Shown here: one piece after another, positions 1-34,635 of the stretch
Numbering within the stretch: the first letter of the stretch is position 1
How the letters are laid out: every line of letters begins with the position of its first letter
Origin: Armatimonadota bacterium
GTDB lineage: Bacteria; Armatimonadota; Fervidibacteria; Fervidibacterales; Thermosaccharophagaceae
Direction: 5' to 3'
Length of the DNA: 34,635 nt
NCBI GenBank assembly: GCA_025062195.1
Contig: JANXAS010000033.1
Location: 1-34,635 of the forward strand
Program-made: the position numbers and the translations under genes
The notes under the pieces: model-generated
The model's input: only the letters and a program-made list of their open reading frames with translations
Told to the model about the DNA's origin: nothing
The model's database searches: none

Positions 1-2
1 AT

Positions 3-455
3 GACGAAATTGACACGATATTGACAACAAGCGAAGTTGAACTTCAAAGGGGCGAAAAAATTGGGTTGACCTTGCCACCGAAACAAATTGCGGTCGTTGA
101 GGCGGAACAGATTGCTGCGATGCCGCCTTTGTTCCCGCGCCCTGACTTGGCGATTTCGGCTCAAGAGGTTAGGGTTGAGGGCAATTGGCTGGTCGTGCCA
201 GTTCACAACATTGGCAGTGCCGATGCACCCAAAACGACGATACTACTCCGCGACCGAACTGGTCGCGGGGTTATCAAGGCGGAAGTGCCGGCATTGAAAG
301 CCCCTTTGGATTTGCAACCCAAAGTTCACATCGCCCGTTTGCTTTTGCCGCCAACGGCTTTGAAGCCTCTACAAGTTATCGTTGACCCAGAAAACCTCAT
401 CGCCGAAATTTACGAGGGCAATAACTTTGTCGTGGTTCAAAGAAGTTCGTATTGA
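3..455 (+). CDS. C-terminal part of secreted protein with CARDB-like domain (partial)
   Basis: The frame is open to the left edge of the window, so this is the 3' end of a larger gene; the TTG at 21 is probably internal. About 150 residues are visible. A short beta-rich stretch (residues near LPPKQIAVVEAEQ) looks like the end of a preceding domain. It is followed by a CARDB-type beta-sandwich starting at PDLAISAQEVRVEG, with the hallmark VPVHNIGSADAPKTTILL strand pair and the closing DPENLIAEIYEGNNFVVV. CARDB domains are extracellular Ig-like modules often appended to secreted hydrolases and adhesins. The catalytic or main part lies outside the window, so the function is unknown. The stop codon directly abuts a palindromic repeat at 456-480. 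Confidence 0.75.
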   Translation, partial: DEIDTILTTSEVELQRGEKIGLTLPPKQIAVVEAEQIAAMPPLFPRPDLAISAQEVRVEGNWLVVPVHNIGSADAPKTTILLRDRTGRGVIKAEVPALKAPLDLQPKVHIARLLLPPTALKPLQVIVDPENLIAEIYEGNNFVVVQRSSY

Positions 456-480
456 GGCACGAAACGAAGTGGAGTGCCGT
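456..480 (+). repeat. Dispersed palindromic element, family 2, copy 1
   Basis: GGCAC and GTGCC arms enclose a GAAACGAAGTGGA core. The copy begins at the base after the stop codon of the upstream gene. Related copies occur at about 4580, 6965, 17081, 17190, 26410, 26484, 30423, 30468 and 30537, all intergenic. Confidence 0.6.
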
Positions 481-576
481 CAAAGACGGGACGGGGGATG
501 GAAGACTGGGGACGAGTTAGGATGCCACTTTACTATCGCTTTCTGACTTGCTACGAACTTTGCCAAAATGAGTGTG

Positions 577-604
577 ATGGGAGGGCGAGGCTCCTGCCGA
601 GCCA
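577..604 (+). repeat. Solitary REP unit (type A)
   Basis: This copy reads GGGAGGGCGAGGCTCC then TGCCGAGCC. It matches the type A unit of the arrays around 21.6-22.8 kb and 25.3 kb, with a few substitutions. It ends about 10 bases before the ribosome binding site of the propeller gene that starts at 627, so it would lie in that gene's 5' untranslated region if transcription begins upstream. Confidence 0.7.
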
Positions 605-626
605 ACTGATTATGGAGGCGATGGCG

Positions 627-1859
627 ATGAAAAGGTTGAAGCGAGTCACCTTGATACTTGCAGCGGTTACGCTGTGCCTTATTGCCGTCATTGGTTTTGT
701 AAGCGTCATGTATCCATGGAGCAGGGTGAGCATATTCAGGCTTCCCTTAGTGGGAGACACTGCATGGTCTGTGGTGCCTACTTCGGTCAAGATTTTTGTA
801 GTAAAAAGGATTTTCTTCAAATCAGCCAAATTGGAGGGATTTCAAGTTCGTTGGGTAAAAGTCGGGGAAGTTGTAACTTTTTCGGATAACAATGCAATTT
901 GCCTACTAAGTGTTGACAAACCCGTAAAAGGTGCACTTTGGTCACGCCAATACGCACAGGTTGAGGCTTTCAGGATGGATGACGGCTCAACGCTTTGGAC
1001 TTGCACCATTCCCAATCCAGTTTGGGAGAAGGGGGAAAGCATCGTTTGGGAGTTGTTAACGATGGGCAATGAGGTTTGGGTCATTGCAACAAGTGTTGGG
1101 CAAATAAACGCTTTGGACTCTCAAACGGGTAAACTGCTGTGGAAGTATGACTTTGGCTTTCCAATTTGGAGGATAGAAAAAGGCGAACAAGTTGTCTTTG
1201 TCGGTCACAGAAGTGGTATCCTTTGTTTTGAACCGAAAGACAAACGGGTCTTGTGGGAAATCCATGAAGAAAAAGCGTATATTGATAGCAAAGTGATTGA
1301 CCACTTGCTACAAGTCTTCATAAACCCTTATGAAGATAGACCTGCCTACACTCGTTGGTTCTCGCTAAAAGACGGCAAACCAACGGAGCGCCCGCCTGAG
1401 GTCAAAAGGCAAAAGGGTGAAGAAATCCCAAATTGCGTAAAACAGTGGCTAAAACGCTATAAGGAAGCAAGTATCGTCGGTCAAAGAAACGGTCTGTTTT
1501 TAATCGGCGCTGAGAATGGGACAGAAAGGCTAATTGCCGTTGATGCCAAAAGCGGGAAGGCGAAATGGGAAGTCAAGACAGAAATTTCACAGGCTCATTG
1601 CTGTGGTCATAACTACCAAATCGCATTTGCTGGCAAATTTGTTTTCTACTGCGTGAGCAGTAACCATTCGTTTCATCCCGGCGAGGATTCTCAACTCTTG
1701 GCAGTGAATCTGGAAACAGGCAGCGTTACTGCTAAAGCAGAATGGATTGATCCATTTAGAGGGCAGCGAGAAGAAATTCGGCTCCTAAGAGTTAACAATG
1801 GGCAAGTGATTGTCGCTTCCGATTTTTGGGTGTGCAAGTTAGATTTGACTGCCAAGTAG
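627..1859 (+). CDS. Membrane-anchored PQQ-type beta-propeller protein
   Basis: The protein has 410 residues from the ATG at 627, chosen because GGAGG lies 8 bases upstream; the frame extends further upstream, but that stretch contains a REP unit. Residues 1-30 (MKRLKRV followed by a hydrophobic run) form a signal anchor, so the rest is probably extracytoplasmic. Several PQQ/quinoprotein-like blades are visible with the pattern (A/V)xDxxTGkxxWxxx: FRMDDGSTLWT, NALDSQTGKLLWKYD, CFEPKDKRVLWEI, IAVDAKSGKAKWEV and LAVNLETGSVTA. Such propellers serve as binding scaffolds (for example BamB-like) or as quinoprotein enzymes. No cofactor-binding residues can be assigned, so the activity is unknown. A gap of 192 bases separates it from the next gene. 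Confidence 0.75.
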   Translation: MKRLKRVTLILAAVTLCLIAVIGFVSVMYPWSRVSIFRLPLVGDTAWSVVPTSVKIFVVKRIFFKSAKLEGFQVRWVKVGEVVTFSDNNAICLLSVDKPVKGALWSRQYAQVEAFRMDDGSTLWTCTIPNPVWEKGESIVWELLTMGNEVWVIATSVGQINALDSQTGKLLWKYDFGFPIWRIEKGEQVVFVGHRSGILCFEPKDKRVLWEIHEEKAYIDSKVIDHLLQVFINPYEDRPAYTRWFSLKDGKPTERPPEVKRQKGEEIPNCVKQWLKRYKEASIVGQRNGLFLIGAENGTERLIAVDAKSGKAKWEVKTEISQAHCCGHNYQIAFAGKFVFYCVSSNHSFHPGEDSQLLAVNLETGSVTAKAEWIDPFRGQREEIRLLRVNNGQVIVASDFWVCKLDLTAK

Positions 1860-2051
1860 CGGCATATTTGTGTCCTTCCTGCGAGTTTGACGAAGCCAAA
1901 TAAAGACGAGAAAATAAGGCAATTGAGAAACATTTCAACACGACTTTTTAGCAAACTGTAAATGGGTTAGTGCTAATTCACCTCGTGGCAAGTAGTGGCG
2001 GTGGTCTTGAGCTGAATAGTTCGTCACAAACTCAGAGGGGGGTGAGAGGAA

Positions 2052-3074
2052 ATGACGCACACTCACACTGTCGTTTGTGAGAGACCAAACGAGGTTATAA
2101 TCCGTGAGGAACCACTACCTGAACTTGGTCACAGCATGTTTCTTGTGCGTGCCAAACTTACTGCCATAAGCACAGGCACAGAAATGACGCTTGTAACTGG
2201 CGACTTTGAGCCAGATAGCGTCTGGGCAAGACTTGCACGCTACCCTTTGAAACTCGGCTATAGTCACCTTGGCGAAGTGATTGCGGTTGGAGATGGAGTT
2301 GATGGTGTTCAAGTTGGCGATAGGGTCGTTGGGTGGAAAAATCACTCACAATTTGTGATCTATCGTGCGGGAGAATTTTTCGTCAAAGTCCCCGATGATA
2401 TTTTGGACGAATCAGCAGTGCTGTTTTCGCTTGCTGTAATTTCGCTTAACGGCGTTCGCAAAGCTAAGGTGCAACTTGGCGAGTGCGCCATTGTCTTCGG
2501 GCTTGGTCCAATTGGAATTTGGGCTGCACAATTTGCTTACCTTTGCGGTGCTCGTCCTGTAATTGGAGTTGATTTGCTTGAGAATCGCCGAAGCTTAGCC
2601 GAACGAGTCAAAGCCGTTGATATGGCATTTGATGGGGCTGATGAAAACCTTACCGACAAGGTTGCGGAATTGACGAAGGGAAGGATGGCAGATGTTATTT
2701 TTGAGGTGACGGGTAACCCAAGGGCAATATTGGACGAGGTTAAACTACTGCGAAAGCAAGGTCGGTTGATTATTCTCAGCAGTCCAAGAGGCAAAACAGA
2801 ATTTGATTTCCATGACTGGTGCAACTGGACAAGCATAAGCATCATTGGTGCACATAACAGCTCACATCCGCCACATGAAAATCCGGATGACCCATGGACA
2901 CAAAGGCGTAATGTTGAGGTATTTTTTGAATTAATCAGGCGAAGCGAGGTGGCTACAACTCAACTCATAACGCACCGTTTCAAATGGGGCGATGCGCCAA
3001 AGGCTTATGAGCTGTTGGTGAAGGAAAGAGGTCAGACTGGCATTGTGATACTTGACTGGCAGCAAAGCGCATAG
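2052..3074 (+). CDS. MDR-superfamily (alcohol dehydrogenase-like) oxidoreductase lacking zinc ligands
   Basis: The protein has 340 residues with a strong GGGGGGTGAGAGG ribosome binding site just before the ATG. An N-terminal GroES-like domain (about residues 1-130) is followed by a Rossmann fold with GLGPIG at 150-155 and an acidic residue (D174) at the end of the second strand, which favours NAD(H). The usual catalytic-zinc Cys of the ICGTD motif is replaced (AISTGTE, near 39-44), the GHE motif reads GYSHLGEV, and the four-Cys structural zinc lobe near residues 95-110 is absent. It therefore belongs to the non-zinc or altered branch, with similarity in style to BchC-like and threonine-dehydrogenase-like proteins often annotated as sugar or polyol dehydrogenases. 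The substrate is unknown. Confidence 0.85.
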   Translation: MTHTHTVVCERPNEVIIREEPLPELGHSMFLVRAKLTAISTGTEMTLVTGDFEPDSVWARLARYPLKLGYSHLGEVIAVGDGVDGVQVGDRVVGWKNHSQFVIYRAGEFFVKVPDDILDESAVLFSLAVISLNGVRKAKVQLGECAIVFGLGPIGIWAAQFAYLCGARPVIGVDLLENRRSLAERVKAVDMAFDGADENLTDKVAELTKGRMADVIFEVTGNPRAILDEVKLLRKQGRLIILSSPRGKTEFDFHDWCNWTSISIIGAHNSSHPPHENPDDPWTQRRNVEVFFELIRRSEVATTQLITHRFKWGDAPKAYELLVKERGQTGIVILDWQQSA

Positions 3075-3447
3075 CGAAAAATGAAATTAGTATGGAGGCT
3101 ACGCAATTGGTGCTGTTTTGTAGTGGCAGACGACAGTCTGCCGAAAAACGGTAGAAAAACGAACGATGCGGGCAGCCGTTAAGCTGATAGAGATGCCAGA
3201 TTTTGGCGACCCTTTTGAAATTTCCAAAATTGTGGCGGATTTAGCCCGCAAAAGCCCTCTTATAAGCTACGAAAACCTTTCATTCTGAGCTAAAGCCTCT
3301 TCTGCACATCATCATTTATGTCGTTTGCAGCATTCGTTTTTGTCATTTTTGTCGTCGTCCGCCCGGATAAAAACAAGCTAATTGCGTGACTCCTAACACA
3401 AACAGCTTCTCATACATGTTGTGTTCAAGTGTTCACATCACAAATGT
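3075..3447. other. Intergenic region with hairpin element and short open frame
   Basis: No convincing gene. It holds a perfect 7-bp hairpin at 3125-3142 (GGCAGAC / GTCTGCC, loop GACA). A 40-codon frame at 3166-3288 begins MRAAVKLIEMPDFG and has no ribosome binding site; it may be a gene remnant. The rest is AT-rich spacer between convergent genes. Confidence 0.5.
3125..3142. repeat. Hairpin repeat, family 3
   Basis: This is a perfect 7-bp inverted repeat with a GACA loop. Its flank read on the minus strand (TCGTCTGCCACTAC) recurs at about 34402-34415 near the other end of the window, so this is a dispersed element. There is no T-run on either side, so it is not an obvious intrinsic terminator. 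Confidence 0.5.
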
Positions 3448-4509
3448 TCACTTACTGAGCATGGTTAATAAGCCCAACCGCCATGGTATTTCGCCGTAGC
3501 TTTTGCCCACCCTTTCCTTGTCTGAAACACCCTGAAAAAGGAAACGAATACTTGCTGGGTCTACTTCCATGCGCTCATCGTAACCTGCCCGAATCAATTC
3601 ACCATGGCTAAATGAGTCCGTCCAATTTTCCCCAAAAAATTGCACATTTACTGGGCTTGCAAATGGCTTTTCGTATGTATCGGCAATTGCTTTCCATTTG
3701 CCATCAAGCGATTCAGCGATGTAAGCCTTATAGTATCTTCTGCCATTTGGTCCTTGCGCCTCAATTATCGTAAAATATGTGTTCAACCCTCTCAACCTGT
3801 ATGTGTGGCTTGCTTCAAATATATCGCCTACCAACACTACTTTGGGCTCGCTCCAGCCATCAGGAAATGACGATAGTTTTGTCTCAGAGCGCCACATTCT
3901 GCCATCAAGCGATGTGAAGAAAAGGTGTGCACTATTCTCGTCACAAATGACCCAAAAATCAATCCACCGTTCCACATTCTTTGGCTGTTCCGTGAAAAGC
4001 AGTCTCGGCTTAGTCCAACCGTGTGGATTTGCAATATCATCATTCGTTGAGTATGCTGGTTGAAGGGCTGGCTTGCGAGTTTGGTCAATAATTTGGAAAA
4101 TTAGATACCACTTTTTGTGTGGTGTAAAATAAAAAACCTGTGGTGCACAGAAATAGCCGTCAGTTATTCGCAGCATATGCCTTTCTGCGTTGGCTGCATT
4201 CTCAAAATCGGTAAATGAGATGTATTCAATCTGATGTGAGCGTTTTTTGCCCCTAACTGTGCAAAATAAGTGCCATCGCCCATTGTAGAAGACGATTGAA
4301 GGATCTTTGACGGAGTAAAAGAAGTCGTCTGGACGCTGCATAGGCGAAATAAGTGGCGGACTGCAAATCCACCTGAAATTCCCCAAAAGTATGCTCCCAA
4401 ACGAAATATTTTGCTCATCACCGCTATCATAAGCGATTGCGCAAATTGTCACAAATGTCAGCGTTGTAGGTAGCCCGAAATGAAGCATCCTTGTCACAAT
4501 TTGCACCAT
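3448..4509 (-). CDS. Secreted GH62 alpha-L-arabinofuranosidase
   Basis: The protein has 353 residues from the ATG at 4509, preceded by GAGGTG at 6 bases; the upstream GTG lies inside that binding site. A hydrophobic segment near residues 10-27 suggests secretion. The mature part carries the GH62 sequence pattern: FRWICSPPLISP, VKDPSIVFYNG, SFTDFENA, CAPQVFYFTPHKKWYLI, YSTNDDIANPHGW, WIDFWVICDE, FEASHTY, SHGELIRAGYD and PWRLGLLT. By comparison with GH62 and GH43 five-bladed propellers, the likely general base is the Asp of KDPS (~69), the pKa-modulating Asp is in WIDFW (~184), and the general acid is the Glu of FEAS (~233). GH62 enzymes remove arabinose side chains from arabinoxylan and related polymers. 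It lies 113 bases downstream of the GH42-like gene on the same strand, possibly co-transcribed. Confidence 0.9.
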   Translation of the reverse strand: MVQIVTRMLHFGLPTTLTFVTICAIAYDSGDEQNISFGSILLGNFRWICSPPLISPMQRPDDFFYSVKDPSIVFYNGRWHLFCTVRGKKRSHQIEYISFTDFENAANAERHMLRITDGYFCAPQVFYFTPHKKWYLIFQIIDQTRKPALQPAYSTNDDIANPHGWTKPRLLFTEQPKNVERWIDFWVICDENSAHLFFTSLDGRMWRSETKLSSFPDGWSEPKVVLVGDIFEASHTYRLRGLNTYFTIIEAQGPNGRRYYKAYIAESLDGKWKAIADTYEKPFASPVNVQFFGENWTDSFSHGELIRAGYDERMEVDPASIRFLFQGVSDKERVGKSYGEIPWRLGLLTMLSK

Positions 4510-4579
4510 TCTTCTCACCTCTAAATTTGAGAGTGACAGCAGCGGTGTCTAAATTTGAATAGGTCACTATGAACGACTG

Positions 4580-4617
4580 ACGCCACTCCACTTCCATTCG
4601 CGCCCGCTGCGAACAAT
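4580..4617 (-). repeat. Dispersed palindromic element, family 2, variant between the two glycosidase genes
   Basis: It reads ACGCCACTCCACTTC then CGCTGCGAACAA, matching the minus-orientation family consensus (ACGGCACTCCGCTTCG then TGCTACGAACAA) with substitutions. It sits 5 bases beyond the stop codon of the GH42-like gene. Confidence 0.45.
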
Positions 4618-4622
4618 GACTA

Positions 4623-6785
4623 TTAGCGCAGCTCAAAAATCAGAGGCGCCCAAGGTTCAAGTATAGCAGTCACTTGTATTGTCACGCCGTAGTCTTGACC
4701 AGTGATTACATTGCGTATGTGGGCTTTGTTCGTGAAGATGATGCGAACTTTTTCGGCTTTCTCTATCGCTTCGTTCGTTGGGTAACCAACGGAGCGCAAT
4801 TCATCGGCGCGAAACTCATGGTTGCGAATTAGTGCGACAAATTCGGAGTCTTTTCCACTGTATCGCCAAACTTCAACACAAGCGACTTCTTGACCCGTAT
4901 CAGCATTCGCAACTTTAACTGGTGCTTCCAAGCCGGCCATCTTAAGCAACCTTTGCATCAATTCGCGATATGCTTTGCCCTTTGGCGGAGAAAGACGCAA
5001 TCTGCCGTAGTCACGCATGTCTAAGTTGAGATACACCGCAAAACCTTTGCCGTAGCGGTTGATGATGACTGCGGGTGTTTTAGCTTGAAGCATCGGCTTG
5101 CCCGTCGTGATAGAAATGTCAGGCTCGTAAATTGCCAATGGCTCATCCTGTGCAAGCAAAATTTCACCACCACTTGGCTTTGGTGACCAACCAACGCTTT
5201 TTCGGTTAATGCCAAATAAGTCATCCAACTGCCCTTGAGGAAGCCTTTTGCAATGTTCGTCCATTGTCGCAGTCATGTTGTCAGCGATGGCAACTCCGCC
5301 TGCGCGAACAAACGCTTTGACTTGCTCGCACTCCTTCTCCGACATAGCGACGGATTGCGGCAGAATCAGAACCTTAAATTTGCGCCGAGTCAACTCGCCA
5401 AGCTCAACCTGCTCGTATGAGACGAACTCAAACTGAAAGCCCAAATCTTCAACAAGCCTCACAAACGCATCTCTGGCTTTTGCTAACCGGGAGTGAATGG
5501 CTTCATAGGACGAGAAGCGTCTTGGCCAAGTGTCACCATCTTCCCTTGAATCAAACATCCAGTGAGCACGAATGCTAGCCTGCGAGTAGTGAATTGCGAT
5601 TGGGTCAACAATTGGCTCAACTTGGAAGAGCAGCGGCGCGACGGCTTTGATTTCTTTGAAGATGGCTGCCAACTGCTTGCCCCGTTCGGTTGGTGGCAAA
5701 TCAGGGGCGCTTTTGTCAATACACCTGCTTTTTTCATCATCCCAAACTATGCAACCTTTATCGCCATGAAGTAGCAATCGCCAAAGGCGCAATCTAATTC
5801 GGTTGTAATCTGTCCCGAAAACCGTCGCCAGAATTGGCGACCCATTCGGCATGAACGAGCGGAAGATTTCTCGGCTGTTGCAAATGTCATAAGGCTCAAC
5901 CCAATCAATTATTTGCGACAGGCGCCACAAATCGTAGCCGCCCCATGCACTTGGCATTTGCGTTCCTTCCAAGCCAACCAATGCATCTTTATCAACTTGG
6001 CGGATGATTTGGCGCATCCTTGCGATTGCTTGAGCAAACGAAAAGTCCATGAACTCACGATGGTCAGCCCAAGGGGCATAGTTTTCAAGCCGCCCCAATT
6101 TCAAAGCCTCGCGCTCCCTCGCTTTGATTTCGTAAGTTGTCATTGGCACAACCTCGTCCCACGAAGCGAAATTAGTCTCCCACTCGCGATTCAACGCACC
6201 AAGCGAACCATACCGCCCTTTTAGCCACTCACGAAACGCCCTCAGCGTATGCTCGCAAAAGCAATAATCCATCGGCGACGCAAAAGCGCCAATTGATGGT
6301 TCGTCCTGAAGGTTGTAAAACAGCGGGCGATGCGGCGCATAGCGCTGTGCCATGCTGGTCAGATACTTTGTGATTTCGTCCCAGAACGCAGGGGCGTCAA
6401 AACAGGGTTTGCGAACTAAGAACTTTTTGTCGCGCGTCTGTGTGTAACCACGGAAGTCTTCGTCGTAAAGTTTGCGCCGACCATGATGAAATGCAAGTTG
6501 CGGGACAAGATTCTCAACATAAAAGCCAAAGCCATGTTGCACAAAAGGTTTTGGGTCTCGCCCGCGATAGCACTGCTCGGCGGTGAACTCCAATTCGCGA
6601 AGCCGTTGAAACCACAATGCAATATTTTGAGCGACTGGGTCGGTGCTCCACATGATGGCTTGGTAGCTTTGCCATCTCACTTGAGCATGTGCAACTTGAA
6701 GCGCGATCACGGATAAGCAAACTGCAAACCATAGCGCACACCAGCTTCCATTGCGCCATCCAGAAAACTTGCATGAGATATGCAT
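4623..6785 (-). CDS. Secreted GH42-like glycoside hydrolase (beta-galactosidase trimerisation domain)
   Basis: The protein has 720 residues from the ATG at 6785, preceded by GAGGTGATTGAG; the frame extends 66 codons upstream without a good start. A signal peptide (charged start, hydrophobic residues 15-31, cleavage near AHA-Q at 34-35) predicts export. The TIM-barrel half contains FYNLQDEPSIGAFA (Glu162, candidate acid/base) and GALNREWETNFASWDEV, both GH42-like. The second half has the flavodoxin-like trimerisation fold (VLILPQSVAMSEKECEQVKAFVRAGGVAIAD) followed by a beta-rich C-terminus. The strand where GH42 normally carries its nucleophile reads PILATVFGTDY and lacks a Glu, so substrate and even catalytic competence are uncertain. 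Its neighbour, GH62, suggests a role on arabinoxylan or arabinogalactan oligosaccharides. Confidence 0.75.
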   Translation of the reverse strand: MHISCKFSGWRNGSWCALWFAVCLSVIALQVAHAQVRWQSYQAIMWSTDPVAQNIALWFQRLRELEFTAEQCYRGRDPKPFVQHGFGFYVENLVPQLAFHHGRRKLYDEDFRGYTQTRDKKFLVRKPCFDAPAFWDEITKYLTSMAQRYAPHRPLFYNLQDEPSIGAFASPMDYCFCEHTLRAFREWLKGRYGSLGALNREWETNFASWDEVVPMTTYEIKAREREALKLGRLENYAPWADHREFMDFSFAQAIARMRQIIRQVDKDALVGLEGTQMPSAWGGYDLWRLSQIIDWVEPYDICNSREIFRSFMPNGSPILATVFGTDYNRIRLRLWRLLLHGDKGCIVWDDEKSRCIDKSAPDLPPTERGKQLAAIFKEIKAVAPLLFQVEPIVDPIAIHYSQASIRAHWMFDSREDGDTWPRRFSSYEAIHSRLAKARDAFVRLVEDLGFQFEFVSYEQVELGELTRRKFKVLILPQSVAMSEKECEQVKAFVRAGGVAIADNMTATMDEHCKRLPQGQLDDLFGINRKSVGWSPKPSGGEILLAQDEPLAIYEPDISITTGKPMLQAKTPAVIINRYGKGFAVYLNLDMRDYGRLRLSPPKGKAYRELMQRLLKMAGLEAPVKVANADTGQEVACVEVWRYSGKDSEFVALIRNHEFRADELRSVGYPTNEAIEKAEKVRIIFTNKAHIRNVITGQDYGVTIQVTAILEPWAPLIFELR

Positions 6786-6964
6786 CTCAATCACCTCAAC
6801 CTCGTTTTTGTTAACGCTATCGCAGCGCGAACATTGTGAGTGACGCAGGTGTAAATTTAGCGGTAACGCAAACACTGCAAAATATAAAGCGCCGTTAGTA
6901 GCGAAGTGATAGCGATGCAGCGCTTCAACATGCTCACATCTCCACCCTACACTCCAAACTAACA

Positions 6965-6999
6965 GCGCTTCGCTTCGTTCCATGCTTCGCTACAAACTA
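6965..6999 (-). repeat. Dispersed palindromic element, family 2, degenerate copy
   Basis: GCGCTTCGCTTCGTTCC then TGCTTCGCTACAAAC resembles the minus-orientation family consensus (GCACTCCGCTTCGTGCC then TTGCTACGAAC). It is degenerate, so the assignment is tentative. Confidence 0.35.
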
Positions 7000-7363
7000 T
7001 TCAGCATCCACAACTGCCCGTCTCCGATACCCACAATTTGGCGCAAATTGATATGAGTTAAGAAGTTGAATGCGGTGGCAGTCGCTAAGCCGCCAAACTA
7101 ATTTGTCTCTGTCAATTCTCACCGACCATGCTATGTCCGCCCACCAAACAATATCAACTGTGCAAGCCCTGTTGCATTTACGAACGAGTTTGCTCACGCT
7201 ATGATGATAGCGAGTGTAAAAGCGCTTTGGAAATGTTTTCACCTTGCTGCTCTTTACTGCAAACGCTGTTGGTGGACAATTTTCCCAGAAGATGCTGTTT
7301 GCTTTAGCCAAGAGGTTTGTCGGAATCTTGCGCACTGTTGGGCAAAATGTGCCCGAAAATCCC

Positions 7364-7382
7364 GGGCAGGCATCCCCTGCCC
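7364..7382. other. GC-rich hairpin upstream of sppA
   Basis: This is a perfect 7-bp inverted repeat, GGGCAGG / CCTGCCC, with loop CATCC, flanked by further GC-rich partial palindromes (GCCCGAAAATCCCGGGC just before it). It lies about 175 bases upstream of the sppA start. No T-run follows, so it could be a leader structure rather than a terminator. Confidence 0.35.
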
Positions 7383-7557
7383 TTTCAAGAAAAAACTTTG
7401 CCGAATAAATTCGTCGCCAAGCAATCTCGTCATCAATGTCTGGCTAAAGCAGACGGCATGGAAAAGTTGAGCATCAAAAACCCTTTGAGTGAGAGTGAAC
7501 CATTAATAGCTTTTGCAGCAGATTTGAAATTCAAAGTTTGTCATGGGGGTGCAAACC

Positions 7558-8559
7558 ATGAGCGAAAGAATTCGTGAACGCCGTGTTAGCAGATACGGGT
7601 TGCCAATATTCCTTGGCTGTCTTGGTTGCTTTGGAGTTGCTGTGGCAGCGCTTGGGGCTATACTTGCACTTGCCTTGTTTGTAACTGCACCAGTTGAAGG
7701 CGTTAGAGGTGTTGGTGTCTTCGGTGGCACAGTCGGGCTTATCAAAGCCGAGGGCATAATCGTTGATGGATTGAGCGAATATGGCGTCGTTGGTTCTGAG
7801 TCAGTTGTCAGGTTGCTTGAGAAGGCTCGCGAAGACCCATTCATAAGAGCTGTCGTCATACGAGTTAACAGTCCCGGCGGCAGTGCATCGGCATCACAGG
7901 AAATCTACCAAGCCATCAAGGAGTTTAAACGGAGTGGAAAGCCAATCGTTGTATCAATGGGGGAGGTAGCAGCCTCCGGCGGATTTTACATTGCCAGTGC
8001 TGCCGACGCAATATTTGCCTCGCCATCCACACTTACTGGCAGTATTGGCGCTCTGCTCACTGTCGTCAACTTGCAAGAGTTGATGCGCAAGTTTGGCGTA
8101 GAAGCAGAAACCATTGTGAGCGGTCCTTTCAAGGACACCGGTTCGTTCTTCCGAAAGTTGCGCCCAGAGGAGCGCCAACTGCTCAAGCAGCTCACCAACG
8201 ATGTGTATGAGCAATTCGTGAATGATGTAGCCAGCGGACGCAACCTGCCAATTAGCAAGATAAAGCCGATTGCCGATGGACGCATACTCACCGGAAGACA
8301 AGCACATGAGCTAAAGCTCGTTGACAAGCTCGGTGGATTGCAAGATGCAATCTCCTATGCAGCTGAGAGGGCTGGCATTAAGGGCAAGCCGAGAATCAAG
8401 GAATTGCGCTACAGGAGAAGACTTTGGGAGATAATAACGGTCACACCATACCCATCCGATTTTAGGAGCATGCTCTTGCTTGATATTCGTTTGTGTCCAA
8501 CTTGGCTGCTGCGCAAGTTTATGCTCGGGTTAGCAACCGAGCCAGCGAGAATGAGGTGA
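7558..8559 (+). CDS. sppA: Signal peptide peptidase SppA (S49 family)
   Basis: The protein has 333 residues. The start at 7558 (MSERIRERR) is preferred over the ATG at 7543 because GGGGGTG sits 6 bases upstream of it. A basic N-terminus is followed by one transmembrane helix (about residues 16-44). The S49 serine-lysine dyad is visible: Ser140 in GEVAASGGFYIASAAD and Lys192 in VSGPFKDTGS. NSPGGSASASQEIYQAI forms the oxyanion-side motif. Single-domain SppA of this length forms an octameric membrane-bound dome that degrades leftover signal peptides and membrane protein fragments. The C-terminal 40 residues after the protease core are not recognised. The stop codon TGA overlaps the ribosome binding site of the next gene, so the two are translationally linked. 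Confidence 0.93.
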   Translation: MSERIRERRVSRYGLPIFLGCLGCFGVAVAALGAILALALFVTAPVEGVRGVGVFGGTVGLIKAEGIIVDGLSEYGVVGSESVVRLLEKAREDPFIRAVVIRVNSPGGSASASQEIYQAIKEFKRSGKPIVVSMGEVAASGGFYIASAADAIFASPSTLTGSIGALLTVVNLQELMRKFGVEAETIVSGPFKDTGSFFRKLRPEERQLLKQLTNDVYEQFVNDVASGRNLPISKIKPIADGRILTGRQAHELKLVDKLGGLQDAISYAAERAGIKGKPRIKELRYRRRLWEIITVTPYPSDFRSMLLLDIRLCPTWLLRKFMLGLATEPARMR

Positions 8560-8565
8560 GCAATC

Positions 8566-9267
8566 TTGAATGAGCCAATTGGTCATGATGTGGGAACAGT
8601 TGAAGGTGCTATCGGGTTGAAGAGCGCATCACAACTCGCTTGTAGGTGGCTTTGGAGCGCATTTAAAGACGCACTTAAGCTATCCGCATTCACACTCAAC
8701 CCATGGCAATGCGCCGAGACACTCCGTTACGCAGCGGACGAAAAGCCGTTGTTCGCATCAGCCATGATGACATGGCTTCAGGGTATAAGCTTTTGCATAG
8801 CGTTGCACATCATCGGGGATGCCGGCGGTTGGGTGCCATCCCCAATCATAAAGCGCCTGCCAAATCTCGCTTTCGTCCTGCTATACGCCATTGTCTTTTA
8901 TCCGGCGTATTGGTTTGTTCGTTCCGCAATCGTCAACTTGGCAGCCGAACTTCTCGGTGCGCCACCTCGCGGCATTAGCTTTATGTGCAGCTCTGCATGT
9001 GCCTTTTCGCCTTTCCTGCTATACCTGCCGATGGCGCTCATACTGCGCTTTACATCGCCGGAGTTAACTTCGGGGGCTGCATACTTTTGGGTCCTGTTCG
9101 TCCTAATCACAGTTGGTTACACCGGCTTGTTGCTTTATGTTTCCGTCCGGCAAACATATAGACTCAACCTGCCCAAGTCCTTACTTGCGCTGCTTGTCCC
9201 GGGAGTTATCGCGATAGTCCTTGGCTTCATCTCATACCTTGCAATCAGCGCATGGATGATTGATTGA
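8566..9267 (+). CDS. Yip1-like multi-spanning membrane protein
   Basis: The protein has 233 residues from a TTG start; GAGGTGAG, which contains the sppA stop, lies 5 bases upstream. An amphipathic N-terminal part (WSAFKDALKLSAFTLNPWQCAETLRYAADEKPLFASAMMTW) precedes about five hydrophobic helices (near residues 65-85, 95-125, 140-160, 165-190 and 205-230). This arrangement resembles bacterial Yip1-domain proteins. The molecular function of that family in bacteria is not established. It is the second gene of an sppA operon. Its 3' end overlaps the 3' end of the convergent fumarase gene by 36 bases. Confidence 0.7.
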   Translation: MNEPIGHDVGTVEGAIGLKSASQLACRWLWSAFKDALKLSAFTLNPWQCAETLRYAADEKPLFASAMMTWLQGISFCIALHIIGDAGGWVPSPIIKRLPNLAFVLLYAIVFYPAYWFVRSAIVNLAAELLGAPPRGISFMCSSACAFSPFLLYLPMALILRFTSPELTSGAAYFWVLFVLITVGYTGLLLYVSVRQTYRLNLPKSLLALLVPGVIAIVLGFISYLAISAWMID

Positions 9268-10776
9268 GTGCATGATGCGCTCAAGTGCCAATGCCGAACT
9301 TTCTCTCACGGCATCGTGCAAGCTGTTACCATGTGCATCCATCGTTACTACCGCAACGAAGTTCTTCACCTTCAACTTCCACATGGCTTCCACAAGCCCA
9401 AACTCATCAAGCCACCAAACATCTTCAACATCTTCAATGCAGTCTGCGTAAAGCTTTGCGGCGCCGCCAATAGCGTGAAGGTAAACAGCACCAAAGCGCT
9501 TTAACGCCTCTTTAGTCCTTGCACCCATGCCACCCTTCCCGATTACGGCTCTGAGACCATGCCTCTCAATAACGCTCGCCTGATACGGTTCGTGGCGAAT
9601 GCTCGTTGTAGGACCTGCTGCAAGCACAACCCATCTGTCATTTCTTTTCACAGCCATCGGACCACAGTGGTAAATTGCGTAGCCGCGCAAATCGTTCGGG
9701 GCTTGAGATTGACTGAGGCGCATGTGCACCATGTCCCTTCCAGTATAGATTACGCCATTGAGCTTGACCACATCGCCAACGCTCAACCGCCTCACATCGC
9801 CCTCAGTGAGCGGTGTTGAAAGTTCTTTCACACCGCTTGGAAGTGTAAAATTCAAACCCTCGTCAGTGTGAGTTGGTTCGTAGAGCCAACGAATCAACTT
9901 GCCCGTCTTGGCATCCATAACCATCCCCAAACGCCTATATGCCCAGCACATGTATGCGACTGAGACAAAGAACGATGCTGGATGCCTGTGCAGCTTGCCA
10001 AACTTGCACGATAGCAAAGTGTGCGCACCGCCAAAGCCAAGCGCACCCACACCAAGCTCATTTCCGAGGCGCATAACATCAACCTCAAGTTGGCGAAGTT
10101 GTTCATCTCCGTTCTCGTCGTCCAACGACCTCAACAGCTGTCGTTTCGCACACTCATACCCAGATGCTCTATCGCCACCAACGCAAACGCCGATGAAGCC
10201 GGGGCTACAGCCAAATCCCTGTGCCATGTAAAGCGCATGAAGGACGCACTTCAATATTCCTCGAGTGTTTCGCTCCGCAAGACCAAACCCATCAAGCTCA
10301 CACGGAAGTGAATATTGTCTGTTCTGATTCTCGCTCCCAGCACCCTTAAGCAGCAGGCACACTTCAACCTTATCAATCTCGCCGCCATTATCAAAATGGA
10401 TGATCGGCACACCGATTCCGATGTTGTTCGGGGAACTCTCACCGGTAATGCTGTCAATGCAATTTGGGCGGAGCAACCCGAGCGATGTAGCCTCCTCAAC
10501 TGCGGCTTTTATTTGGGCGCTCAATTGGCTGCGCTTTAACTCGTCTGGACACCGCACATAAAAGGTCGGTATGCCGGTGTCCTCGCATATCGGTGCGCGA
10601 TGAATCATCGCAGCAATCGCGTTGGCACGCATTATGCTCAATGCGAGTTGCGCAAGAGCGTTTGAAGTCTCGGAACGATATGCACCTTCAATCTTTTTAA
10701 AGACATCCCGCGGAAGCGTTGATATGCACGCCTCAATTAGTCGCAGCATATTTTCACCGAAAAGTCGCACCACCAT
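9232..10776 (-). CDS. fumA: Class I fumarate hydratase, fused alpha and beta domains
   Basis: The protein has 514 residues from the ATG at 10776 (two GTG codons follow directly); GGGGAGGTG precedes this cluster, so the exact start could shift by one or two codons. Class I fumarases are iron-sulfur hydro-lyases that interconvert fumarate and L-malate in the TCA cycle. The three cluster cysteines are visible: Cys64 in APICEDTGIP, Cys190 in FGCSPGFIGVCVGGD and Cys277 in HPASFFVSVAYMCWAYRR. The C-terminal beta domain (from about residue 305) contains TLPSGVKELSTPLTEGDVRRL, YTGRDMVHMR, YHCGPM and VIGKGGMGARTKEAL. Many thermophiles encode the two parts as separate genes; here they are fused as in E. 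coli FumA. L-tartrate dehydratase is a homologous alternative but is usually two subunits. Confidence 0.93.
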   Translation of the reverse strand: MVVRLFGENMLRLIEACISTLPRDVFKKIEGAYRSETSNALAQLALSIMRANAIAAMIHRAPICEDTGIPTFYVRCPDELKRSQLSAQIKAAVEEATSLGLLRPNCIDSITGESSPNNIGIGVPIIHFDNGGEIDKVEVCLLLKGAGSENQNRQYSLPCELDGFGLAERNTRGILKCVLHALYMAQGFGCSPGFIGVCVGGDRASGYECAKRQLLRSLDDENGDEQLRQLEVDVMRLGNELGVGALGFGGAHTLLSCKFGKLHRHPASFFVSVAYMCWAYRRLGMVMDAKTGKLIRWLYEPTHTDEGLNFTLPSGVKELSTPLTEGDVRRLSVGDVVKLNGVIYTGRDMVHMRLSQSQAPNDLRGYAIYHCGPMAVKRNDRWVVLAAGPTTSIRHEPYQASVIERHGLRAVIGKGGMGARTKEALKRFGAVYLHAIGGAAKLYADCIEDVEDVWWLDEFGLVEAMWKLKVKNFVAVVTMDAHGNSLHDAVRESSALALERIMHSINHPCADCKV

Positions 10777-11026
10777 CACCTCCCCATCAGCTTGCGTGAC
10801 ACACCAATCCATAAGATGCGCTTTAGACACAAAACAAGTTCGCAGCCTAAGCTGCACCTGCACCAAACAATCACATCACCTATAGAACAGGTTTAACAGG
10901 CTGAAAGGGGCGTTCATGTCAGCGCCATCAGTTTAGCGTTTTGAATTATCAGATGCTACAGTTTATGCCGTAGATTGATGGCGTGCAAATCGGTGGGCAG
11001 CAAAATTCAACAGCGAGGTGGTGGAG

Positions 11027-11821
11027 ATGAAGGTCGGAATTTACTTTGGCACAGTGCTTCCGGATGCGAGTTTGAACGAACGGATGGAGCTTGTAAAGCA
11101 TGCTGGTTATGACGGGATTGAGATACCACAACCCGGCAGCGAGGAGGAGGCGAGGCAAATCAAAGAAGCCGCACAAGCACATGGGATTGAAATACATAGC
11201 ATCATGGGCGGTGTGCATTGGCAGTTCCCGTTATCATCGCCAGATGAAGAAACAAGGCGTAAGGGTGTTGAGGGGATTGAACAAGCACTCCATTTAGCAT
11301 CGGTTGTTGGTGCTGGAGCTGTGCTTGTTGTTCCCGGTGTCGTTAATGAGCGCACCGACTATAAAACGGCTTGGGAGATATCAATGAAATCACTCAAGCA
11401 TTTGCGTGAGGTCGCAAGAAGAGAGGGCGTATTCATGCTCATTGAGAATGTCTGGAATCGCTTCCTTCTATCGCCGATTGAATTCTGCCAGTTCGTTGAT
11501 GAGTTGAACGAGGGCAATGGCTATGTTGGAGCATATTTTGATGTGGGCAATATACTAATCATCGGCTACCCAGAGCAATGGATACGCATGCTCGGCGGCA
11601 GGATAAAGAGGGTGCACATCAAGGACTTTGATCTAAGAAGGAGAGAGTTCGTTTGGCTATTTGAGGGCGATGTTAATTGGCGAGCCGTTCATGAAGCACT
11701 AATTGAGATAGGCTATGATAGCTACTTAACCGCTGAGCTGCCACCATACCGAACAGCTGCCGACCAATTCGTCATAGACACCGCACAGCATATAAGGCGC
11801 ATAATTGAGGGCAGAGTCTGA
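11027..11821 (+). CDS. Sugar phosphate isomerase/epimerase-like TIM barrel protein
   Basis: The protein has 264 residues from the ATG at 11027, with GAGG 8 bases upstream; two in-frame GTG codons lie just before it. It has the AP endonuclease 2 / xylose isomerase-like barrel pattern: VGIYFGT at the start, GYDGIEIPQPG, an acidic metal-site residue in LIENVWNRFLLSP, YFDVGNI, RVHIKDFD and, near the end, TAELPPY. These supply the Glu/Asp/His/Glu metal ligands of the family. Members include hydroxypyruvate isomerase and tagatose or psicose epimerases; the substrate cannot be chosen from sequence alone. Only 19 bases separate it from the HIT gene, suggesting co-transcription. Confidence 0.85.
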   Translation: MKVGIYFGTVLPDASLNERMELVKHAGYDGIEIPQPGSEEEARQIKEAAQAHGIEIHSIMGGVHWQFPLSSPDEETRRKGVEGIEQALHLASVVGAGAVLVVPGVVNERTDYKTAWEISMKSLKHLREVARREGVFMLIENVWNRFLLSPIEFCQFVDELNEGNGYVGAYFDVGNILIIGYPEQWIRMLGGRIKRVHIKDFDLRRREFVWLFEGDVNWRAVHEALIEIGYDSYLTAELPPYRTAADQFVIDTAQHIRRIIEGRV

Positions 11822-11840
11822 ATGCTAATGGTGAGCGGGA

Positions 11841-12350
11841 ATGAAAAAAGTGCACGACATCATATGGGCGCCATGGAGGATGCAATATGTCATGACGGCA
11901 ACTTCGGAGGCTAAAGGCGAATGCATCTTTTGCGAGAAGCCGTCCGAACAAAGGGATGTTGAAAATTACATCGTCGCAAGACTTAAGCACACCTTTGTTG
12001 TCCTGAACATATACCCATACAACAACGGGCACTTGATGGTTGTCCCATACAGGCATGTTGCGTGGCTCTCGCAGCTAAGCGAGGATGAGCTTTACGAGCT
12101 AATTTTTGCTGTGCGCCTGTGTGAGGAGGCATTAAACGAACTGATGCATCCCGATGGCTTTAACATGGGCTTAAACTTGGGGCGTGCTGCTGGTGCAGGC
12201 ATTGATCAGCATTTGCACATACATATCGTGCCAAGGTGGAGTGGCGATACAAACTTTATGCCAGTCATCGCAAACACGAAAGTTATACCGGAGCTGCTTG
12301 AGCGAACATACGCAAGATTGCGCCCATGGTTTGAAACGAGAGGGTTGTGA
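11841..12350 (+). CDS. HIT family nucleotide hydrolase/phosphorylase
   Basis: The protein has 169 residues. The histidine triad QHLHIHIVP (residues 123-131, catalytic central His126) is intact. The N-terminal WAPWRMQYV and ECIFCEKP are typical of the branch related to diadenosine tetraphosphate phosphorylase/hydrolase; the two Cys of CIFC may bind zinc together with a later His. NIYPYNNGHLMVVPYRHV and GFNMGLNLGRAAGAGI are the usual nucleotide-binding stretches. HIT proteins act on nucleoside phosphoramidates or dinucleoside polyphosphates in the cytoplasm. It is the second gene of a pair with the TIM barrel protein; no functional link between them is evident. Confidence 0.92.
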   Translation: MKKVHDIIWAPWRMQYVMTATSEAKGECIFCEKPSEQRDVENYIVARLKHTFVVLNIYPYNNGHLMVVPYRHVAWLSQLSEDELYELIFAVRLCEEALNELMHPDGFNMGLNLGRAAGAGIDQHLHIHIVPRWSGDTNFMPVIANTKVIPELLERTYARLRPWFETRGL

Positions 12351-12557
12351 ATTAAGTCGCAATGTGGCAAGCGTAATGTAGATAGACAAAATTGAATGTC
12401 ACCCGTAAATGGAAACCGGGGCAACTCACGAACCGTCAAAAGAAGTGACAAACAAGCGTTGCTTACTGTTGTGGACAGCTGAACAGCAATTCAGTCATGG
12501 TGTTAAAATTGCAAATGGCGTTTTTGGGAGTCTCCCTTTTAGGGGTAAGAGGTGAAA

Positions 12558-14309
12558 ATGATGAGAGACTCATATGGCAAGTTAATAAGGTGGCTCATTG
12601 CAGCCATCGCTTTGTTATTGCTTCATAGGTCGCTCCTCGCTCAAGCTGGCGTTGAATTTGTCTTCCCACAGGATGGCTTAACTGTGCATGAGAAGTTCAA
12701 GATTGTGTTGCGCAAAGCCAACCCAACCGGCTATATAGCGCTTTGGTTAAATGGGCAATTTCTCACAGCTGTTGGACCACCATTTGAGCACGAGATTGAC
12801 CCAGATGCATTGAAACTTAAGGATGGCGAGCACGAACTGCGCGCTGAAGCGAGAGATGGTGATGGCAGATATGCTGGCTCTGCCACCATCAGATTCAGAT
12901 TAGCGCGCCAGGCGCCATTGGAAGTCCCACCCGAAGGTCTGTTGCTTTCATTCAAGTTTCGCCCGGGTGAAGTCTGGTTTTACACAGTTAAAGCCGGCTC
13001 TAAGGCTAAGGGAAGGATTCCAAAGAGGGCACGCACCGAAGATTTACCATTCCTTGAGCATCGCCTGACACTGCGCTGGAATCAAATGGTGCAAGGCATA
13101 TCACCAGACAGGTATTACCAAGTTAGCCGTGAAGTTGAGGACGGACGAATTTGGTTTCTTGCACCGTCTGGCACAGCTGGTGTTGGGATGATGGGTGGCG
13201 CTATGGGTCCGATGGGTGGTGAAGCTGGCGCAGCAACATCTGGTGCTCAGATGTTCCAAGTTGTATCGCTGCCACTTCAGCCTATGCGCAAGATGATGCT
13301 TGCCTCAATGGAATCAAACGGCAGCATGTTTACAAACGATGACATAGACCCGTTGCTCGCCTTCGCTACAGCTGGCATTGACATTGAGTTCCCTGACTTC
13401 CCACTCAGGGTCGGCAATTCATGGGAAGCCCCAATAGCAGTTCGTCCCGAGTTGTTCTTCCTGAGCGTTATTCGCAAGCCCGAGAAACGCTCACCAAGCC
13501 CAACAGAAGCAGTCATTGGGACGATACGGGGCGATGTCAGGCACATGTTCTCTGGCTTTGAATGGCAGATGGGAAAACCGTGTGCGAAGATAGTGACAAG
13601 CTACGAACTTGAGATCAAATTCAAGCTCGCATATTTGCAAGCACGCTACTCATCAGTCGGTGCTGCAACTGCGGGCGGCGCCGAAGTTGGAGCATTTGGT
13701 GGGGTTGGTATGATGGGCATGCCGATGGGCAGTCCGATGATGGGCGTTCCCGGATATGGCGGCGCAATATCTTCATCACCGTTGTTTGGTGGGATGGCTG
13801 GTGGCATTGGAGGTCTTATGGGTGGAACAATGGCTGGTGCATTTGGTGGGGCTGGAATGATGGGCACTCAAAAACTCCCCGAAGAACTTAAGGGCTCGGG
13901 CAAAGGAACACGCACAATTTACTTTGATGTGAGGGACAGGCGCATCATAAGTTCACGAGAAGAGGTTGAACTGATATTTAACACAGACACGATGGTGCTA
14001 TCGCTACTTGTGCCGCAGATGCAGACTGCAACGCAAGCTGGGATAGGTGGCGGGCTCCTTGGCATGGTCAGCGCCATAGGGCAAGCCTATGCTGGCATGC
14101 TTGGTGCGGTGATGGAGGGCGGTGAGCCATTTGGTGCTTTGCAGCCGATGGGTATGACTGGCGGCATTGCATCAATGCTTGGGACACAAGCACAGCAAAA
14201 GCCAGTCCCAGTCCAGCTAACTTACACAGTGCGCATTGATACCACATTTGACAGCGCACGCAACCGCAGGGACTGGATACCAGCTGGGTTGAAAGAGCTG
14301 CTTGAATGA
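12558..14309 (+). CDS. Secreted protein with Ig-like domain and Met/Gly-rich insertions
   Basis: The protein has about 583 residues. Two adjacent ATGs (12558, 12561) follow AGAGGTG; either may be used. A signal peptide (IRWLIAAIALLLLHRSLLAQA, cleavage near LAQ-A) is followed by an Ig-like domain (VEFVFPQDGLTVHEKFKIVLRKA to SATIRFRL). Next comes a domain that begins LLSFKFRPGEVWFYTVKAGSKAKG, shared in outline with the secreted protein at 16089. That domain is interrupted by low-complexity segments rich in Gly and Met: GVGMMGGAMGPMGGEAG, GVGMMGMPMGSPMMGVPGYG and FGGMAGGIGGLMGGTMAGAFGG. The function is unknown. The Met/Gly segments could be flexible or could bind soft metals such as copper; this is speculation. 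Confidence 0.7.
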   Translation: MMRDSYGKLIRWLIAAIALLLLHRSLLAQAGVEFVFPQDGLTVHEKFKIVLRKANPTGYIALWLNGQFLTAVGPPFEHEIDPDALKLKDGEHELRAEARDGDGRYAGSATIRFRLARQAPLEVPPEGLLLSFKFRPGEVWFYTVKAGSKAKGRIPKRARTEDLPFLEHRLTLRWNQMVQGISPDRYYQVSREVEDGRIWFLAPSGTAGVGMMGGAMGPMGGEAGAATSGAQMFQVVSLPLQPMRKMMLASMESNGSMFTNDDIDPLLAFATAGIDIEFPDFPLRVGNSWEAPIAVRPELFFLSVIRKPEKRSPSPTEAVIGTIRGDVRHMFSGFEWQMGKPCAKIVTSYELEIKFKLAYLQARYSSVGAATAGGAEVGAFGGVGMMGMPMGSPMMGVPGYGGAISSSPLFGGMAGGIGGLMGGTMAGAFGGAGMMGTQKLPEELKGSGKGTRTIYFDVRDRRIISSREEVELIFNTDTMVLSLLVPQMQTATQAGIGGGLLGMVSAIGQAYAGMLGAVMEGGEPFGALQPMGMTGGIASMLGTQAQQKPVPVQLTYTVRIDTTFDSARNRRDWIPAGLKELLE

Positions 14310-14436
14310 GCACTCACAAAATGCTTCGGTTAGAGCAGCTGCATCCTAACTCAAACCACTTTATCCATGCTGCTGCCGGACACTGAAGCAAAATCCACAA
14401 ATGGGGACACCGAACCAAAAAGCGAGAGTGAGAGAA

Positions 14437-15132
14437 ATGCCTAAGGTGAGATGGCTTGGGCATGCTTGTTTCCTCATAACTTCACCCAGCGGCAACATCA
14501 TCATTGACCCGTTCATCAAGGGCAATCCGCAATGCCCGGTAAGCATTGAACAACTCCCAAAACTTGATTCCATCTTAGTGACACATGGACACGGAGACCA
14601 CCTTGGGGATGCAATTGAGCTATGCGGCAAACATGACGCATTGCTCGTTTCCACATACGAACTCTGCGTCTATTGCCAGACAAGGGGCGTTCAAAAAGTT
14701 CACCCAATGCATATCGGTGGCGCTGCAAAGTTTTCATTTGGGACTGTCAAATTAGTTCCAGCGCTTCACGGCTCTGCTGTCACGCATCCAAATATCGTTT
14801 ACACCGGTGAGGCTTGCGGCTTCATTGTTACGATTGACGGCTCAGCACTTTATCACGCCGGCGATACAGCTCTCTTTAGCGATATGGAATTGATTGGCAG
14901 GTGCCATAGCATTGACTGTGCAATGTTACCTATCGGTGATAATTTCACAATGGGAATTGATGATGCTGTTATAGCAGCCACTATGCTTCATCCAAAGAGG
15001 GTTGTGCCAATGCACTACGACACATTTCCCGTCATCAAGGCAAACCCTTTTGAGTTTGCTCGTAAGCTAAAGGAAGCCAGCGAGGCTATACAGTGCCATA
15101 TACTCAAGCCGGGTGAAGAATTGGAAATTTGA
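14437..15132 (+). CDS. UPF0173-type metallo-beta-lactamase fold hydrolase
   Basis: The protein has 231 residues from the ATG at 14437 (MPKVRWLGHA), which matches the usual family length and start; 12 extra codons upstream look non-coding. The metal motif HGHGDH is at residues 50-55, with further ligands in ALHGS, LYHAGDTALFSDM and PMHYDTFP. The opening VRWLGHACFLITSPSGNIIIDPF is characteristic of UPF0173 (YtkL-like) proteins, predicted cytoplasmic metal-dependent hydrolases of unknown substrate. The alpha/beta hydrolase gene starts 9 bases after its stop and a secreted-protein gene follows, forming a three-gene operon. Confidence 0.9.
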   Translation: MPKVRWLGHACFLITSPSGNIIIDPFIKGNPQCPVSIEQLPKLDSILVTHGHGDHLGDAIELCGKHDALLVSTYELCVYCQTRGVQKVHPMHIGGAAKFSFGTVKLVPALHGSAVTHPNIVYTGEACGFIVTIDGSALYHAGDTALFSDMELIGRCHSIDCAMLPIGDNFTMGIDDAVIAATMLHPKRVVPMHYDTFPVIKANPFEFARKLKEASEAIQCHILKPGEELEI

Positions 15133-15141
15133 GCGGCGAAG

Positions 15142-16086
15142 ATGAGGGAAGGCATTGTCTCCAAAATGCGCATACGGTGGCTGTGGCTTCTTTGGCGCGT
15201 GCTCTTTGCAATCTTAATGTTGTGGTTTATCGGCGATATCTTGTGGGTGGTGCTCTCATTTCACCCACCAAGATTTGCCATCACGAAGAACCCCTCGGAC
15301 TTCGGCTTGCAGCATGAGGGCGCTGAGTTTACAACTGAAGATGGCGTGCGAATTGCAGGGTGGTTCATTCCGGCAAGCAAGACCAATGACACGCGCTGCA
15401 CAGTGGTTGTCTGCCACGGCTATCCTGGAGCGCGCTCAAGGTTCATTGATGTCCTTCCGGCACTTCACCGCGGTGGCTTTTCTGTATTCATGTTTGACTT
15501 CAGGGGTAACGGCGAAAGCGGCGGTAAGCCGACCATCGGGCGAATGGAAGTTAAAGATGTTGAGGGTGCAGTCAAGTGGCTGCGCAAGAATAAACCAAAG
15601 GCGTGCTTTGGAATTGGCATCATCGGCTTCTCAATGGGGGGCGCAGTAGCTATAATGGCAGCGGCGCAAAATAAGGAGTTGAAAGCCGTCATATCAGACA
15701 GTGCATACGCTTCGCTTGATAGACCGGCTAAGTTAACGCTGAAGCGCACTTTCGGTCCGTTGGCGCCGGTTCTTGGTATTCCGGCATGGGTAACATTCCG
15801 AATCATGCTCGGATGCAACCCAGAGGACATAGCGCCGTATCGTGTTATTGGGCGTATATCGCCGAGGGCTGTGTTCATCATTCATGGGACTGCTGACCAT
15901 AAAGTCAGCGTTGAAGATGCGCTATTGCTTTATCGGAGCGCAAAACAGCCAAAGGAACTATGGATAGGTGAAGGAGTTAAGCATGTCAGAATGTTTGCAG
16001 TGTATCAGAGTGAATACGAAAAGCGCATGGTGGCGTTCTTCAAGCGCTACCTTCTTCAAAAGGATACATGGATAGGGGGGCGATAA
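15142..16086 (+). CDS. Membrane-anchored alpha/beta hydrolase
   Basis: The protein has 314 residues. An N-terminal transmembrane helix (about 11-40) precedes an alpha/beta hydrolase domain: VVVCHGYPGARSRF supplies the oxyanion region, FDFRGNGESGG is the strand-4 motif, and GFSMGG (Ser164) is the nucleophile elbow. Asp252 in IIHGTADHKV and His281 in GEGVKHVRMF complete the triad. It resembles the BEM46/YqkD branch of serine hydrolases; substrates of this group are generally unknown. It lies 9 bases after the UPF0173 gene. The next gene starts 2 bases after its stop, so expression is probably coupled. Confidence 0.87.
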   Translation: MREGIVSKMRIRWLWLLWRVLFAILMLWFIGDILWVVLSFHPPRFAITKNPSDFGLQHEGAEFTTEDGVRIAGWFIPASKTNDTRCTVVVCHGYPGARSRFIDVLPALHRGGFSVFMFDFRGNGESGGKPTIGRMEVKDVEGAVKWLRKNKPKACFGIGIIGFSMGGAVAIMAAAQNKELKAVISDSAYASLDRPAKLTLKRTFGPLAPVLGIPAWVTFRIMLGCNPEDIAPYRVIGRISPRAVFIIHGTADHKVSVEDALLLYRSAKQPKELWIGEGVKHVRMFAVYQSEYEKRMVAFFKRYLLQKDTWIGGR

Positions 16087-16088
16087 AG

Positions 16089-16958
16089 ATGATAAGTGAA
16101 CGCCAAGGGTTCAAATGGCAGCTCTGCGTATCATGGATGTGCATCTTGCTTGTTTCGGCAGCGCCTAAAATGCTTTACGCCGAGGTCCTCAGACTCAAGT
16201 ATCAGCCGGGAGAGACGCTCAAGTATGCCATCAAAGCAAGCGGTATAACTCAAATGCAGACTGGCGGGCTTACGCCGGAAATTAAAATGCCGATGCAAAT
16301 GGACTTCACAGCGACACAGCGAGTTTTGAAGGTTGATGAGGCTGGTAACTATGTTGTGCGAATGAATGTCGTCGGGCAAATGCAAGTGACGACACCTCAG
16401 GGGACCACCGAGACAGTAAGATTACCGGAAAGTGAGGTTGAAACAGTCGTGACTCCAACTGGTAAAACGCTCAGCTATAAAGTGCTTAAGCCGGAAAAGC
16501 TACCCATAGCCACACCCGGAGGGAAGCTACCGATTGATGTGAGTGCATTTGCAAGTGCTGCTGTCGGCTTCCCTGAGGGCGAAGTAAATGTTGGCGACAC
16601 ATGGGAATACAAAACAGATGTGAAAGTGAGTGAGGAGAAGAGCATCACCCTGAGTGGCACAGGCAAGTTTATCGGTTACGAGGAAAAGGGCAAATTCAAA
16701 TGCGCTGTAATTGAGCTTGAGCAATCAAGTCCGAGCATGACCGCTTTGATGCTTTCACAGATGGGTCTTGAAGGTTCAAGCGGTATGGCAAAGCTCAAGA
16801 TAAAGATTTGGTTCTCGGTTGAGCTTGGGCGCATCATATACCAAGAGGGTCGGTATGATGATGTGATGACAATGCCGCTTGAGTTACCCGGCGGTGAGAT
16901 CAAATTGACTTCGGCAACGGCTGTTAACTTTGTCATCGGACTTGTTGAGCAAAGGTGA
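16089..16958 (+). CDS. Secreted protein related to the Met/Gly-rich protein upstream
   Basis: The protein has 289 residues from the ATG at 16089, preceded by a GGGGGG stretch that overlaps the end of the hydrolase gene. A signal peptide (QLCVSWMCILLVSAAPKMLYA, cleavage near LYA-E) predicts export. The mature part begins LRLKYQPGETLKYAIKASG. It later contains FPEGEVNVGDTWEYKTDV, parallel to the LSFKFRPGEVWFYTVKAGS and FPLRVGNSWEAPI stretches of the 12558-14309 protein, so the two are probably distant paralogues. The fold is predicted to be all beta; the function is unknown. It is the last gene of the UPF0173 / alpha/beta hydrolase operon. Confidence 0.75.
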   Translation: MISERQGFKWQLCVSWMCILLVSAAPKMLYAEVLRLKYQPGETLKYAIKASGITQMQTGGLTPEIKMPMQMDFTATQRVLKVDEAGNYVVRMNVVGQMQVTTPQGTTETVRLPESEVETVVTPTGKTLSYKVLKPEKLPIATPGGKLPIDVSAFASAAVGFPEGEVNVGDTWEYKTDVKVSEEKSITLSGTGKFIGYEEKGKFKCAVIELEQSSPSMTALMLSQMGLEGSSGMAKLKIKIWFSVELGRIIYQEGRYDDVMTMPLELPGGEIKLTSATAVNFVIGLVEQR

Positions 16959-17080
16959 AGTGCTTGCACATCAAACGGAACTCATTTTTGATGGCATTTC
17001 ACTTTTGCGCCTCACCGCAAACTTGTGAGCGCTATTTGAGGTTTGCCCGCTACCAAAACTTTGTCGCCCTTCACTCAAAA

Positions 17081-17124
17081 GTTTGTTGGTTCGCAGCAGG
17101 GCACGGAGCAAAGCGTAGTGCCGT
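17081..17124 (+). repeat. Dispersed palindromic element, family 2
   Basis: It reads GTTTGTTGGTTCGCAGCAGG then GCACGGAGCAAAGCGTAGTGCC. This closely parallels the reverse complement of 30537-30576 (TTTGTTCGTAGCAAGGCACG then AAGCGGAGTGCCGT). The GGCAC/GTGCC arms can pair. Confidence 0.6.
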
Positions 17125-17189
17125 CAAAGTGAGTGTGAAGCGCAAAGCACAAGTAAAATAGTAACATTTCACATTGCACCAACTTAACG

Positions 17190-17225
17190 CTGCTTCGCTT
17201 GGTGGCTAACTGCGAACTTAACCAA
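17190..17225 (-). repeat. Dispersed palindromic element, family 2, degenerate inverted copy
   Basis: CTGCTTCGCTTGGTGGC then TAACTGCGAAC resembles the minus-orientation family consensus. A following stretch (AGCTTCGCAGTGAAG) may be part of the same composite. Confidence 0.35.
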
Positions 17226-17320
17226 CAAAGCTTCGCAGTGAAGAGCGAACTTCGCTTTGGGTCGTAAAGTTTCTTCCCGTCGCAAATCGCTGCAGGAAGG
17301 ACAGGGAGCAGGATGAGGAA

Positions 17321-17956
17321 ATGATCGTCGCAATCATTCTCGCAGCCGGGCGCTCCGAACGAATGGACAGTTGCAAACTCCTTCTCCCATTCGGTGAGTC
17401 AACCATCCTTGAAAGCGTGGTGAGGAACGCTGTTTCGTCGCTCGCCGAAAGCGTTATCGTCGTAATCAATCCGGAGCTGCCAAGAGCCTTCCTTCAACGG
17501 CTCCAAGATATAGGGGCAACTGTGGTTGTGAATGAAATGCAACAATCGCAGATGATTGATTCGCTTCGTGTGGGCTTGATTGAGGCAAGGGAAAGATTCG
17601 GCAAAATTGAAGCCTTCATAGTTATGCTTGCAGACCAACCCGCTGTGGAACATGAAATCGTTGATATGCTCATATCGGCACATAAGCAAACTGGCGCTGG
17701 GATTATCATACCGACATTTTCAGGCAAGCGAGGTCACCCTGTGCTTTTAAGCGGGAGATATGTTGACAAGCTCATCTCATACCGTGGCGAGCAAGGTTTG
17801 CGCTCGTTCATTAGAGAACACTCAAGCGATGTGCTTGAATTGCCCGTCCAAACAAGTGCGGTGCTGCGCGATATAGACACTCGGGAGGATTATGAGCGCG
17901 AGTTGCGCATCCTCATGAAGCGCCATCGTATACACTGCAACAGTGAGCATGATTGA
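17321..17956 (+). CDS. MocA-like molybdenum cofactor cytidylyltransferase family protein
   Basis: The protein has 211 residues. The nucleotide-binding N-terminus VAIILAAGRSERMDSCKLLLPFGE matches the LAAGxSxRMGxxKLLLP signature of MobA-like NTP transferases, with Asp replacing the usual Gly after the Met. VMLADQPAVEHEIVDML carries the metal-binding Asp. GKRGHPVLLSGRY and the closing VLRDIDTREDYER are typical of the MocA/YgfJ branch. MocA adds CMP to molybdopterin for xanthine-dehydrogenase-type enzymes. No molybdoenzyme gene lies in the window, so the substrate remains open; other nucleotidyl acceptors are possible. Confidence 0.82.
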   Translation: MIVAIILAAGRSERMDSCKLLLPFGESTILESVVRNAVSSLAESVIVVINPELPRAFLQRLQDIGATVVVNEMQQSQMIDSLRVGLIEARERFGKIEAFIVMLADQPAVEHEIVDMLISAHKQTGAGIIIPTFSGKRGHPVLLSGRYVDKLISYRGEQGLRSFIREHSSDVLELPVQTSAVLRDIDTREDYERELRILMKRHRIHCNSEHD

Positions 17957-18167
17957 AGCAGCTCAACCAAACACTGAGAGTTGCAAAGTCAATCGCAGTG
18001 TGACTCACCTCTTGAAGCTCTGTCTAAAGTGGTAGATGCAGCTTTGATTGCGTCATATTGCATCCAGCGCATGTGCCAAATTTTAAATTTCAAAATGCGC
18101 GATGAAACTGTTTCACCGGTGTGGTTGTGCTTAAAGTTCTCTCAGTCGTGCATAAGGGGGTGGAGAG

Positions 18168-19529
18168 ATGGTTGGGAGGTTGATTGTGAGCATATCCGGA
18201 GTGCGCGGCATAGTTGGTAAGACGCTCACCTCGGATGTTGCACTGAGATGGGCGCTGGCTTACGGGACAATGCTTAAGTCCGAAAAGGAAAATGTAACTA
18301 TTGCCGTAGGCATGGATACACGCCCATCGGGGAAAATGTTCAAATGCGCCACCATTGCAGGTGTTCTGTCAACAGGATGCAATGTCGTTGACCTCGGTAT
18401 CGTTCCAACGCCCACGCTGCAGCTTTATATCCGTGAACATACTGATGGAGGCATCGGGATAACAGCATCTCACAATCCCGAGGAGTGGAATGCGTTCAAG
18501 TTTTTCAGAGCAAACGGAATGTATGTTGACCGAGATCGCATCAATGTGCTCAAGGAGCTTGTTGAATCTGCTTCGTTCATACAAGCTTGCTGGGACGATG
18601 TTGGAATGTATTGGACAGATGAGGCAACAACGATGCATGTTGAGAGAATCGCAAGCCTTATTGATGTCAATGAAATACGCAGGCGCAGGTTTAAAGTGGC
18701 GATTGATTGCGTCAATAGCGCAGCTTCAACTGTTGCTATACCGCTGCTTGAGCGCCTCGGATGTGACATTGTGCCTTTAAACTGTAGCCTCAACGGAAAG
18801 TTCACTCGTCCACCTGAGCCAACTCCGGAAAGCCTACAAGAACTCGCAATTGTCGTCCGTAACAGCGGTGCCGATGTTGGCTTCGGATTTGATGCTGATG
18901 CCGACAGAGTCGTCATTGTAGCCGACGGAGGCATACCGTTGAGTGAAGAGATGACACTATGCGTGGCGACCGAACATGTCCTGAGCATGCGCAGCGGAAT
19001 CGTCGTAACGAATATCTCAACGAGCATGGCGATTGAAGACATAGCGAAGGCTTACGGTTGCGAGGTCATACGCACACCCGTTGGGGATTTGAATGTAAGC
19101 GCTAAGCTGATGGAAGTTGGTGGCGTAATTGGTGGCGAAGGTAATGGAGGCATCATCTACCCACCACTGCAGTATGCAAGAGATGGACTGTGTGGGATGG
19201 CGCTAATACTTGAGTTTATGGCTAAGAGGAATGAGGCACTTAGCCAGCTCATAACTAAATTTCCGCAGTATTGTATGATCAAGCGCAAGCTTGAAGGCAC
19301 ACATGTTGGAGGGGTTGGCGAAATTAAAAGACGCATAGAGTGCTTAATCCAAACTGCCGATCAAGTTATTGATGCTGACGGCATCAAGTTGATTTGGCAC
19401 GCCCCAAAGCGTTGGCTGCACCTGAGGCAATCTGGGACCGAGAATGTGATACGCATTATAGCCGAAGCCGAAGATAAACACTCAGCAAAGGAGTTGTGTG
19501 ATACTGCTGAGAGGCTACTCATTGCATAA
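18168..19529 (+). CDS. glmM: Phosphoglucosamine mutase / phosphohexomutase
   Basis: The protein has 453 residues; GGGGGTGGAGAG immediately precedes the ATG. The four alpha-D-phosphohexomutase domains are evident: the phosphoserine loop TASHNP (Ser101), the metal loop GFDADADRV (240-248; Asp242, 244 and 246, with Ala where most members have Gly), the sugar-recognition loop GEGNGG (323-328) and the phosphate-binding loop RQSGTEN (420-426). The GEGNGG variant is found in GlmM-like enzymes of archaea and some deep-branching bacteria and suggests glucosamine phosphate. Phosphomannomutase or phosphoglucomutase activity is possible. GlmM makes glucosamine-1-phosphate for cell-wall UDP-GlcNAc. Confidence 0.88.
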   Translation: MVGRLIVSISGVRGIVGKTLTSDVALRWALAYGTMLKSEKENVTIAVGMDTRPSGKMFKCATIAGVLSTGCNVVDLGIVPTPTLQLYIREHTDGGIGITASHNPEEWNAFKFFRANGMYVDRDRINVLKELVESASFIQACWDDVGMYWTDEATTMHVERIASLIDVNEIRRRRFKVAIDCVNSAASTVAIPLLERLGCDIVPLNCSLNGKFTRPPEPTPESLQELAIVVRNSGADVGFGFDADADRVVIVADGGIPLSEEMTLCVATEHVLSMRSGIVVTNISTSMAIEDIAKAYGCEVIRTPVGDLNVSAKLMEVGGVIGGEGNGGIIYPPLQYARDGLCGMALILEFMAKRNEALSQLITKFPQYCMIKRKLEGTHVGGVGEIKRRIECLIQTADQVIDADGIKLIWHAPKRWLHLRQSGTENVIRIIAEAEDKHSAKELCDTAERLLIA

Positions 19530-19572
19530 AATTGTTAATGTTCTCATCCGAGACAATGATTCGGGGGCAGAT

Positions 19573-19600
19573 TTTACATTTGCAATAAACGCGTTATATT
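19573..19600 (+). promoter_or_regulatory. Probable sigma-70-type promoter of the pseudopilin gene
   Basis: TTTACA (19573-19578) and TATATT (19595-19600) are separated by 16 bases, each matching five of six consensus positions. Transcription would start near 19607, about 50 bases before the start codon, leaving room for the GGAGGG binding site near 19645. Confidence 0.55.
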
Positions 19601-19658
19601 GGCGCTCCCGAAGCGGCGTCCAACCTTATCAAAATCCGTGCACGGAGGGTGATGCAAA

Positions 19659-20399
19659 ATGGAACGGCGAAAAGGTGTTGTGATGCACTGGCTGTCTTCG
19701 CTAAGAGGTTGCGATCGCGGCTTTACACTGATTGAGCTTTTGGTCGTGATCGCGATCATAGCAATTCTGGCGGCGATACTGTTTCCGGTGTTCGCGAAGG
19801 CTCGTGAGTCGGCGAGAAAAGCTGCATGCGCGAACAACTTGAAGCAACTCGCCTCAGCGATGATACAGTATGTTCAGGACTACGATGAGCGTTTTCCGGG
19901 ACGAGAAGTTGGTGGTCTTCACTGGCGCACGCTGATACTACCTTACATCAAGAATGTGCAAGTCTTTAAGTGCCCATCAAACCCAGCTACCAACACAGAC
20001 CCCCAAGGTATATCCACCAACTATGCCATTAACAACGCTGGCAACCAGTTTCCATCTGGTGGCTCACGACCAATATCTGACTTCACAGATCCTGCAAGAG
20101 TCATCCTCTTTTGCGAGTTGAGGAATCAGGGTTGGAACGACTATGCATCAAACTGGTGGACAAGTGTTCCAGGTAACTGGGTTAACGGATACGCCGGACA
20201 TAACTCCACATGGAACTTGGCGTTCATTGACGGGCATGTTAAGTCACTGCGCCCAACTCAAACTGCCGACCCGATAAACATGTGGCCGGGTTGGACAAGC
20301 AACCCCAATATAGCCGTTTCAAACGGCTGGGGTGGGACAACTATTGGCTCGCCAACATTTAGGGATGCGATGAAGGCACTTGAAGACCAGTTCCCATAA
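19659..20399 (+). CDS. Type IV pseudopilin-like protein (DUF1559, H-x9-DG)
   Basis: The protein has 246 residues from the ATG at 19659 (GGAGGG about 9 bases upstream). The class III prepilin leader ends at Gly21, followed by FTLIE with the conserved Glu at mature position 5 and a hydrophobic helix ([19 protein letters not shown]). The next segment, [36 protein letters not shown], is characteristic of Armatimonadota paralogues, which usually occur in many copies per genome. The C-terminal half has the H-x9-DG motif ([16 protein letters not shown]). Such proteins are processed by prepilin peptidase and are thought to sit in the envelope or in secretion pseudopili; specific roles are unknown. 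The gene is monocistronic, with its own promoter and terminator. Confidence 0.93.
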
Positions 20400-20430
20400 T
20401 CGGTCAAGCTAAGCTCGCCTTGGCAATTTT

Positions 20431-20466
20431 GCGGGATAGCTAAGGAGCTATCCCCGCAGTTTTTGT
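20431..20466 (+). terminator. Intrinsic terminator after the pseudopilin gene
   Basis: GCGGGATAGCT pairs with AGCTATCCCCGC (one bulged C) around an AAGG loop. AGTTTTTG follows directly. It is the clearest rho-independent terminator in the window and lies 31 bases after the stop codon. Confidence 0.9.
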
Positions 20467-20482
20467 GTGTGAGTGAACCACG

Positions 20483-21589
20483 ATGTCATTCTGCCAGATG
20501 ACGCTCAATGTTTTCGCTTGTCAACCTATCTCACATGTCCTCTTTCAACCACGCATTGAACCTTGGTATGACTGGCACAAGCGTTTTGGCAAACTACCAA
20601 AGCGATATGAAAAAGCAAGCCTGCTTGAGGTCTTTGATGACCTCAAAGTTTCAATGCGCTATGTTCACTACTACACTGGTCAACCTGATCCCGTCGTCGT
20701 CAGTTACAGTGAAAGAGTTAAAATACATCGCCAGTTTAGCGCTTCTGAAGGCACTGTCATCTACGAAACACCTTATGGCGAACTCGTTGAGTGCCACAAA
20801 CTCACAGTTGACGGAAGTTGGCGTAAGGTTGAGTTCCCCGTCAAGTCAGTTGATGACCTGCGCAAGTTGCGCTGGCTCTATGCTAACATGACCTATTCGT
20901 TCTCAGTTGAAAACTTCATGCAAGGCAGTAACTTCATGGGAGAACGAGGCGAACCTCAATTTTGGGTCCCAAAAAGCCCATATCAGGCACTCGCTCAAAT
21001 TTGGATGCGACTTGAAAACCTGATTTACGCCCTCGCTGATTATCCCGACGAAGTTGAAGCGACGATGAAAGCCATTGACGATTCCTACGACCGACTTTAC
21101 GAGGAAATAGTCAACAGCGGTGTGGTGAAAATTGTCAACTTCGGTGAAAACATCCACGACCAACTCCTTTCGCCCAAATATTTTGAGCGATACCTTGTCC
21201 CGTTTTACGAGAAACGCTCCAACCAACTTCGCAAGCACGGCATATTCACTCACATCCACATTGACGGTTACTTCAAAACCTTGCTTCCGTATTTGAAGCA
21301 CTTGCCATTTGACGGCTACGAAGCGCTGACGCCTAAACCACAAGGCGATGTTGAACTTGAGGAAATCAAGGAGTATATCGGCGACAAGGTGCTAATTGAT
21401 GGCATACCTGCAATCATGTTCATCCCGCCTTTCACAAGAGATGAACTCATGGCAACAGTTGAGCGTATCGTGAAACTTTTCCACCCTCGCCTGATTCTCG
21501 GTGTCTCTGATGAAGTCCCGCAAGGTGGCGGAGAGGAAGCGATAGAAAGGGTTCGCATGGTTTCGGAGTGGTGTCGGAAATTTCCGTGA
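20483..21589 (+). CDS. Uroporphyrinogen decarboxylase (URO-D) superfamily protein
   Basis: The protein has 368 residues. The start at 20483 has only a weak binding site, and the ATG at 20498 is an alternative. The TIM-barrel sequence has URO-D/MtaA-like features: KIVNFGENIHDQLLSPKYFERYLVPFYEKRSNQLRKHG, a THIHIDGYFKTLLPYLKHLPFDGYEAL segment, and LILGVSDEVPQGGGEEAIERVRMVSEW near the end. Heme-biosynthetic URO-D is normally recognised by its N-terminal PxWxMRQAGR motif; here the corresponding region reads RIEPWYDWHKRFGKLP. It therefore more likely belongs to the corrinoid-dependent methyltransferase-like branch common in Armatimonadota and Planctomycetes. No corrinoid protein is nearby, so the substrate is unknown. 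Confidence 0.8.
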   Translation: MSFCQMTLNVFACQPISHVLFQPRIEPWYDWHKRFGKLPKRYEKASLLEVFDDLKVSMRYVHYYTGQPDPVVVSYSERVKIHRQFSASEGTVIYETPYGELVECHKLTVDGSWRKVEFPVKSVDDLRKLRWLYANMTYSFSVENFMQGSNFMGERGEPQFWVPKSPYQALAQIWMRLENLIYALADYPDEVEATMKAIDDSYDRLYEEIVNSGVVKIVNFGENIHDQLLSPKYFERYLVPFYEKRSNQLRKHGIFTHIHIDGYFKTLLPYLKHLPFDGYEALTPKPQGDVELEEIKEYIGDKVLIDGIPAIMFIPPFTRDELMATVERIVKLFHPRLILGVSDEVPQGGGEEAIERVRMVSEWCRKFP

Positions 21590-21597
21590 AAAATTAC

Positions 21598-22053
21598 GGC
21601 TCACCAGGAGGTTCACCCTCCCGAATTTGCCGTTGGGAGGGTGAGGCTCCTGCCGAACCCAGAAAAAATTTGTGGCTCATCAGGAGATTCGCCCTCCCAA
21701 ACAAATTTTGGCTCACCGGGAGGTTCGCCCTCCCCCAGATTGCCGTTGGGAGTGTGAGGCTTCTGCCGAACCGAACAAGAACCTAATTCGTGGCTCATCA
21801 GGAGATTCGCCCTCCCAAACAAATTTTGGCTCACCGGGAGGTTCGCCCTCCCCCAGATTGCCGTTGGGAGTGTGAGCTCCCGCCGAACCGAGAAAAAAAT
21901 TGCCGTTGAGATGGTGAGGCTCTTGCCGAACCCAACAAGAACCTAATTTATGGCTCACCAGGAGATTCGCCCTCCCAAAACCGTCGTTGGGAGGGTGAGG
22001 CTCCTGCCGAACCCAAAAAATTGCCGTTGGGAGGGTGAGGCTCCCGCCAAACC
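21598..22053 (+). repeat. REP array 1 (left of the RAYT gene)
   Basis: About twelve units of 24-26 bases in two forms. Type A reads GGGAGGGTGAGGCTCC then TGCCGAACC (near 21635, 21748, 21866, 21908, 21989 and 22029). Type B reads GGCTCACCAGGAGGTTCG then CCCTCCC (near 21598, 21674, 21710, 21792, 21828 and 21952). B is an imperfect reverse complement of A, so neighbouring A and B units can fold into hairpins of about 25 bp. A 36-base B-B spacing and an A-B block of about 118 bases are repeated in tandem (21674-21772 and 21792-21889). Most A units are preceded by TTGCCGTT. Confidence 0.9.
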
Positions 22054-22085
22054 GAGTAAGTCGTCTTCTGAACCGAAAATTGTTG

Positions 22086-22544
22086 TCACCACCATTCCAA
22101 CACGAAAATCTCGCCTTGAAACAGCCAGTCCTCTGGGTTCTTTACTAAACCATGCCGAACGGGATTGTGGCGAACATACTCCCACGCAGCATCATAGCTT
22201 TCGGAAGCACGCAAACGCCTATCCCAATAGTCTGGTTGCCAACGATGGCTTGGATTTTTGTAACGCTTAGTGAACAGCGACTTCCAAAATCGCACCCAAT
22301 TGTCCAGCAGAACATCCTCAGCGCTTGGAGCAGCAAATAAGTGAAGGTGATCCGGCATCAACACATACCGACCTACAAGCCATGCTGTTGCTTCCTCTGC
22401 CCATATCTGACGCAATAGCTGATGCACTGTCTCATTCGCTAACCAAGGTTCTCGGTTTTTAGTGCACACGGTCGCAAGGACAATTGTTGGACGATTCAGC
22501 GCGATGAAAACCCCGTGAGCAGGATGTTTGCGTTCCTTTTTCAA
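22086..22544 (-). CDS. REP-associated tyrosine transposase (RAYT, Y1_Tnp family)
   Basis: The protein has 152 residues from a TTG start with GGGAGGTGA 6 bases upstream. The HUH-type metal motif is in YVLMPDHLHLFAAP (HLH). The C-terminal half has the family pattern WQPDYWDRRLRASESYDAAWEYVRHNPVRHGLV, in which the Tyr of WEYVRHNP or the nearby DYWDR Tyr is the candidate nucleophile. RAYTs nick and rejoin single-stranded DNA at REP hairpins and are held responsible for REP dissemination. The gene lies between two dense REP arrays whose units share its flanks, as expected for a RAYT and its substrates. The length is normal and no frame damage is seen, so it may be active. Confidence 0.93.
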   Translation of the reverse strand: MKKERKHPAHGVFIALNRPTIVLATVCTKNREPWLANETVHQLLRQIWAEEATAWLVGRYVLMPDHLHLFAAPSAEDVLLDNWVRFWKSLFTKRYKNPSHRWQPDYWDRRLRASESYDAAWEYVRHNPVRHGLVKNPEDWLFQGEIFVLEWW

Positions 22545-22565
22545 CGCAAATCACCTCCCTCACTT

Positions 22566-22820
22566 GGGAGGGTGAGACTCCCGCCGAACCCAGAAAAAAA
22601 TTTGTGGCTCACCAGGAGGTTCGCCCTCCCCCAAATTGCTGTTGGGAGGGTGAGGCTCCTGCCGAACCTAATCTGTGGCTCATCAGGAGATTCGCCCTCC
22701 CAAAATTGCCGTTGGAAAAATTGCCGTTGGGAGGGTGAGGCTCCCGCCGAACCTAATAAGAACCTAATTTGTGACTCATCGGGAGATTCGCCCTCCCGAA
22801 CCCAGAGGTTTACCTTCCGA
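22566..22820 (+). repeat. REP array 2 (right of the RAYT gene)
   Basis: Alternating A and B units in the same orientation as array 1: A near 22566, 22643 and 22729; B near 22606, 22677 and 22772; and a decayed B-like stretch (CCCAGAGGTTTACCTTCCGACC) at 22800-22820. The A-B spacing of about 14-15 bases (AGAAAAAAATTTGT type) allows long hairpins. The array begins about 10 bases from the RAYT ribosome binding site. Confidence 0.88.
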
Positions 22821-22835
22821 CCGAAAATCGTTTTG

Positions 22836-23219
22836 TTATGGCACTGACAAGATTCCTCTCAACCCTTGCTCCAAATTGTTCGCCCAAACCTTCGCCAATT
22901 GTTCAACTGTCATCTGGTTTGCTTCGGCATCTGCCTTCGTGACTGTCACGAACTGAACGCCTGCAACGGAAATTGACTTTATTGACCCAAGTGAATGAAT
23001 TCGGACAGTTAACGGGGCACCATTTACGAACAATTTCGTGAAAACCTGAGATAACCGACCTTGCAGAACAATAGCCCTTCCTTCAGGCGAAAGTCCGCCA
23101 ACAGATACTCGGAATCGGAAGAAATACTCGCCACCGAAAGCGACATCACTTGGGGTTTGCTGTGCGATAGCGGGGACAACAAAGCCCAACGCCAGCACTA
23201 ACACAACCCACTTTCTCAT
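22836..23219 (-). CDS. Small secreted protein, last gene of the PIN/HerA operon
   Basis: The protein has 127 residues from the ATG at 23219 (MRKWVVL), with GGGAGGTG upstream; the frame could begin eight codons earlier. A clear signal peptide (MRKWVVLVLALGFVVPAIAQ, cleavage after AIA or AIAQ) precedes a short alpha/beta domain. The C-terminal part (SISVAGVQFVTVTKADAEANQMTVEQLAKVWANNLEQGL) recalls the periplasmic segment found in front of some cyanobacterial MscS-type channels, but that is weak. The function is unknown. Only 28 bases separate it from the HerA-like gene, so it is probably co-transcribed, an unusual partner for an ATPase and a toxin-antitoxin pair. Confidence 0.7.
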   Translation of the reverse strand: MRKWVVLVLALGFVVPAIAQQTPSDVAFGGEYFFRFRVSVGGLSPEGRAIVLQGRLSQVFTKLFVNGAPLTVRIHSLGSIKSISVAGVQFVTVTKADAEANQMTVEQLAKVWANNLEQGLRGILSVP

Positions 23220-23247
23220 CTCTGTTTGCACCTCCCTTGACACTTGT

Positions 23248-24411
23248 TCACACCTCAGTGCCTCCGTGTTTGCTCTTCCTCGGCCTCACCTGCACTATTG
23301 TTACAGCCTCTTGAAAGTCGTCAACTACCACAGCCTCGCCAGTTCTGTCCAGTTGTCTGATGTAGTGTCTCAACTCGTGTGACATATAGTCGTGGCTGAG
23401 TTTGTTGATGGCTTCAACATCTTCAAGGGCTGTAACTTTGTGGCACAAAATCAAATCGCATTGGCTTAAGACCTCTTTGTCAATAGCGCCCGGCTGTTGA
23501 GAAGCGATGATGAGGGACAATCCAGGTTGACGGCCTTCCTTAACCCACTGAATCAGAGGTTCTTTTGCGAGTGCGCTTTTACCGGCAGGCACGAACTCTT
23601 GTGCTTCGTCAATGGCAAGCCAAATCTTCGGCACATCTGTTGGGATGCCCAACTCCTCTTGCAACCTTGCCTCACGCCTTTTTCGGAACAAATCCCGAAC
23701 CAAAACAGCAGCAACCAAATTTCGCAAACTCACTCGTCCAACTTCAAGCACACCTAAATCCACGACATTGACAACCCCGATTTGAAAGACTTCAAGTAGG
23801 TCGTGATAGCGAGTGCTGAACAAGTCCCAATCATTCGCCGCAGTTTCAAGCCGCAAGACAAGCGCTTGAATGCTCGTCTCACGGATGAGCGGGTCACTGT
23901 AAATTTCGGCAATGATGTCTTGGACGGAGAAAAATTTTTCATGCGACCTTTGAAGTTTGCTGACCGTTCGGTAAAGAGCCAATCCCATCGGCGTAGCGAT
24001 GTCAATGCCGAACAAATCAAGCCATCCGTCTGGCGGTAAATCTCCGGGGTTGAGCCTTAAAGGCACAACCTCAATCCCTCGCTCTTCAAAAGCCTTGACA
24101 ATTTCTTGCCCGTAGCGCCTATATGGGTCACCGGGGACGAGCAAGCGAACCGGCACACCTTCAGCCACCATGTTCCAGTCCCACAAAAGCCTTTCCTGCT
24201 CGGTGTTTGGTAGAACCATCGTGTGGAAGTTTCGCATCGGGTCAAGGGCGATGACCAAAGCATCATCACGCCTCATCAACTCTTCCAGAAACACGCCCAT
24301 CGTGTAAGACTTACCGCTGCCTCGTTTTCCGCAAATCAAAATTGCCCTCGCTCTGCTGTCGTCAATGAAAACTTCCCCACCGTTCAATCGGTCACGACCT
24401 AACTCAATCAC
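23248..24411 (-). CDS. HerA-like P-loop ATPase (DUF87 family)
   Basis: The protein has 387 residues from a GTG that overlaps the toxin stop codon by 4 bases (GTGA). Walker A is GKRGSGKS (28-35); Walker B is IWLAIDEAQEFVP (263-275). The arginine-finger-like REGRQPGLSL region reads KEGRQPGLSLIIASQQPGAID (291-311). This order is typical of the HerA/FtsK clade, hexameric DNA translocases that in archaea work with the NurA nuclease. HerA homologues also pair with SIR2, DUF4297 or other effectors in antiphage systems. The N-terminal HAS-barrel of canonical HerA is reduced to about 20 residues. No NurA is encoded nearby; the preceding PIN-domain gene is the only nuclease-like partner in the operon. 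Confidence 0.85.
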   Translation of the reverse strand: MIELGRDRLNGGEVFIDDSRARAILICGKRGSGKSYTMGVFLEELMRRDDALVIALDPMRNFHTMVLPNTEQERLLWDWNMVAEGVPVRLLVPGDPYRRYGQEIVKAFEERGIEVVPLRLNPGDLPPDGWLDLFGIDIATPMGLALYRTVSKLQRSHEKFFSVQDIIAEIYSDPLIRETSIQALVLRLETAANDWDLFSTRYHDLLEVFQIGVVNVVDLGVLEVGRVSLRNLVAAVLVRDLFRKRREARLQEELGIPTDVPKIWLAIDEAQEFVPAGKSALAKEPLIQWVKEGRQPGLSLIIASQQPGAIDKEVLSQCDLILCHKVTALEDVEAINKLSHDYMSHELRHYIRQLDRTGEAVVVDDFQEAVTIVQVRPRKSKHGGTEV

Positions 24412-24845
24412 GGATTTTCACCCTCACCAATTTTTGGCTTAGTCCAATCCTCAACTTGCAGCCCATCAATGAGCCGAAAATGTTCATCGCCGCTGACAAG
24501 TATGCATTCGTTTGCCAAAGCAATGGCAGCAATCCAAATGTCGTTGACCGGGATTGGCTTTCCTTTGCGTTTCAAGTCGGCAAAGATGCGGGCATAGTAT
24601 CGGGCAACTTCGGGAGTGACGGTTAGTATCTCGGTCGCCATTTCAATGACCCGTTGATACAGGTCAAGCAATTCGGCTTTGCGTGCCTCATCAGTTGCCA
24701 ATTCAACCCCAACCAAAAGTTCAGCCTGAGCAATCACTGGCATGTAAAGTGTAGCGTCTTCGGGCAGGTTTTCAATGCGAGCAATGACCTGCGGGTATTT
24801 GCGCTGAATGTAACTCCAATGATCCGTATCAAGCAAGTAGTTCAT
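24408..24845 (-). CDS. VapC-type PIN-domain toxin
   Basis: The protein has 145 residues from the ATG at 24845, which overlaps the antitoxin stop as ATGA and has AAAGGA upstream. The acidic metal-binding residues of PIN ribonucleases are all present: Asp6 (NYLLDTDHW), Glu42 (AQAELLVG), Asp102 (VNDIWIAAIAL) and Asp120 (LVSGDEHF). VapC toxins cleave tRNA or rRNA when freed from antitoxin. The 3' end overlaps the HerA-like gene by 4 bases, so antitoxin, toxin and ATPase are translationally coupled. This suggests, but does not prove, a joint function. Confidence 0.92.
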   Translation of the reverse strand: MNYLLDTDHWSYIQRKYPQVIARIENLPEDATLYMPVIAQAELLVGVELATDEARKAELLDLYQRVIEMATEILTVTPEVARYYARIFADLKRKGKPIPVNDIWIAAIALANECILVSGDEHFRLIDGLQVEDWTKPKIGEGENP

Positions 24846-25084
24846 GTTCCTTTGCCCTCCCAAAGTTCCCAGTCTATGCGTCTTACTTCCTCACGCACAA
24901 CTTTCATGATCGCTTCCGCTTCTTCATCGGTTAGAGTCCCCACCAGTGTCTGCAAGATAAGTTGTGGCGAGCCTTTGCGAAGCCCCTCGGGTTTCACTGT
25001 CACTTCAACCCTTGTGCCATCAGGTAGCGGGATTGGTTCGTCCAACTCAATGATTCTCCCCTTGACAGTCCCTTTGAATCCCAT
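24842..25084 (-). CDS. AbrB/DUF104-like antitoxin of the VapC pair
   Basis: The protein has 80 residues; AGAGGTG precedes the ATG. The N-terminal half KGTVKGRIIELDEPIPLPDGTRVEVTVKP is the small beta-domain common in AF2212-like/DUF104 antitoxins. The C-terminal half (SPQLILQTLVGTLTDEEAEAIMKVVREEVRRIDWELWEG) is helical and would wrap the toxin. It is the first gene of the operon and probably autoregulates it as other VapB-type proteins do. REP array 3 begins about 160 bases upstream. Confidence 0.87.
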   Translation of the reverse strand: MGFKGTVKGRIIELDEPIPLPDGTRVEVTVKPEGLRKGSPQLILQTLVGTLTDEEAEAIMKVVREEVRRIDWELWEGKGT

Positions 25085-25245
25085 AGAGCATCACCTCTGT
25101 AGGGGCGCATAAAATGCGCCTGCAGTCAACCTGAGCGCTTATCCACACCAAAAGTTTGTGTGGGTTTTAGCATTCATGCTACTGACTTCAGGCAGTGGTT
25201 GATGACGAATTTACCGAGCGCCGAATTTATTCAGGTTCTCATTCG

Positions 25246-25424
25246 GTTCGGCAGTAGCCTCATCCTTCCAACGGCGATTTTGGGGAGGGCGAACCTCCTG
25301 GTGAGCCACAATTTCTGGGTTCGGCAGGAGCCTCACCCTCCCAACGACGATTTTGGGAGGGCGAATCTCCTGATGAGCCACAAATTAGGTTCTTGCTTGG
25401 TTCGGCGGGAGCCTCACCCTCCCG
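25246..25424 (-). repeat. REP array 3 (inverted relative to arrays 1 and 2)
   Basis: Five units read in the opposite orientation: A-type near 25246 (degenerate), 25319 and 25400 (GGTTCGGCAGGAGCC then TCACCCTCCC), alternating with B-type near 25284 and 25356 (GGGAGGGCGAACCTCCTGG then TGAGCCA). With array 2 it brackets the antitoxin, toxin, HerA and secreted-protein operon. Confidence 0.88.
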
Positions 25425-25449
25425 CTCTTCATGTGGCTCACCGCTCACG

Positions 25450-26055
25450 CTAACCTTCATTTTCAAGCAACTTCCTCACTTCCTGCCATCCCTTTTCGGT
25501 CAGTTCCCAAATGCCTCTTGGCGAATCGTCACGGAGCAAGCCATCTTGCTTCATCTTGAACCGTTCCCAACGCGCTTTTTTGCGCCAGCGGTAATCATTG
25601 CCTTTAGGCATCCACTCAAGGTCTACTGGCAAAAGGCGCAGCTTGACCATTTCCTCAACACGCTTAAGGGCATCTGCCTCCCTTGCGCTTCCGCCTAATT
25701 GAGCAAGAGCTTTCAAAATGTATGGTCTGAAAGCGTGCGCTGGTATCCCACCATAAACCCTTTGCCGCTTTGACTTGCAAATCAACCTGCTTAGCCATTC
25801 GGCTGTTGGGTCACGGTCAGCGCTTTCAACCTCGGTAGAAACCAATTCTCCTGGTGAAGGTTTCGGCTGAACCATTCGCCCACTTTGCCAACTCTCGTAA
25901 AGCCATTGAACCTGTCCCTTTATTTGCTCAAGGAACTTAAGTTGCTGCAAAGCCTTCACACCCTCCTTTTGGGAAATTTTCTCCAAATCCTCCTCCAATG
26001 CTTTAAGGAGCGACTCAAAGGCTTCAGCTACTACCTTAGACTCTCGCTCGTCCAA
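25450..26055 (-). CDS. Winged-helix protein resembling the Mrr N-terminal domain
   Basis: The protein has about 201 residues from a TTG at 26055; GAGGTGA lies 6 bases upstream and a second TTG two codons earlier is possible. The N-terminal 60 residues are charged and helical, probably coiled coil (ESLLKALEEDLEKISQKEG). The C-terminal half, from RPYILKALAQLGGSAREADAL through RWRKKARWERFKMKQDGLLRDD to SPRGIWELTEKGWQEV, matches the winged-helix pattern of Mrr-N domains in restriction-system proteins (xGLL, SPRGxWxLTxxG). No nuclease domain is attached. It could be a DNA-binding regulator or a partner of the adjacent PIN/HerA cluster. Confidence 0.7.
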   Translation of the reverse strand: MDERESKVVAEAFESLLKALEEDLEKISQKEGVKALQQLKFLEQIKGQVQWLYESWQSGRMVQPKPSPGELVSTEVESADRDPTAEWLSRLICKSKRQRVYGGIPAHAFRPYILKALAQLGGSAREADALKRVEEMVKLRLLPVDLEWMPKGNDYRWRKKARWERFKMKQDGLLRDDSPRGIWELTEKGWQEVRKLLENEG

Positions 26056-26072
26056 ACTCAATCACCTCACTG

Positions 26073-26207
26073 TTAAGTTAGTCGGAGCTGCTTCAAAACC
26101 AAAAACTCCAAATCAGCTACCTTTTTGAGGGTTTCATCGCTTCTAAAGAAGGCATCACAACCAGCACTTATTGCTGCTGTCAACTGCAAAGCGTCTTGTG
26201 TCCTCAA
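26073..26207 (-). pseudogene. C-terminal remnant of a second PIN-domain toxin
   Basis: On the minus strand, 44 codons read RTQDALQLTAAISAGCDAFF then RSDETLKKVADLEFLVLKQL and end in TAA. This is the typical PIN C-terminus (LRTxDALQLAaAixxGxDaFlTnDexL), including the metal-site Asp residues. A stop codon two codons upstream and no recognisable PIN sequence beyond it show that the N-terminal two thirds are missing. It lies just upstream of the Mrr-N-like gene. I infer a decayed toxin gene. Confidence 0.75.
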
Positions 26208-26409
26208 GTTTTAGCAAGCACTAATTACGGCTGCAAATCCAGAATTCTCTCCATCAATTTGGACAAGCCTAAAATCTCGGCTCAATCACCATGCCACTGG
26301 CATAAGAGATTGGTTGATGACAAACAAGTGAAAGCCGAATTTATCCGCAAAAGAAATTACGCCATCTTTTATTGGAAAAAGACGCTCTTTACTACAAACT
26401 TTGCTCGTT

Positions 26410-26444
26410 AGGTTCGTGTTTAGTCACCAAGCGAAAGCATGGTG
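26410..26444 (+). repeat. Dispersed palindromic element, family 2, variant with CACC/GGTG arms
   Basis: GGTTCGTGTTTAGTCACC then AAGCGAAAGCATGGTGG: the same order of motifs as the copy at 30468-30507, but the arm sequence changes in a way that keeps the pairing (CACC with GGTG). Confidence 0.5.
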
Positions 26445-26483
26445 GATTCCTAAATCCGTTACTCGCCTATAGTTCCGTTTTTT

Positions 26484-26520
26484 ACGGCACTTAGCTTCTT
26501 GCCTTGCTAAGAACCAACAA
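26484..26520 (-). repeat. Dispersed palindromic element, family 2
   Basis: ACGGCACTTAGCTTCTTGCC then TTGCTAAGAACCAACAA is a slightly decayed copy of the element seen at 30537-30576. Confidence 0.5.
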
Positions 26521-26715
26521 ACTTTTTAGCAAAGAGGATGAAAGAGACCTGCCTACAAGTCTGTTGTAGGGACGGATAAAATCCACGCCAAAATAGTGGG
26601 CAAATTTCACCTGCCCTTAAAAAATACCACCTGTGGAACTCCTAAACGGTATAAACTGCTAAGCGTTGACATCCTACAAACTCAACAATCTCATTGTTTA
26701 ACTCATTCCGCCACC

Positions 26716-29139
26716 TCATAGCGTTTTGCAGTATAGAACAATGCTTCTTCTTGGCAGTAAGTGTATGTGTTTTTGAGAGTAAACTTGCTTGCCAGTAACG
26801 ATATCAATTGCCTCGCTTACAAATGGCACATTAACCGTGTATGTTGTGTCATCGGTAAGGTTCACAGCAATGAAATACGGACCGTAACGGAGAATGTAAA
26901 GTTTCCCAAACCCATTGGGTGCTTCCATAAAAATGGTTGCAATTCTGTCAAAAATTTGGGTTGTGTGGTGAATTCTGGCGAGGTTATTGACTCGGACATG
27001 CTTTGGGCTTCTTCCACCTGCTTTGAAACCACGCCGCCATTGAAGCGAAACATATAACCTGCTCCCATCACTGTGCCTAACTGCGACAACATGCCCCAAT
27101 TCGTCAACCCAAGCCATGTCGGGTTGTGCATGTTCCATGAAAAGCCGAACATTCGTCGGCGGCATCTGTTCAGTCAAAAGTTGTTCAAAGTATTGCGCTG
27201 AGTAGATTCGCTTAAGCACCATGCTGACGAAATGAGCATTTCTCCAATCAAGCGGAAATGGCTCATTCCCGTCTTCAAGCCAAATTTGTAATGCTCGCAA
27301 GGCAATTGGACTTTTAAGAACTGCAGCTGCATAGAAGTTGATTGGGTAATCAATGCGTCCCGGCGAGAAATTATTGCGAGTGCTGATTACTTCTTCTCTT
27401 CGCCAGCAACGAAATCCGTCAGCAGTAGTGTCTGGGTAGAAGAAATGCGAAATCGCTTCAATTGCTTTCAATGCTTGCCTTTTCACTTTTTCATCACCGG
27501 TCAATTCCGCCATCTCACAAGTTAAGTGAGCACACTCAATTCCATAGTTTCCACAATAGCCACCACCCAAAGTGCCCCAAGGTTCAAGCGGCAAACCTTT
27601 TGGGCTAAACCAAAAACCACCAAGTGGGTCTGAAGAAAGCCCAACTGCCGAATAAACGAACTTCAGAGCCGCATCCCGTGACCATGCTTCCTCTGGCGAA
27701 AGGTGTCGCAATGCCTCATTACATAGCCACATTGATTGGATTTGCACCAAATCTTGATTTGTGGCGTGACCGCGCGCTTCTCTCACCAAGTAATCCCGAT
27801 GCGAGGCAAACATACGAGCATAAACTTTGCCCCGCAGGATTGGTGGCGTAGCAGGATCGCCATCATCATCTATGGCTTCTTCCAAAATCCCTTTGGCTTT
27901 CAACACATCCGCCACTTCCAAAAAGGCGCGCGCAAGCCAACGAGTCCCATAGCCCTCAAGACAACTCCAACCACGATTTCGTTTTGCAACTCCGACCCAC
28001 TGGCGTGCTGTAAAGCCACCGTTAGCGCCTTGTGCCCGCGCAAAGTAGTCAAGGGCTGCAACAATGCGATCAATCAACTCTTGACTGCCGTGAAACTTTG
28101 AGCCACCCCAATTGTAAGCTCGCGCATAAATTCCAACTATTCCCAAATCAGCACAATTTCCATCGGTCGTCCGTTGCGTGAGCCAATCAAGGAAGGCTTG
28201 CTTGGTTAAATTTGTGGGCGGATTTGCTCTCGTTGTTGCACCCCAAGAAATTGAAGGGATTTCGCCCCTCTCAATGCGTTCTTTCCACCTTGAACCATAA
28301 ATTTGCGATTGAAGCAGCCTTTCAACAGCCTCATCAATTTGCTTACGGTTCAAAGCGATTAATTCGCTTATTGGTTTACACTGCTTCAATTTGGGCAATT
28401 GCGGTTTGCCTTGTTTCTCGTCAGGTTCTGGCTCGAAAAATGGGTCTTTGTGAATGTAGATGCGATAGATGCCTCTTGATGGGCTTTTAAGTGGTCGTTC
28501 ACGAATGTCCGGGGGAGCGTAAGGAGCAACTGAACCAATCGCTATCAACTTCAACCTAACTTGCGTTTTGCCCTCAGTAAGCTCTTTTGGAATTGGTATG
28601 GTCACATATACAAAGCGCCCGGGAAACTCTGCTTCGCTACGATTGTATGAGAGTTCCGGCATCTCACTTAAGTAGCTGCCATAGCGTTTTCCACTTTCAT
28701 CGGCAAGGAAAAGCAAGCAAGATTGTGTGTCTGAGCCCCAAAGCTTGACTGTAAGGTAATTTTGAGCCTTTGGGTCACAACGCAATGTAAAGGCAATCTC
28801 GCCTTCAGGTTCAATCTGGCGACATTGCTCGCCCAAACCACCTGTAGTTATTCGTGTGTTGGGTGCAACGATGTTATGCTTCGCTTCTGAAACTTTGTCG
28901 CCAAGCTGAACGAAGTCAAGGCTGTTAAGACATACCAGATTACCTGAAACACATTCACAGATTCCTATAGAAAAGACAAAAAGCAACAACGATTTCCACC
29001 TTATTAAAATTGAAGTTGCGCAGTTGAACTTAAGTATGGCTAATATGCTGCACGCATTTTTTGGTTTTGCTAATTTTTCCCCGAGAGAGCTGTAGCACGC
29101 TCCTGAGAAACGATGCCATCTGCATAACCCACATAACAT
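26716..29139 (-). CDS. Large secreted protein, probable alpha/alpha-toroid domain, unknown activity
   Basis: The protein has about 807 residues from the ATG at 29139, which has GAGGTGAAAGGTG upstream. The hydrophobic export segment (ILIRWKSLLLFVFSIGICECVSG) lies near residues 46-68, unusually deep, so the true start may be later. Next comes a beta-rich region (about 70-220) that resembles a carbohydrate-binding or jelly-roll domain. The central part (about 290-660) has repeated helical pairs with aromatic, Gly-rich turns (YARAYNWGGSKFHGSQELIDRI, ALDYFARAQGANGGFTARQW, GTLGGGYCGNYGIECAHLTC) as in polysaccharide lyases and glycosidases with an alpha/alpha toroid. A beta-rich C-terminus follows. 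I cannot assign a family or substrate. The gene context of secreted hydrolases suggests polysaccharide processing. Confidence 0.7.
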   Translation of the reverse strand: MLCGLCRWHRFSGACYSSLGEKLAKPKNACSILAILKFNCATSILIRWKSLLLFVFSIGICECVSGNLVCLNSLDFVQLGDKVSEAKHNIVAPNTRITTGGLGEQCRQIEPEGEIAFTLRCDPKAQNYLTVKLWGSDTQSCLLFLADESGKRYGSYLSEMPELSYNRSEAEFPGRFVYVTIPIPKELTEGKTQVRLKLIAIGSVAPYAPPDIRERPLKSPSRGIYRIYIHKDPFFEPEPDEKQGKPQLPKLKQCKPISELIALNRKQIDEAVERLLQSQIYGSRWKERIERGEIPSISWGATTRANPPTNLTKQAFLDWLTQRTTDGNCADLGIVGIYARAYNWGGSKFHGSQELIDRIVAALDYFARAQGANGGFTARQWVGVAKRNRGWSCLEGYGTRWLARAFLEVADVLKAKGILEEAIDDDGDPATPPILRGKVYARMFASHRDYLVREARGHATNQDLVQIQSMWLCNEALRHLSPEEAWSRDAALKFVYSAVGLSSDPLGGFWFSPKGLPLEPWGTLGGGYCGNYGIECAHLTCEMAELTGDEKVKRQALKAIEAISHFFYPDTTADGFRCWRREEVISTRNNFSPGRIDYPINFYAAAVLKSPIALRALQIWLEDGNEPFPLDWRNAHFVSMVLKRIYSAQYFEQLLTEQMPPTNVRLFMEHAQPDMAWVDELGHVVAVRHSDGSRLYVSLQWRRGFKAGGRSPKHVRVNNLARIHHTTQIFDRIATIFMEAPNGFGKLYILRYGPYFIAVNLTDDTTYTVNVPFVSEAIDIVTGKQVYSQKHIHLLPRRSIVLYCKTL

Positions 29140-29251
29140 CACCTTTCACCTCTACAAACAGAGCACATAGAAGGCATATCTTGCAAGTCTTTTTGTCCAA
29201 TCACGCTCAAAGGAAATCAACCCACAAGTTTGCCGTTAAGGAGGGTAAAAT

Positions 29252-29314
29252 ATGCCCACATTGTTAGTTTTTGATGAATTTTTGGCAGACTTTAATCAGC
29301 CCGAGATTTTTTGA
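29252..29314 (+). CDS. Possible 20-residue small protein or broken gene start
   Basis: AAGGAGGG (29238-29245) lies 6 bases before an ATG that opens MPTLLVFDEFLADFNQPEIF and stops. The binding site is as good as any in the window, yet no known small protein is recognised. The sequence after the stop does not look coding in this frame. It could be a small peptide or the surviving 5' end of a lost gene. Confidence 0.3.
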   Translation: MPTLLVFDEFLADFNQPEIF

Positions 29315-29436
29315 ACAAATTTTACGGGCGAAAGAAATCCAACCTGTTTAACCCTATTACTTTGTCCCCTCAACAACATTGGGCTTATAACACGCTATAA
29401 ATTTGCAGCATGCTCGCTATCACAGTGGGGAAAATT

Positions 29437-30036
29437 TTAAATTTCTGTCAGCGGTCGGTTCTTACTCTCATCTTCTCCTCGCCTTTCACCCCCAAGCAGT
29501 TCACGAAGGAGTTGCAAAAGCCTACCTAATGATAGCTCCGCCTCTCCCACCTCTTCTTTGATAAATTCTTGTGCTGTCTTCCTACCATCAGCAATTGCCC
29601 TCAATTTCGGGGTATACTCCTCAACTGTCTTGATCACCACACCCAAGCAATGTTGAAACTGCTCATAAGTGACCGTGGTCTCATCAATTGGAATGTCAAC
29701 TGAAAACCTAACTTCACCATCACGAACATCATATGCAAATTTGCCCAAGATAACTCGGTAGTTTATGAAGCACATCGCCATCAACAAGTCCTTTAGCCTT
29801 TCAGCCGGAGTCTCTTCAATTGGCACTTTTAGAATTTGGGGCACACGAAACGAAAGGCAATTTTTCTCAACCATTGGGTCAATAGAAAGGTTATAACCCT
29901 CCTCACTTGGAGAAGAGCGCCATCCTGTGTAGATGATGCCCTCCTTCTCCATTGGCTCTTCAACTGCCTTGTATCTGTGCCAACCAAACCTCTCAAGATA
30001 TTGCTTCATCAACTCAATAGTCACTTTTGTCGCCAT
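29437..30036 (-). CDS. YbjN-like protein (type III secretion chaperone-like fold)
   Basis: The protein has 199 residues from the ATG at 30036 (MATKVTIELM); AAGGGG lies 9 bases upstream. A GTG at 30153 with GAGGAG 5 bases upstream is a serious alternative that adds 39 residues, and the predicted promoter ends just before it. Residues 1-150 follow the YbjN pattern: an amphipathic helix (MKQYLERFGWHRY), IIYTGWRSS, a beta-strand region with LSFRVPQILKVPIEETPAERLKDLLMAMCFINYRVILGKFAYDVRDGEVRFSVDIPIDETTVTYEQF, and a final helix (VVIKTVEEYTPKL). The C-terminal 50 residues are charged and helical. YbjN proteins act in the cytoplasm as poorly understood regulators or chaperone-like factors. Confidence 0.75.
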   Translation of the reverse strand: MATKVTIELMKQYLERFGWHRYKAVEEPMEKEGIIYTGWRSSPSEEGYNLSIDPMVEKNCLSFRVPQILKVPIEETPAERLKDLLMAMCFINYRVILGKFAYDVRDGEVRFSVDIPIDETTVTYEQFQHCLGVVIKTVEEYTPKLRAIADGRKTAQEFIKEEVGEAELSLGRLLQLLRELLGGERRGEDESKNRPLTEI

Positions 30037-30178
30037 CCCTATCATTCCCCTTGATTCGTTTTTGGTTTCACAAATCAAAAGCCGATAACTAAACTTGGAT
30101 AAATCATCACCTCCTTCCGCAATTTTGAACCCTAACCCTCGATATGAAAACACCGCTTCTCCTCTTTTGCCTCTTAAA

Positions 30179-30207
30179 CCAATAGCACATCTTCAAATCA
30201 TTGTCAA
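30179..30207 (-). promoter_or_regulatory. Probable promoter of the YbjN-like gene
   Basis: On the minus strand a perfect TTGACA (30202-30207) is followed after 17 bases by TATTGG (30179-30184), preceded by TGC as an extended -10. The -10 itself is weak (three of six). The expected transcript start, near 30172, is about 19 bases before the GTG at 30153. Confidence 0.45.
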
Positions 30208-30422
30208 GACCAATTCTGCACCAAGAATAAAAGGCATAAAACAACACCTTTATCTCGCCCTTTTAAGGGATTGCACAATAGCCATTATTTTCCAATCAAT
30301 GTAGCCTCGTAGCTCGTTCACAATGGTATTTTAACCCAAGTTGCTACTTTAAGAAATGAGGCGGAAAAAGCAATGCAAATCGCCCCCGATAATCGCCGTC
30401 ATTATCTTCAACTACTTTTTTT

Positions 30423-30463
30423 ACGGCACTTCGCTTCGTCCCGTGCCTTACTACGAACAAACA
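30423..30463 (-). repeat. Dispersed palindromic element, family 2
   Basis: ACGGCACTTCGCTTCGTCCC then GTGCCTTACTACGAACAAAC. It is in the same orientation as the copy at 30537-30576 and opposite to that at 30468-30507. Confidence 0.6.
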
Positions 30464-30467
30464 ACAG

Positions 30468-30507
30468 GTTCGTAGTTAGCCACGAAGCAAATGCGAAGTG
30501 GCGTCAC
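30468..30507 (+). repeat. Dispersed palindromic element, family 2, inverted middle copy
   Basis: GGTTCGTAGTTAGCCACG then AAGCAAATGCGAAGTGGCGT. GCCAC and GTGGC arms replace GGCAC and GTGCC, so pairing is conserved although the arm sequence differs. Confidence 0.55.
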
Positions 30508-30536
30508 AAATTGCCCCTTGTCTCGTGTTCAATTTT

Positions 30537-30576
30537 TACGGCACTCCGCTTCGTGCCTTGCTACGAACAAACAAAC
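30537..30576 (-). repeat. Dispersed palindromic element, family 2, best copy
   Basis: TACGGCACTCCGCTTCGTGCC then TTGCTACGAACAAACAA is the copy closest to the consensus. GGCAC/GTGCC arms surround TCCGCTTC. It lies about 85 bases downstream of the large propeller-MBL gene. Confidence 0.6.
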
Positions 30577-30659
30577 TTTTGAATGGAGAGCGTTCGTCGT
30601 TTTTGATTCAAACGATAGCATGATTTTGGTCAACCAACTTCATGGCTAATTTTTGAATC

Positions 30660-33600
30660 TCACTTTTGCTCATCGCCTTTCCTTAAAGCGGCGTTAATTT
30701 TTTCCTCGCTTGCCTTTAGAACCTTCAAGAGGAACTCTTCGGCATTTTTTTCCGAAATATGCCCCATAAATGCGAATTCAGGCTTGATTGGCAAAACCCT
30801 TGAACGAAGAAGTTCTGTCAAAATCTTAGCCTTTTCAACATCCCCCCAACAGTGATACAGTGTATTTTCCAGAAAGCTATCACCCGTGAAAATGACCCTC
30901 TTTCCATTTAATTCCATCGCATAGACAACGGAATCAATACTGTGTCCCGGCACGAAAATTGCCCTAACTTTCACGCCTAAAATTGTTATCTCTGTCTCAT
31001 CCCCAGGACGCTTTAAAGGCAATGGTATGTCAATTGGACAAGGAACCCAAATGCCATATCCATTCCATGTTGGCACCATCCAAACAGTCGCAAATGCAGC
31101 TGTAGCAGGCGCAATAGTCTTTGCTCCGAGTGTTCGCCAAAGATACATTGCCCCCAAATGGTCACCATGAGAATGACTCAGCAGGACATAGCGCACATCC
31201 TTTGGTTCAACCCCAATTGCCCTCATTCGCTGCCATGTATACGGAATGCTTGAAGTCCCGCCACAGTCAACCATAATTGCGCCATCCTTCACCTTGATAA
31301 GCCACATATCTCCAATATAGGCATGCTCAGGTCCAGTGCGCCCAACCCTGTAAACTGGCACACCATCAAATTCTGGCTTTAATGGCTCACTTTGTGCCAA
31401 AAGCTTGGAGACCGGCAACTTGACACGCCAACTCACTTTGCCATCCCTTTCAATTCGCCAAACCTCGCCGTTGTGTGTGCCTGCGATTGCGAAACTGCCG
31501 TTAGCACTCCATCGCAAAATTGAGGGGAAACTAACCTCAATGTTTGCTAAAAGTTTGTTGTCGTCCGAGTCACCTCTTAGCAAATATACTTTCCCATCCC
31601 AACAAGAAACGAGAATCATTCCACTGTGCATGGCAAAATCGCTCACTGCATCGGGAAAGCGCAGCTCATTTATCCATGCCTTTTTCCCAATGTCGTAGAT
31701 GAAAATTGTCTCTCCATTCGGATCAGTTGGCAACCAAGCATAGCCAGCCAGACCGCGAGAAAACCATGACATTGGAACGCACCAAACCTTCTCACCTTTC
31801 TCATCAATATGTGCCTCAAATAACCCATCCTTTGGCAACTTAGTGCGAACTAACTCCTTGCCAAATGCATCAAATACTCGCAACCATCCACTTTGCCGTG
31901 TGACAAATGAAACATGACCATGCCCACTCCAACTACCAATTAAGTTTCGTTGCTTTATGCGAATCCATCCGCCATATTCTGTGACAGCAACCTTTGAACC
32001 ATCGCCGCTTAATGCCACTGACATTATCACACGGAATGGAACTAAGGCACGCGGCTTCATGCCAAATTCTCCAGAGATCTCCGGAAATTCATCCGAAGGC
32101 TCAGGTGGCTTTTTAACCTCAATGGCTTCAGAAATTGGCATAGCACTCCAAAGCGTGCCAGCAGTGAGAGAATTCCAAACAACCAAACCAGCAGGTGGAA
32201 GGCGCATCTCTTCAACAAGTTTAGCGTCCACTTCGCTCACATTTGGGACGAGATAGCCATATGCCACAACATGCCCATCAGCACTTGCTGCCATACGAAA
32301 CGGACGCTGATAATTGAATGGATGGTGTTGCCGGCCACAATCTTTGTCTATTCGCCATGCACCATCGTCTGACATCACAGTGAAAAGGAAATTATGAGCA
32401 CGAACGAACAAATCGCCCAAAAAACTAACGATCCAACCGTTTTTCCAATCACCGCTGCCATACCTTACAAACCCAAGATCCCAAATGCTATCCACAAATA
32501 CCTTCTCTTCGCCCTTTTCATCGCCAAAAAGGACGATAGTTGGTGTTGGCTCAGTAAATCGTGAGTATGCTAACCCAACTCCGAAAACTTTGGCAAACGG
32601 CAGCACTGCAACCTGATGTGGAGCCCATGGGAATGCATAACGCCCCCAAAGCAACTCACCATTTTGAGAAATTAGCCAAAAGTTTTTATCGTTTCGGAAA
32701 GCCATTGTCGCTATGGCGATGAATTCCCCATCATCACTTATGTCCAATGCCGAAACGCTTTGAGGATGTAAGAATGTGCCCTGACGCAAAAACTGAGGCA
32801 CATTGCTGCGCTTAAGCGGCTTGCCAATTTGAACCGTTTTCAATTTTGGATATTGTTTAGGGCTTGTTTTCACTTTTTTACCACCCTCCACTACAAGTTT
32901 TATCTCACACATCAACCTTTCTGTTGGCTTAGGTTGCTCTGATTCGGTTATGCCAATCCGAAGCCATGCAATCCCCTCCTTAAGGGAAGCAGGCAAGTGT
33001 AAAATTGCCTCGCCACGCCCATCAAAAACGACCCTCAATTTTTCCCAACCCTCTTCATCATCAGCAAACGATGGTGCTTGCTGGACAAATGCCACCAACT
33101 TTGGCTCTTTCATCACTTCCAAACCTTTTACATTCACCCATCGCCAAAGCACTTTTATCCTACCATTTGGTTGGACGATGTCTGACGACAATGCAATGTG
33201 CAAAACCTGCTCCTTTTCCATCCCGTCAGGCGTGGAAAAGAATGGGCGGTCAATGATGAAGATGTGATGTTTAAACGATTGGATTTCCTCACCACGCAAA
33301 AGCCACTCATTCTGCCCATCAGCTCCAAATCGCAATGTTCTAAATCGCCACCCAAATAGCGAAAATTGAAGGCTTGAATGAAATGTCCCTTTTGGTCTTG
33401 GATCCCAGTTACCCAAAGCTGCCCCATATGCTTCAAAGGCTTGTGTAGCTTCTTCACGCCCGCTAATACCAATACCGTATGCACCCGGCAATGGCTTGTC
33501 AATCAAAATCACTGTTGTAATGTTGAACGATGGGATACGCACTTTAAACCCATCTGTTTGAACAGCTTGCGAGGGAAAATCATCCCGAAAATTTGGCAAA

Positions 33601-34211
33601 AATTTCGCCCCTTTCCCGTCAACATGAAGCAAGCTGTTGCTTATGTTAGTCTCATACCCACCTTCCATCGTGGCAGGGAGGTAGAGTGTAAGCGGCGAGG
33701 CAAATAAAGCTGGTGGAGAACGCCACACCTCTTTACCACGATACTTTACCGTGAGCCATACTGGAATTGACTGCCCTCCATCATTGAAAGATACGAAAGT
33801 AACCGGATAGAGGCGAAATAGGAGGTGATTGCCCCGGACAATTAGGTCTGGCGACAAACTTTCAACTTTGCCTTGCACAATACGAAACCTGTGACATCCA
33901 GGTTGGATTATGTGCTCACCCTCTGGCAAATCCAAGTTCAAGATTGTGTAGCGCTTCCCATTGACATCAAAATAGCTCTTTCCGTCCACATTTATCCCAA
34001 AAGCCCATGTTGTCAAAGGACCTCTATAGCGAGAGTAGGGGGCAATTTTGCCAACCTGAGCAGTTTCAACCGGTTTATTTTGCTCCTCAGCCCTGACGAG
34101 TTGGATGGTAAGATTCTCAGCAATGGAAGCCGATAAGATGCAAAAAATGGGGATGAAATGGGAAATGAGCCTAAGCAAGCGAAATATAGCAAATGGCGCA
34201 AACCCGCACAT
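30660..34211 (-). CDS. Giant secreted beta-propeller protein with C-terminal metallo-beta-lactamase domain
   Basis: The protein has 1183 residues from the ATG at 34211, preceded by AAGGTGAG; the frame extends 56 codons further without a good start. A signal peptide (FAIFRLLRLISHFIPIFCILSASIA) predicts export. About residues 35-480 are beta-sandwich-like. About 495-930 form a propeller with WD40/PQQ-like blades (SALDISDDGEFIAIA, MSVALSGDGSKVAVTEYGG, LRWSANGSFAIAGTHNGEV). The last 240 residues are a complete metallo-beta-lactamase domain: YVLLSHSHGDHLGAMY (HSHGDH from about 1013), VPGHSIDSV, VIFTGDSF and FMGHIS supply all metal ligands. MBL domains hydrolyse phosphodiesters, thioesters, lactams or sulfates; the substrate here cannot be named. 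The fusion of a long sensor-like propeller to a hydrolase in one secreted chain is unusual. Confidence 0.85.
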   Translation of the reverse strand: MCGFAPFAIFRLLRLISHFIPIFCILSASIAENLTIQLVRAEEQNKPVETAQVGKIAPYSRYRGPLTTWAFGINVDGKSYFDVNGKRYTILNLDLPEGEHIIQPGCHRFRIVQGKVESLSPDLIVRGNHLLFRLYPVTFVSFNDGGQSIPVWLTVKYRGKEVWRSPPALFASPLTLYLPATMEGGYETNISNSLLHVDGKGAKFLPNFRDDFPSQAVQTDGFKVRIPSFNITTVILIDKPLPGAYGIGISGREEATQAFEAYGAALGNWDPRPKGTFHSSLQFSLFGWRFRTLRFGADGQNEWLLRGEEIQSFKHHIFIIDRPFFSTPDGMEKEQVLHIALSSDIVQPNGRIKVLWRWVNVKGLEVMKEPKLVAFVQQAPSFADDEEGWEKLRVVFDGRGEAILHLPASLKEGIAWLRIGITESEQPKPTERLMCEIKLVVEGGKKVKTSPKQYPKLKTVQIGKPLKRSNVPQFLRQGTFLHPQSVSALDISDDGEFIAIATMAFRNDKNFWLISQNGELLWGRYAFPWAPHQVAVLPFAKVFGVGLAYSRFTEPTPTIVLFGDEKGEEKVFVDSIWDLGFVRYGSGDWKNGWIVSFLGDLFVRAHNFLFTVMSDDGAWRIDKDCGRQHHPFNYQRPFRMAASADGHVVAYGYLVPNVSEVDAKLVEEMRLPPAGLVVWNSLTAGTLWSAMPISEAIEVKKPPEPSDEFPEISGEFGMKPRALVPFRVIMSVALSGDGSKVAVTEYGGWIRIKQRNLIGSWSGHGHVSFVTRQSGWLRVFDAFGKELVRTKLPKDGLFEAHIDEKGEKVWCVPMSWFSRGLAGYAWLPTDPNGETIFIYDIGKKAWINELRFPDAVSDFAMHSGMILVSCWDGKVYLLRGDSDDNKLLANIEVSFPSILRWSANGSFAIAGTHNGEVWRIERDGKVSWRVKLPVSKLLAQSEPLKPEFDGVPVYRVGRTGPEHAYIGDMWLIKVKDGAIMVDCGGTSSIPYTWQRMRAIGVEPKDVRYVLLSHSHGDHLGAMYLWRTLGAKTIAPATAAFATVWMVPTWNGYGIWVPCPIDIPLPLKRPGDETEITILGVKVRAIFVPGHSIDSVVYAMELNGKRVIFTGDSFLENTLYHCWGDVEKAKILTELLRSRVLPIKPEFAFMGHISEKNAEEFLLKVLKASEEKINAALRKGDEQK

Positions 34212-34546
34212 AAAACTCACCTTCCAGGCAAGAATTTTGAATACACAAGATAAAGCAAATTTGGCTTGGCTGGAAAAATTCCGCCATCGCTTGCAATTTG
34301 CTCGCTGACTTTCAAGGTAGGAGTTACGCAGTTGAATTTTGAGTTGGATGAAATCCGACAACCCCTCCGATTTTTTCACGACGGTTTTTCGGACAAACTA
34401 TCGTCTGCCACTACGAAACGAAGCCAACTGCGTAGGTCTCATCGCTAATAATTTTTGCACGCTTCTCAAGTTCGTCTGCCACCCTTTGCTGCAGGAAATT
34501 TACCTAAATTTTCGGCTTAGCAGGAACTTCACCTTACTACTCAACT
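34212..34546. other. Intergenic region upstream of the propeller-MBL gene
   Basis: No gene is supported. It must contain the promoter of the minus-strand propeller-MBL gene. Near 34402-34415 it holds TCGTCTGCCACTAC, a word shared (reverse complement) with the hairpin element at 3114-3142. A partial copy (TTCGTCTGCCACC) is at about 34475. Confidence 0.45.
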
Positions 34547-34635
34547 TTACTCAACCTTAAAGTGCAACAAACGAGCCACAAAATCTGTCAAATCGCCATC
34601 AAGCCAAGCGAAAAAGACAGTGCATCGGTCGCCAT
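34547..34635 (-). CDS. 3' end of a minus-strand gene running off the window (partial)
   Basis: The frame is open from the right edge to a TAA at 34547-34549 and reads TVFFAWLDGDLTDFVARLLH then FKVE, a plausible soluble protein C-terminus. Only 28 codons are visible, so no family can be assigned, and chance openness is possible. Confidence 0.4.
   Translation of the reverse strand, partial: GDRCTVFFAWLDGDLTDFVARLLHFKVE

Follow-up and report, generated by a model that had tools for sequence, protein, structure and literature searches.

Enzymes of the metallo-beta-lactamase (MBL) fold are among the most versatile hydrolases and are mostly small and free-standing. The closest neighbours, in both fold and sequence, of the MBL domain described here are the subclass B3 and HARLDQ enzymes (L1, LMB-1, CAU; PDB 1sml and 6dr8). 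They share with it the HxHxDH motif and the later histidine ligands, but the domain scores far below the cut-offs of these families, branches separately, carries a conserved TGD and is fused to a propeller. Hydrolases of the glyoxalase II/GloB type have both the HxHxDH and the TGD pattern, yet they are intracellular, free-standing enzymes. A likeness of another kind is offered by the TIGR04558 enzyme (quinoprotein relay system zinc metallohydrolase 1), an MBL hydrolase that is functionally linked to PQQ-type (propeller) proteins and so resembles the pairing of propeller and MBL domain reported below; to our knowledge, these hydrolases and their propeller proteins are encoded separately and not fused. 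WD40/PQQ propellers of solved structure (PDB 2ymu, 3hxj) have the same repeat fold as our protein but, unlike it, no attached hydrolase.

The fusion gene and its domains

The window, that is, the whole stretch of 34,635 nucleotides analysed, is an entire contig of a 3.42-Mb draft genome assigned to the Armatimonadota. The original prediction saw in it a secreted chain of 1183 residues joining a beta-sandwich, a propeller and a complete MBL domain. A chain of exactly this length is encoded by one uninterrupted open reading frame, which lies on the minus strand, a point that the prediction had left unstated (Table 1). The frame opens with ATG 34211, preceded immediately 5' by the Shine-Dalgarno-like AAGGTGAG, and closes with a TGA stop (bases 30662-30660); the plus strand across the same interval contains many stops. 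An alternative in-frame start, GTG 34379, would give 1239 aa, the next in-frame stop upstream being at 34400. The contig ends 424 bases upstream of the gene, which cuts off the upstream neighbours.

Table 1. Features of the propeller-MBL gene and of the encoded protein (window coordinates).
Feature	Position	Strand	Basis
Complete 1183-aa ORF: signal peptide, orphan N-terminal region, beta-propeller, MBL-fold domain	30660..34211	(-)	
Sec signal peptide (predicted; residues 1-31, cut after SIA)	34119..34211	(-)	Hydropathy and reading by eye
N-terminal region, residues about 32-467, without recognised family	32811..34118	(-)	No Pfam or PDB match
Beta-propeller, residues about 469-935, ~7-8 irregular blades (counted by eye)	31407..32807	(-)	Profile against PDB
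MBL-fold hydrolase domain (putative), residues about 940-1183	30660..31394	(-)	Pfam Lactamase_B, B3-type profile matches, Foldseek
H963 in GxxHxxxG, immediately preceding the first pair of MBL strands	31323..31325	(-)	Invariant in 6/6
HSHGDH metal motif (H1013, H1015, D1017, H1018)	31158..31175	(-)	Sequence; invariant in 6/6
H1090 of PGH, the third histidine binding the first metal	30942..30944	(-)	Invariant in 6/6
D1111, bridging aspartate in TGD	30879..30881	(-)	TGD in 6/6; bridging as in characterised dizinc MBL-fold enzymes
H1151, last histidine ligand (GH)	30759..30761	(-)	Invariant in 6/6

The N-terminus shows the pattern RLLRL, a hydrophobic stretch (Kyte-Doolittle peak 2.33) and SASIA followed by E. 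Judged by eye, this looks like a signal peptide, as had been proposed, of the Sec type, and export is predicted from it. For the approximately 435 mature residues that follow (32-467), neither Pfam nor the PDB gave a match; these residues have no relative in the 290 other genomes of the same phylum and no match among plasmid records, and are absent from the propeller-MBL homologues. Since this region matches nothing searched, the label "beta-sandwich" is unproven. As to the propeller, the single-sequence Pfam matches of this region were under the curated cut-offs (for WD40, 22.9 bits with the region alone vs a gathering cut-off of 27), whereas a five-member family profile (A6) matched structurally solved propellers of the WD40/PQQ type (best, 2ymu at E=2.8e-22; also 3hxj at E=1.5e-5); it is the family profile that upholds this part of the prediction. 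A self-BLAST for blade repeats gave zero off-diagonal matches, so that the blades could be numbered only by eye. The propeller also contains a motif, SRGLxG...LPxD, that is common to the diverged homologues.

Structure models were of limited quality. AlphaFold2 run on the full chain with three sequences gave a mean pLDDT of 34.7, too poor for use, with values below 50 across residues 32-467. A second model, likewise from three sequences (mean pLDDT 50.6), was fair only in the second half of the propeller, where strand-rich blades appear from model residue ~258, and in the MBL domain; the first half of the propeller stayed below 50. With this second model, Foldseek matched L1 and HARLDQ/B3-type MBLs (TM about 0.6, taken over the target length); WD40 proteins were matched too, at a lower TM of about 0.35-0.4. 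These matches are consistent with both the propeller and the MBL assignments and are not independent proof of them.

Homologues and distribution of the propeller-MBL pair

Because a few Planctomycetota also carry a propeller joined to an MBL domain, we regard the fusion, on this sequence evidence, as genuine. The best counterpart is a Phycisphaerae protein of 820 residues, 49% identical over 716 aligned columns (49% also in the propeller region) and colinear through the propeller-MBL junction, with an N-terminus unrelated to that of our protein. A second Phycisphaerales genome encodes the same protein (L003), whose propeller is broken by an assembly gap filled with N, and a partial copy of the fusion lies at a contig edge in genome G572. 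Two diverged members (G569 and G437, 28% identity; 1144 and at least 1198 residues) consist of a propeller, an MBL domain and then a C-terminal region of FG-GAP repeats. Since the N- and C-terminal additions differ among homologues, the propeller-MBL pair is a module that has been given different ends, and the two domains are probably inherited as a pair. We consider it a rare, uncharacterised combination of familiar parts, not a new kind of enzyme. One Planctomycetota genome with a fusion (locus L013) also encodes a free-standing MBL (L022, 1444-2187, plus strand), adjoining a LamG-like/fibronectin-like protein.

Genomes were searched by a loose first-look screen and by a wide scan with six exact peptide patterns, and sampling in depth covered two phyla, that of the window and the Planctomycetota. 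Only one of the 291 genomes of the window's own phylum, the window's own, carries the gene. The Planctomycetota yielded just five carriers, in draws of 392 genomes from the phylum and 397 from the class of the Phycisphaerae carrier, together with smaller sets. Viral contigs and phages had no relatives of the fusion, only standalone MBLs; plasmids had no fusion and a single weak match, to the MBL part alone. Some five additional carriers came to light, and our literature searches turned up no description of a propeller-MBL fusion; within these searches, the architecture did not prove to be a common or already characterised family.

The sole carriage in the phylum, together with the grouping of the MBL domain with Planctomycetota fusions (see below), counts in favour of an explanation that includes transfer, and the gene probably reached this lineage horizontally. 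The 808-aa neighbour (26716-29142, minus strand), which has no Pfam match, has a homologue with 45% identity in the same phylum (L028), and the GC and GC3 of the propeller-MBL gene are within the range of the other genes on the contig. These two observations indicate that the contig belongs to the genome and that the gene was probably transferred into it. The L028 homologue itself gives a weak match to polysaccharide lyase 8.

Metal site and relationships of the MBL domain

The complete C-terminal MBL domain of the original prediction is borne out. Pfam Lactamase_B matches residues 967-1137 with E=4.8e-21 and 76 bits against a gathering cut-off of 22.7, which places the domain in the MBL-fold superfamily, and the metal ligand set is complete: H1013, H1015, D1017, H1018, H1090, D1111 and H1151. 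All seven ligands and the TGD are invariant in the six family members. TGD is the bridging-aspartate pattern of dizinc hydrolases; the domain would accordingly be expected to bind two zinc (or similar) ions, one through H1013/H1015/H1090 and the other through D1017/H1018/H1151, with D1111 bridging them.

Among named families, the nearest are subclass B3 and HARLDQ, followed by GloB and the AidB lactonase, all with scores far below the cut-offs. The GloB model TIGR03413 gave 29.8 bits vs a cut-off of 200.8, with a weak match in six of six members, and TIGR04558 likewise matched all six weakly (best 6.7e-06). The phylogeny suggested along with the original prediction was carried out on 22 MBL sequences. 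It grouped the window's domain with three close Planctomycetota fusions at a support of 100/99, apart from the B3 enzymes; the deeper forks did not resolve, and they do not tell whether the two groups of fusions arose once. By these tests, the domain is probably a hydrolase of an unnamed MBL-fold group.

A second protein of the window has the same fold: an MBL-fold protein encoded at 14401-15132 (plus strand) is a metal-dependent hydrolase of the PRK00685 type, with a score well above the cut-off.

Proposed function and its alternatives

Our best explanation as a whole, to which we assign a probability of about 0.5, is a secreted dizinc hydrolase that is docked by its propeller, acts in a carbohydrate setting and is encoded by a transferred gene. 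The protein would be exported through the Sec pathway and work outside the cytoplasm, where the MBL domain would cleave a bond of the ester or lactone kind or a similar one. The propeller would be a rigid base by which the hydrolase docks to its substrate or partner; the first suggestion, that it holds out a polymer or partner for the hydrolase, is possible. The variable ends, namely the orphan region here and the FG-GAP repeats in two Planctomycetota, may fit the module to the particular surface or partner of each host. The domain order, the full ligand set, the conserved pairing and the rarity are shown directly; export, catalysis, the type of bond, the carbohydrate setting, the role of the propeller and the transfer are inferred.

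Extracellular carbohydrate breakdown would be the likeliest setting because of the neighbours found at homologous loci: a heparinase II/III at L018; an alpha-L-fucosidase, a beta-helix/GH141 protein and a sodium:solute symporter at L002; and a symporter at L020. The presence of glycoside hydrolase genes elsewhere in the window and the weak polysaccharide lyase 8 match of the L028 homologue also speak for it. The protein is best read as a secreted dizinc hydrolase of the ester/lactone type, probably acting beside polysaccharide-degrading enzymes, with its substrate inferred from gene neighbourhoods only. Against this setting, the glycoside hydrolase genes of the window are not adjacent to the fusion gene, and these bacteria often carry genes of this kind. 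The neighbours of the G572 fusion do not look carbohydrate-related, as judged without a family search. The glycoside hydrolases of the window, one GH62-like (3448-4518, minus strand) and one GH42-like (4623-6983, minus strand), are encoded side by side, far from the fusion gene.

A conserved secreted propeller-MBL module, passed between phyla and fitted with different end domains, would show a way to aim MBL chemistry extracellularly, and it provides a defined construct for substrate finding; until a substrate is found, it stays an uncharacterised domain combination. A bolder reading, which we consider doubtful, is that of a rare, mobile, cross-phylum extracellular family in which the propeller aims the dizinc hydrolase at a polysaccharide-derived substrate not known for the superfamily. 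Such a family, if real, would amount to a new class of enzymes that modify carbohydrates.

The alternative that fares best is that of an extracellular MBL-fold sulfatase, phosphodiesterase or nuclease in place of an ester/lactone hydrolase. The fold supports such chemistries and the sequence does not discriminate among them, but RNase BN (Rbn), UlaG and a UlaG-like protein of the window fall across a deep, weakly supported split of the tree (72/44), and there is no NCBIfam sulfatase model among the 25 best matches of the domain; we therefore judge this alternative unlikely, though worth keeping in view. Still less likely is a sensory or binding role for an MBL domain that no longer turns over a substrate, with the propeller and N-terminal region acting as a structural surface protein. 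The large accessory regions would suit such a role, as would the FG-GAP repeats of the relatives, which resemble surface-adhesion repeats; however, the invariance of the seven ligands across members only 28% identical suggests selection on catalysis. We give very little credence to a secreted subclass-B3-type metallo-beta-lactamase on a large scaffold. In its favour, no named families are nearer than the B3 and HARLDQ enzymes, which also come first among the MBL matches in Foldseek, but the B3 equivalog NF033105 gave 53.6 bits vs a cut-off of 240, the B3 references form a separate group at 98/94 with the fusions outside it, and the family has an invariant TGD at the place taken by Ser221 in structurally known B3 enzymes. 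Scores so far below the B3 and HARLDQ cut-offs, the position outside the B3 group and the conserved TGD together led us to reject this identity: by the available tests, the domain is not a beta-lactamase. Finally, an assembly chimera or a misbinned contig, which would fit with the lack of a homologue of the gene in any of the 290 remaining genomes of the phylum, is scarcely credible given the same-phylum homologue of the 808-aa neighbour, the in-range GC and GC3, and the recurrence of the junction, at 49% identity, in a Phycisphaerae genome that was assembled independently, a conservation across phyla that excludes the joining of two genes by assembly error in practice.

Several repeated elements were also seen in the window. 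REP-like palindromic repeats of the GGCACGAAGCGGAGTGCCGTAA type lie at 30418-30574, between the fusion gene and its downstream neighbour, and again at 26482-26503; three copies were counted vs none in shuffles. An IS200/Y1-type transposase-like ORF (22086-22544, minus strand), just under the Pfam cut-off, is possibly a REP-associated transposase that belongs with these repeats. In the same area, a repeated WEGEAPAEP/GRVRLLPN stretch runs in one frame of the plus strand (21950-22850) and probably represents non-coding repeats, not genes.
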